From Comamonadaceae bacterium PBBC1 (GTDB taxonomy: Bacteria > Pseudomonadota > Gammaproteobacteria > Burkholderiales > Burkholderiaceae_C): 64,000 bases of DNA. The position numbers were made by a program, and so were the translations under genes. Below, piece after piece: positions 1 to 64,000 of the stretch. The stretch covers positions 62,001 through 126,000 of the forward strand of contig NKIP01000002.1 in NCBI GenBank assembly GCA_002256145.1. The letters are read 5' to 3'. Under the pieces are notes generated by a model. It worked only from the letters and a program-made list of their open reading frames with translations. It did not search any database and was not told the DNA's origin. Every line of letters begins with the position of its first letter. Position 1 is the first letter of the stretch.

Positions 1-50
1 CGTACGTGCGGTATTGCGCGAACTTTGAACACACTTTGAAAGACACCCTC

Positions 51-1337
51 ATGATGAACCTCACCCCCACCCTGCAAGACTGCGAACTGCTGGACGCACA
101 AGACCCTTTGCGCAGCCTGCGTGATCAATTTGACCTGCCCGCTGGCGTGATTTATTTGGACGGCAACTCGCTGGGCGTGCTGCCCAAAACCGTACCCGCC
201 CGCGTGGCCCATGCCGTGACGCAAGAATGGGGCACCGACCTGATCAAAAGCTGGAACACCGCAGGCTGGTTCACCCTGCCCCAGCGCGTGGGCGACAAGA
301 TTGCCCGCGTCATCGGTGCACAGCCGGGCGAAGTGATCGCGGCGGACAGCACCTCGATCAACCTGTTCAAAGTGCTGGCCGCCGCGCTGCACATCGCCAA
401 AGCTGACCACCCGCACAAAACCAAAATCGTCAGCGAACGCAGCAACTTCCCCACCGACCTTTACATCGCAGAGGCCTTGTGCAAAGAGCGCGGCTACACC
501 CTGCAACTGGTCGAAGCCGAAGACCTGGCGGCCGCCTTGCAAGCCGATGTGGCGGTGCTCATGCTCACCCATGTGAACTACCGCACCGGGGCCATGCACA
601 ACATGCAGGCCGTCACCGCCCAGGCTCATGCGCAGGGCATTCTCACCGTGTGGGACCTGGCGCACAGCGCAGGCGCGGTGCCCGTTGACCTGAACGGCTC
701 AGGGGCCGACTTTGCGGTGGGCTGTGGCTACAAATACCTCAATGGCGGCCCCGGCGCTCCGGCATTTGTGTGGGTGCATCCGCAACACACCGACCGCTTT
801 TGGCAACCGCTGGCCGGTTGGTGGGGCCACGCCGCGCCCTTTGCCTTCACGCCCGATTACCAGCCCGCCAAAGGCATCACGCGCTACCAATGCGGCACGC
901 AACCCATCTTGAGCCTCACGGCGCTCGACTGCGGCCTGGACGCTTTTTTGGCCGCCGAGGCGCTGGGCGGCATGGCCGCGCTGCGCCAAAAATCGCTGGC
1001 ACTCACGGGCTTGTTCATGCAACTGGTGCGCACGCGCCTGCACGGGTACGGCTTTGGCATCGCCACCCCTTCCGAAGAAGCCCTGCGCGGCTCGCAAGTG
1101 AGCCTGACCCGCGCCGAGGGCGCCTACGCCATCGTGCAAGCCCTGATCGCGCGCGGCGTGATCGGCGACTTCAGGGCGGGCGATGGCGGCGTGCACGCCG
1201 ACATCTTGCGCTTTGGCTTCACACCGCTGTATGTGGGCTATGCCGACGTGTGGCAGGCCGCAGAACACCTGTGCCAGGTCATGCAAAGTGGCGAGTGGCA
1301 AGACGCCCGCTTTGCGCAAAAAAACGCTGTGACCTGA
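51..1337 (+). CDS. kynU: Kynureninase
   Basis: Pyridoxal-phosphate enzyme that cleaves kynurenine to anthranilate and alanine in tryptophan catabolism. The 428-residue length fits the family. The PLP-lysine motif [10 protein letters not shown] places the Schiff-base lysine near residue 228, and the WDLAHSAGA motif upstream carries the cofactor-binding aspartate. The frame is open further upstream (from 6), but the tandem ATG codons at 51 and 54 are preferred because family members begin shortly before this point. The gene ends 10 nt before kynA, so the two are very probably cotranscribed. An arylformamidase (kynB) would be expected upstream, outside the window. Confidence 0.95.
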
Positions 1338-1347
1338 AAGACCTGTC

Positions 1348-2253
1348 ATGAGTTCATGTCCTTTCCACACCCCAAACGCAGACACCGCAGCCAGCGCCAG
1401 CACCGCAGCGGGCGATGCCACAGGCGAGCGCATCGTGCACGATGAAAAAGCCCAGCTCGACTTTGATGGCCGCATGAGCTACGGCGACTACCTGCAGCTC
1501 GATGCCATCCTGAACGCCCAAAACCCGCTCTCGCCCGACCACAACGAGATGCTGTTCATCGTGCAGCACCAGACCAGCGAGTTGTGGATGAAGCTGATGC
1601 TGCATGAGCTTAAGGCCGCCATGGCGGGCATCGCACAAGACCAATTGCCCGACGCCTTCAAAAAACTCGCCCGCGTCAGCCGCATCATGGAGCAGCTGGT
1701 GCACGCTTGGGACGTGCTGGCCACCATGACGCCACCCGAATACAGCGCCATCCGCCCTTACTTGGCGCAGTCCAGTGGCTTTCAAAGCTGGCAATACCGC
1801 TGCATCGAGTTTGCGATGGGCAACAAAAACGCGACCATGCTGCAGCCCCACGCGCACCGCCCCGACCTGTCGGCCACCGTGCAAGCAGCCTATGAAGCAC
1901 CTTCGTTGTATGACGAATGCCTGCGCCTGCTGCAACGCCGAGGTCTGGATGTGCCGAGCAGCCACACCCAACGCGATTGGCGACAGCCCTACCCGGCAAG
2001 CGTTGCGGTCGAAAACGCCTGGCTGGTGGTCTACCGCAACCCGCAGCAGCACTGGGACCTCTACCAACTGGGCGAAGAACTCACCGATCTGGAAGACGCT
2101 TTTCGCCTCTGGCGCTTTCGGCATGTGACCACGGTGGAGCGGGTGATCGGCTTCAAGCGCGGCACGGGCGGCACAGGTGGTGTGAGCTATTTGCGCAAGA
2201 TGCTGGACACCGTGCTCTTCCCCGAAATCTGGACGCTGCGCACGCAGCTGTAA
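1348..2253 (+). CDS. kynA: Tryptophan 2,3-dioxygenase
   Basis: Haem dioxygenase that opens the indole ring of tryptophan to N-formylkynurenine, the first step of the kynurenine route. The protein has 301 residues. Visible family motifs are the N-terminal SYGDYLQLD segment, the [16 protein letters not shown] helix, the haem-ligand histidine near residue 259 in RFRHVTTVE, and the substrate loop GTGGTGG. The first about 35 residues are Ala/Thr-rich and not conserved. It follows kynU by 10 nt, so substrate supply and downstream cleavage are co-ordered. Confidence 0.96.
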
Positions 2254-2329
2254 ACGCCTGGGTGCTGCGAAGATACCGCTCCACAGGACGACGAAATGAC
2301 AAAAGCCAACTCGCAGGCATCGGTTTTTT

Positions 2330-2404
2330 GTAGGAGCCCACCCTGCGGGCGATCGGGTCTGGCACACGCCCTCGCAAGCCATCGCCCACAGGGTGGGCTC
2401 CTAC
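2330..2404. repeat. REP-like inverted repeat (GTAGGAGC family)
   Basis: Two 24-base arms (2330-2353 and 2381-2404) are reverse complements at 23 of 24 positions. They start with GTAGGAGCCCACCCTG on the left and end with GGGTGGGCTCCTAC on the right, with a 27-base spacer. The GTAGGAGC head is typical of REP/BIME elements mobilised by RAYT transposases. It lies just after kynA and may also stabilise or end that transcript. No protein frame is supported in 2254-2484. Confidence 0.75.
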
Positions 2405-2484
2405 AGGGTCAATTTCCTCCCCCTCTGTGAACGCAGCCACCAGATCGTTAACATCTCACATCAATAACACCATCGGGAGACCCC

Positions 2485-2952
2485 GTGCAACTGAACATCA
2501 ACGGCCAAAGCCGCACCGCCACCGCTGACCCCAGCACGCCCCTGCTGTGGGTGCTGCGCGATGAACTTCAGCTTACGGGCACCAAATTCGGCTGCGGCAT
2601 TGCCGCTTGCGGGGCCTGCACCGTGCATGTGGACGGCCAGCCCGTGCGCTCTTGCGTGACGCCCACATCGGCTGTGGCCAATCAACAAATCAAAACCATC
2701 GAATCCTTGGGCACGTCAGAAAAGCCCCACCCCCTGCAAACCGCGTGGATTGCAGAGCAGGTGCCGCAATGCGGCTACTGCCAAAGCGGCATGCTGATGG
2801 CTGCGGCCGCACTGCTGGACAAAAAACCCCAGCCCAGCGACGCCGACATCGACGCCGCCATGACCAACCTGTGCCGCTGCGGCACTTACCAGCGTGTGCG
2901 GGCGGCCATCCACCGGGCTGCGGCTGAACTGAAGAAAGGCGGTGCCGCATGA
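2485..2952 (+). CDS. iorA: Molybdenum hydroxylase small [2Fe-2S] subunit (isoquinoline 1-oxidoreductase alpha type)
   Basis: Iron-sulfur electron-transfer subunit of a xanthine-oxidase-family hydroxylase. It has 155 residues. The plant-ferredoxin-type cluster uses C37, C42, C45 and C57 ([11 protein letters not shown]). The C-terminal helical [2Fe-2S] domain has C96, C99, C130 and C132 ([14 protein letters not shown]). The frame begins at 2485 with a GTG codon preceded by GGGAGA. It overlaps the large subunit by 4 nt, which suggests translational coupling. The true substrate is unknown; isoquinoline, nicotinate-like heterocycles or aldehydes are all possible. Confidence 0.88.
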
Positions 2953-5216
2953 AACGCCGCACCTGGATTTTGAGCGCCCTGGGCGCTACCGGCGCGCTGG
3001 TCGTGGGCTGGGGCGCGATGCCCGCCCGCTCACGCTTGGGTTCGCCCGCATTGATGCTGCCCACACAAGGCGATGTGGCCCTGAACGGCTGGATCAAAAT
3101 CGCCGCCGATGGCGCGGTGGTGCTGGCCATGCCGCGCAGCGAAATGGGCCAAGGCGTGCACACCGCGCTGGCCATGCTGGTGGCCGAAGAGCTGGATGTG
3201 CCCCTCGCCCGCGTGCGTCTGGAACAAGCCGGTGCCGACAGCATTTATGGCAACGTGGCCATGCTGGTGGCCAGCCTCCCCTTTCATCCGCTGGACAGCG
3301 AAGGCGAACACAAACCCACCAAGATCAAACTGGCCGAGTGGATGGTCGGCAAGATCGCCCGCGAACTGGGCATCAACGCCACAGGCGGATCGTCTTCGGT
3401 CGCCGACCTGTGGGAGCCACTGCGCATGGCCGCCGCCACTGCACGCGCCAGCTTGGTGCAAGCCGCAGCCGCCGCCTGGAAAGTGCCCGCCAGCGAGATC
3501 ACCGTGCGCGATGGCGTGATGCAACACGCCTCGGGCCAAAAGGCGCACTACGGCCAAATGGGTGCAGCCGCTGCGGGCAGCACCCCGGCAAACATCGCAC
3601 CCAAAGCCCGTCAAGACTGGAAGCTGATTGGCCAAAGCGCCGCACGCAGCGACATTCCCGCCAAAGTCATGGGCCAAGCGCAATTCGGCATGGACGTGCG
3701 CTTGCCCGGCATGCTGTTTGCAGCCGTGCGCATGAGCCCGATTTTGGGCGGCTCGGCAGCGTCGATCGACCGAAAAACGGCGTTAACGCTGCCCGGTGTC
3801 GAGCAAGTGGTGCCATTCAACGCCTGGGGCGGGGGAACGGCCGGTCTGGCCGTGGTGGCCAAGAACACCTGGCAGGCACGCCAAGGCGTTCAAGCCTTGC
3901 AGGTGCAGTGGCAGCCCCCTGGCACTGGCGCGGCAGACACCGTCCGCATTCAGGCTGAGCTGCTCAAAGTGCTGAACACCGAAAGCGGCTTCACCTTCCA
4001 CGAGCAAGGCCTGCCGCTCAAAGCCGAGCAAACGGCGGCCAGCCGCATCGACGCGCTGTACCAAGCGCCCTACTTGGCCCACGCCACCATGGAGCCGATG
4101 AACTGCACCGCACAGGTCAAAGACGGCAAAGTCGAAGTTTGGGTACCCACACAGGTGCCGCAAATGGCGCGTGCCATGGCCGCCAAAGTGGCGGGCGTCA
4201 AAGAAGACGACGTCACCGTGCATGTGACGCTGCTGGGCGGCGGTTTTGGCCGCAGGCTCGAAGTCGACTTTGTCGGCCAGGCCGTGCAAGTGGCCATGGC
4301 CTGCAAGGGTGCGCCCGTGCAGCTGGTCTGGTCGCGCGAAGAAGACATGACACACGACTTTTACCGCCCGATGCACCTGGCCAAGTTCCAGGCGTCCATC
4401 GACGCGCAAGGCGAAGTCAGCAGCTTGCGCATCAAGTCGGCGGGCGACGCCATCACCCCGCGCTGGATGGCGCGGGCTGCGCCGAACCTGTCGGGCCCCA
4501 TCGACATGCCGGACAAAACCACATCCGAGGGCCTGTTCGATTTGCCCTACGGCTTTTTGAACCAACACATGAGCCATGTGGCCACGAAGTCGGGCGTGCC
4601 CGTGGGCTTCTGGCGCTCGGTGGGCCATTCGCACAACGCTTTTTTCTCGGAAAGCTTCATTGACGAACTGGCCGTGGCCACCCAGCAAGACCCGCTGGCT
4701 TTTCGCCTGAAGCTGTTAAAAGACGCGCCGCGTTATGCCGCAGTGCTCAAGTTGGCAGCCACCCAAGCGGGCTGGGGAAAGCCCATGCCCGCAGGCCGTG
4801 CGCAAGGCATCGCCCTGCACGAGTCTTTTGGCTCCATCGTGGCACAAGTGGCCGAGGTCTCGGTCGAACAAGGCCAGATCCGCGTGCACCGCGTGGTTTG
4901 TGCCATCGACTGCGGCACCGTGGTCAACCCGGACACCGTGGCCCAGCAAATGCAAAGCAGTGTGGTCTATGCCTTGAGCGCTGCGTTGTACGGGCAAATC
5001 GACATTGTGGGCGGCGTGGTGCAGCAAAGCAATTTTCCGAGCTACCCCATGGTCACGCTCAGCCAGGCCCCGGTTGTGGAAACCCACATCGTGCCCAGCA
5101 CCCGCCACCCGGCCGGCGTGGGCGAACCGGCCGTGCCGCCGCTGGCCCCGGCCGTGGGCAATGCGCTGTTTGTTTTGACAGGTAAAAGGCTGAGGGCTTT
5201 GCCACTGAAAATGTGA
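2949..5216 (+). CDS. iorB: Molybdopterin-binding large subunit (isoquinoline 1-oxidoreductase beta type)
   Basis: Catalytic molybdenum subunit of 755 residues that hydroxylates an aromatic heterocycle or aldehyde using water. The N terminus has a twin-arginine-like [12 protein letters not shown] stretch followed by a hydrophobic segment, so export by Tat to the periplasm is likely. The cofactor-binding [12 protein letters not shown] loop is near residue 430. The catalytic glutamate lies near residue 726 in GVGEPAVPP. No FAD subunit accompanies the pair, as in IorAB-type enzymes that pass electrons to a cytochrome or quinone. No XdhC-type maturation gene is in view. Confidence 0.87.
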
Positions 5217-5234
5217 ACTCAACCCCCGAGGGGC

Positions 5235-6461
5235 TCACCCTGCTCGCAAGGTTTTGAGGATTTTCTGGCCACCACGGCCATTGACCTCTAGGCCCAAGCG
5301 CTGCTGTTCAGCCCGAATGGCGTCGCGAGATTTGTCGCCCAACATGCCATCCACCGGGCCAATGTCGTGGCCTCGCATCACCAGCAGGCCTTGCAACTCG
5401 CGCCGCTCGGCACGTGACAGGCCCGCATCATCGGTGGGCCAGGGCGTGGCGAAGGGGCCAGCGCCACGCAAGCGGTCACTCAAGTGGGCAATGGCCAGCC
5501 CATAGCTTTCAGCCGCGTTGTAGCTGTAGAGCGCATCAAAGTTGCGTGTGACCAAAAAGGCGGGACCATTGCCACCGGCCAGTGTCAGCAAACCCAGGTT
5601 GCCCAAATCGGCGGGCAGGGGTGAACCATCAACGCGACGCACGCCACGGGCGATCCACTCGGACACTGAACGCTTGATGCGTCGCCCTTCTCCGGCCAAA
5701 GAAATTCCCGCGGGCAATTTCACCTCGAAGCCCCAGGGTACGCCTGTTTGCCAACCCGCGCGGGCCAAAAAATTCGCTGTCGAACCCAACGCGTCCACAC
5801 TGCTGTCCATCAGGTCAGCGCGGCCGTCGCCGTCAAAGTCCACCGCCAATCGCTCAAAGGTACTCGGCATGAACTGAGTATGGCCAAACGCCCCCGCCCA
5901 CGAGCCCACCAAACGTTCGGGCGCGATGTGACCCGCCTGCAAAATGCGCAGCGCCGCCAAAAACTCGCCTCTGAAATAACTTTGCCGCCGCCCATGACAC
6001 GACAGCGTGCCCAGCGCCTGCACCAGCGGGTATTTGCCAAACGTCTGGCCAAAATTGCTCTCCACACCCCAAACCGCGACCACCGTGGCAGCATCCACGC
6101 CAAAGCGTTGCTCGGCTCTTTCGAGCACCTGGCGATGCTGGGCCAAGCGGGCAGCACCGTCGGCCACACGCTCCTCGTCTACAAGGGCCGAGAGGTAATC
6201 CCAAATGGCGGTGCGAAATTCGGGCTGAAAGTTCAGCTTTTCAATGACGCTGAAGTCGGCCTGCAAGCCCGCCGTGTGACGCGCCCAAGTGGCGTCGCTC
6301 ACTTTGCCGCTGCGTGCCGCCGGTCGCAACTCGGCCATGCAGGCCGATAAATCAGTGCTTTGCGCCCTGGCAGCGGGAACGAGCAAAGCGCTGGCCAATG
6401 CCGCACTCATGCAAATGGATCGCAAGCGAACCGCGTTTACGAATGTCAAAAAGAATTTCAC
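5235..6461 (-). CDS. Lytic murein transglycosylase, MltB family with peptidoglycan-binding domain
   Basis: Cleaves the MurNAc-GlcNAc bond of peptidoglycan with 1,6-anhydro product formation. The protein has 408 residues. A signal peptide covers roughly residues 1-33 (ALLVPAARAQ), with no lipobox, so it is probably periplasmic and soluble. The catalytic glutamate is about E134 in VWGVESNFGQ, and GAFGHTQFMPSTF is a further family motif. The C-terminal about 65 residues form a PG_binding_1 domain (RRELQGLLVMRGHDIGPVDG). It faces the iorB end with 18 nt between. Confidence 0.92.
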   Translation of the reverse strand: MKFFLTFVNAVRLRSICMSAALASALLVPAARAQSTDLSACMAELRPAARSGKVSDATWARHTAGLQADFSVIEKLNFQPEFRTAIWDYLSALVDEERVADGAARLAQHRQVLERAEQRFGVDAATVVAVWGVESNFGQTFGKYPLVQALGTLSCHGRRQSYFRGEFLAALRILQAGHIAPERLVGSWAGAFGHTQFMPSTFERLAVDFDGDGRADLMDSSVDALGSTANFLARAGWQTGVPWGFEVKLPAGISLAGEGRRIKRSVSEWIARGVRRVDGSPLPADLGNLGLLTLAGGNGPAFLVTRNFDALYSYNAAESYGLAIAHLSDRLRGAGPFATPWPTDDAGLSRAERRELQGLLVMRGHDIGPVDGMLGDKSRDAIRAEQQRLGLEVNGRGGQKILKTLRAG

Positions 6462-6673
6462 GCTCGGGCCTCCCTGCTGCAGACCAGTGCTGTAGCTTCC
6501 GCGCTTGTTATCAATAAGTGAAGTGATGACATGACCAAAATTCCCTGAAATTTATAAAATTTTGAAGACTCACCACCGAATGTACCGCGTGAGTCGGCCG
6601 GACTGCCAAGGCTTGGCGAGGCGGGATGCGTCTTGAATTCAGGTCTCAAAACGCGGGCCAGAAAGCGCAAAGT

Positions 6674-7873
6674 TCATGGAGCCCATGGTGCCCCGCCCCC
6701 ATACAACCAAGGGACATCCATCACCCGCCCCCCTAAGAGCCGCATCGACAGGTTGCGCCCCAGCGCCACAGCGCCTTTGGCGTGGAAGATGCGGCCGTTG
6801 CGGATGGCACGGGCTTGCACGCGGGCGTTACGTGCCCAGCGCTGCTCGGCATAAGCCTTTAGCTGCTCTGGCACCGTCGCATTACCTACACTCAGGCACT
6901 GCGCCAAGGCCTGCGCGTCTTCGATGGCCATGCCCGCGCCCTGCGCCAAATAGGGCCGCATGGGATGGGCCGCGTCGCCGAGCAAAGCCACACGGCCTTG
7001 GGCCATCTGACTGGCCGCACTCAAAGGCGCTCGGTCATGCAGCGCCCACTGACGCCAGGCGGGCACCGATGCCAAACGCTCGTGCAAATCACGGCCCACT
7101 GCGCCCATGGCCTGCATCAGCGCTTGGGTGTGCCCCGCCTGGTCCCAGTTTTGAAACTGATCTGGTTTGACACCATGCACGATGGCCACCAGGTTGAGCC
7201 ATTGCCCGCTTCGCACTGGGTAATGCACTACATGCAATCGCGGTCCCATCCAGACGGTGACCTGGTCGCTGCGCAAGTGCTCGGGCAAATCGGTCTGCGC
7301 CACCAAAGCCCTGTAAGCCAAGTGCCCAGTAAAACCTGCCGGAGCATCGCCCAGCAGTTGCTGGCGCACCACACTCCACACACCGTCTGCACCGATCAGG
7401 GCACTGGCCAAAAAGGGCTGCACACCGTCCGTGCGCACGGCCAGAGTGTCCGACGTCTCCTGCCAGGCACGAACGCTCTGGCCCAGACGCATGCCCACAC
7501 CCTCGGCCTGCGCGGCTCGGTGCAGCAAACCATGCAAATCGGCCCGGTGAATGGTGGCGTAAGGTGCGCCATAAAGTGCTTGCGCCCGCGCGCCCAGAGA
7601 CAGGGTGCCAAGCACCTGTCCAGTTTGGGCATCGCGCGCTTGCAGTTGTTGAGGGAAAGCCGCCACCTGCGCCAGAGCCGGTCCAAGACCCCAGGCCTGC
7701 AAAATGCGGGTCACATTGGGGCCGATCTGAATTCCCGCGCCCACCTCACTGAACTGCGCAGAGCGCTCGATCAATTGAACCGGCAGACCGTGCTGCGCAC
7801 ACGCCAAGGCTGCAGCCAAGCCACCAATGCCTGCGCCTGCGATCAACACCTGTTTACGCGCCATGTTTGTCAT
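6674..7873 (-). CDS. FAD-dependent monooxygenase (salicylate hydroxylase/UbiH-like)
   Basis: Class A flavoprotein monooxygenase of up to 399 residues that would use NAD(P)H and oxygen to hydroxylate an aromatic ring. The Rossmann fingerprint AGAGIGGLAAALA is at the N terminus. The mid-protein DG motif is LIGADGVWSVVR. The C-terminal FAD-ribityl motif is GDAAHPMRPYLAQGAGMAIEDA. Two in-frame ATGs (7873 and 7864) are possible starts. The substrate cannot be read from sequence. A gap of about 210 nt without a gene separates it from the transglycosylase downstream. Confidence 0.85.
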   Translation of the reverse strand: MTNMARKQVLIAGAGIGGLAAALACAQHGLPVQLIERSAQFSEVGAGIQIGPNVTRILQAWGLGPALAQVAAFPQQLQARDAQTGQVLGTLSLGARAQALYGAPYATIHRADLHGLLHRAAQAEGVGMRLGQSVRAWQETSDTLAVRTDGVQPFLASALIGADGVWSVVRQQLLGDAPAGFTGHLAYRALVAQTDLPEHLRSDQVTVWMGPRLHVVHYPVRSGQWLNLVAIVHGVKPDQFQNWDQAGHTQALMQAMGAVGRDLHERLASVPAWRQWALHDRAPLSAASQMAQGRVALLGDAAHPMRPYLAQGAGMAIEDAQALAQCLSVGNATVPEQLKAYAEQRWARNARVQARAIRNGRIFHAKGAVALGRNLSMRLLGGRVMDVPWLYGGGAPWAP

Positions 7874-7934
7874 GTTTTGATTGTCCGCGAAGCCCCGATT
7901 TCAAATTTCAGCCAATGTGTCGCATTCATGTGTT

Positions 7935-8393
7935 TTAAGGACCCATCAGCACCGGTAAGCCTTGCACCGCAGAAAAATCCCGGTCGTGGGTCACCAATGC
8001 AGCCGCGCCAAGTTGCAGCGCCGAGGCCAATTGCACCGCATCGGGCAACTTCAGGCGGTATTGCACGCGCAACTGTGCCGCCAGACTGGCCACCGCCGCC
8101 GACAGAGGAACCAAGAGGTAAGCGCCCAAAGCCGTCTCGTAGCGTTTGGCCAGGGCCGTTTGACCTGCTTTGAAGGGGCCGGTCAACACTTCGGACAAGG
8201 TCACGGCACTCAGAGCCAGATGAATCTGGCCGCGCTCCGCCGCTTCAAAGAGACCCACAAAACGGGGGGCAAATTCGGCATGGTCTTCGAGCAGGTAAAT
8301 CCAAGGCGCGGTGTCCACAAGAACCGTGTCCCCTTCGCTCAGACCGCCCCACAGCAAAGCCGAAGTCGTACGGACTCGGGCACGGGTTACCAC
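7935..8393 (-). CDS. PIN-domain toxin (VapC-like)
   Basis: Predicted endoribonuclease toxin of 152 residues. The PIN fold is shown by the first acidic residue in VLVDTAPWIYLLED (near D27), the middle acidic residue in TLSEVLTGPF, and the C-terminal LPDAVQLASAL and ALVTHDRDFSAV, which carry the remaining metal-binding aspartates. All are intact, so the toxin should be active. It starts 3 nt after the antitoxin stop. The N-terminal about 22 residues exceed the usual PIN start, so the true start could be internal. Confidence 0.88.
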   Translation of the reverse strand: MVTRARVRTTSALLWGGLSEGDTVLVDTAPWIYLLEDHAEFAPRFVGLFEAAERGQIHLALSAVTLSEVLTGPFKAGQTALAKRYETALGAYLLVPLSAAVASLAAQLRVQYRLKLPDAVQLASALQLGAAALVTHDRDFSAVQGLPVLMGP

Positions 8394-8396
8394 CGT

Positions 8397-8660
8397 TCAG
8401 GTCCATTCATCGCGTAGCTTCGCCACCGCAGCGGCCGCTCCCTGCGGCCACAGTCCGCAGCCCGAACCACGCAAGGCCAGCACGCCGCCCTGCTTCAGCG
8501 AGCGGATCTGTTGATCGCGCCACTGATCTACCGGCACCACCACCGCCACGGGTTTGCCATGGCGCGTGATCACACTGCTGCAACCCGCGACAGCCTCCGA
8601 GGCAATGTGCGGCAGCTGCGCACGGGCTTGTTCGAGTCCGTATTGCGGGGTTTCTGACAT
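8397..8660 (-). CDS. Phd/YefM-type antitoxin
   Basis: Antitoxin of 87 residues. The pattern YGLEQARAQLPHIASEA followed by VITRHGKPVAVVVPVDQW is the Phd/YefM DNA-binding fold, with a C-terminal tail expected to bind and block the PIN toxin. The ATG at 8660 is chosen. The upstream extension of this frame begins at a TTG that forms part of the predicted -35 hexamer, so it cannot be coding. It precedes the toxin by 3 nt, the normal antitoxin-first order. Confidence 0.87.
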   Translation of the reverse strand: MSETPQYGLEQARAQLPHIASEAVAGCSSVITRHGKPVAVVVPVDQWRDQQIRSLKQGGVLALRGSGCGLWPQGAAAAVAKLRDEWT

Positions 8661-8677
8661 GGCCAACTCCGTAATTT

Positions 8678-8714
8678 TGTACAGAATGTACAGAATTTGG
8701 AGGGCGTATGTCAA
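8678..8714 (-). promoter_or_regulatory. Toxin-antitoxin promoter with paired TGTACA operator sites
   Basis: On the minus strand a -35 TTGACA (8709-8714), an 18-nt spacer and a -10 TACATT (8685-8690) precede the antitoxin ATG by about 25 nt. Two palindromic TGTACA hexamers (8678-8683 and 8687-8692) lie in a tandem 9-nt repeat and overlap the -10 and predicted start site. TGTACA is the core recognised by YefM-type antitoxins in Escherichia coli, so autorepression is expected. The regulatory role here is inferred. Confidence 0.7.
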
Positions 8715-8774
8715 TCAATGGCTTATCCCTTGGCCAGCCAGTGGATAAGCCAGAGAAAAGCGAAACCGCTGATT

Positions 8775-9770
8775 TCAGCGACCGTTCAATGGATAAGAAG
8801 GGTCGTTGTAACCCGGCGTCGATGGATGGCCCGGTGCCACCAGGCTGTCGACCAGGGCCTCGTCTTCGGCTGTGATGGTCACCTCCAGAGCGCCTGCGTA
8901 GTCTTGCCACTGCGCCAGCGTACGGGGGCCGGCAATGACGGCGCTCACATGGCAGTTGGCGAGCACCCAAGCGGTGGCAAAGTGCGCCAATGAAACGCCT
9001 TTGGCCTCGCAATGTTGGCGCAGCGTTTGCGCAATCTGCAGCGACTCTTCGCGGAACTCGGTCTCCAGAATGCGCTTGTCGCCCCGTGCGGCGCGGCTGC
9101 CTTCGGTGGGCGTTTGGCCGGGTGCATATTTGCCCGTGAGCACGCCGCGCGCAATCGGGCTGTAGGGCACCACGCCCAGGCCGTAGTGCCCGCAGGCCTC
9201 CAGAATCTCCACCTCGGGCAAGCGGTTGAGCAGGTTGTAGTAAGGCTGGCACACCACGGGGCCGGGCATGTTCATCTGGCGGGCCATGTTGACCATCTCG
9301 GCAATACGCCAGCCCCGGAAATTGGACACGCCCCAGTAGCGGATCTTGCCGTCGCGCAGCAAGGCTTCGATGGCCCGCAAGGGCTCTTCGAGGTTCATGC
9401 CGTTGTAGTCGCGGTGCAGGTAATAAATGTCGAGGTGATCGGTGTCCAGGCGACGCAAGCTGTCTTCGCAGGCCCGCAGCATCCAGCTGCGCGAATAACG
9501 GCTTTCGTTGGGCAAGGATGACATGGCATTGCCCACCTTGCTGGCCAAGACCCAGCGATGGCGCTGCCCCTTGAGGACCTGGCCGACGATTTCTTCGGAT
9601 TTTCCGAGCGTGTAGACGTCGGCGGTGTCGATGAAGTTGCAGCCTTTTTCTTGCGCATCGGCCACGATGGATCTCGCGTCTTCGAGCGGGGTCTGGTCAC
9701 CGAACATCATGGTGCCCAGGCACAGGCGGGACACTTTCAGGGGGCTTTTGCCCAGGGTGGTGGTTTTCAT
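8775..9770 (-). CDS. Aldo/keto reductase
   Basis: NADPH-dependent carbonyl reductase of 331 residues with the (beta/alpha)8 fold. The catalytic tetrad is visible: D48 and Y53 in FIDTADVYTLGKSEE, K78 in LASKVGN, and H119 in YYLHRDYN. The C-terminal cofactor-binding part includes VIAGPRTLAQWQD. It resembles the AKR group often annotated as YajO/potassium-channel-beta-like. It stands alone, and the substrate is unknown. Confidence 0.9.
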   Translation of the reverse strand: MKTTTLGKSPLKVSRLCLGTMMFGDQTPLEDARSIVADAQEKGCNFIDTADVYTLGKSEEIVGQVLKGQRHRWVLASKVGNAMSSLPNESRYSRSWMLRACEDSLRRLDTDHLDIYYLHRDYNGMNLEEPLRAIEALLRDGKIRYWGVSNFRGWRIAEMVNMARQMNMPGPVVCQPYYNLLNRLPEVEILEACGHYGLGVVPYSPIARGVLTGKYAPGQTPTEGSRAARGDKRILETEFREESLQIAQTLRQHCEAKGVSLAHFATAWVLANCHVSAVIAGPRTLAQWQDYAGALEVTITAEDEALVDSLVAPGHPSTPGYNDPSYPLNGR

Positions 9771-9872
9771 GGTGGGGTCCTTGGCATAGGGGGTCAGATG
9801 ACAAAGGCTAAACCGAATGCGTGGCGGATGCTGTCACCTGTGCAGAGTGTTGCTGCAGGGTGTGGCTGCATG

Positions 9873-9953
9873 TTTTTGTTGGAGCCCCGCCCTCGGGGCG
9901 ATTGTTTGTGGTGTGCGGGGCTTATCGCGTAGAGGGCGTCGCTGCTACAAAAA
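9873..9953. repeat. Degenerate REP-like inverted repeat
   Basis: TTTTTGTTGGAGCCCCGCCC (from 9873) and GGGCGTCGCTGCTACAAAAA (ending at 9953) form an imperfect inverted repeat around GC-rich sequence. Its arms resemble the GTAGGAGC family at 2330-2404, but with more substitutions. It sits in the 387-nt gap 9771-10157, where I see no other structured element. The last about 100 nt before the next gene presumably hold its promoter, which I could not define with confidence. Confidence 0.55.
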
Positions 9954-10157
9954 CGCGACGGGTACGTTGCTCCTGCGGGGGGCGGTAAAAGGCTTACGCC
10001 AAGCTGTCTCTGCTGGGACATGGAAGGCCATCGTGAAGAAATTAGGATGTGGAATCGGTGAATTCATGCGGTGTCGATTTGAGATGTCGAGCGACATCCA
10101 ACCCGTTCATCGAGTGCGCAGTCGATTTTCTTCATCCAATTATCAGGAGACAAAACA

Positions 10158-11462
10158 ATGAGTCGCAAGAACCTTGTCATGAAACTTTCGCGTGTGGTTG
10201 CATCGTTGGGCTTGATGTATGCAGCATCGGGCACGGCCTTGGCCCAAGAGACATTTCGCGTGGGCATTGTGAGTTTTTTATCCGGTCAAGCCGCCGACAG
10301 TTTTGGCATTCCCGCCGTCAATGGCGCAAAAGTTCTGGTCGACGCCTTCAACAATGGTCAGGCACCCGCGCCCTTCAACAAAAAGGGTTTTGGCGGCATG
10401 AAGTTTGAAGCCGTGTACGTCGACGAAGCAGGCGGTGCGACCAAACAAGTGCAAGAACTCCGAAATTTGTATGACCGCGAAAAAGTCGATGCAGTCGTGG
10501 GCTATGTGGGTTCAGGTGACTGTCTGGCTGTGGCACCTGTGGCCGAAGAGATGAAGAAATTTCTGATTTTGTACGACTGCGGAACCCCCCGGATTTTTGA
10601 AGAAAAGTCCTACAACTACGTCTTCAGAACCGCGGCCCACGCCACCATGGACAACGTGTCTTTGGGTCGGTATCTAAAAGCGAAAAACATCAAGGTCGAC
10701 AACATCAATTACATCAACCAGGACTACGCCTGGGGACATGATTCATTGAAGGATTTCCAGCTGACCGCCGAGCAGTTGTTTCCTGATTCCAAAACCCAGC
10801 AAGACTTGCGCCCCAAGTTCGGCGCCGGTCAATATGGCACCGAAATCTCTTCGCTTTTGTCCAAGCCCGCCAGCATCACCCACTCGAGTTTGTGGGGTGG
10901 TGATTTGCAGTCTTTCATTTTGCAGGCAGCACCACGCGGCGTGATGCGCCGTTCGCAGCTGATCCTTTCTGCGGGTGACCACGTTCTGCCGGGCCTGGGC
11001 GACAAAATGCCCGATGGTGTGATTTTGGGTGCTCGTGGTGCGTATGGCCTGATGTCGCCAGACACGGCGCTCAACCGTTGGTGGTTCAAACTGTACGAAG
11101 ACAAGTACAACACCATCCCCGTGCAAGCGCCCTACCGCATGGTGCAGGCTTTGCTGGGCCTGAAACTGGCGACAGAAAAAGCCATGGAAGCCAACGGTGG
11201 CAAAAAGCCCAACCACGAGCAGTTGGCCGCCGCCATGAAGGGTTTGAGCTGGGAATCGCCTGCAGGCACTATCCGAATGGTCAACGGCAATGGTCACCAG
11301 GCCATTCAAGAAACCGCGATCGGTCGGACCAAGTACAACCCTGCCAAAAAACGGGTGGACATTGTGGACATCCTTCGTTTTCCCGCCGAATGCGTGAACC
11401 CGCCTTCGAACATGAGTTCAGAAGAGTGGATCAAGAGCGGCTTCAAAGGTGCCAAGTGCTGA
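10158..11462 (+). CDS. ABC transporter substrate-binding protein, branched-chain amino acid (LivK) family
   Basis: Periplasmic receptor of 434 residues. A signal peptide ends at about TALAQ/ETFRVG, and the mature protein begins with the type I periplasmic-binding fold (VGIVSFLSGQAADSFG). A Shine-Dalgarno AGGAG lies 9 nt before the ATG at 10158. It is longer than classical LivK (about 370 residues). Together with an adjacent acyl-CoA ligase this hints at an organic or aromatic acid rather than leucine as ligand. It is separated from the permeases by a 10-bp hairpin. Confidence 0.9.
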   Translation: MSRKNLVMKLSRVVASLGLMYAASGTALAQETFRVGIVSFLSGQAADSFGIPAVNGAKVLVDAFNNGQAPAPFNKKGFGGMKFEAVYVDEAGGATKQVQELRNLYDREKVDAVVGYVGSGDCLAVAPVAEEMKKFLILYDCGTPRIFEEKSYNYVFRTAAHATMDNVSLGRYLKAKNIKVDNINYINQDYAWGHDSLKDFQLTAEQLFPDSKTQQDLRPKFGAGQYGTEISSLLSKPASITHSSLWGGDLQSFILQAAPRGVMRRSQLILSAGDHVLPGLGDKMPDGVILGARGAYGLMSPDTALNRWWFKLYEDKYNTIPVQAPYRMVQALLGLKLATEKAMEANGGKKPNHEQLAAAMKGLSWESPAGTIRMVNGNGHQAIQETAIGRTKYNPAKKRVDIVDILRFPAECVNPPSNMSSEEWIKSGFKGAKC

Positions 11463-11478
11463 GCTGAATCAGCTCACT

Positions 11479-11514
11479 CGCCCCTGCCTCATTTTTTTTC
11501 ATGCGGCAGGGGCG
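11479..11514 (+). other. Intercistronic hairpin between binding-protein and permease genes
   Basis: A perfect 10-bp stem (CGCCCCTGCC at 11479-11488 and GGCAGGGGCG at 11505-11514) encloses a T-rich 16-nt loop. No T-run follows, so it is more likely an mRNA-stabilising or partial-terminator element than a full terminator. A shorter hairpin (GAGCTGA-A-TCAGCTC) lies just upstream at 11461-11475. This placement would let the binding protein be made in excess over the membrane subunits. Confidence 0.6.
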
Positions 11515-11601
11515 CTGGCCACGTCACATTTGCGCAGGTCAGCCCCATGGGGCTTGGCCCTGCTCGACCCTGAAGTTCTTTAATCTGGTGGAAATTGACC
11601 G

Positions 11602-12495
11602 ATGCTCGCACTGACCATTCTTTTTGACGGCATCATTTACGCCTCATGGCTGTTCATCGTTGCCTTGGGTCTGACCTTGGTTTTTGGTGTTCTCAAAATC
11701 CTGAACATTGCCCATGGCAGCTTCTATGCGGTGGGTGCCTACGTGACCGCCTCGTTTGTGGCCTGGTCTGTGGCTTGGGGACTGTCGCCCGCGTGGTCGC
11801 TGCTGGCCATGGTGCTTGCGGCATCGGCCGTTGCGCTGATTCTTGCGCCCTTTGTGGAGCGCGTTTTGTTGCGGTCTTTTTATGGTCGCGATGAAGTCTT
11901 GCTGGTGCTGGTGACCTATGCACTTTTTCTGATTCTGGAAGATGTGACCAAGCTGATTTGGGGGGCGGTGCCCTATTACGTGACCGAGCCCTACATGCTG
12001 TTCGGGGTTCTGGAGATGGGGCCACTGTCCTACGTGGGCTATGACTTCACTTTGATCGCGTTTGCCATCGTTTGTGGCATCGGCGTGTGGTGGGGCCTGA
12101 ATCGGACTCGAACCGGAAAAATTGTGCTGGCCGTGATTCACAGCAATGAAATTGCGGCGAGCATGGGCATCAATGTGGCACGCGTGTGCACATGGGCCTT
12201 TGTCTTTGGCGTGTTCCTGGCATCACTGGCGGGGGCCATGACAGCCCCCATGATTTCGGTGCAGCCGGGACTGGCCTCGGGGGTGATCATTGTTTCTTTT
12301 GCGGTGGTGATCATCGGTGGATTGGGCAGCATTCAAGGTGCCGCCATTGGGGCCATCATCGTTGGCTTGGCCCGCGCCTTGGCCGTTCACACATGGCCTG
12401 CCGCTGAACTCTTCAGCATTTACATCGCCATGGCGATTGTTCTGGTGTTCAAACCCGAAGGTTTGTTCCAACGGATTCAAGCGAGGAAGATCTGA
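11602..12495 (+). CDS. livH: Branched-chain amino acid-type ABC transporter permease, LivH family
   Basis: Inner-membrane permease of 297 residues with about eight hydrophobic helices. Family signatures include the N-terminal FGVLKILNIAHGSFYAVGAYV segment and VIIGGLGSIQGAAIGAIIVG near the C terminus. The stop overlaps the next ATG by 1 nt (TGATG at 12493-12497), so livH and livM should be translationally coupled. The symbol denotes family membership; the substrate is not established. Confidence 0.92.
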   Translation: MLALTILFDGIIYASWLFIVALGLTLVFGVLKILNIAHGSFYAVGAYVTASFVAWSVAWGLSPAWSLLAMVLAASAVALILAPFVERVLLRSFYGRDEVLLVLVTYALFLILEDVTKLIWGAVPYYVTEPYMLFGVLEMGPLSYVGYDFTLIAFAIVCGIGVWWGLNRTRTGKIVLAVIHSNEIAASMGINVARVCTWAFVFGVFLASLAGAMTAPMISVQPGLASGVIIVSFAVVIIGGLGSIQGAAIGAIIVGLARALAVHTWPAAELFSIYIAMAIVLVFKPEGLFQRIQARKI

Positions 12496-13451
12496 TGCAC
12501 GCAAGTCTGAGCAAAACAGTGCGCATGGGTGCGCTGTTGGTCGTTGTATTTTTGCTGGCAGGCCTGGTCATGCCCAAGTGGCTGCTGTTCCTGTCCACCA
12601 TGGCTTTGTCTCACGGCATGGTCTCCCTGGGCATTGTCATTCAAATGCGAAGCGGGGTGGTGTCGTTTGGACAAGGTTTTGTTTTTGCGGCTGGGGGTTA
12701 CGCCACGGCTTTGGCCGCCAACCACTTGGGCATCACCGATGGCATTTTGATGGTGCTGGTCGGCGGCTTGGCAGCCACACTGTGTGCGCTGCCTTTTGCC
12801 CCCTTACTGTCCCGTTATCGCAGCATCTTTTTTGCGATGCTGACTTTGGCCATTTCCATGGTGCTTTATGGCATCTTGGTCAAAACAGAAAGCTTGGGCG
12901 GGTCTGATGGTTTCAACGTCAGCAAGCCGACCCTTTTTGGCCAATCCATTGCATCCGAAAACTCCAATTGGGTGCTGTACAACTTGGCGGTCGTCGTTGT
13001 GGGTGTGATCGCGACCATGGCCCGCATTTATGCAGACTCTGTCAGGGGTTTGGTGTCCTTGGCGATTCGAGAAAATGAATTGCGCGTCGAGTATTTGGGG
13101 GCCTCGGTGTCGCAGTCCATCGCATCCAATTACCTGATTGCGGCTTTCATGGGCGGTGTTGGTGGCGCACTCACACTGATGTCTTTGGGTCACATCGAGC
13201 CCAACTTTAGTTACTGGACCACGTCGGGTGAGTTTGTGTTCGTTGCCATTTTGGCGGGGCACCACAGCATGTTGGCCGTGTTCATCGGCTCATTTTTGGT
13301 GGAGGTGGTTCGGTCTTTCTCGAACTTGTATTTCCCCAACACCTGGCAACTGGCCATGGGCCTGTTTTTGCTGGTCGTGATCCGTTTTCTGCCGCGTGGT
13401 TTGGGCAGTCTGTGGATGGACCGCCGCCAAAACAAAGGAGATAAAACATGA
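12495..13451 (+). CDS. livM: Branched-chain amino acid-type ABC transporter permease, LivM family
   Basis: Second permease subunit of 318 residues. It has multiple hydrophobic helices and the LivM pattern RSGVVSFGQGFVFAAGGYA followed by RENELRVEYLGAS, the cytoplasmic loop that contacts the ATPase. The C terminus is basic (DRRQNKGDKT). It overlaps livG by 4 nt. In some homologues an ATPase domain is fused; here it is separate. Confidence 0.92.
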   Translation: MHASLSKTVRMGALLVVVFLLAGLVMPKWLLFLSTMALSHGMVSLGIVIQMRSGVVSFGQGFVFAAGGYATALAANHLGITDGILMVLVGGLAATLCALPFAPLLSRYRSIFFAMLTLAISMVLYGILVKTESLGGSDGFNVSKPTLFGQSIASENSNWVLYNLAVVVVGVIATMARIYADSVRGLVSLAIRENELRVEYLGASVSQSIASNYLIAAFMGGVGGALTLMSLGHIEPNFSYWTTSGEFVFVAILAGHHSMLAVFIGSFLVEVVRSFSNLYFPNTWQLAMGLFLLVVIRFLPRGLGSLWMDRRQNKGDKT

Positions 13452-14218
13452 GCGCCCAACACATGCCCTACATGCTGTCGGCCAAAGGTTTGAAAAAATC
13501 ATTTGGCGCTGTGACCGCTGCGGACGATGTCAACATCGACATCCCCATCGGCCAGCGTGTGAGTTTGATCGGCAGCAACGGCGCGGGTAAAACCACGTTT
13601 GTGAACATGGTGACGGGTTACCTCAAGCCCGATGCGGGCCGCATTGAACTGGATGGCAAATCCATCGAGGGCTTGGGGCCGCGCCAAATCACGGGCATGG
13701 GCATCGCCCGGTCGTTCCAGATTCCACAGTTGGCCCTGGACATGACGGCCTTGGACAACATGCTGGTGGCCGCCGCTTGCAACGATGGCCATCAGTCATT
13801 TTGGCGTCCGGCACACGCTGGCGATCGCATCGCTCGGGCCGAAGCCTTGCTGGAAAAATTTGAGTTGACCGCCCACATTCATCGGCGGGTGGCCGAGTTG
13901 CCCGGTGGCGTGCGAAAGCTGTTGGACATTGCCATGGCCTTGACCGGAAAACCCAAACTTTTGCTGCTGGACGAGCCAACGAGTGGCGTGTCGGTGGATG
14001 AAAAATTTCCGATGATGGACACGATTTCGGCGGCCTTGTCGAGCGAAAAGGTCACGGTCTTGTTTGTGGAGCATGACATGGAAATCGTGACCCATTATTC
14101 AGACCGCGTGATCGCTTTTTACAGCGGTCGTGTCATTGCCGACGACAAGCCACAGTCTGTGCTGAGCAACGTCGAAGTTCAACGCTACGTCACCGGCACC
14201 GTCAAACAAGGCCATTAA
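13448..14218 (+). CDS. livG: ABC transporter ATP-binding protein, LivG family
   Basis: ATPase subunit of 256 residues. The Walker A motif is GSNGAGKTT (near residue 40), the signature region is the slightly divergent LPGGVRKLLDIAMAL, and Walker B is LLLLDEPTSGVS. The switch histidine is in FVEHDMEIV. It ends 2 nt before livF. The two different ATPases (LivG and LivF) form the heterodimer that powers uptake. Confidence 0.93.
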   Translation: MSAQHMPYMLSAKGLKKSFGAVTAADDVNIDIPIGQRVSLIGSNGAGKTTFVNMVTGYLKPDAGRIELDGKSIEGLGPRQITGMGIARSFQIPQLALDMTALDNMLVAAACNDGHQSFWRPAHAGDRIARAEALLEKFELTAHIHRRVAELPGGVRKLLDIAMALTGKPKLLLLDEPTSGVSVDEKFPMMDTISAALSSEKVTVLFVEHDMEIVTHYSDRVIAFYSGRVIADDKPQSVLSNVEVQRYVTGTVKQGH

Positions 14219-14220
14219 TC

Positions 14221-14874
14221 ATGTTGAAAATTGATTCGGTGAATGTCACCATCCAGTCGGTTCAAGCCCTGCGGGGTTTTTCATTGAACGTTCAGCCTGG
14301 CCAAATGGTGGGTCTTGTGGGACGAAATGGCGCGGGCAAAACGACGCTGCTGCGCACCGTGATGGGCCATCTTCAGCCCACAGCAGGCCACGTTGAATGG
14401 GCGGGGGTTCGTCTGAACTCGCAAGCCACCCACACGCGGGCCGCGCTGGGCATTGGCTACATGCCCGAGGACCGTGGGCTTGTGCCAGAGTTGACGGTGG
14501 AAGAAAACATCCTGATTCCTGTCTGGGTTTCGGCAACACTGCAGCCCAAAGAACGCCTGGAGATGGTTTACAGCGTGCTGCCCGAGTTGCACACCATGAA
14601 GGATCGCCGCGCTTTGTTGCTGTCGGGCGGTCAACAAAAATTGGTGGCGCTGGCGCGTGCCCTGGCCGTGGGGACCCGTTTGCTGCTGCTGGACGAGCCT
14701 TTTGAAGGCGTTGCACCGGCGCTTTCGCAACGTTTGTCGGATGTGATTTTTGGACTGCGGGGCAAAGACATGACCGTGGTCATTGCTCAGTCTGAACTGA
14801 ACCATGCGGCCTCGATGCTGGACCAAAAGGTGCTGATTGAACGCGGATCGAACGCTGTGGCTGTGGCCGACTGA
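14221..14874 (+). CDS. livF: ABC transporter ATP-binding protein, LivF family
   Basis: Second ATPase subunit, 217 residues. It has Walker A GRNGAGKTT, signature LLLSGGQQKLVALARAL and Walker B LLLDEPFEGVAP. The usual His switch position reads IAQSELNHA, where the catalytic-loop residue preceding Glu is Ser instead of the common Glu-His pair; this may still be the LivF norm for this subfamily. The stop codon is directly followed by the GTG of the acyl-CoA ligase, which supports one operon. Confidence 0.92.
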   Translation: MLKIDSVNVTIQSVQALRGFSLNVQPGQMVGLVGRNGAGKTTLLRTVMGHLQPTAGHVEWAGVRLNSQATHTRAALGIGYMPEDRGLVPELTVEENILIPVWVSATLQPKERLEMVYSVLPELHTMKDRRALLLSGGQQKLVALARALAVGTRLLLLDEPFEGVAPALSQRLSDVIFGLRGKDMTVVIAQSELNHAASMLDQKVLIERGSNAVAVAD

Positions 14875-16530
14875 GTGACAACCCCCATGAAAACCGACAG
14901 CTCTGCTGCACCTTCACCCTGGCTGAGCTGCAACTTGCCGGGCATGCGTGTTGAGGCCCACTTTGGCGACCGGTTGGTGCGCACATTTGAGCCCCGAGCA
15001 CGCCGCATTCACGACTTGCTGGCCCACACGGTTTTGCACCGTGCCGACGATTTGGCTTTGGTGTGCGAATCACAACGCTTGACCTGGCGTGAACTGCATG
15101 CCCAAGTTGCCAGTGTGGCCACAGGGTTTCAGCAGGCGGGTATTTTGCCCGGGGACAGGGTCGCCTTGTTTCAAGGCAACAACCCGGCGTTTGTGATCGC
15201 TTTTTTGGCCATTCAGCAATTAGGGGCCATTGCTGTGGCGGTGGGCCTGCGGGAGCAGCGAGCGGGCCTGACATGGATTTTGCAGCATTGCGGGGCCAAA
15301 GCTTTGGTGTGTGATGCGGACCTGCTGGAGCGTGTGCCCGAGCCCGCGCACACCCCGGATTTGCAATGGATTCTTGTGGCAGGACAGTGCCCTGAAGCCT
15401 TGCGCAGCGACCGCACCGTGGCCTGGAGTGACTGGCTTGCTTTGCCGCCGTGCGACAGTGTGCATTTGGCCGATGAAGAGGACACGGCCATCATCCTCTA
15501 CACCTCTGGCACGACGGGACGACCCAAGGGCGCGATGTTGACCCATTTCAATGTGGTGCATTCTGTGCAGCACTATGTCAGCTGCATGGGGCTTGGTTGC
15601 ACGGACAAATCCATGCTCGGGGTGCCGGTGACGCATGTCACTGGCTTGATCGCGAACATGATGTGCATGGTGGCGGTGGGGGGCACCTTGTTGATGCTGC
15701 CTGTTTTCAAGGCCGATCATTTCTTGCACATGGCGCAGCAAGAGGGCATGACACACACCTTGATGGTGCCGGCCATGTACAAACTTTTGTTGATGGCCCC
15801 GGACTTTGAAACCTTCGATTTATCGGCCTGGCGCATTGGTGGTTTTGGTGGCGCCCCCATGCCCACGTCGACCATTGAAGAAATGGCCCACAAACTCCCC
15901 AAGCTGCAGCTTCTGAACGCTTATGGGTCCACTGAAACCACCTCACCGACCACCCTCATGCCCATGGGCCTGGATCGCGCTCCCCGCGACTCTGTGGGCA
16001 TGCCCCTGCCCTGCGCTGACGTTTTGGTGATGAACGATGCGGGCCAAGCCCTGCCCGCCGGAGATGTGGGTGAAATCTGGATATCCGGGCCGATGGTGGT
16101 CAAAGGCTATTGGAACGACCCGGCCGCAAGCGCTCGAGAATTCACGTCGGGTTGGTGGCATTCTGGCGACTTGGGCTCGCTGGACGCTGAGGGGTATTTG
16201 CGCATTTTTGACCGCAAAAAGGACATGCTCAACCGAGGCGGCTACAAGATCTACAGCGTCGAGGTCGAAAACGTGTTGCTGCAAATTCCGGGTGTCTTGG
16301 AGGCGGCCATCATCGGACGACCTTGCCCCGTTCTCGGCGAACGGGTTCATGCCGTTGTGCACACGCTGCAAGAAGATTTCAGTTTGCGGGTGTTGCAGTC
16401 GTTTTGCAAAGACCAGCTTGCAGACTACAAAGTCCCCGAAACCCTGGACATCCGCCGGCAAGCGCTGCCACGAAACACCAACGGAAAAATCATCAAACGT
16501 GAATTGCGCGACGCCCTGAAAGCGGCATAA
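14875..16530 (+). CDS. AMP-forming acyl-CoA synthetase/ligase
   Basis: Activates a carboxylic acid to its CoA thioester through an acyl-adenylate. It has 551 residues. The P-loop is IILYTSGTTGRPKGAM, A5 is NAYGSTETTSP, the hinge motif is HSGDLGSLDAEGYLRIFDRKKD, and the C-terminal catalytic lysine lies in PRNTNGKIIKREL. The start is either GTG 14875, abutting the livF stop, or ATG 14887. Its place at the end of the transporter operon suggests that the imported acid is its substrate; the identity of that acid is open. Confidence 0.9.
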   Translation: MTTPMKTDSSAAPSPWLSCNLPGMRVEAHFGDRLVRTFEPRARRIHDLLAHTVLHRADDLALVCESQRLTWRELHAQVASVATGFQQAGILPGDRVALFQGNNPAFVIAFLAIQQLGAIAVAVGLREQRAGLTWILQHCGAKALVCDADLLERVPEPAHTPDLQWILVAGQCPEALRSDRTVAWSDWLALPPCDSVHLADEEDTAIILYTSGTTGRPKGAMLTHFNVVHSVQHYVSCMGLGCTDKSMLGVPVTHVTGLIANMMCMVAVGGTLLMLPVFKADHFLHMAQQEGMTHTLMVPAMYKLLLMAPDFETFDLSAWRIGGFGGAPMPTSTIEEMAHKLPKLQLLNAYGSTETTSPTTLMPMGLDRAPRDSVGMPLPCADVLVMNDAGQALPAGDVGEIWISGPMVVKGYWNDPAASAREFTSGWWHSGDLGSLDAEGYLRIFDRKKDMLNRGGYKIYSVEVENVLLQIPGVLEAAIIGRPCPVLGERVHAVVHTLQEDFSLRVLQSFCKDQLADYKVPETLDIRRQALPRNTNGKIIKRELRDALKAA

Positions 16531-16570
16531 GGGCGCTGTTCATCCGCACACGTCAATCACTTTTGCAAAC

Positions 16571-16600
16571 AAAAAAGCCCAAACCATCAGGTCAGGGCTT
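16571..16600 (-). terminator. Rho-independent terminator of the metallo-hydrolase gene
   Basis: On the minus strand AAGCCC and GGGCTT form a stem around a 14-nt loop and are followed by a T-run (the AAAA at 16571-16574 on the plus strand). It lies between the convergent acyl-CoA ligase and the metallo-hydrolase and points in the direction of the latter. Confidence 0.65.
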
Positions 16601-16626
16601 GGCAAATGGGCGAATGAGATCCCGAA

Positions 16627-17589
16627 TCAGGCTACCGGCACAAACTGGTAGCCATTGCCCGATGGCGTGATGGTTCCAAAGGCTGGGAACGGGAAGTGGA
16701 AACCACCTGCCATCATTTTTTCTTTGACCAGCATGTCAAAAACACGGCGGCGGGTTTGACGCGCCATTTCGGGATTCATGTCAAACAGCACGGCCCAGTC
16801 GGGGTTGCGGGCAAACAATGAGGGCACGTTGGTGATGTCGGCCACGTAAGCAAAAGACTGCCCCTCAGAGCGCACCGTGAACAGGGTGTGACCCGGTGTG
16901 TGGCCAAAGGCGGCAACCGACTGGATGCCGGGGGCCACGGTGCTGCCGGGCTCGAACTTGACCAATTGGTCTGAGGTCAAGCCATTCAAGGCACGTTTTA
17001 CCCCCGCAAAAGCACCTTGCATTTGCGCAGGCGCCGCCGCAATGCGGGCTTCATCTGTCCAAAAGGCGTGCTCTGGGGCTGGCACATGCACACGGGCATT
17101 GGGGTAAACCAAGCTGCCGTTTTTGAAGCGCAAACCGTTGATGTGGTCGCCATGAAAATGGCTCAGCACCACGTTGTTGATGTCCTCGGGCTTGAATCCA
17201 GCAGCCGCCAAGTTGCCCAGCAACTTGCCGGTGGTCGGGCCTCCGTTGTCGGCAAAGCCCGTGTCAAACAAGTATCGCTGGTTCCCATTGACCAGCAAAA
17301 ATGGGGTGTAAGGCACATCGATGTAATCGGTGGGCAGGTTTTGTGTTGCCAGCAAGGCCTTGACCTGGTCCAGCGGCACCGCAGGCACAAACTCCTGACC
17401 CAAGGGGCGACGCGTTACGCCATCGTTCAGGGCAATGATTTCCATGGCCCCCAACTTCATGCGGCGAAAGCCCACGGCAGGCAATTCAGGGGCACCGAAT
17501 TGAGGCGTGTTTTGCGACCAGACAGAAGAAAAAGTCAGCGCAGTGGCTCCAGCCATGCCTGCACCCAAAAAATGACGACGGTTCAACAT
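16627..17589 (-). CDS. Metallo-beta-lactamase-fold hydrolase with Tat-like signal
   Basis: Zinc hydrolase of 320 residues. The N-terminal NRRHFLGAGMAGATALTFSS resembles a twin-arginine signal, so it is probably periplasmic. The metal site is HFHGDH, with a second histidine in AFGHTPGHT and a further aspartate in FAYVADI. It belongs to the broad MBL-fold group that includes lactonases and quorum quenchers; no specific substrate can be claimed. It is convergent with the transporter and ligase operon and may or may not share its pathway. Confidence 0.88.
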   Translation of the reverse strand: MLNRRHFLGAGMAGATALTFSSVWSQNTPQFGAPELPAVGFRRMKLGAMEIIALNDGVTRRPLGQEFVPAVPLDQVKALLATQNLPTDYIDVPYTPFLLVNGNQRYLFDTGFADNGGPTTGKLLGNLAAAGFKPEDINNVVLSHFHGDHINGLRFKNGSLVYPNARVHVPAPEHAFWTDEARIAAAPAQMQGAFAGVKRALNGLTSDQLVKFEPGSTVAPGIQSVAAFGHTPGHTLFTVRSEGQSFAYVADITNVPSLFARNPDWAVLFDMNPEMARQTRRRVFDMLVKEKMMAGGFHFPFPAFGTITPSGNGYQFVPVA

Positions 17590-17702
17590 GCTTTGTATCC
17601 TTCAACAATGAGGAGAACAGAATACGCGGCCCTCGCCACTGGCAGGCTTGAAGGGTGATTGTCCACGGTCAATGCAGGGTCATTGAACGCCCAACGCCCC
17701 AG

Positions 17703-17739
17703 AAAAAAGCCCCGCCAGCTAGCACCGACGGGGCTTTTT
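17703..17739 (-). terminator. Strong (bidirectional-looking) terminator after acnB
   Basis: AAAAAGCCCCG (17704-17714) and CGGGGCTTTTT (17729-17739) form an 11-bp stem with a 14-nt loop. Read on the minus strand it is followed by a T-rich tract, so it ends the mdh-acnB transcript. On the plus strand it also ends in T's. It separates acnB from the promoter region of the metallo-hydrolase. Confidence 0.8.
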
Positions 17740-17756
17740 GCTCAACGCGGAGTTGA

Positions 17757-20348
17757 TCAGGCAGTCACGCCCTTGGCCGTTTCGACATACTCTTCAATCT
17801 GGTTGAAGTTCAGGTACTTGTAGATGGCTTCGCCGTCCTTGTTCACCACACCCATGGCTTCGTGGTATTCGGCCACAGTGGGGAACTTGCCCATCTTGGA
17901 GGTGATGGCCGCCAGCTCGGCCGAGGCCAGGAACACGTTGGTGTTCTTGCCCAGACGGTTGGGGAAGTTGCGGGTGGAGGTAGACACCACCGTAGCGCCT
18001 TCGCGCACTTGTGCCTGGTTGCCCATGCACAGCGAGCAGCCGGGCATTTCGGTGCGCGCACCGGCTGTGCCAAACGCCGCATAGTGACCTTCCTTGATCA
18101 ACTCGCTCTCGTCCATCTTGGTCGGTGGTGCCACCCACAGCTTGACGGGGATGTCTCGCTGGCCGCCCAGCAGCTTGGCTGCGGCGCGGAAGTGACCGAT
18201 GTTGGTCATGCACGAGCCAATGAAGGCTTCGTCGATCTTGGTGCCAGCCACTTCAGACAGGAACTTGGCGTCATCGGGGTCATTGGGGCAGCAAACGATC
18301 GGCTCTTTGATGTCGGCCAAATCGATTTCGATGACGTGTGCGTACTCGGCGTCTTTGTCGGCTTCGAGCAAATCAGGCGCGGCCAGCCATTGCTCGACTT
18401 TTTCGATGCGGCGGGCCAATGTACGGGCGTCTTTGTAGCCGTCGGCGATCATGTTTTTCATCAAGACCACGTTGGACTTCAGGTATTCCTGCACAGGCTC
18501 TTTGTTGAGCTTGATGGTGCAACCCGCAGCAGAACGTTCGGCAGACGCGTCGGACAACTCAAATGCTTGCTCAACTTTCAGGTTAGGCAGGCCTTCGATT
18601 TCCAGGATGCGGCCCGAGAATTCGTTGATCTTGCCCGCCTTGGCCACGGTCAAGAGACCTTGCTTGATGGCGTACAGAGGGATCGCGTGCACCAGGTCGC
18701 GCAGGGTCACGCCGGGCTGCATGTCGCCTTTGAAGCGAACCAGGATCGACTCGGGCATGTCCAGAGGCATCACGCCTGTGGCCGCGCCGAAGGCCACCAG
18801 ACCGGAGCCAGCTGGGAAGCTGATGCCGATGGGGAAACGGGTGTGCGAGTCGCCACCGGTGCCGACGGTGTCGGGCAACAACAGGCGGTTGAGCCAGCTG
18901 TGGATCACGCCGTCACCAGGACGCAGGGACACGCCGCCACGGTTGCTGATGAAGGCGGGCAATTCGCGGTGGGTTTTGACGTCCACGGCCTTGGGGTACG
19001 CTGCGGTGTGGCAGAAGGACTGCATGACCATGTCGGCCGAGAAGCCCAAGCAAGCCAGGTCTTTCAGTTCGTCGCGGGTCATCGGGCCGGTGGTGTCTTG
19101 TGAACCCACGGTGGTCATCTTGGGTTCGCAGTAAGTGCCGGGGCGCACGCCTTGGCCTTCTGGCAGACCGACGGCGCGACCGACCATCTTCTGGGCCAGT
19201 GTGAAGCCAGCTTTGGTGCTGATCGGTGCTGTGGGCAAACGGAACACGGTGGATGCGGGCAAACCCAAGAACTCACGCGCCTTGGCGGTCAAGCTGCGGC
19301 CGATGATCAAGTTGATACGGCCACCGGCACGCACTTCGTCAAACAGCACATCGCTCTTGAGTTGGAAGGTGGTGATGGTTTCGCCATTCTTCACGATCTT
19401 GCCGTCGTAGGGCAACACGTCCACCACGTCGCCCATGTTCAGGGCAGTCACGTCCACTTCGATCGGCAAAGCGCCCGAGTCTTCTTGGGTGTTGAAGAAG
19501 ATGGGGGCAATCTTGCCGCCCAAAGTCACGCCACCAAAACGCTTGTTGGGCACAAAGGGGATGTCTTCGCCAAAACCCCAGATGATGCTGTTGGTGGCCG
19601 ATTTGCGGCTGGAGCCTGTGCCCACCACGTCGCCGACGTAAGACACCAAGTGGCCTTTTTTCTTCAGCTCTTCGATCATGGCCATGGGGCCACGCTTGCC
19701 ATCTTCTTCGGGCTTGAAGGGGGCGCCTTCACGGGTGTTTTTCAACATCGCCAAGTAGTGTAACGGGATGTCGGGGCGGCTCCAGGCGTCAGGCGCTGGC
19801 GACAAATCGTCGGTGTTGGTCTCGCCTGGCACCTTGAACACGGTGATGGTGATTTTTTTCTCGACTTCAGGGCGGGTGGTGAACCACTCGGCATCGGCCC
19901 AGCTTTGCATGACTTCCTTGGCCTTGGCGTTGCCAGCCTTGGCTTTTTCGGCCACGTCGTTGAAGAAGTCGAACATCAACAAAGTCTTTTTGAGGGCTTC
20001 AGCGGCCACGGCAGCCACTTCGGCGTCGTCCAGCAACTCAATCAGGGGGTGCACGTTGTAACCACCGACCATGGTGCCCAGCAACTCGGTAGCCTTGGCT
20101 TTGGAAATCAGGCCAACTTGAACTTCACCATGGGCGACAGCGGCCAAAAACGAGGCCTTGACTTTGGCCGCATCGTCCACGCCTGGGGGCACGCGGTGGG
20201 TCAGCAGGTCCATCAAAAAGGCTTCTTCGCCTGCGGCGGGGGCTTTGATCAACTCGATCAGTTCAGCCGTTTGCTTGGCGTCCAGTGGCAGTGGCGGGAT
20301 GCCCAGCGCTGCGCGCTCGGCTACGTGGTCACGGTAGGCTTTCAACAT
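17757..20348 (-). CDS. acnB: Aconitate hydratase B
   Basis: TCA-cycle enzyme that interconverts citrate and isocitrate through a [4Fe-4S] cluster. The 863-residue length and domain order (N-terminal HEAT-like domain, swivel domain, then the Fe-S domains) match AcnB. Cluster cysteines lie in [11 protein letters not shown] (near C713) and [10 protein letters not shown]. The N terminus [23 protein letters not shown] is typical. It is the last gene of the mdh/citE-like/hypothetical/acnB minus-strand unit, with only 24 nt to the gene before it. Confidence 0.97.
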
Positions 20349-20372
20349 GGTTTTTTCTCCGGTCAGTCAAAG

Positions 20373-20978
20373 TTAATCGTTGGGACGCCCCATGCCTGTT
20401 GTGTCAAACAGGACGGGGGGTGGGTTGGTTTTCATGTTTTCGGCAAAGGCCATTTGTTCGGGGTGTGCGCACTCGTCAGCCAGACGACGGCCTTTGCTTT
20501 GGTCCATCAACATGGATTTGTTGGCCAATTGCAGCCAGACAGCGCCGGCTTTTTTGTCTTCCAGCCGAATGGCTCCCGTGGTGGTCGTCACAGGGTGCAT
20601 GCGGTAATGAAAGCCCTTGCCCAAGACGTGGAAGTAGCCAGGCTGGGTGGCATCGGCTTCGAGCCTCACACTGGCCCCCAATTCGCAGGGCAAACGGCCC
20701 AAATGGACCCGCTCTGCGATGGCCAATTCGTCGACTCCCATGGGCAGGGGGGTGTGCACCGCCGCCGCTGGCTGCACCCACTGGGGTCGTGAAAGAGGGT
20801 CGGCTTGGCGTGAAGCGCGGGTCTTGGGTTGGGTCTTCTTTTTGTCCACCGCTTTTTTGGACGACGCTTTGTAGTTTGCCGACTTGTTGACGCCAGGCTT
20901 GGTCACAGGCACTGCGGTTTGTGCACCCACGGCCCAAGGCAGCAGCAGCACCGAGACAATGACAAAAACTGGTTTCAT
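20373..20978 (-). CDS. Uncharacterised exported protein in the mdh-acnB unit
   Basis: No family recognised with certainty. The ATG at 20978, with GAGGT about 8 nt upstream, is preferred over the ATG at 21011, which would overlap the previous gene; this gives 201 residues. A signal peptide is clear (MKPVFVIVSVLLLPWAVGAQ). It is followed by a Lys/Ser/Thr-rich linker (about 25-60) and a globular C-terminal half with VHLGRLPCELGASVRLE and a YRMHPVTTTTGAIRLED stretch. Two cysteines could form a disulfide. It sits between the CitE-like gene and acnB, so it is expressed with TCA genes but located in the periplasm. Confidence 0.75.
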   Translation of the reverse strand: MKPVFVIVSVLLLPWAVGAQTAVPVTKPGVNKSANYKASSKKAVDKKKTQPKTRASRQADPLSRPQWVQPAAAVHTPLPMGVDELAIAERVHLGRLPCELGASVRLEADATQPGYFHVLGKGFHYRMHPVTTTTGAIRLEDKKAGAVWLQLANKSMLMDQSKGRRLADECAHPEQMAFAENMKTNPPPVLFDTTGMGRPND

Positions 20979-21007
20979 GACAAGCGACCTCAGGTTTGAA
21001 ACAGCCA

Positions 21008-22024
21008 TCATGAACCAGTTCCGGACAAAGCCACGGGTTCAGAAAAAAACAATCGGATTTCGGGGGGCAAGGTACAACCGGTCTGGTGGGCTCGTTCGAG
21101 CAACTGCCAGAAAAAGCGGTAGCTGGCCCGGTCATGCAGCTGGCCCGCATGGCTGATCGGTGCCCATGCAGCGGCCTGAGCGGCCAACACGATTGCGCTG
21201 GCCTGCTCAATCTGCGCCTCGCTGGGAGACATGGCGGCCAAAATGGGGCGAATCTGGTCCGGGTGGATGCTCCACATGCGGGTGTAACCCAGCTCACAAG
21301 CGGCTTTGTGGGCGGCCATGCGCATGGCCTCGGAGTTCTTGAATTCGGTCACCACGCAGTGCGAAGGCACCTTGCCGTGCGCGTGGCAGGCACTGGCGAT
21401 GTCGAGCTTGGCTCGCAGCACCAAGGGGTGCGTGAATTGGCCTTGAATGCCCATGCCCTCAGCGGGTATGGCCCCGCCATGGGCCGAGACAAAGTCCATC
21501 AGACCAAAGCTCAGCGACTGCACACGGGGGTGGGCAGCGATGTCAAATGCCCGGTGCACGGCAGCCGGTGATTCAATCAACACATGCAGTGGCAAATGAC
21601 TTGCCCCTGCTTGCAACAAGGCCGCTTGCGCACGCTCAACATCGGCCACGGTTTCGACCTTGGGCACCATGATGTGCGACAGGCATGAACCCGCTTGGGC
21701 TGCAATCAGCGCCATGTCGGCATCAAAAGAGGGGTGATCGACAGGATGGACACGCACGGCCACACGGGCCCTGGGGTTGGCAGCCGTTGCGGCCAATGCC
21801 AGCTCGGTGACCAAGGCGGCATGCTCGGTTTCGCCACCCACGGGCGCACCATCTTCGCAATCGAGGGTGACATCAAAGACGCAAGCACCAAACTCTTGCA
21901 TCATGTCTGCCTGCAATTGCAGGCTTTTACGCATCCTCGCTTCGACACCAGAGTAATGGTCACACACCGGCAGCTGGACGGCTCCGGCTTGTGCTCCCAA
22001 CAGGACGTCGCGAGGATGGCTCAC
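21008..22024 (-). CDS. HpcH/HpaI aldolase/citrate lyase beta-like protein (CoA ester lyase)
   Basis: TIM-barrel lyase of 338 residues related to CitE and malyl-CoA lyase. Recognisable parts are a Mg-binding acidic segment FDVTLDCEDGAPVG, VRVHPVDHPSFDAD, and LIESPAAVHRAFDIA. The subunits of a true citrate lyase (CitD, CitF) are absent nearby, so a role on malyl-, citramalyl- or another CoA ester is more likely. It follows mdh by 20 nt and precedes the exported hypothetical protein, inside a TCA-gene unit. Confidence 0.85.
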   Translation of the reverse strand: MSHPRDVLLGAQAGAVQLPVCDHYSGVEARMRKSLQLQADMMQEFGACVFDVTLDCEDGAPVGGETEHAALVTELALAATAANPRARVAVRVHPVDHPSFDADMALIAAQAGSCLSHIMVPKVETVADVERAQAALLQAGASHLPLHVLIESPAAVHRAFDIAAHPRVQSLSFGLMDFVSAHGGAIPAEGMGIQGQFTHPLVLRAKLDIASACHAHGKVPSHCVVTEFKNSEAMRMAAHKAACELGYTRMWSIHPDQIRPILAAMSPSEAQIEQASAIVLAAQAAAWAPISHAGQLHDRASYRFFWQLLERAHQTGCTLPPEIRLFFSEPVALSGTGS

Positions 22025-22044
22025 TTGGACTTCTCGGCCTGAAA

Positions 22045-23031
22045 TCAGATCAGGTGAGCGACGCCAGCTTGCTCGTCGGTCAACTCTTTGAGCGTCTTGT
22101 CGATGCAGCCTTGGCTGAAGGCGTCGATGTCCAGGCCTTCCACGACTTTGTATTCGCCGTTTTCGCAGGTGACGGGGAAACCGAACATGACGTCTTTAGG
22201 AATGCCGTACCAGCCTTGTGATGGGATACCCATGGTGACCCACTTGCCGTTGGTGCCCAGGGCCCAATCGCGCATGTGGTCGATGGCCGCATTGGCAGCC
22301 GAGGCAGCCGAAGACAGGCCACGGGCTTCGATGATGGCTGCGCCGCGCTTGCCCACAGTGGGCAGGAACACATTGGCGTTCCATTCCTGGTCGTTGATCA
22401 TGTCCTTGACCGATTCGCCGTTGATGGTGGCGAAACGGTAGTCGGCGTACATGGTGGGCGAGTGGTTGCCCCAGACGCACAGTTTTTCGATGTCGGCCAC
22501 GGCTTTGCCAGTCTTGGCTGCGATTTGTGACAGAGCACGGTTGTGGTCCAAACGCAACATGGCGGTGAAGTTGCCGGGCTTGAGGTCAGGCGCGGCCTTC
22601 ATGGCGATGTAAGCGTTGGTGTTGGCGGGGTTGCCCACGACCAGCACTTTCACGTCACGCGAAGCCACTGCGTTCAGGGCTTTGCCTTGTGCAGTGAAGA
22701 TGGCGCCGTTGATGGCCAGCAACTCGGCACGCTCCATGCCGGGGCCGCGTGGGCGCGAACCGACCAACAAAGCGTAGTCAGCGTCTTTGAATGCGGTCAT
22801 GGGGTCGCCGTGGGCTTCCATGCCCACCAGCAATGGGAATGCGCAGTCTTCGAGTTCCATCATCACGCCCTTGAGCGCTTTTTGGGGGCCTTCAACGGGC
22901 ACTTCGAGCAATTGCAGGATGACGGGCTGGTCTTTGCCCAACATTTCGCCAGAGGCGATGCGGAACAACAATGCGTAACCGATTTGACCTGCTGCGCCGG
23001 TGACGGCAACGCGGACGGGCTTTTTGCTCAT
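22045..23031 (-). CDS. mdh: Malate dehydrogenase
   Basis: NAD-dependent malate to oxaloacetate oxidation in the TCA cycle. The protein has 328 residues from the ATG at 23031. The upstream 42 codons of the open frame are non-conserved leader. The NAD fingerprint is [19 protein letters not shown], the active-site loop residue lies in [15 protein letters not shown], and the catalytic histidine is in [11 protein letters not shown]. It is the first gene of the minus-strand TCA unit and has a recognisable promoter about 140 nt upstream. Confidence 0.97.
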
Positions 23032-23167
23032 GGTGGAAAACTCCAGAAGTGTTGTAAACAAGGGTTGCAGTCCGTTGCCAACATCTGTGTCAGCAAGGCT
23101 GTCCAGCGCACCGGACCCGCACCCCCAACCCACCAAATAGGCCAAAAGCGCTGGCAAACAGCCAAGG

Positions 23168-23197
23168 AGTGTACTCGCGAAAACCCTGATTCGTCAA
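23168..23197 (-). promoter_or_regulatory. Predicted mdh promoter
   Basis: On the minus strand the -35 hexamer TTGACG (23192-23197) and the -10 TACACT (23168-23173) are spaced by 18 nt, which predicts a start near 23161 and a 5' leader of about 130 nt before mdh. The palindrome at 23209-23220 lies just upstream of this -35. Confidence 0.6.
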
Positions 23198-23198
23198 T

Positions 23199-23226
23199 TT
23201 GTCTTATGTCTTATATAAGATATGAT
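23199..23226 (+). promoter_or_regulatory. GntR-type operator palindrome inside the gntR promoter
   Basis: A perfect 12-bp palindrome TCTTATATAAGA (23209-23220) lies within the 16-nt spacer of a plus-strand promoter with -35 TTGTCT (23199-23204) and -10 TATGAT (23221-23226). A tandem GTCTTAT heptamer runs into its left side. Its position suits autorepression of gntR and control of the divergent mdh unit. Binding by the adjacent regulator is inferred. Confidence 0.65.
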
Positions 23227-23269
23227 GCGGCATCTGACATGCACCTGACCGCATGAAGCATTGGCGCCC

Positions 23270-24055
23270 ATGAACCTCCCTTTGACACCGACCGACGCTG
23301 CCTCGCCTGCTGTACAGGCCGCCGCCGTGACTCCGGCATTCAGCCCCCTTTATCAGCAAATCAAAGGGTTGATTTTGCAAAGTCTGCAGTCCAGCGAGTG
23401 GAAGCCCGGCGAGTCCATTCCGAGCGAAATGGAACTCGCTGCTCGTTACCGGGTCAGCCAGGGCACGGTGCGCAAGGCCATCGACGAATTGGCCAGTGAC
23501 CACCTTTTGATCCGCAAGCAAGGCAAAGGCACCTTTGTGGCCACCCATGCCGAGCACCAGGTGCAATACCGTTTTTTGAAACTCGTGCCCGACCAAGGTG
23601 ACTTGAACACCGAAGGCCCTGCCCAGCGTCAAATCGTCGATTGCAAGCGTTTACGCGCATCGGCCGACATTGCCAGGGCGTTGGCGCTGAGGACCGGAGA
23701 CGCCGTCTTGCAAGTGCGGCGCGTCCTGTCTTTTGCGAGCATTCCCACCATTTTGGAAGATCTGTGGCTGCCGGGTGTCCCTTTCAAAGGCTTGACTGCA
23801 GAAAGGCTGACGGCCTATCACGGCCCCATGTATGCGCTGTTTGAGACCGAATTTGGCGTACGAATGGTGCGGGCAGAAGAAAAAATTCGGGCGGTCTTGG
23901 CGGACAAGTCTCAGCGAGAGTTGATGCAATTGGCCAGCAACACCCCCTTGCTGAGTGTCGAAAGGGTGGCCTACACCTACAACGACACCCCCATGGAACT
24001 GCGGCGCGGTTTTTACCGCACCGACACCCACCACTACCACAACGCCCTGAATTGA
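23270..24055 (+). CDS. GntR-family transcriptional regulator, HutC/UTRA subfamily
   Basis: Regulator of 261 residues. The winged-helix domain (residues about 25-95) shows the GntR pattern PLYQQIKGLILQ, GESIPSEMELAARYRVSQGTVRKAIDEL and RKQGKGTFVA. The C-terminal UTRA ligand-binding domain follows (VQYRFLKLV to ELRRGFYRTDTHHY). An open TTG at 23261 exists, but the ATG at 23270 is preferred. Lying between divergent mdh and sdh units, it is a good candidate for a TCA-cycle regulator that senses a small acid. Confidence 0.9.
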   Translation: MNLPLTPTDAASPAVQAAAVTPAFSPLYQQIKGLILQSLQSSEWKPGESIPSEMELAARYRVSQGTVRKAIDELASDHLLIRKQGKGTFVATHAEHQVQYRFLKLVPDQGDLNTEGPAQRQIVDCKRLRASADIARALALRTGDAVLQVRRVLSFASIPTILEDLWLPGVPFKGLTAERLTAYHGPMYALFETEFGVRMVRAEEKIRAVLADKSQRELMQLASNTPLLSVERVAYTYNDTPMELRRGFYRTDTHHYHNALN

Positions 24056-24184
24056 TGAAAACCACCCTGTACAAGTCTGTTTTGAGACTGTCGCTGAAAT
24101 GCTCATGTCAGTTTGCTGCGTTGCAATAGAATTCGATCGTTAGCCTCAAATGTCAAGAACGCGTTACACCCAGAAAGTACCCAC

Positions 24185-24616
24185 ATGACCGAACTCGCCC
24201 GCAAGCGGCCTGAATTCCGCAACATCAACGCCCTGAAAGACTTGCCCAGCTACCGCCTGCCGGTGGCGGGCATTGTGTCCATCTTGCATCGCATCAGTGG
24301 TTTTCTGATGTTTTTGCTGATGCCGCTGATCATCTGGATGTTTGACAACTCCATCTCGTCCGAAATTTCCTTTGCCAAGTTCTCTGCCGCTTTTAACATC
24401 GGCATGGGTTTTGTGCCAGGCTGGTTCATGAAGTTGGTCGCACTGGCCCTGATCTGGGCCTACTTGCACCACTTCATCGCAGGTCTGCGCCACTTGTACA
24501 TGGACATGTTCCACGCCGTGACCAAAGAATTCGGCAAGTCCTCGGCCATCGTCACCCTGGTTCTGAGCATTGGCCTCACAGCCGTGCTGGGTGCCAAGAT
24601 GTTCGGCTTGTACTGA
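24185..24616 (+). CDS. sdhC: Succinate dehydrogenase cytochrome b556 subunit
   Basis: Membrane anchor of complex II, 143 residues. It has three hydrophobic helices. The motifs RPEFRNINALKDLPSYRLP and SILHRISGFLMFLLMP (haem/quinone side) and HHFIAGLRHLYMD with the likely haem-ligand histidine are visible. The start at 24185 is used; the in-frame upstream region lacks family similarity. It begins the sdhCDAB run 130 nt after gntR. Confidence 0.95.
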   Translation: MTELARKRPEFRNINALKDLPSYRLPVAGIVSILHRISGFLMFLLMPLIIWMFDNSISSEISFAKFSAAFNIGMGFVPGWFMKLVALALIWAYLHHFIAGLRHLYMDMFHAVTKEFGKSSAIVTLVLSIGLTAVLGAKMFGLY

Positions 24617-24650
24617 TTTCACCCCACAACAACAAAAAGGAAACTCCACT

Positions 24651-25016
24651 ATGTCCGTGAATTACGGCTCCAAACGCATCGTGACCGGTGCTGGCTACGG
24701 CTTTCGTGACTGGCTCGCACAACGTGTGACCGGCACTTTGATGGCCCTCTTCACCGTGATCTTGTTGGCCCAAGTGATCTTCACCACTGGCCCTATCGGC
24801 TACGAAGAATGGGCTGGCATTTTTGCCTCCCAATGGATGAAGGTCTTGACCTTCTGTGTGATCCTTTCCCTGCTGTACCACGTTTGGGTGGGCATGCGTG
24901 ACATCTGGATGGACTACATCAAGCCCTTGGCCGTGCGCTTGGCTTTGCATGTTTTCACCCTCGTCTGGCTGATCGGCTGTACTGGCTGGGCTGTTCAGGC
25001 CCTGTGGCGCCTGTGA
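24651..25016 (+). CDS. sdhD: Succinate dehydrogenase hydrophobic membrane anchor
   Basis: Second membrane subunit of complex II, 121 residues with three helices. The N-terminal GYGFRDWLAQRVTGTLMALF and the LLYHVWVGMRDIWMDYIKP segment (with a histidine for haem b) match SdhD. A Shine-Dalgarno AAAGGAAA precedes the ATG at 24651. It lies 34 nt after sdhC and 53 nt before sdhA. Confidence 0.94.
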   Translation: MSVNYGSKRIVTGAGYGFRDWLAQRVTGTLMALFTVILLAQVIFTTGPIGYEEWAGIFASQWMKVLTFCVILSLLYHVWVGMRDIWMDYIKPLAVRLALHVFTLVWLIGCTGWAVQALWRL

Positions 25017-25069
25017 TGCGTCAACCCTCGCCTGTCATTGCGCTGAACCCCTACCTACCAAGATAAACC

Positions 25070-26875
25070 ATGAGCTATACCAAAGACAAAATCACCACCC
25101 GCAAGTTTGACGTCGTGATCGTCGGCGCCGGTGGTTCCGGCATGCGTGCCTCGCTTCAGCTGGCACGCGCTGGCTTGAATGTTGCCGTGCTGTCCAAAGT
25201 GTTCCCTACCCGTTCACATACCGTGGCCGCCCAAGGCGGCATCGGTGCCTCGCTGGGCAACATGTCCGACGACAACTGGCATTACCACTTCTACGACACC
25301 ATCAAGGGCTCCGACTGGCTCGGCGACCAAGACGCGATCGAATTCATGTGCCGTGAAGCGCCCAAGGTCGTGTACGACCTGGAGCACATGGGCATGCCTT
25401 TTGACCGCAACCCCGATGGCACCATTTACCAGCGTCCGTTTGGCGGCCACACCGCCAACTACGGTGAAAAGCCCGTGCAACGCGCTTGCGCTGCCGCTGA
25501 CCGCACCGGTCACGCCATGCTGCACACCCTGTACCAGCAAAACGTCGCAGCCAAAACCAGCTTCTTCGTCGAGTGGATGGCCCTGGATCTGATCCGCGAC
25601 GCCGAAGGCGACGTGGTGGGCGTCACGGCATTGGAGATGGAAACCGGTGACTTGCACATCCTGCACGCCAAAACCGTGCTGATGGCCACCGGTGGTGCTG
25701 GCCGCATTTATGCCGCATCCACCAATGCCTTCATCAACACCGGTGACGGCTTGGGCATGGCCGCCCGTTCAGGCATCCCGCTCGAAGACATGGAGTTCTG
25801 GCAATTCCACCCCACCGGCGTGGCCGGTGCTGGCGTGTTGTTGACCGAAGGCTGCCGTGGCGAAGGCGCGATCTTGCTCAACAGCAATGGCGAGCGCTTC
25901 ATGGAACGCTACGCCCCCACCCTGAAAGACTTGGCCCCGCGTGACTTTGTGTCCCGTTCCATGGACCAGGAAATCAAGGAAGGCCGTGGCTGCGGTCCGA
26001 ACAAGGACTATGTGCTGCTCAAGCTCGACCACCTCGGTGCTGAGACCATCCACAAACGTCTGCCCTCGGTGTACGAAATTGGTGTCAACTTTGCCAACGT
26101 CGACATCACCAAAGAGCCGATTCCTGTTGTGCCCACCATCCACTACCAGATGGGCGGTATCCCGACCAACATCAACGGCCAAGTCGTCATCCAGAACCCC
26201 ACCGACCACAACGCCGTGGTCAACGGACTGTACGCGGTGGGCGAATGCTCTTGCGTGTCGGTGCACGGTGCCAACCGCCTGGGCACCAACTCCTTGCTCG
26301 ACTTGCTGGTGTTCGGCCGCGCAGCGGGCAACCACATCGTGGACTTCGCTTCCAAAACCAAGTCGCACAAGCCTTTGCCTGCCGACGCTGCAGACTTCAC
26401 CCTGAGCCGCTTGAACAAGCTCGAAGGCCGTGGCGGTGAATACGCCCAAGACGTGGCCAACGACATGCGTGCCGCCATGCAGCAACACGCTGGCGTGTTC
26501 CGCACCCAGGCCAGCATGGACGAAGGCGTGCAAAAGATCGCAGCCATCCGCGAGCGCGTCAACGCCATCGGCCTGAAGGACACCTCCAAAGTGTTCAACA
26601 CCGCCCGCATCGAAGCCCTGGAAGTGGACAACCTGATCGAAGCCGCGCAAGCGACCATGGTCTCGGCCGCCGCCCGCCGCGAGTGCCGTGGTGCCCACAC
26701 CGTGAGCGATTACGAGCGCCCAGCCGATGACGCCGTGGCCCCATTGGGTCGCGACGACGCCAACTGGATGAAGCACACCTTGTGGCACAGCGCCGACAAC
26801 AGCCTGACCTACAAACCGGTCAAGCTCAAGCCTTTGACTGTGGACTCCGTGCCACCCAAGGTTCGCACCTTCTAA
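25070..26875 (+). CDS. sdhA: Succinate dehydrogenase flavoprotein subunit
   Basis: Catalytic FAD subunit, 601 residues. The FAD fingerprint is VVIVGAGGSGMRASLQLARAG. The covalent-flavin histidine lies in TRSHTVAAQGG. The active-site stretch is FWQFHPTGVAGAGVLLTEG, and GANRLGTNSLLDLLVFGRAAG is the C-terminal FAD/substrate signature. The C terminus includes RRECRGAHTVSDYERP. Converts succinate to fumarate and feeds electrons to SdhB. Confidence 0.97.
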   Translation: MSYTKDKITTRKFDVVIVGAGGSGMRASLQLARAGLNVAVLSKVFPTRSHTVAAQGGIGASLGNMSDDNWHYHFYDTIKGSDWLGDQDAIEFMCREAPKVVYDLEHMGMPFDRNPDGTIYQRPFGGHTANYGEKPVQRACAAADRTGHAMLHTLYQQNVAAKTSFFVEWMALDLIRDAEGDVVGVTALEMETGDLHILHAKTVLMATGGAGRIYAASTNAFINTGDGLGMAARSGIPLEDMEFWQFHPTGVAGAGVLLTEGCRGEGAILLNSNGERFMERYAPTLKDLAPRDFVSRSMDQEIKEGRGCGPNKDYVLLKLDHLGAETIHKRLPSVYEIGVNFANVDITKEPIPVVPTIHYQMGGIPTNINGQVVIQNPTDHNAVVNGLYAVGECSCVSVHGANRLGTNSLLDLLVFGRAAGNHIVDFASKTKSHKPLPADAADFTLSRLNKLEGRGGEYAQDVANDMRAAMQQHAGVFRTQASMDEGVQKIAAIRERVNAIGLKDTSKVFNTARIEALEVDNLIEAAQATMVSAAARRECRGAHTVSDYERPADDAVAPLGRDDANWMKHTLWHSADNSLTYKPVKLKPLTVDSVPPKVRTF

Positions 26876-26938
26876 AGATTGTCTGGACCGCGCACCGCCC
26901 GTGGCGGTCCACCCCCCGAATACACCAGGAGTTCTTTC

Positions 26939-27643
26939 ATGACCCTACGCACTTTCCAGATCTACCGCTACGACCCTGACAAGGACGCCAAGCCTTACAT
27001 GCAGACCATCCAGGTCGAACTGGACGGCAACGAGCGCATGTTGCTCGACGCCCTGATGAAGCTCAAGGCCGTGGACCCGACCATCTCTTTCCGCCGCTCG
27101 TGCCGCGAAGGCGTGTGCGGCTCGGACGCGATGAACATCAACGGCAAAAACGGACTGGCATGTTTGACCAACATGAACACGCTGCCCGGCACCATTGTGT
27201 TGAAGCCCCTGCCCGGTCTGCCCGTGATCCGCGACGTGATCGTGGACATGACTCAGTTCTTCAAGCAGTACCACTCGATCAAGCCTTACCTGATCAACAG
27301 CACCATCCCGCCCGAGACCGAGCGCCTGCAAAGCCCCGAAGAGCGTGACGAGCTGAACGGCTTGTACGAGTGCATCTTGTGCGCCAGCTGCTCAACCAGC
27401 TGCCCCAGCTTCTGGTGGAACCCCGACAAGTTCGTGGGTCCCGCTGGTTTGCTGCAGGCCTACCGCTTCATCGCCGACAGCCGTGACGAAGCCACCGCCG
27501 AGCGCCTGGACAATTTGGAAGACCCTTACCGTCTGTTCCGCTGCCACACCATCATGAACTGCGTCGATGTCTGCCCCAAGGGTCTGAACCCCACCAAGGC
27601 GATTGGCAAGATCAAAGAGATGATGGTTCGCCGCGCTGTCTGA
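26939..27643 (+). CDS. sdhB: Succinate dehydrogenase iron-sulfur subunit
   Basis: Electron-transfer subunit of complex II, 234 residues. The [2Fe-2S] cysteines are in SCREGVCGSDAMNINGKNGLAC. The [4Fe-4S] and [3Fe-4S] ligands are in CILCASCSTSCPSFWW and CHTIMNCVDVCPKGLNP. The ATG at 26939, preceded by AGGAG, is the real start; 20 upstream codons of the frame are leader. Its stop overlaps the sdhE ATG by one base (TGATG). Confidence 0.97.
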   Translation: MTLRTFQIYRYDPDKDAKPYMQTIQVELDGNERMLLDALMKLKAVDPTISFRRSCREGVCGSDAMNINGKNGLACLTNMNTLPGTIVLKPLPGLPVIRDVIVDMTQFFKQYHSIKPYLINSTIPPETERLQSPEERDELNGLYECILCASCSTSCPSFWWNPDKFVGPAGLLQAYRFIADSRDEATAERLDNLEDPYRLFRCHTIMNCVDVCPKGLNPTKAIGKIKEMMVRRAV

Positions 27644-27951
27644 TGACCGTCACCCCCATCCTGGAAGACGCGTCGCTCGTTGGCGCTGACCGATTCGCTG
27701 CCTTGAGCGAGCGGTCATTGAGCAAGCTGCGCTGGCGCAGCCGACGCGGCCTGCTCGAAAACGATTTGTTCATCGAGCGCTTTTTCAACCGGCACGCTGC
27801 TGCGCTGACGGTTGGCCAGGCCCGGGGCATGTACGTGCTGATGGACCTGTCAGACAACGATCTCATGGACTTGCTGCTGCGCCGCACGGAGCTGCAGACC
27901 GAGATCAGCACCGAAGAGGTGCGCGAAGTCCTGGACATGTTGAGAGCGTGA
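27643..27951 (+). CDS. sdhE: Succinate dehydrogenase assembly factor SdhE
   Basis: Small soluble protein, 102 residues, that helps insert FAD into SdhA. The signature RGLLEND (residues 35-41, the RGxxE motif) is followed by ERFFNRHAAALT, a typical continuation. It overlaps sdhB by one base and lies 42 nt before gltA. In Escherichia coli the gene next to sdhE is ygfX; here a YgfX-like gene lies about 27 kb away at 54984-55481. Confidence 0.93.
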   Translation: MTVTPILEDASLVGADRFAALSERSLSKLRWRSRRGLLENDLFIERFFNRHAAALTVGQARGMYVLMDLSDNDLMDLLLRRTELQTEISTEEVREVLDMLRA

Positions 27952-27993
27952 ACCCAACAGGTTCACCCCCCTGAATTTTTGAGGAAACCCACC

Positions 27994-29292
<1,299 letters not shown>

Positions 29293-29312
29293 TCGGTTTT
29301 CAACCGAACCCG

Positions 29313-29338
29313 AAAGCCCGCCTTGTGCGGGCTTTTTT
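29313..29338 (+). terminator. Rho-independent terminator after gltA
   Basis: AAGCCCGC and GCGGGCTT form an 8-bp stem around CTTGT, followed by a run of six T's (29333-29338 region). It lies 20 nt after the gltA stop and ends the sdh-gltA transcript. Confidence 0.85.
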
Positions 29339-29356
29339 CATGCCTGGTGCAACCCC

Positions 29357-29438
29357 GTAGGTCGGCGGCTTCAGCCCCGACAATCTTGTCCCATACAAAT
29401 CTGCGGGCCACATATCGGGGCTGAAGCCGCTGACCTAC
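29357..29438. repeat. REP-like inverted repeat (GTAGGTCGG family)
   Basis: The arms GTAGGTCGGCGGCTTCAGCC (from 29357) and GGCTGAAGCCGCTGACCTAC (to 29438) are 24 bases each, with 23 of 24 paired, and flank a 34-nt spacer. The GTAGGTC head with a GGCTTCAGCC core is a classic REP/RAYT-associated pattern. It lies in the 371-nt gap between gltA and leuC. Confidence 0.75.
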
Positions 29439-29451
29439 AAAATCACAACAA

Positions 29452-29542
29452 CTTGAGGGGACGGGTCCGGGGCCTGGCTGGCCGATTTGCTGGCGCGAAG
29501 CGACTGATGAGGCCTGGCAGGCCCCGGATTCGTCCCCTCAAG
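29452..29542. repeat. Long inverted repeat in the gltA-leuC gap
   Basis: Arms of 32 bases (starting CTTGAGGGGACG and ending CGTCCCCTCAAG) pair at 28 of 32 positions and enclose a 27-nt loop. The sequence differs from the GTAGG elements just upstream, so it is a second repeat type. It could be a family repeat, an mRNA-end structure or a transcription block between the two operons. Confidence 0.65.
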
Positions 29543-29608
29543 TCCACGCGAGGGGGGGCACTTCATCTGTCCATTGACACAAACCTTGGCTAGGCATCAG
29601 CCAACGCG

Positions 29609-29636
29609 ACTGACACAGCATGCGAACCGCATAAAA
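29609..29636 (+). promoter_or_regulatory. Predicted leuC promoter
   Basis: CTGACA (29609-29614), a 16-nt spacer and TAAAAT (29631-29636) would start transcription near 29643, about 20 nt before the leuC ATG. A TTGACA at 29574 lacks a matching -10 and is not preferred. Confidence 0.45.
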
Positions 29637-29663
29637 TGGCAGGTTGCACAGCAAGGAAGCTCC

Positions 29664-31085
29664 ATGGCACGCACGCTCTACGACAAGATCTGGGACGAAC
29701 ACGTCGTCCACACCGAAGAAGACGGCACCTCCGTCCTCTACATCGACCGCCATCTGGTGCACGAAGTCACCAGCCCCCAAGCCTTTGAAGGCCTGCGCCA
29801 AGCTGGCCGCAAAGTCTGGCGCGTCAGCTCCATCGTGGCGACTGCCGACCACAACACCCCCACCACCGGCTGGGAACTGGGCTACGACGGCATCACCGAC
29901 CCGATCAGCAAAGAACAAATCACCACGCTCGACGCCAACATGAAGGAATACGGCTCGGCCGCGTTCTTTCCGTTCCTGTCCAAGCGCCAAGGCATCGTGC
30001 ACGTCATCGGCCCTGAAAACGGTGCCACCCTGCCCGGCATGACCGTGGTCTGCGGCGACTCGCACACCTCCACCCACGGCGCGTTTGGCGCACTGGCCCA
30101 CGGCATCGGCACCTCCGAGGTCGAGCACGTCATGGCCACGCAAACGCTCTTGGCCAAAAAAGCCAAGAACATGCTGGTCAAGGTCGAAGGCACGCTGGCC
30201 AAAGGCCTCACGGGCAAAGACATCGTGCTGGCCATCATCGGCAAGATCGGCACCGCAGGCGGCACCGGCTACACCATCGAATTCGCAGGCTCGGCGATCC
30301 GCAGCCTCTCCATGGAAGGCCGCATGACGGTCTGCAACATGGCCATCGAAGGCGGCGCACGCGCGGGCCTGGTGGCGGTGGACGAAAAAACCATCGAGTA
30401 CGTCAAAGGCCGTTTGCTCTCGCCCACGGGTGTGGAGTGGGACCACGCCGTGGCCTATTGGAAGACCCTGCAGTCGGACCCTGGCGCACATTTTGACGCC
30501 GTGGTCGAGCTGGACGCCAGCGCCATCGTGCCGCAAGTCACCTGGGGCACATCGCCCGAAATGGTACTGGGCATCGACGGCCACACGCCCGACCCTGACA
30601 AAGAAAAAGACGACGTCAAGCGCGATGCCATTGAGCGTGCACTGACTTACATGGGCTTGCAGCCCGGCAAAGCGCTGGCCGACATCACCATCGACAAGGT
30701 CTTCATCGGCTCGTGCACCAACAGCCGCATCGAAGACATGCGCGAAGCCGCTGCCGTGGTCAAAAAGCTTGGCCAAAAAGTGGCCAAGAACGTCAAATTG
30801 GCCATGGTCGTGCCCGGCTCAGGTCTGGTCAAAGAACAAGCCGAGCGCGAAGGCCTGCACGAAATCTTCAAGGCCGCTGGCTTTGAGTGGCGCGAACCCG
30901 GCTGCTCCATGTGTCTGGCCATGAACGCCGACCGCCTGGAGCCCGGCGAGCGCTGCGCGTCCACCAGCAACCGCAACTTCGAAGGCCGTCAGGGCGCGGG
31001 TGGCCGCACCCACTTGGTCAGCCCCGCCATGGCCGCTGCGGCTGCCGTGCACGGCCACTTTGTTGACATCCGCAAATTCGCCTGA
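29664..31085 (+). CDS. leuC: 3-isopropylmalate dehydratase large subunit
   Basis: [4Fe-4S] hydro-lyase subunit of leucine synthesis, 473 residues, working with LeuD. Cluster cysteines are in [13 protein letters not shown] and [11 protein letters not shown]. The N terminus [13 protein letters not shown] is characteristic, and [14 protein letters not shown] carries active-site residues. The ATG at 29664 follows GGAAG. The 30 upstream codons in frame are not conserved. Confidence 0.96.
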
Positions 31086-31102
31086 ACCCAAGGAGCCTGG
31101 AC

Positions 31103-31231
31103 ATGAACACCCTGATTCGCCTGATGCTGATCGCCAGTGTGCTGAGTTTGACCGCGTGCAACACCGTGCGCGGCATCGGTCAGGACATTGAAAAACTGGG
31201 TTCCACCATTGAAGGCGCTGCCAAGAAATAA
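31103..31231 (+). CDS. Entericidin A/B-family small lipoprotein
   Basis: A 42-residue protein. The signal peptide [19 protein letters not shown] has a lipobox (LTAC) with the lipidated cysteine at residue 19, followed by [19 protein letters not shown], the entericidin core pattern (GxGxDIxxxG). AAGGAG lies about 8 nt before the ATG at 31103. It sits in the leuC-leuD gap, with its stop 4 nt before leuD, so it should be cotranscribed with leucine genes. In Escherichia coli, entericidins are small membrane lipoproteins linked to stationary-phase lysis; the role here is unknown. Confidence 0.88.
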
Positions 31232-31235
31232 AGCC

Positions 31236-31883
31236 ATGCAAAAATTTACTTTACTCAAAGGCCTGGTGGCCCCGATGGACCGCGCCAACGTGGACACCGA
31301 CGCCATCATCCCCAAGCAATTCCTCAAGTCGATCCGCAAAACCGGCTTTGGCCCCAACCTTTTCGACGAATGGCGCTACCTGGACGTGGGCTACCCCGGC
31401 CAGGACCCGGCCAGCCGCAAGCCCAACCCGGACTTCGTGCTGAACCAGCCGCGCTACCGAGGTGCCAGCATCTTGCTGGCCCGCAAGAACTTCGGCTGCG
31501 GGTCATCCCGTGAACACGCGCCTTGGGCCATTGACCAATACGGCTTTCGCTGCGTGATCGCGCCCAGCTTTGCCGACATCTTCTTCAACAACTGCTTCAA
31601 AAACGGCCTGCTGCCCATCGTGCTGCCCGAAGCCGTTGTGGCTCAACTGTTCGACGAAGTCGCTGCCTTTCCCGGCTACGAACTGACGGTGGACCTGGAA
31701 CGCCAAGTGGTGGTGCGCCCCCAAGGCCAGGAAATTCCGTTTGAAGTGCAAGCCTTCCGCAAGTACTGCTTGCTCAACGGTTTGGACGACATTGGCCTGA
31801 CCCTGCGCCACGCCGACAAGATCAAAGCCTATGAAGCCGAGCGTCTGGCCACCAAGCCCTGGCTCGCCCACACCGCCCATTGA
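31236..31883 (+). CDS. leuD: 3-isopropylmalate dehydratase small subunit
   Basis: Swivel-domain subunit partner of LeuC, 215 residues. [20 protein letters not shown] at the N terminus and [14 protein letters not shown] in the middle are the family signatures. The start is the ATG at 31236, immediately after the small lipoprotein gene. A 105-nt gap follows that holds a partial REP-like element. Confidence 0.96.
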
Positions 31884-31889
31884 CCCCTT

Positions 31890-31918
31890 GTAGGAGCGGC
31901 GCCCCCGCCGCGATGAGC
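31890..31918. repeat. Single REP-like element between leuD and leuB
   Basis: TGTAGGAGCGGCGCCCCCGC continuing into CGCGATGAGCGC has the GTAGGAGCGGC head and an internal GCGGC/GCCGC palindrome. It is a single unit of the family seen as pairs at 2330, 9873 and 29357. Confidence 0.55.
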
Positions 31919-31988
31919 GCACACCCACCGGTGTACGCGCCATTGCCAAAGGCCGCGCCACCTGCCCAGACACCCCCTAGGAACACCC

Positions 31989-33074
31989 ATGAAAATCGCA
32001 GTCCTCCCCGGTGATGGCATCGGCACCGAAATCGTCGCTGAAGCCGTCAAAGTCCTGAACACGCTCGACTTGAAGTTCGAGATGGAAACCGCCTTGGTCG
32101 GTGGTGCCGCTTACGACGCCTATGGCCACCCCCTGCCCGAAGCCACACTCAAGCTGGCCATGGACAGTGATGCCGTGCTGTTTGGCGCGGTCGGCGACTG
32201 GAAATACGACAAGCTCGACCGCCCTTTGCGCCCCGAGCAAGCGATTTTGGGCCTGCGCAAAAACATGGGCCTGTTCGCCAACTTCCGCCCCGCCATTTGC
32301 TACGAGCAACTGGTGGGCGCTTCCAGCCTCAAGCCTGAGCTGATTTCGGGCCTGGACATCCTGATCATCCGCGAGCTGACGGGTGACATCTACTTTGGCC
32401 AGCCACGCGGGCGCCGCATCGCGACCGACGGTCACTTCCCCGGTGCAGAAGAAGCCTTCGACACCATGCGCTACTCCAAGCCCGAGATCGAGCGCATCGC
32501 GCACGTCGCCTTCCAGGCCGCCCGCAAGCGCAAAGCTGCGGGCACCGAGGGCCGCGTGACCAGCGTGGACAAGGCCAACGTGCTCGAGACCTTCCAGTTC
32601 TGGAAAGACGTAGTCACCGAAGTGGGCAAAGAGTACCCCGACATCGCGCTGGACCACATGTATGTGGACAACGCCGCCATGCAGCTGGTCAAGGAACCCA
32701 AGCGCTTTGACGTGGTGGTCACCGGCAATATGTTTGGCGACATCCTGAGCGACGAAGCCTCGATGCTGACGGGCTCGATTGGCATGCTGCCCTCGGCCAG
32801 CCTGAACACCAAGAACCAAGGCCTGTACGAGCCCAGCCACGGCAGCGCCCCCGACATCGCGGGCAAAGGCGTGGCCAACCCGCTGGCCACCATCTTGTCC
32901 GCCGCCATGATGCTGCGCTTCAGCTTGAACCAACCCGAAGCCGCCCAACGCATCGAAGCGGCCGTGCAAAACGTCCTGGCCCAAGGTCTGCGCACGGGCG
33001 ACATCTGGAGTGAAGGCACCACCAAGGTGGGCACCGCGCAAATGGGTGATGCGGTGGTCAAAGCGCTGGGTTGA
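31989..33074 (+). CDS. leuB: 3-isopropylmalate dehydrogenase
   Basis: NAD-dependent oxidative decarboxylase of leucine synthesis, 361 residues. The motifs [15 protein letters not shown] (N terminus), [16 protein letters not shown], and the metal/NAD region [19 protein letters not shown] with [18 protein letters not shown] are all intact. It starts 105 nt after leuD. Downstream is a 250-nt gap that holds the candidate asd leader. Confidence 0.97.
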
Positions 33075-33117
33075 GCACCCAAAGGATGCTGTCAGGAAGC
33101 ACTCAGGCAGCATCCAT

Positions 33118-33123
33118 TACAAT
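33118..33123 (+). promoter_or_regulatory. Possible -10 element for the asd leader transcript
   Basis: TACAAT lies 7 nt before the ATG of the short leader frame. If it is a -10 element, the transcript would begin at or next to that ATG and be leaderless. No convincing -35 hexamer was found 16-18 nt upstream, so the call is weak. Confidence 0.3.
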
Positions 33124-33130
33124 TTCGGCC

Positions 33131-33232
33131 ATGTTTCACGCCCACCTGTTCTCCCTGAACCTGATCACTGCCGCTGCAGTGGCAGCTGGTGCGCGTGTAA
33201 CTTCCACAAAAACCACGACCATTAAGGGCTGA
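33131..33232 (+). CDS. Candidate regulatory leader peptide upstream of asd
   Basis: A 33-codon frame with an ATG at 33131 and a TGA at 33232. Eight of its last eleven codons encode Thr, Lys or Ile (VTSTKTTTIKG), the end products of the aspartate pathway that passes through asd. There is no clear Shine-Dalgarno, but TACAAT directly upstream could give a leaderless mRNA. Mutually exclusive hairpins follow before asd. The composition resembles attenuation leaders such as ThrL. I know no named family for it, and the function is inferred. Confidence 0.55.
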   Translation: MFHAHLFSLNLITAAAVAAGARVTSTKTTTIKG

Positions 33233-33257
33233 TCCGGCCTGGTTCGTCGTGCGCCCT

Positions 33258-33304
33258 CCCGGCCAGACGAGCCGGGCAAACAGTCTGGTCAAACACTGTT
33301 TTAA
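33258..33304 (+). promoter_or_regulatory. Competing hairpins in the asd leader (possible attenuator)
   Basis: Three overlapping pairings are visible: CCCGGC (33258-33263) with GCCGGG (33271-33276); GGCCAGAC (33261-33268) with GTCTGGTC (33283-33290); and AAACAGT (33278-33284) with ACTGTTT (33295-33301), which is followed by TTAAA. The first and second share bases, as do the second and third, so only some can form at once. This is the layout expected of an attenuator, though the last stem is weak. Confidence 0.45.
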
Positions 33305-33323
33305 ATACTGAAAGGGCGTTGAA

Positions 33324-34454
33324 ATGAGCAAGTTAGTAGGTTTGGTCGGCTGGCGCGGCATGGTCGGCTCGGTTCTGATGGACCGCATGATTCAGGAAAA
33401 AGACTTTGACCTGATCGAGCCATTGTTCTTCTCCACATCGAACGCGGGTGGCAAAGCCCCTTCGATGGCCAAGAACGAAACCACACTCCAAGACGCCTTC
33501 AACATCGAGCAGCTCAAGCGCTGCGAGATCATCATCACGGCCCAAGGCGGCGACTACACCTCTGAAGTCTTCCCCAAACTGCGTGCAGCAGGCTGGAACG
33601 GGCACTGGATCGACGCGGCCTCGACCCTGCGCATGGAAAAAGACGCGGTCATCATTCTGGACCCGGTCAACATGCCCGTGATCAAGAACGCCTTGGCGCA
33701 CGGTGGCAAGAACTGGGTGGGCGGCAACTGCACTGTGTCGTGCATGTTGATGGGCGTAGGTGCTTTGTACAAAGCGGGTTTGGTGGAATGGATGAGCACC
33801 CAGACTTACCAAGCGGCTTCAGGCGGTGGTGCGCAGCACATGCGCGAATTGCTGACCCAATACGGCACCCTGAACGCCGAAGTCAAATCCTTGCTGGACG
33901 ATCCCAAGAGCGCCATCCTCGAAATCGATCGGATGGTTGTAGCCAAACAACGCGCCCTGACCGCCTCTGAGACCGCCAATTTTGGCGTGCCACTGGGTGG
34001 CTCTTTGATTCCCTGGATCGACAAGGACCTGGGCAACGGCATGTCCAAAGAAGAGTGGAAAGGCATGGCCGAAACCAACAAGATTTTGGGCATGGGCGAG
34101 GGTTTTGACTCTGCCGCCATCCCGGTCGACGGTTTTTGCGTGCGCGTAGGTGCCATGCGCTGCCACAGCCAGGCCTTGACCTTCAAACTCAAAAAAGATG
34201 TGCCCGTGGCCGACCTCGAAGCCATGATCGCGGCCGACAACGAGTGGGTCAAAGTGATTCCTAACACTCGGGAAGCCACCATCCAGGGCTTGACACCAGT
34301 GGCCGTCACCGGCACCATGGCAATCCCGGTGGGAAGAGTACGAAAGTTGGCAATGGGTCCAGAATATGTAGGAGCATTTACCATCGGGGATCAACTTCTT
34401 TGGGGTGCAGCGGAACCGCTGCGCCGCATGCTGCGCATTCTGTTGGAAGCCTGA
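33324..34454 (+). CDS. asd: Aspartate-semialdehyde dehydrogenase
   Basis: Reduces aspartyl phosphate to the semialdehyde, the branch point for Lys, Met, Thr, Ile and diaminopimelate. The protein has 376 residues. N-terminal [16 protein letters not shown] binds NADP. The catalytic cysteine is about C136 in GGNCTVSCM, and the histidine is in [14 protein letters not shown]. Length and motifs match the Gram-negative type. It starts 92 nt after the candidate leader peptide and is followed 37 nt later by the fimV-like gene. Confidence 0.96.
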
Positions 34455-34491
34455 ATCTCAGGCCAACGACAAACCATCTTCAGGGAAAAAA

Positions 34492-36264
34492 ATGGGTTCA
34501 TCAAAACAGGTCAGAGTGACCAGCTTCAAAGTAAAAGCAATCAGTGCTTTGATGGTTTCTGTCTGGGGTTTGCCCACTTTTGCCCTTGAATTAGGCCGAC
34601 TGCAACTTCAGTCGGCCATTGGTGAGCCCTTGCGTGCAGAAATTGAAATCGCCAAGCTTTTGCCTGAAGAGCTCAAGAGTTTGCGTGTACAGCTGGCTTC
34701 ACCCGAAAGTTTCCGCAAGGTCGGCATGGAATTCAACCCCGCATTGAGGGGGGTCACCGCCACACTGAGAACCGGTGCCAATGGCAACTCCGTGATCGTC
34801 CTGAATGGCAAAACACCCGTTCAGGACAACTTCATCGATTTGGTCATCGAAAGCCAATGGGCGACCGGTAATGTGGTCAAAAACTATGCAGTCCTGCTCA
34901 ATTCGGTCAGTGACAAAAGCAGTACCAGCGCAGCACCCGCATTGCAATTGCCTGTGACCGGCAACGCAGCCGACACAGCCGCCACCCGTTCGACAGCGTC
35001 CAGTTCACGACTCAACCCCAGCAGCGTCGAACTCAATGCACAAAAAGTGCCGGTTTATCGCTTTGAGCCGGTCGACAACAAAGCGGCTCCACCCGCCCCT
35101 GCTCGGACAGCCAATGGCGCTGCGCCAACGGCCAACGCATCAGAATCGGCACCGGCCGTTCAAGCGCAACCCAAAGCCATTGCCAACCCTCAAGAGGGCG
35201 ACCGTGTGCTCGTCATGCCAGGGGACACCGCCTCACGATTGGCCATTCGGCATTTGGCGGCCAACATTTCGCTGGACCAAATGCTTTTGGCCATGCTCAA
35301 GGCCAATCCCGATGCCTTCATCGAAAACAACGTCAATTTGATCAAGGCGGGAGCCTCATTGCGCATCCCCACCCCGGATGAAGCCGCTCAGATTTCCCGG
35401 GGTGAAGCCCGTCAAACGGTGATTGCACAGACACGCGACTTTGCAGAATACGCCCGACGACTGGCGCAATCACCCATGGTGATCGGCTCTCGCAACACCC
35501 GCGAAATGACGGGCAAAGTGGGCGTCGATGTGCAAAACGTCGATGGACAATCACCCCAGCAAGACAAGCTCACTTTGTCAAAACCCCAAGTCAGCACGGA
35601 CAGTGCTGAAGCCAAATTGGCCGTTCAGCGTGAAAGTGCCGACAAAGCCAGCCAACTCGAGAGTCTGAACCAGAACCTGAAAGACCTGGAGGCCTTGGCC
35701 TCCGGCAAAACCCCTGCCGCTGCAGGCCTTGCTGCCTCAGCCCCTCAAGATGCATCGGCATCGGTGGTCACCGCGCCCGCCCCTGACGCGTCCGAGTCCA
35801 ATTTGTTCTCGTCCATTCTTGAAAAAACCCAACAAAACAAGGACATCTGGCTGTGGGCTGCAGCGCTCTTGAGCCTGATGCTGCTCTTGGTGTTGTGGGT
35901 CAGAAAAAAGACCGAACCCCAAGAAGATGTTTTTGCGCCGTCTTACAACGACATCACCGAAAGCGCCATCGAGCCCTCTGCGACACCTGCGCCAGCAGAT
36001 CAGGGTATTCCAGCCCAAATGTCATCGATTGACTTGAATTTGAATGCGATGGCCTCGGCACCTTCACCGGCGAGCGTGCCCGTGCCCCCCCCTTCGGCGA
36101 CCCTTGCCGCCGATGAAACCGAAAATAACAAATTGAATCTGGCGCAACAACTGCTCTCCAAAGGGGATCACGATTTGGCACGCGCCCTGATTTTGTCTGT
36201 GGCCTCGACCGCCACAGGAGATTTGAAATCACGGGCCTTGCAGATGCTCGGTCAAATCCGGTGA
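34492..36264 (+). CDS. fimV: FimV-like LysM-domain membrane protein
   Basis: Inner-membrane hub protein, 590 residues. A signal segment (VKAISALMVSVWGLPTFALE) is followed by the FimV N-terminal domain (LGRLQLQSAIGEPLRAEIEI). A LysM-like peptidoglycan-binding region (GDRVLVMPGDTASRLAI...IKAGASLRIP) lies near residues 240-295. A coiled-coil stretch, then one membrane helix (WAAALLSLMLLLVLWVRKK), precedes a short TPR-like C terminus (KLNLAQQLLSKGDHDLA). It is shorter than Pseudomonas FimV (over 900 residues). Its stop overlaps the truA GTG. Confidence 0.85.
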   Translation: MGSSKQVRVTSFKVKAISALMVSVWGLPTFALELGRLQLQSAIGEPLRAEIEIAKLLPEELKSLRVQLASPESFRKVGMEFNPALRGVTATLRTGANGNSVIVLNGKTPVQDNFIDLVIESQWATGNVVKNYAVLLNSVSDKSSTSAAPALQLPVTGNAADTAATRSTASSSRLNPSSVELNAQKVPVYRFEPVDNKAAPPAPARTANGAAPTANASESAPAVQAQPKAIANPQEGDRVLVMPGDTASRLAIRHLAANISLDQMLLAMLKANPDAFIENNVNLIKAGASLRIPTPDEAAQISRGEARQTVIAQTRDFAEYARRLAQSPMVIGSRNTREMTGKVGVDVQNVDGQSPQQDKLTLSKPQVSTDSAEAKLAVQRESADKASQLESLNQNLKDLEALASGKTPAAAGLAASAPQDASASVVTAPAPDASESNLFSSILEKTQQNKDIWLWAAALLSLMLLLVLWVRKKTEPQEDVFAPSYNDITESAIEPSATPAPADQGIPAQMSSIDLNLNAMASAPSPASVPVPPPSATLAADETENNKLNLAQQLLSKGDHDLARALILSVASTATGDLKSRALQMLGQIR

Positions 36265-37046
36265 GGCTGGCACTGGGCGTTTGTTACTCGGGTTCAGCCT
36301 ACCAAGGTTGGCAAAGCCAGTCTTCGGGCCTGACGGTTCAAGACAAGCTGGAGAAAGCGCTCACCCAGTTTGCCAATGTGCCTCGCATCAGCACCCTGTG
36401 TGCAGGCCGCACCGATGCGGGGGTGCATGGACTCATGCAGGTGGTGCATTTCGACACCGATTTACAACGCGATCCACAGTCTTGGGTGCGCGGCACCAAC
36501 CGTTATTTGCCGTCTGACATTGCAGTGCAGTGGGCACAAGTCATGCCTGACTCTTTCCATTGTCGCGCCAGCGCCACGGGCAGGCGCTACATCTATGTGG
36601 TGCTCGACTCGGCCGTTCGCCCCAGTCTGGAAACCGGCCGGGTCGGTTGGGTGTACCGGCCTCTGGCCGAAGACGCCATGCGCCAGGCCAGCTTGTACCT
36701 GCTGGGCGAACATGATTTTTCATCCTTCAGGGCCAGCAGCTGCCAGGCGTTGTCGCCTGTCAAAACACTGCGGCACATCCGCATTTCCAAACAGGGTGCC
36801 TACTGGCGATTTGAGTTTGAAGGCAATGCCTTTTTGCACCACATGATTCGCAACATCATGGGCTGCCTGGTGACCATTGGACAAGGCAACCACCCTCCCG
36901 AGTGGATACAAGAGGTCTTGCTGGCCAAAAGTCGTGACGCTGCTGCCCCCACGTTTTCACCCGACGGTCTGTACTTTGCAGGCCCCATTTACAGCCCCGA
37001 CTGGGGTTTGCCCGACACCACCCCGGCTTTTGATTGGTTGCCATGA
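36261..37046 (+). CDS. truA: tRNA pseudouridine(38-40) synthase
   Basis: Modifies uridines 38-40 in the tRNA anticodon stem-loop. The protein has 261 residues. The catalytic aspartate is in CAGRTDAGVHGLMQVVHF. Other family parts are YQGWQSQSSGLTVQ, the RYIYVVLDS segment and HHMIRNIMGCLV. The start is GTG at 36261, overlapping the fimV stop by 3 bases. It overlaps trpF by 4 nt. Gene order fimV-truA-trpF-trpB is common in betaproteobacteria. Confidence 0.94.
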   Translation: MRLALGVCYSGSAYQGWQSQSSGLTVQDKLEKALTQFANVPRISTLCAGRTDAGVHGLMQVVHFDTDLQRDPQSWVRGTNRYLPSDIAVQWAQVMPDSFHCRASATGRRYIYVVLDSAVRPSLETGRVGWVYRPLAEDAMRQASLYLLGEHDFSSFRASSCQALSPVKTLRHIRISKQGAYWRFEFEGNAFLHHMIRNIMGCLVTIGQGNHPPEWIQEVLLAKSRDAAAPTFSPDGLYFAGPIYSPDWGLPDTTPAFDWLP

Positions 37047-37750
37047 CCCAACCGAACACCACAGTTTGCAACGCTGTACAGCAGCGCACACGCATCAAAA
37101 TGTGCGGCTTCACCCGCGAAGCCGATGTGCTGGCGGCCTGTGCTGCGGGTGCAGACGCCATCGGCTTTGTGCTTTACCCACCGAGCCCTCGCGCTGTGAG
37201 TGTGAACAGGGCTGCCGAGCTGGCCAGCTTGCTGCCCCCCTTTGTGTGCCCGGTGCTGTTGTTCGTCAACGAAAATGCCGACCGCATTCAAGCCGCTTGC
37301 AGACAGGTGCCTGGCGCTGTGCTGCAGTTTCATGGCGATGAGTCTCCCGAATTTTGCGAAGCCATGTCGCTGCTCACAGGCCGCCCGCACCTCAAAGCGG
37401 CCCGAATCCCCCTGTCCGAAGTCCAGGACTTCGACTTGCTAGAATTCTCCGAAACTCACCACGCTGCCCAAGCCCTCTTGCTCGACGCTCATGTCGACGG
37501 ATACGGCGGGGGCGGGAAAACATTCAATTGGTCACTGCTGCCACCAAACGTCAATGCTCACCTCGTTTTGTCTGGTGGACTCACACCTGCAAACGTGGGC
37601 GATGGCATTCGGGCACTGCGCACGCACGGCCTGTCTCTGGCCGTTGACGTGAGCTCTGGCATCGAGGCAAGCAAGGGCCTCAAAGATGCCGACAAAATGC
37701 GGCAGTTTGTCCAAGCGGTGCGCACCGCAGACAACAACCTCTCCTTTTAA
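37043..37750 (+). CDS. trpF: Phosphoribosylanthranilate isomerase
   Basis: Amadori isomerase of tryptophan synthesis, 235 residues from the ATG at 37043, which overlaps the truA stop (ATGA). The TIM-barrel motifs KMCGFTREADV (catalytic cysteine), GFVLYPPSPRAVS, LQFHGDESPEFC and LSGGLTPANVGDGI (phosphate binding), and VDVSSGIEASKGLKD are all present. Confidence 0.95.
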   Translation: MTQPNTTVCNAVQQRTRIKMCGFTREADVLAACAAGADAIGFVLYPPSPRAVSVNRAAELASLLPPFVCPVLLFVNENADRIQAACRQVPGAVLQFHGDESPEFCEAMSLLTGRPHLKAARIPLSEVQDFDLLEFSETHHAAQALLLDAHVDGYGGGGKTFNWSLLPPNVNAHLVLSGGLTPANVGDGIRALRTHGLSLAVDVSSGIEASKGLKDADKMRQFVQAVRTADNNLSF

Positions 37751-37836
37751 AGTATTGAAGGGCTTGCTTCGGCACCCTCTGCAGCGTTCACCACTGCAAG
37801 CACCGAGCGGCCCCCGCCCCAACCAAGGCCATCACC

Positions 37837-39120
37837 ATGTTCGAATACCAACAACCCGACCTCAAAGGCCATTTCGGCATCTACGGCGGCAGTTTTGTCA
37901 GCGAAACCCTGACACATGCCATCAACGAGCTCAAAGCCGCTTACGCCCAGTACCAGCACGATCCGGCCTTCATGGCCGAATTCAAGTCCGAATTGGCGCA
38001 CTTTGTGGGCCGTCCCTCCCCCCTCTACCACGCAGCCCGGATGAGCCGTGAGATGGGCGGTGCGCAAATCTTTTTGAAGCGTGAAGACCTCAACCACACC
38101 GGTGCCCACAAAATCAACAACACCATTGGCCAAGCCATGCTCGCCAAGCGCATGGGCAAACCGCGCATCATTGCCGAAACAGGCGCTGGCCAACACGGCG
38201 TGGCCACCGCCACCATCTGTGCCCGTTATGGTTTGGAATGTGTGGTCTACATGGGCAGTGAAGACGTCAAGCGCCAAAGCCCCAACGTTTACCGCATGAA
38301 GCTCTTGGGTGCCACCGTGGTGCCCGTGGAAAGTGGCAGTCGCACCCTCAAAGACGCGCTCAATGAAGCCATGCGCGATTGGGTGGCCAACGTGGACAAC
38401 ACCTTCTACATCATCGGCACCGTGGCCGGTCCACACCCCTACCCGATGATGGTGCGCGACTTCCAGAGCGTGATCGGCGAAGAGTGCCTGACGCAAATGC
38501 CCGAGATGTTCAAGTCACTCAAGATGGCGGAGCAGCAACCGGATGCGGTGATCGCCTGCGTGGGCGGTGGCAGCAACGCCATGGGCATTTTTTACCCCTA
38601 CATTCCGCACGAGAACACCCGCCTGATCGGCGTAGAAGCGGCTGGCGAAGGCATGGATTCGGGCAAGCACTCGTGCTCGCTGCAACTGGGCAGCCCCGGT
38701 GTGTTGCACGGCAACCGCACCTACATCCTGCAAGACGACAACGGCCAAATCACCGAAACCCACAGCGTGAGCGCGGGACTGGACTACCCCGGCGTCGGCC
38801 CCGAACACGCATTCCTCAAAGACATCGGCCGCGCCGAGTATGTGGGCATCACCGACAAAGAAGCGCTCGAAGCCTTCCACTACCTGTGCCGTACCGAGGG
38901 CATCATCCCGGCGCTGGAGTCGAGCCATGCCGTGGCCTACGCCATGAAACTGGCCAAAACCATGCGCCCTGACCAGTCGATCCTGGTCAACCTGTCGGGC
39001 CGTGGCGACAAAGACATCGGTACTGTGGCCGATTTGTCGAATGCCGACTTTTTCTGCCGTCCCAGCTGCCAGGGCCAGTCGGTCAAAGGCGCTGAGCAGC
39101 CTGTGAACTTTGTGAAGTGA
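37837..39120 (+). CDS. trpB: Tryptophan synthase beta chain
   Basis: PLP enzyme that joins indole and serine to form tryptophan. The protein has 427 residues; the PLP lysine is near K92 in [30 protein letters not shown] binds the cofactor phosphate. The N terminus [15 protein letters not shown] is typical. Lies 86 nt after trpF and 10 nt before trpA, with which it forms the alpha2-beta2 complex. Confidence 0.97.
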
Positions 39121-39130
39121 GGGCAAAAAC

Positions 39131-39940
39131 ATGAGCCGCATCGACACCACCCTCTCCGCCCTCAAAGCCCAGGGCCGAAAAGCCCTGATCCCGTATGTCA
39201 CGGCTGGTTTTCCGCAAGCGGACACCACCGTCCCCCTGATGCACGCCATGGCCCAAGCCGGGGCCGACGTCATCGAGCTGGGGGTACCGTTTTCGGACCC
39301 GTCAGCCGACGGTCCGGTCATCCAGAAAGCCGGTGACAAAGCGCTGGCTTTGGGCATTGGCACCGCGCAGGTGCTGGCCATGGTGCGCGAGTTCCGCCAA
39401 ACCAACAGCACCACCCCGGTGGTGCTGATGGGTTACGCCAACCCGGTGGAGCGCTACGACCAAAAACACGGCGCTGACAGCTTCATCCGCGACGCCTCGG
39501 CAGCGGGTGTGGACGGCGTGCTGATCGTGGACTACCCACCCGAAGAGTGCGTGGAATTTGCCGCCAAGCTCCGAGCACACAGCATGGACCTGATCTTTTT
39601 GCTGGCCCCCACCAGCACCGACGAGCGCATGCAGCAGGTGGCCCAGGTGGCCAGCGGCTATGTGTACTATGTGTCGCTCAAGGGCGTGACCGGCTCGGGC
39701 ACGCTCGACACCGATGCGGTCGAGGCCATGCTGCCCCGCATCCGACAGCACGTCAGTGTGCCCGTCGGCGTGGGTTTTGGCATCCGCGACGCGGCGACTG
39801 CCCAAGCCATCAGCCGTGTGGCCGATGCGGTGGTGATCGGCTCACGCCTGATTCAGTTGATCGACGCGGCCCCAGCCGGTCAGGTCAATGCTGTGGCCGC
39901 CGAGTTCCTGAGCGGTATCCGCCAGGCGCTCGATGCCTGA
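39131..39940 (+). CDS. trpA: Tryptophan synthase alpha chain
   Basis: Cleaves indole-3-glycerol phosphate to indole for channelling to TrpB. The protein has 269 residues. The catalytic glutamate is in [18 protein letters not shown] and the catalytic aspartate is in [10 protein letters not shown]. The phosphate-binding part is [12 protein letters not shown]. It ends 75 nt before accD. Confidence 0.96.
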
Positions 39941-40015
39941 ACAGGCTTGCCTGCCAAAGTCATCGAAAATGACAAAAGCGTTTCGACGATAATCCGCCCC
40001 TGAAGGAGAACCCTC

Positions 40016-40888
40016 ATGAGTTGGCTAGAAAAACTGCTTCCCCCCAAAATCCAGCACACCGACCCGGCCGAGCGCCGCACGGTGCCCGAAGGTTTGTGGG
40101 TCAAGTGTCCCAGCTGCGAGACCGTGCTTTACAAGAGCGACCTCGAAGAAAACCAGAACGTCTGCCCCAGCTGCTCGCATCACCTGCGCATCGGTGCCCG
40201 TGCCCGACTCAATGGCTTCCTGGACGGCGAAGGCCGCTACGAAATTGGCCAAGAAGTTTTGCCAGTGGACGCCCTCAAATTCAAGGACAGTCGCAAATAC
40301 CCCGAACGCCTCAAAGAAGCCATGGACAACACGGGTGAAACCGATGCGCTGGTGGTCATGGGCGGTGCGGTACACAGCATTGAACTGGTCGCGGCGTGTT
40401 TTGAGTTCGACTTCATGGGCGGCTCCATGGGCTCGGTGGTGGGCGAACGCTTTGTGCGGGGTGTTGAAACCGCCATCGCACAAAAAGTGCCTTTTGTTTG
40501 CTTCACCGCCACGGGCGGTGCCCGCATGCAAGAGGGGCTGCTGTCCCTCATGCAAATGGCCAAAACCAACGCCGCGTTGACCCGTCTGGCCAAAAAGGGG
40601 CTGCCTTACATCAGCGTACTGACCGACCCAACCATGGGTGGCGTGTCCGCAGGATTTGCCTTTTTGGGTGACGTGGTCATTGCCGAACCCAAAGCCCTGA
40701 TTGGCTTTGCAGGCCCGCGCGTGATTGAAAGCACTGTGCGCGTGACTTTGCCCGAAGGCTTCCAGCGTGCCGAGTTTTTGCAAAGCAAAGGGGCTGTGGA
40801 CTTCATCTGTGACCGCCGCGAACTGCGCAAGACCATTGCCAGCACCTTGGCCATGTTGCAACGCCAACCCGCCGATGCGGTGAGTTGA
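40016..40888 (+). CDS. accD: Acetyl-CoA carboxylase carboxyltransferase subunit beta
   Basis: Beta part of the carboxyltransferase that makes malonyl-CoA for fatty acid synthesis, 290 residues. The N-terminal zinc ribbon [20 protein letters not shown]...CSHH (cysteines near 36-58) is clear. The carboxyltransferase core has [19 protein letters not shown] and [12 protein letters not shown]. Order trpA-accD is usual, but the folC gene commonly found next is not here; the next gene is a convergent yggT. Confidence 0.96.
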
Positions 40889-40900
40889 TCACTCAAGACC

Positions 40901-40938
40901 CCATGACAAAGGCCCTCTCTCGAGGGCCTTTGTCATGG
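40901..40938. terminator. Perfect 17-bp palindromic hairpin between accD and yggT
   Basis: CCATGACAAAGGCCCTC and GAGGGCCTTTGTCATGG are exact reverse complements around TCTC. It sits between two convergent genes, so it is most simply a bidirectional terminator, although T-runs are short (CCTTTG). Confidence 0.65.
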
Positions 40939-40979
40939 CATGTACCGCCACACGCCCTCAAGATTGGAAAGAACCCCTT

Positions 40980-41528
40980 TCAGCGCATCAGGCTCATTTG
41001 CAGGCCTGACAACAGCATGCCGAGCAATTGGAGAACCAACAGCAGCGCCATGGGCGATAAATCAATCCCGCCCATCAAAGGCAACACACGCTGAAATGGG
41101 CGCAAAAACGGCTCACACAAACGCATGGCCAAGACATGCATGGGCGTGCCCGGGTTGACCCAAGAGGTGATGGCCAGCACCAGCACCAAGGCGCTCAGGG
41201 CAGAGGCGAGCAATTGCGCCAGCCCAACCAGGCTGACCAGGGGCAGCAGACCCCAATTGCCATGTGCCCCTGCGACCAGCCAAAGCAAAATAAACTGCAC
41301 CAACTTGACCAGCCAGGCGCCCACCAGACTCGATAAATCCCAAGACAAGACGGGGGGAATCACTTTGCGCAAAGGCAAGATGAGCCAGTCGGTCATCGCG
41401 AACACAAAACGCCCCAAAGGTTGATTGAACGATATGCGCTGCCACTGCATCAAAAGACGCAGCAAACACGTGCCCGCCACCAAGCCTGCAAGCACATCCA
41501 ACACCATATTGACCATTTGAAACCACAT
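40980..41528 (-). CDS. YggT-family integral membrane protein
   Basis: Membrane protein of 182 residues from the ATG at 41528. Two YGGT repeats are visible: LDVLAGLVAGTCLLRLLMQWQ followed by TDWLILPLRKVIPP, and later ITSWVNPGTPMHVLAMRLCEPFLRPFQRVLP with the GGIDLSPMALLLVLQLLG end. Family function is unclear (proposed roles in osmotic response or envelope). It is divergent from the LON-domain gene, with 32 nt between their starts. Confidence 0.9.
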   Translation of the reverse strand: MWFQMVNMVLDVLAGLVAGTCLLRLLMQWQRISFNQPLGRFVFAMTDWLILPLRKVIPPVLSWDLSSLVGAWLVKLVQFILLWLVAGAHGNWGLLPLVSLVGLAQLLASALSALVLVLAITSWVNPGTPMHVLAMRLCEPFLRPFQRVLPLMGGIDLSPMALLLVLQLLGMLLSGLQMSLMR

Positions 41529-41560
41529 TGCTGTTCTCCTGCTCGTGCGATGATACCCAG

Positions 41561-42247
41561 ATGTCCAAGCTGCCCCCTCCACCCCATGACTTGTCGCCGC
41601 CATTGCCGCTGTTCCCTTTGTCTACGGTGTTGTTTCCCGGGGCTTTGTTGCCTTTGCAACTGTTTGAACTGCGTTACCTGCAAATGATTGGTGAGTGCGA
41701 ACGCCAGGGCACCGACTTTGGCATCGTGACGCTGACTCAGGGCCGGGAAGTGCATCGCCCCGGCGAACCCGCTGAGCAGTTTGAACTTTTGGGCACCCGC
41801 GTGCGGATCGAACGCATTGAAAGACCCCAGCCCGGCTTGGTGATGGTCTGGTGTCGGGGGCTGGAGAAATTTCGCATTCAAGACACTCAGCAACGCAGCG
41901 ATGGCCTTTGGCTCGGTCATGTGCAGGCCTTGCCACCCGAACCCGCCGTGCAAGTGCCCGACGACTTGCAACATTTGTCCACACACATGCACGAAGCCTT
42001 GAGCCAACTGAGTCAGCAGCCCAGCGTGGTGCCGCACTGGTCAGAGAGCTGGCGACTGCAAGACTGCAGTTGGCTGTCCAACCGTTGGGGTGAATTACTG
42101 CCCCTGCCTTTGCAAATGAAATACCGGCTTTTTGCCCTGAACGAGCCGCTCATGCGGCTGGAACTTGTGGGCGATCTGGTGGCCCCGGCAGAGCCGTCCT
42201 CGCAATCCCAAGGCAAACCCGACACCAAGCCCCCTGCGAACTCTTAA
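41561..42247 (+). CDS. LON N-terminal-domain (substrate-binding) protein
   Basis: A 228-residue protein made only of the N-terminal LON domain (LPLFPLSTVLFPGALLPLQLFELRYLQMIGECERQ), with no ATPase or protease part. Such stand-alone proteins are common in proteobacteria but have no proven function. The ATG at 41561 is preferred over the upstream frame opening at 41528. Proline-rich ends flank the domain. It lies 93 nt before lysS. Confidence 0.88.
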   Translation: MSKLPPPPHDLSPPLPLFPLSTVLFPGALLPLQLFELRYLQMIGECERQGTDFGIVTLTQGREVHRPGEPAEQFELLGTRVRIERIERPQPGLVMVWCRGLEKFRIQDTQQRSDGLWLGHVQALPPEPAVQVPDDLQHLSTHMHEALSQLSQQPSVVPHWSESWRLQDCSWLSNRWGELLPLPLQMKYRLFALNEPLMRLELVGDLVAPAEPSSQSQGKPDTKPPANS

Positions 42248-42340
42248 AATAGCAGGTTTTGCGCTTTGGCGCAGTCTCACCATTCTTTGCAACCCAGGTA
42301 CAGGTCGCCCCCGCGCAACCGTCCCCAAACACCGCCCGAC

Positions 42341-43897
<1,557 letters not shown>

Positions 43898-43906
43898 ACC
43901 CCTTGC

Positions 43907-45013
43907 TTACTCCAACCGTGTGCGCGTTTTTTGCAGGAAATCCACCAACAGTTTTTCTGTTTTGACGCCACCGTTGGACAGCATCAGCAATTGAAAATTG
44001 CGCTGCTTGTTGAAATACAAGGCTGTTCGGTAGGCCCCTAACCTGCCTGTGTGCCCCACACCAGCAGCGGGCAGCGTGCTCGACATGGCGGCCCATCCCC
44101 CCAATTGACCGATGTACCAACCATAACCGTAACGTTTGCCATCCTCAAAAACGGCGTGTGGAAACATCATGGTGGCCAGTGTTTCGGGTCGAATCAGCTG
44201 CTTGTCCATCAATGCATTGACAAATTTCGCCAGGTCATGGATTGAGCTTTTTTGATTGATGGCACCCAACAGGTTGTAGTCTGCCTCGTGGATTTTGCTG
44301 TTTTCGGCATAAGGCAAGGCATGGAAAACGCCCATGGCACGCCAACGCTCAGAAGACACTGTGCTGGAGGCCATGCCAGCGGGGTCAAAAACATGCAGTT
44401 TCAGGTAATCCCCAAAGTCTTGGCCTGAAACCTGCGCCACCAATTCAGCCAGAAAAATGTAGTTGGTGTTGCTGTAGGCCGCTCGTGTGCCGGGTTCAAA
44501 CTGCAGACGCGCATTGTGTTCAAAATGCGCCATCATCCCCTTCAGGTCAAGACCATTGACGCGTCTGCGGGACCACTGATTCATCAAGTCGGGCAAACCC
44601 GATTGGTGAGACAACAAGTGGTGAACGGTCACGCCTTGCCACGCTCGCGGCAGACCACGAATGTAGGTGCCGACGGGTGCGTGCAATTCAATGAGACCCT
44701 GCTCCTGCAACTGCATCACGGCCAAAGCGGTGAATATTTTGGACAATGAGGCCAACTCGAAAGTCGTGTCCTCATGAATCAAGTTAGAAAACCCCGCACC
44801 CGCATAACCGGTGTCGTGGGCATAGACCAATTGGCCTTGCGAATAAACCCTCAAAGCATACCCGGGCAAATCGGCCGATTCACCCGCTTGGGCAAGGTCT
44901 GACAGCTCTTGCCGCAAGCTTTGGCTTGGCTGTGACAGCACACCAAGTGAGGAAACAGGGACACAGGCAACACTCAGAAATCCGCACAAAACGGCGAATA
45001 CAAGCCGCTTCAT
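43907..45013 (-). CDS. Serine hydrolase of the beta-lactamase/EstB family, probable lipoprotein
   Basis: Penicillin-binding-protein-fold hydrolase of 368 residues. The N terminus MKRLVFAVLCGFLSVACVPV has a lipobox-like SVAC. The active-site elements are SLSK (S89-K92, SxxK), YSN (Y180-N182) and HTG in VGHTGRLGAY. It could be an esterase, a D-aminopeptidase-like enzyme or a class C beta-lactamase relative; sequence alone cannot decide. Its ATG overlaps the stop of the small membrane protein by 4 nt, so expression is coupled. It is downstream of nagZ. Confidence 0.88.
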   Translation of the reverse strand: MKRLVFAVLCGFLSVACVPVSSLGVLSQPSQSLRQELSDLAQAGESADLPGYALRVYSQGQLVYAHDTGYAGAGFSNLIHEDTTFELASLSKIFTALAVMQLQEQGLIELHAPVGTYIRGLPRAWQGVTVHHLLSHQSGLPDLMNQWSRRRVNGLDLKGMMAHFEHNARLQFEPGTRAAYSNTNYIFLAELVAQVSGQDFGDYLKLHVFDPAGMASSTVSSERWRAMGVFHALPYAENSKIHEADYNLLGAINQKSSIHDLAKFVNALMDKQLIRPETLATMMFPHAVFEDGKRYGYGWYIGQLGGWAAMSSTLPAAGVGHTGRLGAYRTALYFNKQRNFQLLMLSNGGVKTEKLLVDFLQKTRTRLE

Positions 45014-45297
45014 TTCAAAAGTTTGACGGGATCAGGGGTCGGTTTGACTTCGCGCACTTCCACATCCACCACATCATCGGACATGCCTTGCGCTGGGCCC
45101 GCAGGCCGCCATGCGCCGGCTCGCGCACTGCGCATCTCACGGTATCGCTGCCAGACCACCGCCACTTGGGGTTTTTGGCCCGTCAACAGCCAACGCACAC
45201 TGGCCCAAACGATGTAAAGCAGCAAAAACACAAGCATGCCCAACATCAACACCAGTCCCAAAAAAGCTAAAAAAAGCTTGAATACCCAGCCGACCAT
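45010..45297 (-). CDS. Small membrane protein of unknown function
   Basis: A 95-residue protein not assigned to a family. One long or two close hydrophobic helices (VFKLFLAFLGLVLMLGMLVF and the following LLLYIVWASV) are followed by a basic patch (WQRYREMRSARAG) and an acidic tail (DDVVDVEVREVKPTPDP). It lies 33 nt after nagZ and overlaps the serine hydrolase start, inside the nagZ unit. Confidence 0.75.
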   Translation of the reverse strand: MVGWVFKLFLAFLGLVLMLGMLVFLLLYIVWASVRWLLTGQKPQVAVVWQRYREMRSARAGAWRPAGPAQGMSDDVVDVEVREVKPTPDPVKLLK

Positions 45298-45330
45298 GGT
45301 TTGTTTACTCTTCGTTGAAATTCAGTGGTG

Positions 45331-46413
45331 TCACGGTAACAAATCCAGCGCACGCATGTAATCGGCCGAACGCACCAAGGTTTCCCAATCTCGGGCAATG
45401 GCCGTCGGCAACAAGCCCAAACGGCGTTGCTCGCTCACCTCACTGGGCAGCCAATGCCCTTTGACCGCCGCTTCGCTCAAATCGTCCAGCACTTGGTCCA
45501 GTTCGGCCCCGCCCCCGACCGATCGGTTGCACAGCAAAGCCAGATCACAGCCCGCATCCAGCGCGGCACGCACGGCTTCGGTGGAGCTCAGGCTGCGACC
45601 GTCCATTTGGCGAGCACCGGCCATCGACAAATCGTCGCTGAAAACTGCGCCTTGAAATCCCATCTGGCCACGCAAAATGTCTTGCAACCAGCGCTTGGAA
45701 AAACCAGCGGGCCGGGTGTCGACCCGGCTGTAAATGACGTGTGCTGGCATCACGGCGGTGAGCACGCTGCCCAACCAGGGATACGGCGCGGCATCGTCCG
45801 ACAAAATGGTCTTGAGGCCGCGCCTGTCCACCGGTATGTCGGTGTGTGAATCGGCCTTGACCGCGCCGTGGCCTGGAAAATGCTTGCCGCAGTTGCCCAT
45901 GCCAGCCTGGAGCAGGCCGTGCATCAGACTGCGGGCCAGCAAGCTCACCACACGCGGGTCTCGCGCCAAAGCGCGGTCACCGATCACCCCACTTTCGCCG
46001 TGATCGAGGTCCAGCACTGGGGTAAAGCTGAAATCGACACCACAAGCACGCAATTCGCTGGCCAACACAAAGCCCACCGAAGTCGCCGCCTCGCAGGCCT
46101 TGAGCACGCCCGAGCCGGGTTGGCCCTTGTCGTCTTGACCCCAAAGCTCGCCAATGGCCCGCATGCTGGGCAAGTGGGTGAAACCGTCGGTGCGAAAGCG
46201 CTGCACGCGCCCGCCTTCGTGGTCCACCGCGATCAAGAGGTCCGAGCGGATGCTTTTGATCTCGGCGCACAAGTCGGTCAATTGCGCCCGGCTTTGCCAA
46301 TTGCGGCCAAACAAAATCATGCCGCCGGTCAGCGGGTTCGCCAATCGACGGCGGTCCACCGCCGTGAGGCTGTGGCCTTCAATGTCCAGGATCAGGGGGG
46401 CGTGGATGCTCAT
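45331..46413 (-). CDS. nagZ: Beta-N-acetylhexosaminidase
   Basis: Cytosolic glycoside hydrolase family 3 enzyme of peptidoglycan recycling; removes GlcNAc from anhydro-muropeptides. The protein has 360 residues. KHFPGHGAVKADSHTDIPV holds the catalytic Asp-His dyad, and FSDDLSMAGARQM carries the nucleophilic aspartate. EGGRVQRF near residue 70 is another signature. It follows acpS by 35 nt. Confidence 0.95.
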   Translation of the reverse strand: MSIHAPLILDIEGHSLTAVDRRRLANPLTGGMILFGRNWQSRAQLTDLCAEIKSIRSDLLIAVDHEGGRVQRFRTDGFTHLPSMRAIGELWGQDDKGQPGSGVLKACEAATSVGFVLASELRACGVDFSFTPVLDLDHGESGVIGDRALARDPRVVSLLARSLMHGLLQAGMGNCGKHFPGHGAVKADSHTDIPVDRRGLKTILSDDAAPYPWLGSVLTAVMPAHVIYSRVDTRPAGFSKRWLQDILRGQMGFQGAVFSDDLSMAGARQMDGRSLSSTEAVRAALDAGCDLALLCNRSVGGGAELDQVLDDLSEAAVKGHWLPSEVSEQRRLGLLPTAIARDWETLVRSADYMRALDLLP

Positions 46414-46448
46414 GGGTGTCTCAACAGTTCAGGGTGATCGTGTCCAAA

Positions 46449-46874
46449 TCAAGGGCCAGCCATGTCTGCAGCCGCTGCAGGTGCTCGGGTCTCGACCACA
46501 CAAAAGCTGGCCGCGTACTCGGACTCGTCGGTCACGGTGATGTGAGCGCTCAGGCCTTTGGCTTCAAACCATTCTTTCAAGCCCCCATGCAGCACGATGA
46601 CCGGCTGGCCACTGGGGAGTTTGCCGATTTCGCACAGCCGCCAGGTCATGGGCATGCGCATGCCCAAGCCAATGGCCTTGCTGAAAGCCTCCTTGGCCGA
46701 AAAGCGTGTGGCCAAATAGCGCACTCCCCGCTCAGGCCAACGGGCACTGCGGGCTTTCCAGGTGCCCATTTCGGCATCAGACAGCACCTTGGCTGCAAAG
46801 CGCTCGCCGTGCCGCTCCAAGCTGGCCCGGATGCGGCGGATGTCGCAGATGTCAGTACCGATGCCGTAAATCAT
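46449..46874 (-). CDS. acpS: Holo-[acyl-carrier-protein] synthase
   Basis: Transfers 4'-phosphopantetheine from CoA to acyl carrier protein. The protein has 141 residues. The catalytic [12 protein letters not shown] (magnesium-binding D8) and [15 protein letters not shown] motifs are intact. It is in the conserved pdxJ-acpS-nagZ order. The acyl carrier protein gene itself is at 56747-56983. Confidence 0.95.
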
Positions 46875-46946
46875 ATGTTGGGGGTTGGGCGTTGAGCGTT
46901 AGACGGGGCTTTGATTTCTACACGCTGAACACTCAACTCTAAACGT
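46875..46946. repeat. Short imperfect repeats between acpS and pdxJ
   Basis: GTTGAGCGTTAGA in the first half has partners on the opposite strand in the second half (AACACTCAAC, TCTAAACGTTC), so this 72-nt spacer can fold into alternative weak hairpins. It may be a small dispersed repeat or a processing site. No gene fits here. Confidence 0.4.
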
Positions 46947-47705
46947 TCATCCCAATAGCGCCATATAGGCTTGAACGCTCGCGGCATAGCCCATCTCCAG
47001 CGCATCGGCCATGAAGGCGTGGCCAATCGAGACTTCTTGCAGGCCCTTCACCGCGGCTACAAAGGCGGGCAGGTTGTCGCGGTTCAGGTCGTGGCCAGCA
47101 TTCAGGCCCAAGCCTGCTTGCATGGCCGCCATGGCGGCAGCGGCGTAACGTTGCAGCTGCGGGTCTTGATCTGGCGTGCCAAAGGCAGCGGCATAAGGCT
47201 CGGTGTACAACTCCACCCGGTCGGCCCCCACGGCACGGGCTGCGGCCATTTGCTCTGGGATTGGGTCCATGAACAGGCTGACGCGCACGCCCAAGGCCTT
47301 GCATTCGTCAATCAGGGGTTTCAGGCGCTCGGCGTCTTGCGGAAAGGTCCAGCCGTGGTCGCTGGTGAACTGGCCTTCGCTGTCGGGCACAAAGGTCACT
47401 TGGTGCGGGCGCACGGCCCGCACATGCTCCATCAGGTTGTGAAAGGGGTTGCCTTCGATGTTGAATTCGCGCTCGGGCCAGGCCTGCATGAGGGCGTGCA
47501 GCTCAGGCACGTCGCTGGCGCGGATGTGGCGCTCGTCCGGGCGGGGGTGGATTGTGATGCCGTTCGCACCGGCTTGCAGGCACAGCTCGGCCGCACGCCT
47601 GACGCTGGGAATGCCCAAGTGGCGCGAGTTGCGCAGCAAGGCGACTTTGTTGACATTGACCGACAGGGCCACGCGTTGGGAAGAAGTCGTCATGGAGGTG
47701 TTCAT
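46947..47705 (-). CDS. pdxJ: Pyridoxine 5'-phosphate synthase
   Basis: Forms pyridoxine 5'-phosphate from deoxyxylulose 5-phosphate and aminoacetone 3-phosphate. The protein has 252 residues from the ATG at 47705, which overlaps the recO stop (ATGA); a second ATG at 47693 is possible. The motifs [46 protein letters not shown] and [13 protein letters not shown] are all present. Confidence 0.96.
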
Positions 47706-48448
47706 AAGGTTTGCAAGTCCAGCATCATTTGGCGGGTGCGCAAAGCGCCCACACCGCAATGGTAGTTGAGCAAGAGGCGCAAGGGGCGCTGCAGCTGCAC
47801 CAGCAGGTCGGCGCACTCGCGCAGCAAAGCGGCCAAGGGGCTGGGGGACGCCAGCGCCGCGTGCAACGCCAGCCATTGCTCGCCGCGCAAGGCTTGGCGG
47901 TCATCGCTGACCCACTGCAATCCCGCCTCGGGCACAAGCGCATAACTGTCCGTGAGCGACAAAGGCTTAAGGGTCAAGGTCTGCAGGTTCAGGGCGGGCA
48001 ACAGGCCCATTTCACGCAGCAGCAGCAACTCAAAGCCGCGCAAGGCCCATTGCAGGGCATTGGGGTCACCACTGGCCAGCAGACGCACGGCGGCGGCATA
48101 GACCTCGAACAAAGCTGGGTGGGGATCATCTCGCGCAGTCAAGCGCATCAGCAGCTCATTGAGGTAGTACCCCGACAGCAGCGCCTCGCCCGTGGGCATG
48201 ACGTGCCCGCCCACCCATTCAGCCGACTTGAGGGTGCGGATGTCACCATCACCCCCAAAGGCCAGCGACAAAGGCTGCAACGGCAAGAGCACTGGGCGAA
48301 AGCTCGATGTTGGGCGTTTGGCCCCTTTGGCCACCAAAGCCACCCGTCCATGGTGACGGGTGAAGACTTCGAGGATCAGACTGGTTTCGCTCCAGTCGTA
48401 GCGGTGCAGCACATAGGCTGGCTCGTCTGCGATCCGCTTGGAGGCCAT
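47702..48448 (-). CDS. recO: DNA repair protein RecO
   Basis: RecFOR pathway mediator that loads RecA onto SSB-coated DNA, 248 residues. The N-terminal OB-fold is seen as [25 protein letters not shown] and [21 protein letters not shown] zinc-binding cysteine set is not seen, as in many Gram-negative forms. The ATG at 48448 is used. It lies 11 nt after era and overlaps pdxJ. Confidence 0.93.
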
Positions 48449-48459
48449 TGGCTGTGGAA

Positions 48460-49515
48460 TTACTCGTAGCCGAAGCTGCGCACACGGGCTTCGTCGTCGG
48501 CCCAACCCGAACGCACCTTGACCCACAGCTCAATGAAGACCTTGGCGTCGAGCAGCTTTTCCAGCTCGACACGGGTTTCGGTGCCGATGCGCTTGAGCTT
48601 TTCGCCCTTGTCACCGATCACCATGGCTTTGTGCCCTTCGCGCTCCACTACGATGGTGGCGGCGATGCGCAACATGCGTTTGGCCGTGCGCCCTGCTTCT
48701 TCATCAAATTTATCGATCACCACGGTGGAGGTGTAGGGCAACTCGTCGCCCGTCAAACGGAAGAGTTTTTCGCGCACCATTTCGCTGGCCAGGAACTTCT
48801 CGCTGCGGTCGGTGAGTTCGTCTTCGGCATGCCACCAGGGCTGCTCGGGCAGGTATTTTTCGCAAATATCGAGCAGGCGCACGATGTCTTTGGGCTGCTT
48901 GGCCGACATGGGCACAAACTCGGTGAAGGCATGGCGCTCTTGCATGCTTTGCAGCCAAGGCGCGATGTCGCCACGGCGGTGCACGTTGTCGAGTTTGTTG
49001 GCCACCAGCAAGACCGGAATGCCGGGCTTGAGCAGTGCCAGCACTTTGGCGTCTGCCGTGGTGAAGCTGCCCGCCTCGACCACGAACAACACCAAGTCCA
49101 CATCGCTCACAGCGCCGACCACGGTTTTGTTGAGCGACTTGTTGAGCGCGGTGCCGTGGATGGTCTGGAAACCAGGGGTATCGACAAACACATATTGGGC
49201 AGCGCCCTGGGTGCGAATGCCGGTGATGCGGTGGCGCGTGGTTTGTGCTTTGCGCGAGGTGATGCTGATTTTTTGACCCACCAAGGCGTTGAGCAAAGTC
49301 GACTTGCCCACGTTGGGCTTGCCCACAATGGCCACGAGGCCACAGCGCTGGCCTTCAACGGGCACGGGGGTTGCTGTAGCCGTCACCGGGGGTAAATCGG
49401 CGTCTTCCGATGCGTCGCGTGGCTGGATGGTCACACCCGCGATTTGCACAGGGCGGCGCATGGTTTGCTCTTGCGGCGTGCGTTCAGTTTCAGGTGTTTT
49501 TTTGTCGGTGCTCAT
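48460..49515 (-). CDS. era: GTPase Era
   Basis: Essential GTPase that matures 16S rRNA and the 30S subunit, 351 residues. An N-terminal extension of about 57 residues (Thr/Pro/Glu-rich) precedes the GTP-binding domain with P-loop [10 protein letters not shown] (65-74), DTPGF and NKLD. The C-terminal KH domain is [21 protein letters not shown]. Escherichia coli Era has 301 residues. The start ATG at 49515 overlaps the rnc stop by 4 nt. Confidence 0.95.
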
Positions 49516-50222
49516 GCGGCGCTTTCGGATTTCAGGGTTTGCAGCATGGCGGCGGCCGCTGCTTGTTCGGCGGCGCGACGCGATGCGCCCGAGCCTTGTT
49601 GGGTTTGGCGCAATTCGGTCACTTCGCAAGAGACCTCGAACTGCTGGCGGTGCGCCGCACCGGAGGTGCCGACCACGGTGTATTTGGGCAGCGCGAGCTT
49701 GCGCCCTTGCAACCATTCTTGCAATTCGGTCTTGGGGTCTTTGCCCACGGCTTGCATGTCAGGCTTGATGTCCACTTTGGCAAACAGGCGCTCGACCAAG
49801 GCTTGTGCATCCTTGTAACCACCATCGAGGTACACCGCGCCAATGATGGCCTCGACCATGTCCGCCAGGATAGAGGGCCTGCCCTGACCACCGGAACGCA
49901 TCTCGCCTTCACCCAAACGCATGACCTCGGCGACATCCAGCGTTTTGGCCAGTTGGTGCAGTGTGTCTTGCTTGACCAAGTTGGCCCGCACGCGAGACAA
50001 ATCACCTTCTGGCATGTGCTGCAACTGGGTGTAAAGCATGTGCGAGACCGCCAAATTGAGCACCGAGTCACCTAAAAACTCCAGACGCTCGTAATGATCT
50101 GCACTGAAACTGCGGTGGGTCAGCGCCTGTTGCAGCAAACTCCATTGGCGAAAGGCATAACCCAAACGGATTTGAAGCTGGGACAAGCCTGAAGGCACGG
50201 GGGATTGAACGACCACACCCAC
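49512..50222 (-). CDS. rnc: Ribonuclease III
   Basis: Double-stranded-RNA endonuclease, 236 residues if GTG 50222 is the start. The catalytic signature [16 protein letters not shown] and the second metal-binding part [15 protein letters not shown] are intact. The C-terminal dsRNA-binding domain ends with [14 protein letters not shown]. No ATG opens this frame at its N terminus: TTG 50258 lies inside lepB and GTG 50222 directly follows the lepB stop, so the exact start is uncertain. Confidence 0.92.
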
Positions 50223-50223
50223 C

Positions 50224-51189
50224 TCAGTCAAAAGCGCCAATGCGCTGGAGGTTGCCAAAGTTCATCCAGACAAAAAAGGCTTTGCCCACAATGTTGGCAT
50301 CCGGCACAAAACCCCAATAACGCGAATCCAAAGAGTTGTCGCGGTTGTCACCCATCATGAAGTAGTGACCCGCAGGCACCTTGCAGGTCACCCCTTCCAC
50401 GGTGTAGTGACATTGGTCGCGACCAGGAAATGGGTCTGCGCCAGGTATAAAAGCTGGTCGCTCATCGTCTTGCAAAATTTGGTGTGGTTTGCCACCCACA
50501 TTTTCGCTGTAGTGCTTGAAATAACGCATGGTGGATTCATCAAAGAAATCTGGCAATGCCTTGGTCGCAATGGGCTGACCATTCACGGTCAAACGCTTGT
50601 TCAAGTAAGACACTTCGTCACCTGGCACCCCCACCACACGCTTGATGTAATCCACACTGGGCTTTGGGGGGTAGCGAAACACCATCACATCCCCACGCTG
50701 TACGGCCGAACCCTCGGTCAATTTGGTATTGACCACAGGCAAACGCACACCATAATGGAACTTGTTGACCAAAATCAGGTCACCAATGTGCAAGGTCGGG
50801 ATCATGGAGCCCGAAGGAATCTTGAAGGGCTCGAACAAAAACGAGCGCAGGATGAACACCACCACAATCACCGGAAACAATCCCGCTGTCCAGTCCAACC
50901 ACCAAGGCTGCATCAGCAGTTTTTCGCGGCTTTCGCGGATGTCTGTGTCCACCTTATCAATGCCCATTTTGGCCAATTCGGCCCGACGCTGAGCCGTCTG
51001 CGCCTCTAATTGGGCCACCGCCTTTTGTCGCTGGGGCAAAAAGAAGAAGCGCTCTGCCAGCCAATAAATGCCAGTGACCACCGTGGCCAGCAGCAAGAGC
51101 AATGCAAAATTGCCCTCTAAATAGCCGAAATACCAAGAACCGGCATAGCCGACAAAAGCCGCCAAGACCAAAGATGTGAGGAACTGCAT
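50224..51189 (-). CDS. lepB: Signal peptidase I
   Basis: Inner-membrane protease that removes signal peptides, 321 residues. Two N-terminal hydrophobic helices anchor it, then a third lies before the catalytic serine. The serine is about S128 in [12 protein letters not shown], and the lysine is about K183 in [15 protein letters not shown]. The C-terminal [16 protein letters not shown] box is typical. The ATG at 51189 overlaps the lepA stop by one base (TGATG). Confidence 0.96.
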
Positions 51190-52997
51190 CAATCTTCCAC
51201 CTGCAAAATGGCCAAGAACGCCTCTTGGGGCACCTCGACCGAGCCAATTTGTTTCATGCGCTTTTTACCGGCCTTTTGCTTTTCAAGCAGTTTGCGCTTG
51301 CGCGAAATATCGCCACCGTAGCACTTGGCCAGCACGTTCTTGCGCAAGGCCTTGATGCTTTCACGCGCAATGATGTTGGCACCAATGGCGGCCTGAATGG
51401 CGACATCGAACATCTGGCGGCTGATGATCTCGCGCATCTTGGCCACCACCGCACGCCCCCGGTACTGGGACTGCGAACGGTGCACGATGATGGACAGGGC
51501 ATCGACTTTTTCGCCGTTGAGCAAAATGTCGACCTTGACCACATCGGAAGCGCGAAACTCCTTGAACTCGTAATCCATGGACGCATAACCTCGGCTGACC
51601 GATTTGAGCTTGTCAAAGAAGTCGAGCACGATCTCGCCAAGCGGCATTTCATAGGTCAACATGACCTGGCGACCGTGGTAGGCCATGTTCATTTGCACGC
51701 CGCGCTTTTGGTTGGCCAGCGTCATGACGGGGCCAACATAATCCTGCGGCATGTACAGGTGGACCGTGACGATGGGCTCGCGGATCTCTTGTAGCTTGCC
51801 TTGGTCGGGCATCTTGGACGGGTTTTCGACCATGAGGACTTCCCCTCCGGGCTGGACCACTTGGTAGACCACGCTGGGCGCGGTGGTGATCAGGTCCTGA
51901 TCAAATTCGCGCTCCAAACGCTCTTGCACGATTTCCATGTGCAACAAGCCCAAAAAGCCGCAGCGAAAACCAAAACCCAACGCCTGCGAGACTTCGGGCT
52001 CGTAATGCAAAGACGCATCGTTGAGTTTGAGTTTTTCGAGCGCGTCGCGCAGACCGTCGTATTGGTTGGCTTCCGTCGGGTACAAACCGGCAAACACTTG
52101 GGGCTGGATTTCCTTGAAACCCGGCAGGGCCTCGGCGGCAGGGCCCAAGTTATTGGGCAGCTTCTTTTCCAAGGTCACGGTGTCACCCACCTTGGCCGCC
52201 TGCAATTCCTTGATGCCCGCGATGATGTAACCCACCTCGCCGGCTCGCAGCGACTGGCGCGGCTCGTTGGCGGGGGTGAACACGCCCAAGCTGCCTGCTT
52301 CATAAACCGCATTACTGGCCATCATCTTGATGCGCTCGCCCTTGAGCAATTGGCCATCAACCACACGCACCAACATGACCACGCCGACGTAACTGTCAAA
52401 CCAGCTGTCAATGATCATGGCCCGCAATGGCGCATCGGGGTTGCCTTTGGGCGGCGGGATGCGGGCCACCACGGCTTCGAGGATTTCTTCGATGCCCATA
52501 CCGGTTTTGGCTGAGCATGGAATCGCATCGGTCGCGTCGATGCCAATCACATCCTCCACTTCGCTGCGGGCATTGTCGGGATCAGCGTTGGGCAAATCCA
52601 TTTTATTGAGCACTGGCACCACTTCCACGCCCAAGTCGAGGGCGGTGTAGCAGTTGGCCACGGTTTGCGCTTCGACACCTTGGCTGGCATCGACCACCAG
52701 CAACGCGCCTTCACAGGCCGACAGCGAACGCGACACTTCGTAGGAGAAGTCCACATGGCCGGGCGTGTCAATCAGGTTCAGGTTGTAGATCTGCCCGTCT
52801 TTGGCTTTGTAGTGCAGCGCAGCGGTCTGGGCCTTGATGGTGATGCCACGCTCTTTCTCGATGTCCATCGAGTCGAGAACTTGAGCCTCCATCTCACGGG
52901 CCTCAAGGCCCCCGCAGCGTTGAATCAAGCGATCGGCCAGCGTGGATTTGCCATGGTCAATGTGCGCAATGATCGAAAAATTTCTGATGTGATTCAT
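51189..52997 (-). CDS. lepA: Elongation factor 4
   Basis: Ribosome-binding GTPase, 602 residues. The G domain has [26 protein letters not shown] and NKMDLP. The C-terminal domain ends [23 protein letters not shown], as usual for LepA. The ATG at 52997 is the start; the ORF opens one codon earlier with TTG. It is first in the lepA-lepB-rnc-era-recO-pdxJ unit and sits after an unusually long gap with a terminator upstream. Confidence 0.97.
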
Positions 52998-53018
52998 CAA
53001 GCAAGTTCTGCAAGTGTT

Positions 53019-53345
53019 TGTGGATCAAGGACCCGTAAAAGAAAAAGGGCGCGTCTGGTGGCGACGCGCCCTGAACCAACAATCATTGGCAACTGCGATG
53101 GCTGGGGCTTCATTGTAGGCAAATTGGCCCATTCTCACAGCCCCCCCAACTCGCTAGGCAGGTCATTGCATCCATGCAAGTCGAAATTGATGAACAACTT
53201 ATCCACAAAACAATCAGAACGCCATTGAATAACTTGTGGACTGTCTGTGGATCATCGGTGGAAGGCCCACTCAAATATCACTTCATGGTTACAAACCTGC
53301 TTGATATGCCACGAACGTAGATCAAGACCATCGATTTTATCCAAA
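53019..53345. promoter_or_regulatory. Cluster of DnaA-box-like sequences in the degQ-lepA gap
   Basis: This gap (53001-53438) holds no supported gene. It has one exact DnaA box TTATCCACA (53199-53207) and three one-mismatch copies: TGTGGATCA at 53019-53027 and 53246-53254 and TTATCCAAA at 53337-53345. A weaker TGTGGACTG is at 53235-53243. Five such sites in 330 nt is more than chance would be expected to give. Function is unknown: it could titrate DnaA, regulate lepA, or be fortuitous. Confidence 0.45.
53036..53071 (-). terminator. Rho-independent terminator upstream of lepA
   Basis: On the minus strand GGGCGCGTC and GACGCGCCC form a perfect 9-bp GC-rich stem with a 7-nt loop, followed by TTTTTCTTTT. 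It would stop transcription coming from degQ only about 40 nt before lepA, or act as an attenuator for lepA if that promoter lies upstream. Confidence 0.85.
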
Positions 53346-53438
53346 ATTGGCATGAAAAAAGATATTTGTTAGCACCCACCCACCTCAATGAAGTGGCATG
53401 GACTCCACCGTGTTCATAGCTTCAAAATGTTGCGGAAC

Positions 53439-54896
53439 TCAGGGCGCCGGGCGAATCAGCACATATTGCGCAGCATCTCCTCGTCGAATCAAGACGCTCA
53501 CAGGACGGGTCTTGTCGATGCGAGACATCAAGGCTTCAAACACCTTGACCGAACCAATTTCCGTGTTGGCAACCGCCAAAATCAAATCGCCCTCACGGAT
53601 GCCGGCCCGAGCTGCCGCTTCAACGGCAGCATCCACACGAACACCCGAACGAATTCTGGCCTCTTTTTTCTGAACATCGCTCAAATCACTGAGGGTGAGC
53701 CCAAGATGTTGAATGGTGGCAACCGGTGCTTTTTTCTCTGGGGCAGCGGCAGCTGTTTTTTCCGGCTCGACTTCGGCCACCGTGACGTTCACATCTTTGC
53801 TGGCACCGCGATGAAACACCGTGACCACCACCCGGCTGCCCGGCTTGGTGTTGCCCACAGCGCGTGGCAAATCAGCCGGTTTTTCAATGGCTTTGCCATC
53901 AAATTTGGTAATGATGTCGCCCGCCTCGATGCCCGCCTTGTCGGCTGGCGAGCCCTCCTCCACACCGCGCACCAAAACACCCTGCAATTTGCCCAAGCCG
54001 ATGGACTCGGCCACCTCTTTGGTCACGGGCCCGATTTGGACACCAATGCGTCCCCGGCTGACACGTCCACTTGCGCGTAACTGCTCGCTGACGCGCATGG
54101 CTTCATCCATGGGAATGGCAAATGAAATGCCCATGAACCCACCCGAGCGCGAATAAATCTGGCTGTTGATACCGACCACTTCACCACGCATATTGATCAA
54201 GGGACCACCGGAGTTGCCGGGATTGATGGCCACATCGGTTTGAATAAAGGGCAAGTAGTCACCCGTGTCGCGCTGCTTGGCACTGACAATGCCGGCCGTC
54301 ACGGTGTTTTCCAATCCAAAGGGCGAGCCAATCGCCATGACCCACTCACCCACACGCAAGCGACCCACATCACCCACCTTCACTGCGGGCAGGCCTGTGG
54401 CCTGAATTTTGACCACGGCGACATCGGTGCGCTTGTCTGCACCCACGATGCGGGCCTTGAATTCGCGTTTGTCGGTCAGGGTGACCATGACTTCGTCTGC
54501 ACCCTCGACCACATGGGCATTGGTCATGATGAATCCATCAGAGCTCAATATAAAACCCGAACCTACACCGCGAGGTTGTGCCTCTTGCTCAGGTCTGTTT
54601 TGGCGCGGACCTTGACGAGGAGCATTGGGCATGGGGACGCCAAAAAACCGCCGAAACAGCTCTTGCATCTCTTCGTCCTGTGCGCTTGCACCGGGCGCAG
54701 AAGAACGCGCCTTCTCCAAGGTGCGAATGTTCACCACCGAAGGCCCGACCAATTCGACCAGATCGGTAAAGTCAGGCAAACCCCTGGCACCCGCGCTTGG
54801 GTTTTGAGCCCAAACCGACGCCGTAGGAACTCCGGCCAAACCCAACAACAAGGCACCGCCAAGAATGGCCGATGCTGCCCCTTTGGTCCAATTCAT
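53439..54896 (-). CDS. degQ: Periplasmic Do-type serine protease (DegQ/MucD)
   Basis: Trypsin-like protease and chaperone with two PDZ domains, 485 residues from ATG 54896 (GTG 54905 is an alternative). The signal peptide ends near SVWAQNPS. The catalytic triad is about H128 (TNAHVVEG), D158 (RTDVAVVKI) and S229 (NPGNSGGPLIN). PDZ1 and PDZ2 cover roughly residues 280-370 and 400-475. It is the usual last gene after rpoE-rseA-rseB in relatives, but those genes are missing here. Confidence 0.93.
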   Translation of the reverse strand: MNWTKGAASAILGGALLLGLAGVPTASVWAQNPSAGARGLPDFTDLVELVGPSVVNIRTLEKARSSAPGASAQDEEMQELFRRFFGVPMPNAPRQGPRQNRPEQEAQPRGVGSGFILSSDGFIMTNAHVVEGADEVMVTLTDKREFKARIVGADKRTDVAVVKIQATGLPAVKVGDVGRLRVGEWVMAIGSPFGLENTVTAGIVSAKQRDTGDYLPFIQTDVAINPGNSGGPLINMRGEVVGINSQIYSRSGGFMGISFAIPMDEAMRVSEQLRASGRVSRGRIGVQIGPVTKEVAESIGLGKLQGVLVRGVEEGSPADKAGIEAGDIITKFDGKAIEKPADLPRAVGNTKPGSRVVVTVFHRGASKDVNVTVAEVEPEKTAAAAPEKKAPVATIQHLGLTLSDLSDVQKKEARIRSGVRVDAAVEAAARAGIREGDLILAVANTEIGSVKVFEALMSRIDKTRPVSVLIRRGDAAQYVLIRPAP

Positions 54897-54983
54897 TTTC
54901 AGCACTCAAGACTCCTTGTGTACAGTCAACCGTTGTGGAAATCAGATGGTAAATAAAGTCGAAAAAGGCAAATTCAAGGCGCA

Positions 54984-55481
54984 TCAGGCACGGACATCGT
55001 CTGCCGTGGGTGTATGAATTTCTTCTCTGCTGCGCGAATATACAGCGCATCTAAATCCATGCCATTTCGAGGGCAACTGTGCTTCGCAGAGCCAGGCAGC
55101 ACGCAAAGAAGATCCACCATGGTCTGGTGTATCCATCGGTTTGACCCAGAGCAAAAGTCCTGTGCCTGTATCCCAACCTTTTTCCAAAAGCACCTGATGT
55201 GCTTGAAATTGACAGTGTGGGTCACGGTACTGCCAAAACCAAGCTTCACCAGACCAAAACAATTCCCCATGGCTCAGGGTTTGCCGAGGCCCCCACACTG
55301 CAGTTCCGATCAAACAGACCAGCCATCCGAGCCAAGCAGCATTACAAACAACGCTGTAAGCGCCTTGTATTTGCCAAACCAACAAACCCAAGGCGGACAA
55401 CAAAGCTGTCGTCACAAAGACAACACGACCCCAAACAAAATGCCCCACCGGGTAAACCACAGGTGGGGCATGATGGCGCAT
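54984..55481 (-). CDS. YgfX/CptA-like small membrane protein
   Basis: A 165-residue protein with two hydrophobic helices (VVFVTTALLSALGLLVWQIQ and VCNAAWLGWLVCLIGTAVW). They are followed by a soluble part with the YgfX-like ending AAWLCEAQLPSKWHGFRCAVYSR. Helix pair plus WxG and R-A-V-Y pattern support membership, but the match is by eye. It lies 14 nt after fabF and 87 nt before degQ. In Escherichia coli YgfX pairs with SdhE. Confidence 0.6.
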   Translation of the reverse strand: MRHHAPPVVYPVGHFVWGRVVFVTTALLSALGLLVWQIQGAYSVVCNAAWLGWLVCLIGTAVWGPRQTLSHGELFWSGEAWFWQYRDPHCQFQAHQVLLEKGWDTGTGLLLWVKPMDTPDHGGSSLRAAWLCEAQLPSKWHGFRCAVYSRSREEIHTPTADDVRA

Positions 55482-55495
55482 CAGCGGCTTTCAAG

Positions 55496-56740
<1,245 letters not shown>

Positions 56741-56746
56741 TGCCTG

Positions 56747-57785
<1,039 letters not shown>

Positions 57786-57789
<4 letters not shown>

Positions 57790-58736
57790 GAGAGGAGTCC
57801 TTTCACTTCAGCCAAGGTGGCGGGGTCGTACAGGGCCACGCCGTTCAATTCAGCGTCAATGCGCTTGGTCATGCCCGCCAGCACCTTGCCAGGGCCGCAC
57901 TCGACCACAGTGGTCACACCTCGGGCCTTGATGGCCTGCACACACTCAACCCAACGCACCGGGCCAAAGGCCTGACGGTACAGCGCATCGCGGATGCGGT
58001 CGGCATCGGTTTCGATGGCCACATCGATGTTGTTGAGCACCGGGATCTGCGGAGTGCCCAGGGTCAGTGTGGCGAGCTTCTCGCGCAGCTTTTCGGCGGC
58101 AGGCTTCATCAGGCTCGAATGAAAGGGAGCCGATACGGGCAACAACAGCGCACGTTTGGCCCCCATGCCTTTAAGCACTTCGCAGGCTTTGTCCACCGCC
58201 GCTTTGCTGCCCGCAATCACGGTTTGCGCGGCGTCGTTGAAGTTCACGGCTTCCACCACTTCAGCGCTGCCCGCAGGAAATGTGGCTTGGGCTTCTTGGC
58301 ACCCGGCAATGACTTTGTCTGAGGCCAAACCCAAAATGGCGGCCATGGCACCTACGCCCACGGGCACGGCTTCTTGCATGGCAGCGGCACGCAAGCGCAC
58401 CAGGGGTGCAGCTTGCGCCAGTGTCAGCACACCCGAAGCCACCAAGGCGCTGTATTCGCCCAGCGAATGCCCCGCCACCACGGACGGCTTGGCTCCACCT
58501 TCGGCCAGCCAAGCGCGGTAAGCGGCCACAGCAGACACCAGCATCACCGGCTGGGTGTTGGTGGTCATGGCGAGCGCTTCTTTGGGACCTTCGTGGATCA
58601 GTTGGGCCATATCTTCGCCCATGGCGTCGGAGGCTTCTTTCAGGGTTTCGAGCACCACGGGGTGGTCACCCCAAGCGTCCAGCATGCCCACTGATTGGGA
58701 GCCTTGGCCGGGAAAAACAAAAGCAAATGTCGTCAT
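57786..58736 (-). CDS. fabD: Malonyl-CoA-ACP transacylase
   Basis: Moves malonyl groups from CoA to AcpP, 316 residues from the ATG at 58736. The N terminus FVFPGQGSQSVGM and the nucleophile S91 in GHSLGEYSAL are family marks; the catalytic histidine follows in SAPFHSSLM. It overlaps fabG by 4 nt and follows fabH by 80 nt. Confidence 0.97.
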
Positions 58737-58816
58737 GTGCAAATTTTGTAACGGTAAAAAATGAGCTTGAGCGTGCCGCGCATCACTGACCACGGGTTGT
58801 GTCTGTCAACTGCCCC

Positions 58817-59794
58817 TCAGTAGCGCAGGAGCACCGAGCCCCAGGTGAAGCCGCCGCCCACGCCTTCGAGCATGAGGGTCTGGCCGCGCTGGATGCGCCC
58901 GTCTCGCACGGCGGTGTCCAGCGCCAGCGGGATCGAGGCAGCCGAAGTGTTGCCGTGCTGATCGACAGTCACTACCACTTTGTCAGGAGACATCCTCAAC
59001 TTCCTGGCCGTGCTCTGCATGATGCGGATGTTGGCTTGGTGCGGGATCAGCCAGTCGATGTCGGCATCGGTCATATTGGCCTTGGCCAGACTTGCACGGG
59101 CGGTTTCTTCCAGCACACCGACGGCCAGCTTGAAGACGGCCTGGCCGTCCATCTTGAGCACAGGATCGCCCAGAATGCCACCCCTGTTGACATGGCCAGG
59201 CACACACAAAATGTCTTTGTATTTGCCATCGGCATGCAAGTCAGTGGCCAAAATGCCTGGCTGCTCAGAGGCTTCGAGGATGACCGCGCCAGCACCATCG
59301 CCAAACAACACACAGGTTGTGCGGTCTTTGAAATCGAGGATGCGGCTGAACACTTCCGAGCCAATCACCAAAGCACGCTTGGCCGAACCGGACTGGATCA
59401 TCGAATCGGCGATCGTCAGCGCATAAATGAAGCCACTGCACACGGCCTGCACGTCAAACGCCGGGCAGCCTGCGGTGCCCAGCTTGTGCTGCACCATGGT
59501 CGCCACCGACGGAAACACCATGTCGGGCGTCGAGGTCGCCACAATAATCAGGTCGAGCTCTTCGGCAGAAATGCCGGCCGCCGTCAGCGCCTGGCGTGCG
59601 GCTTCGGTTGCCAAGTCGCTGCTGCCTTGGGTGTCGGCCGCAAAATGACGGGCCCGAATGCCGGTGCGCTCAATGATCCAGTCATCAGAGGTTTCAACCC
59701 CTTGCTGCGACAGTTCGGCGGCAAGGTCGGCGTTGGTCAGGCGTTTTTCTGGCAAGTAACTGCCGGTGCCCAGAATGCGGGAATAAATTCTCAT
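58817..59794 (-). CDS. fabH: 3-oxoacyl-[acyl-carrier-protein] synthase III
   Basis: Starts fatty-acid synthesis by condensing acetyl-CoA with malonyl-ACP. The protein has 325 residues; the triad is C119 ([11 protein letters not shown]), H252 (PHQANIRIM) and N282 ([13 protein letters not shown]). It overlaps plsX by 4 nt. Confidence 0.97.
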
Positions 59795-60855
59795 GGTGTG
59801 GTGACCGCGGGTTCTGACCGATCGGCTTGCGCTCCCATCAACAAGGGGGCAGCATGCGCGATGCGTTCACGAACGCGGTCCAGCAATTGGTTTCGGGCTG
59901 CATCATAAGCCCGGTTCAGTGCCGTCTCAAATGCCACCTCATCGGCCGAACCATGGCTCTTGAACACCAAACCACGCAAGCCCAACAATGCTGCACCGTT
60001 GTAGCGGCGGTGATCTACCCGATTTTTAAAAGCAGATAAGACCGGATAAGCCAGAATTGCCGCTGTTTTCGTGAAAATATTGCGCGAAAACTCGGTTTTC
60101 AAAAAGCCGCCAATCATGGTCGCCAGACCTTCGCTGGCCTTCAAAGCCACGTTACCCACAAAGCCATCGCACACCACAATGTCCACGGTGCCCTTGAAAA
60201 TGTCATTGCCTTCGACGTTGCCATGAAAATTCAGATCACCCGAACTGCCCGCTGATCGGAGCAATTCACCTGTTTTTTTGATGATCTCATTGCCTTTAAT
60301 GGCTTCTTCGCCAATGTTGAGCAAACCCACTGTGGGGTTTTCTTTGTTTTGCAAGACCGACACCAAGGCCGATCCCATGACCGCAAATTGCAGCAAATGT
60401 TCGGGTGTGCAGTCCACATTCGCACCGAGGTCCAACATGGTGGTGCCGCCACCCTTGAAGTTGGGCATCTGCCCTGCTATGGCCGGGCGGTCAATGCCGT
60501 CCATGGTTTTGAGCACGTAACGGGCTATGGCCATGAGGGCACCTGTGTTGCCCGCAGACACCGCTGCCCCAGCTTTGCCGTCCCGCACCTGCTCGATGGC
60601 CACGCGCATCGAAGAGTCTTTTTTCTTGCGCAGCGCCACTTCAAGCGGATCGTCCATCTCGACCACTTCGGAGGCAGCCACCACTTCGGCGCGAGGATCG
60701 ACAAATCCGGCCAAAGCCTCTGAACGGCCCACCAACAAAAGGCGTGCATCGGGATGGGTCGACAAGAAGCGGCGGCAGGCCGCCAGCGTGACGCGGGGAC
60801 CGTGGTCACCGCCCATGCAATCGACAGCCAACGTGATCGTAGTGGGCGAAGTCAT
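59791..60855 (-). CDS. plsX: Phosphate acyltransferase PlsX
   Basis: Makes acyl-phosphate from acyl-ACP for phospholipid synthesis, 354 residues. Motifs are [19 protein letters not shown] at the N terminus, [13 protein letters not shown], and [15 protein letters not shown]. The ATG at 60855 is used, five codons inside the open frame. It follows rpmF by about 110 nt with a terminator in between. Confidence 0.96.
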
Positions 60856-60902
60856 GAAATCCTTGGGCACAAAACCTGAATGTACAAATCAGAGCCAGAA
60901 AT

Positions 60903-60938
60903 ACAAAAGCCCGAGGCTACTGTGAAGTAGCGCCGGGC
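60903..60938 (-). terminator. Terminator between rpmF and plsX
   Basis: On the minus strand GCCCG-GC-GCTACT and AGTAGC-CT-CGGGC form an 11-pair stem with a 2x2 internal loop and a TCAC tetraloop, followed by TTTT. It should separate the yceD-rpmF transcript from plsX-fab, at least in part. Confidence 0.8.
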
Positions 60939-60965
60939 CTCATTAGGCTGAAGGGCTGACGCCGA

Positions 60966-61148
60966 TCAGGCTTCGGATTTGTTTTTCAGCACTTGACGAC
61001 CACGGTAAAAGCCATTGGGGCTGATGTGGTGACGCAAGTGGGTTTCACCCGTTGTAGGTTCCACGGCAATGCCTGGCACATTCAAGGCATTGTGTGAACG
61101 GTGCATACCACGCTTGGAGGGTGATTTTTTGTTTTGCTGAACAGCCAT
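60966..61148 (-). CDS. rpmF: 50S ribosomal protein L32
   Basis: Ribosomal protein of 60 residues. [20 protein letters not shown] and [15 protein letters not shown] match L32. The zinc-binding cysteine pattern of some species is absent, as in other betaproteobacteria. The ATG at 61148 with AAGGAG upstream is the start. Confidence 0.96.
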
Positions 61149-61212
61149 GATGGCTCCTTGGAAGCTTGGAGGCCGCGCAGTCAAACGCAGCTTCTGGTTG
61201 ATGGGAATGTCT

Positions 61213-61243
61213 CCCGGCGTACCGGGCGAAGCCGTTAATTATA
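61213..61243 (-). promoter_or_regulatory. Predicted rpmF promoter -10 and 5'-leader hairpin
   Basis: A consensus TATAAT (minus strand, 61238-61243) lies about 95 nt before the rpmF ATG, inside the yceD-rpmF gap. A CCCGG-TACG-CCGGG hairpin (61213-61226) follows in the predicted leader RNA. No matching -35 hexamer was found at the usual distance. Confidence 0.5.
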
Positions 61244-61282
61244 GCCCAAGCCAAAACCAAATGGAGACATTGCGCAGAATGG

Positions 61283-61831
61283 TCAGCTGGTCGAGCCTTT
61301 TTTGAGCCCAGCCAAGACACCAAATGGATTGGGGCGTTCGGCGGCCATTTCAAATTCCGGGTCAACGGCTGTGGTGGGCAACACCTCTGGGCATGTGTCA
61401 TGCAAAGGAACAAGAGGCAAAGACAAAATCAACTCGTCCTCGACCAAGGCCAATGCATCGAAATCGCGGCTGATCACCAAAATATCCTCTTCAGCTTCGT
61501 CGTCCAAGGCAGCAGCCGTGGCCTCATCCGCCACAAAACGAAAGGACTGCTGGGCCAGCACCTTTGTCAAAACAGGTGACAAACAGCGCTGACACTGCAT
61601 GGGCAAACTCACTTCAGCGTTCAAATCGAGCCAAATTTCATCGCCATGACCCAGCTTGGATACGCTTCGACCTTGCAAATGCCACAGCACAGGGCCCGCA
61701 AGCACGTCGACTCCAAATTGCTCTTCGAACAAACGTGGCCAGGCAGTCAAAGCCCCCTCGCCCGACAATGCAGCACCCTCACGGGCAAACGACAACAAAT
61801 CCAAATGTTGAGGGTCTAATTTTTTATCCAT
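61283..61831 (-). CDS. yceD: YceD family protein (DUF177)
   Basis: Protein of 182 residues. YceD-type proteins are linked to 23S rRNA or ribosome maturation and usually precede rpmF, as here. The family cysteine motif MQCQRCLSPV and the later LSLPLVPLHDTC are visible. The protein is acidic. The ATG at 61831 is the start. Confidence 0.92.
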   Translation of the reverse strand: MDKKLDPQHLDLLSFAREGAALSGEGALTAWPRLFEEQFGVDVLAGPVLWHLQGRSVSKLGHGDEIWLDLNAEVSLPMQCQRCLSPVLTKVLAQQSFRFVADEATAAALDDEAEEDILVISRDFDALALVEDELILSLPLVPLHDTCPEVLPTTAVDPEFEMAAERPNPFGVLAGLKKGSTS

Positions 61832-61857
61832 GACGCCAGTGTAAGAGAATCACCTCT

Positions 61858-62502
61858 TTGAATTTCATTTGGATTTGCGCTTTGACATCGACCAAGACCT
61901 CAAATCACAACCCGCACACCAGCGGCCCGAACCTGGTGTTGGGATCGACTTCACGCTACAGACGCGAGTTGCTTGAACGCCTGCGCATTCCCTTTCAGGT
62001 GGTTGCCCCTTTGGTTGACGAAACCCCCCTGCCTGGCGAGCAGCCTAAAGCCTTGGCATTGCGCTTGGCCTTGGCCAAAGCCCGCGCCGTGGCAGCCTTG
62101 AATCCCCAAGCGGTGGTCATTGGCTCTGATCAGGTGGCCGATCTGTCTGGACAAGCTCTGGGCAAACCAGGAGACCATGGGCGAGCGGTGCAACAACTGC
62201 GTCAAATGCGTGGCCAAACGGTGATTTTTCAAACCGCACTGGCCGTGATTTGCCAGGCAACCGCTTTCGAACAAGTCGAATTGGCCGAAGTGCGGGTGGT
62301 GTTTCGCGACCTGAGCGATGCAGAAATCGAGGCTTATCTTCAAGCAGAAAAACCTTACGACTGCGCCGGCAGTGCCAAAAGCGAAGGACTCGGCATTGTT
62401 TTGCTTGAATCCATTGACAATGATGACCCCACTGCACTGGTCGGTCTTCCCTTGATCCGCACAGCACGCCTGCTGCGCCAAGCTGGCATCAAATTGTTGT
62501 GA
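61858..62502 (+). CDS. Maf-family nucleotide pyrophosphatase, YceF type
   Basis: Nucleotide pyrophosphatase related to YceF, which in Escherichia coli hydrolyses m7GTP. The body is clear: LVLGSTSRYRRELLERL, VVIGSDQVADL and KPYDCAGSAKSEGLGI (active-site Asp and Glu region). The N-terminal 24 residues have no family match and no ATG is in frame near the domain start. The frame opens at TTG 61858 with AAGAGA upstream; GTG at 61936 is too short. The true start is uncertain. Confidence 0.88.
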   Translation: MNFIWICALTSTKTSNHNPHTSGPNLVLGSTSRYRRELLERLRIPFQVVAPLVDETPLPGEQPKALALRLALAKARAVAALNPQAVVIGSDQVADLSGQALGKPGDHGRAVQQLRQMRGQTVIFQTALAVICQATAFEQVELAEVRVVFRDLSDAEIEAYLQAEKPYDCAGSAKSEGLGIVLLESIDNDDPTALVGLPLIRTARLLRQAGIKLL

Positions 62503-62504
62503 AC

Positions 62505-63284
62505 ATGTCCTCATCTCTCATGAAAAACGATCCAGGGCATTTGTTTTTGGTACCCACTCCTTTGGACTTTGGCTGCGCTGAGTCATCGCCCATCACCGAT
62601 GTATTGCCGCAAGCGACTTTGAAAACCGCATCGGAAATCAGGCACTGGGTCTGTGAAAACGCCAAATCGACCCGCGCATTTTTAAAGCGCGTGAATGAAA
62701 TTCACCCTTTGGCCGTTCCGTTGTCTGAGCAGACCATCACCGAACTGCCGCGCCATGTGCACAAAAAAGGCGATCATCAATCTGGTTTTGATGGCAAACC
62801 GCTTTTATCGGCTGCATTAGATGGACATCACGTGGGTCTGCTCAGCGAAGCAGGCATGCCGGCCGTGGCCGATCCCGGCAGCTCGGTGGTGCGTGCCGCT
62901 CACGATCTAAATTTGAAGGTGGTGCCCTTGGTGGGTCCCGTGTCTTTGCTGTTGGCCTTGGCCGCCAGTGGCCTGAACGGTCAAAATTTTGCTTTTGTGG
63001 GGTACTTACCGCAAGATGCCGCTGAAAGAACAGCACGGGTCAAGCAACTTGAAAATCTAGCGCAAAGAACCGGTCAAACACAACTTTGGATCGAGACCCC
63101 GTACCGCAATGCGGCCATGCTGTCGACCTTGGTACAAGGCCTTCAAGGGTCAACCCGATTAGCCATTGCCAGCGGCCTGACCTTGGCCACGGCCAGCATC
63201 CAAAGCCACAGCGTGGGCCAATGGAAAAAGGGAATCAAAGGTCCGGATGGTCACACGCCTGCGGTGTACGGCATCGGACCTTGA
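62505..63284 (+). CDS. SAM-dependent methyltransferase, tetrapyrrole methylase fold (RsmI-related)
   Basis: A 259-residue protein related to RsmI but with the distinct start PGHLFLVPTPLDFG. The GLLSEAGMPAVADPGSSVVR and VVPLVGPVSLLLALAASGLNGQNFAFVGYLP segments are typical of this fold. The RsmI-specific function (2'-O-methylation of C1402 in 16S rRNA) should not be assumed, as this betaproteobacterial form often coexists with true RsmI. The ATG at 62505 is preferred to GTG 62499. It follows the Maf gene directly. Confidence 0.85.
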   Translation: MSSSLMKNDPGHLFLVPTPLDFGCAESSPITDVLPQATLKTASEIRHWVCENAKSTRAFLKRVNEIHPLAVPLSEQTITELPRHVHKKGDHQSGFDGKPLLSAALDGHHVGLLSEAGMPAVADPGSSVVRAAHDLNLKVVPLVGPVSLLLALAASGLNGQNFAFVGYLPQDAAERTARVKQLENLAQRTGQTQLWIETPYRNAAMLSTLVQGLQGSTRLAIASGLTLATASIQSHSVGQWKKGIKGPDGHTPAVYGIGP

Positions 63285-63287
63285 TGG

Positions 63288-64000
63288 TCAACGCAATCCT
63301 GTACTCGCACGCAAGGCTCGAACAGAGCCCTCGCCCACGGCTGCGCCAAAACGCTTGACCAAGCGCTCAGCCACGTTTTCGCGCTGGGTGTAATCGATCA
63401 CATCGGGGGCCTGTACCACTTCACGGGCCACCCCATCCACACTGCCCAAACTGTCAGCCAGTCCCATGTCAACCGCTTGCTGACCGCTCCAGAACAAGCC
63501 ACTGAACATGTCAGGCGTTTCTTTGAGTCGATCTCCCCGCCCTTTCTTGACCGCATCAATGAACTGGTTGTGAATTTGATCTAACATGGCTTGAGCATGT
63601 TTGCGTTGAGGTTCGGTTTGCGGGCTGAAAGGATCCAAAAAGCCCTTGTTGGCACCAGCTGTCATCAATCGTCGCTCCACACCCAGCTTGTTCATCAGTT
63701 CGGTAAAACCAAAACCATCCATCAAAACCCCGATGCTGCCCACAATGCTGGCCTTGTCCACATAAATTTTGTCAGCAGCTGCCGCAATGTAGTAAGCCGC
63801 CGACGCGCACGACTCTTCTACCACCGCATAAATCGGTTTGTTATGAAGGGCTCTCAGACGAACAATTTCATCGTTGATAAGTCCCGCTTGCACCGGGCTT
63901 CCCCCCGGAGAGTTGATCAACAAAACCAAGGCTTGCGAACCGGAATCTTCCAGGGCCAATCGCATGGCTGACATGATGTTTTCAGCACTGGCTTCAGTCC
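63288..64000 (-). CDS. S49 family peptidase (SppA-like), partial at window edge
   Basis: C-terminal part of a signal-peptide peptidase. The visible frame continues through the ATG at 63974 to the window end (codons for TEASAENI precede it), so the N terminus is missing. LINSPGGSPVQAGLINDEI and ESCASAAYYIAAAADKIYVDKASIVGSIGV hold the nucleophilic serine and the general-base lysine of the Ser-Lys dyad. It is convergent with the methyltransferase, with 3 nt between. Confidence 0.9.
   Translation of the reverse strand, partial: TEASAENIMSAMRLALEDSGSQALVLLINSPGGSPVQAGLINDEIVRLRALHNKPIYAVVEESCASAAYYIAAAADKIYVDKASIVGSIGVLMDGFGFTELMNKLGVERRLMTAGANKGFLDPFSPQTEPQRKHAQAMLDQIHNQFIDAVKKGRGDRLKETPDMFSGLFWSGQQAVDMGLADSLGSVDGVAREVVQAPDVIDYTQRENVAERLVKRFGAAVGEGSVRALRASTGLR

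Follow-up and report, generated by a model that had tools for sequence, protein, structure and literature searches.

What does a short open reading frame rich in threonine, isoleucine and lysine codons do directly before asd, the branch-point gene for lysine, methionine, threonine, isoleucine and cell-wall diaminopimelate? The question arises in the window, the whole 64,000-nt stretch of DNA analysed here, whose leuB-asd gap (33075-33323) holds such a frame. It runs from an ATG at 33131 to a TGA at 33230-33232 and encodes the peptide MFHAHLFSLNLITAAAVAAGARVTSTKTTTIKG. The sequence and the ORF list bear out the preliminary description of this DNA, which reported a 33-codon frame with Thr, Lys or Ile at eight of its last eleven codons. 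The TACAAT that it placed 7 nt 5' of the leader ATG is likewise present (33118-33123), and the distance from the leader stop to the asd ATG (33324), given there as 92 nt, is corrected to 91 nt. That description proposed a Thr/Lys/Ile attenuator leader for asd, a proposal which conservation and covariation support. In our reading, to which we assign a probability of about 0.72, the element is a ribosome-operated translational attenuator of asd set by the supply of Thr, Ile and Lys; stalling and the effect on Asd output are what we infer from sequence comparison and fold models. Its parts, all on the + strand and numbered by position within the window, are as follows.

31989 to 33074, + strand: leuB, from the ORF list; the encoded LeuB ends GDAVVKALG, without a Thr/Ile/Lys tail.
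33118 to 33123, + strand: -10-like box TACAAT, at a spacing that suits a transcript beginning at the leader ATG.
33131 to 33232, + strand: leader ORF, 33 codons plus stop, ending TSTKTTTIKG; conserved in relatives.
33203 to 33229, + strand: putative control codons S-T-K-T-T-T-I-K-G, directly 5' of the stop, supported by the model of Shine-Dalgarno opening.
33239 to 33248, + strand: 5' strand of helix A (CTGGTTCGTC), from folds and covariation; partly under a ribosome at the stop codon.
33251 to 33257, + strand: X, the candidate anti-Shine-Dalgarno GCGCCCT, from folds and from pairing in relatives.
33258 to 33263, + strand: 5' strand of hairpin B, CCCGGC, from folds and covariation.
33266 to 33275, + strand: 3' strand of helix A (GACGAGCCGG), which shares bases with hairpin B on its 3' side.
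33271 to 33276, + strand: 3' strand of hairpin B, GCCGGG, from folds and covariation.
33278 to 33301, + strand: weak hairpin C, AAACAGT...ACTGTTT, seen in folds.
33311 to 33319, + strand: asd Shine-Dalgarno AAAGGG with X' AGGGCGT (33313-33319), from sequence and folds.
33324 to 34454, + strand: asd, the gene proposed to be controlled, from the ORF list; relatives with 97% identity or more were found.

The transcript would begin at the leader ATG, so that the leader would be translated without a Shine-Dalgarno sequence. A shortage of Thr-, Ile- or Lys-tRNA would halt the ribosome in the control codons; helix A would then form behind the stop codon, the anti-Shine-Dalgarno would be held off and the asd start would stay open. 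With good supply, the ribosome would arrive at the stop codon and cover the 5' strand of helix A, allowing hairpin B and a GCGCCCU:AGGGCGU helix to form and hide the asd Shine-Dalgarno. Because Asd lies on the route to Thr, Ile and Lys, such a switch would amount to end-product feedback. In fused sister lineages, the control codons would be the last codons of leuB, and the ribosome finishing LeuB would thereby take the reading.

The preliminary description made its proposal depend on the short frame being kept in relatives, and two samples answer this. The near sample consisted of the 80 nearest asd loci in named records (including Limnohabitans, Acidovorax, Hydrogenophaga, Rhodoferax, Roseateles and Paucibacter), read upstream of asd; the family sample consisted of 160 genomes, with asd present in 156 and 148 of those 156 asd loci read. 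A frame was scored as a leader if at least five of its last 12 residues were T, I, K or M, two being T or I, and if it ended 65-130 nt 5' of asd. Such a frame was found in 120 of the 148 family loci, and the RNA behind it has covarying stems, A and B. The 148 loci divide into 62 in which the frame is fused to LeuB, 40 in which it is free, 18 in which leuB is out of view and 28 with none; four of the last group (L138, L139, L175 and L213) have the element at another distance, and one call inside the family, L228, is doubtful. Among the nearest named loci, 74 of 80 carry a Thr/Ile/Lys-rich leader or LeuB tail (40 free, 16 with leuB out of view, 18 as a LeuB tail), and in two of the six negatives (L035 and L044) the sequence ends before the region. 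By these comparisons, the leader before asd is real and conserved. Two records titled Akkermansia (L009) and Singulisphaera (L048) have an asd 95% and 92% identical to that of the window, with the leader present; they are probably mislabelled or mixed assemblies.

Since model R1, built on 51 rows, includes the control codons, the noncoding core was tested by a separate pattern. Peptide and core were both found at 107 loci and both missing at 23, with the peptide alone at 13 and the core alone at five; the core-only loci include L138 and L139, where the peptide lies farther off, and L123, which has the core and no peptide. As a control, 146 segments inside leuB were scanned with the core pattern, which occurred in 2. 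Lineages that lack both peptide and core retain asd. With an E cutoff of 0.1, R1 itself found a match in 101 of 120 family genomes; tightening the cutoff to 1e-5 left 95, with a single such match in each. The matches that were compared by eye with asd positions lie directly 5' of asd except in G233, where the distance is about 590 nt, and G255, where match and asd are on different contigs, both at contig ends. In a class sample of 185 genomes, matches with E <1e-3 were confined to two family members, with none in the other 183. The window's genome has no second R1 match below E 0.06, and one genome has a second, weaker match (G298:C46:3392-3466, E 1.2e-4).

The start of the leader transcript was approached through boxes of the type TANAAT, TACANT or TATANT lying 6-9 nt 5' of an in-frame start, counted in a free-class set of 118 loci that includes four outside the family. 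A -10-like box at this leaderless spacing was found in 110 of the 118 (91 TACAAT; 109 ATG starts), and 71 of the 110 peptides with a box have exactly 33 codons. A box at this distance would place the transcription start at the leader ATG, and the leader transcript is thus probably leaderless, judging by box position. A strict two-hexamer scan found no promoter. Intrinsic terminators between leuB and the leader at 17 of 64 free-class loci fit a leader-asd unit transcribed separately. Far from the control codons, the leader part 33131-33202 (MFAARPF.LN in many relatives) is conserved, as is the 33-codon length. Immediately 5' of the box in the window, 33084-33115 hold an inverted repeat, GGATGCTG ... 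CAGCATCC, by eye absent from most relatives, which may be an operator or chance. In the window's genome as a whole, TACAAT-N6-9-ATG occurs at 28 places (L302-L329) vs 6 for a reversed control pattern, many of the boxes preceding long genes, and leaderless or very short leaders seem common there; by eye, none of the 28 places is a second amino-acid leader.

The RNA behind the leader stop can adopt exclusive folds. Helix A (33239-33248:33266-33275) and hairpin B (33258-33263:33271-33276) cannot coexist, as their 3' strands overlap. When the window was folded from upstream starts, helix A formed; when it was folded from 33245, mimicking a ribosome at the stop codon, GCGCCCT (33251-33257) paired with AGGGCGT (33313-33319), the asd Shine-Dalgarno included. 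The three hairpins named in the preliminary description are readable in the sequence, and the key pairings, 33239-33248:33266-33275 and 33251-33257:33313-33319, were not among them. Across 50 distinct aligned rows, helix A is paired in 94.2% of cells and hairpin B in 98.0%, and slid controls never exceed 47% pairing for A or 55% for B. Two-sided changes affect three pairs and nine cells in helix A (shuffled means 0.9 and 2.4) and two pairs and eight cells in hairpin B (shuffled means 1.3 and 2.6), the two-pair count of B being reached by 171 of 500 shuffles. The covariation scores of A and B were reached by 0 of 500 shuffles, which leave relatedness in. RNAalifold alone gives hairpin B only, and the covariation of helix A was counted separately.

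The switch was then modelled across relatives. From 198 elements, 190 of them distinct, seven that the anchors did not parse and L087 were set aside, leaving 182 (106 free, 76 fused). A ribosome at the stop was represented by masking the first 15 nt from the stop codon, and dinucleotide shuffles served as controls. Unmasked, helix A (at least 6 expected pairs) formed in 111 of 182 elements, compared with 1.8% of shuffles; with the stop masked, X paired with the region before asd (at least 4 expected pairs) in 173 of 182 (shuffles 35%). At least three X pairs were gained on masking in 122 of 182 (92 of 106 free, 30 of 76 fused; shuffles 15.6%). Because the anchors used for parsing sit within helix A and close to B, these figures are biased in favour of A and B; X was free of such selection. 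Permuting the partners weakened the X:X' duplexes: the matched value for all 182 lay below every one of 5000 permutations, and the fused class by itself also favoured matched pairs; within the free class, matched pairs were no better than permuted. Pairing of the last codon with the RNA after the stop was found in 172 of 182 elements (shuffled mean 78), yet permuted partners gave a mean of 169, and this pairing was therefore not used as evidence.

On masking, the energy needed to open the asd Shine-Dalgarno rose by >1 kcal/mol in 102 of 106 free elements and fell in 2 (shuffled controls 26% up, 27% down), and in the window it went from 2.9 to 8.8 kcal/mol. In the fused class it rose in 35 of 76 and fell in 17 (shuffled controls 23% up, 26% down). 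With 15 nt of asd added, the counts were 87 up and 4 down for free elements and 19 up and 19 down for fused ones. A ribosome walked along the free leaders gave mean opening energies of 3.6-4.2 kcal/mol at codons -12 to -6 (4.9-5.7 in the window), 2.3, 1.8 and 1.8 kcal/mol with the A site at codons -4, -3 and -2, which are Thr, Ile and Lys in the window, then 3.1 at the last codon and 7.3 kcal/mol at the stop. In the window itself, the Thr codons farther 5' (-10 to -6) gave 5.0-5.7 vs 7.2 for the stop codon, so that stalls at early codons would open the asd site less. The fused class changed only from 3.3 to 5.0. Opening energy was preferred because a cruder measure, the mean unpaired fraction of the ribosome-binding region, weighs weak local pairs alike; that measure changed little on masking (mean +0.038, shuffled -0.010) and, for the window, went in the wrong direction (-0.17, and likewise 0.29 to 0.41 in a second run).

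As expected of an attenuator, the upstream frame is rich in end-product codons in the window, in the free ends and in the fused ends. The folds are exclusive and, in the model, decided by ribosome position, a switch that is clear in free leaders and weak in fused ones. What would make the attenuation translational is an OFF fold that buries the asd Shine-Dalgarno, which is predicted in the window and in the 102 free and 35 fused elements just counted. Without a ribosome, free-class RNA is in the open fold at equilibrium, so repression would depend on a ribosome sitting at the stop codon or on the RNA being caught in a trapped fold. The equilibrium folds of the fused class often favour OFF even without a ribosome at the stop; there, folding order or another read-out may decide.

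The same sensor could act on transcription, as in Escherichia coli, where thrABC is governed by a terminator belonging to thrL, a leader that contains Thr and Ile codons. A hairpin would then halt RNA polymerase after full translation of the leader, and control codons followed by exclusive helices are the classic layout for this. Three fused loci (L153, L155 and L159) have a ACAAACCC:GGGTTTGT helix followed by a T run, which would escape a strict terminator scan restricted to loops of 3-9 nt. However, that scan detected a terminator between leader and asd at none of 64 free loci and at one of 80 fused loci, a consensus scan of the window gap gave no terminator-like hit on the + strand, and the OFF helix in the window reaches the asd Shine-Dalgarno. 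We therefore regard transcription attenuation as unlikely. The thrL-like layout suggested in the preliminary description thus stands as to control codons and exclusive helices; its terminator was not found by these scans, and the predicted OFF fold buries the asd Shine-Dalgarno instead. Likeness to thrL (Rfam Thr_leader, RF00506) extends to ribosome-read Thr/Ile leader codons and aspartate-pathway feedback. Unlike thrL, the present leader would control asd, contains Lys codons too, buries a Shine-Dalgarno in the predicted OFF fold and has a putative leaderless start. An Rfam search of the leuB-asd gap gave no family match, Thr_leader included, at E up to 5.

The proposed translational attenuator would take its second form at the 62 fused family loci, where the candidate sensor is LeuB's own C-terminus (...AITKTITKG before the stop). 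Fused LeuB proteins extend 10-21 residues (median 13) beyond an MGDAV-like motif at 61 loci, vs only 4-6 residues for free-class LeuB at 39 loci. Fused ends such as ITKTITKG, ITTTKTIKS, KTITTITKS and TTMTKTIKG contain 35.8% T, 22.6% K and 15.5% I over 53 distinct nine-residue ends; free-class LeuB ends contain 0.5% T, 5.3% K and 0% I over 21 distinct ends. In Roseateles asaccharophilus (L055), LeuB has 367 residues; its alignment with 4iwh, the best solved structure, reaches residue 358, and that with other structures goes as far as 360, which marks the tail ITTTKTIKS as extra.

These tails bear on two further readings, in which the peptide itself matters. In the first, KTTTIKG would be a nascent-chain arrest sequence, stalling the ribosome by its own residues and not through tRNA supply. 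This motif is nearly invariant in free leaders, as arrest would lead one to expect; the fused ends, in contrast, vary in order and keep their composition, as codon sensing would predict, and arrest is accordingly very improbable. In the second, the leader peptide or LeuB tail would have a protein function (stability or contact), and the RNA behind it would be unrelated. The conserved N-terminal half of the free peptide and its frequent length of exactly 33 codons (71 of 110) speak for such a role, but the Thr/Ile/Lys end is all that free peptides have in common with LeuB tails, the RNA core tends to be present or absent together with the peptide, and solved LeuB chains align only as far as the tail; we give this reading equally little credence. 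A random frame in an intergenic gap has next to no chance of being the explanation, although 4 of 30 loci outside the family also scored (L110 and L259 look accidental), because conservation, with family-wide recurrence and covariation, already refutes it.

It is likely that, in a large part of the family, the C-terminal codons of leuB serve as an amino-acid sensor for asd, and that this enzyme tail and the free, putatively leaderless 33-codon leader were swapped more than once while the RNA switch was kept. From their sequences, we infer that the fused form works like the free form. LeuB trees of 191 and 149 rows were built with the tail left out. The best tree needs nine free/fused changes, and on well-supported branches the fused label must have changed at least twice and the free label at least three times; the LeuB alignment is short, and the trees give neither direction nor date of the swaps.

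Thr/Ile/Lys-rich frames of different sequence occur in a second family, that of G119, 86-94 nt before the start of the asd match at 13 of 30 loci (L276, L087, L277, L279-L285, L291, L293 and L103; for example ITKTITTKTIIKR, then stop). Each has a loosely defined TA...T box 5' of its start codon, and at several of these loci CTTCCCCGC faces GCGGGGAAG.

Other systems share single features with the asd element. In translational attenuation of the ermC type and in secM-secA, whether the start of the next gene is exposed or hidden depends on where a ribosome stands in the frame before it, and in secM-secA the sensor is the end of an upstream gene. These systems respond to antibiotics or secretion instead of amino-acid supply, and SecM is no metabolic enzyme. 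The ermC leader is mentioned in the available portion of a survey (PMC2965389). The actinobacterial LEU element, as described in the accessible part of PMC1262725, links leader codons with the leuA Shine-Dalgarno, and thus resembles the asd leader in combining leader-peptide control codons with a stem that involves the Shine-Dalgarno of a biosynthetic gene. In the LEU element, a pseudoknot forms between the Shine-Dalgarno and the leucine codons themselves, whereas the asd leader has a separate anti-Shine-Dalgarno after the stop. In Sinorhizobium meliloti trpL, according to the sections of PMC7298713 at hand, the transcript of an amino-acid attenuator starts at the leader-ORF ATG, as proposed here; trpL differs in sensing tryptophan by transcription attenuation, in belonging to an alphaproteobacterium and in its unrelated sequence. 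The formation of a Corynebacterium ilvBNC leader peptide without a ribosome binding site is known to us from a title cited in PMC10272879. The asd motif RF01732 of Lactobacillales is likewise an RNA motif linked with asd, as far as the available text of PMC2864571 goes, but it comes from another phylum and has no match in the window gap; the same text cites attenuator-like sequences before Streptococcus mutans asd. The word asd is absent from the main text of the surveys PMC2965389 and PMC3766115, so far as that text was accessible. The open-access literature yielded neither an asd attenuator in betaproteobacteria nor an enzyme tail serving as leader, and subscription papers lay mostly outside this scope, which leaves absence unproven.

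The element shows how three end products at once could feed back on asd, and its fused form how an enzyme gene could come to regulate its neighbour through its last codons. If so, C-terminal tails in operons may hide attenuators that are missed by searches for short upstream ORFs. The existence of two interchangeable versions of one switch makes the idea directly testable. Elsewhere in the leu region of the window, between leuC and another leu gene, lies a 42-codon frame (31103-31231) whose product presumably resembles an entericidin-type small lipoprotein.
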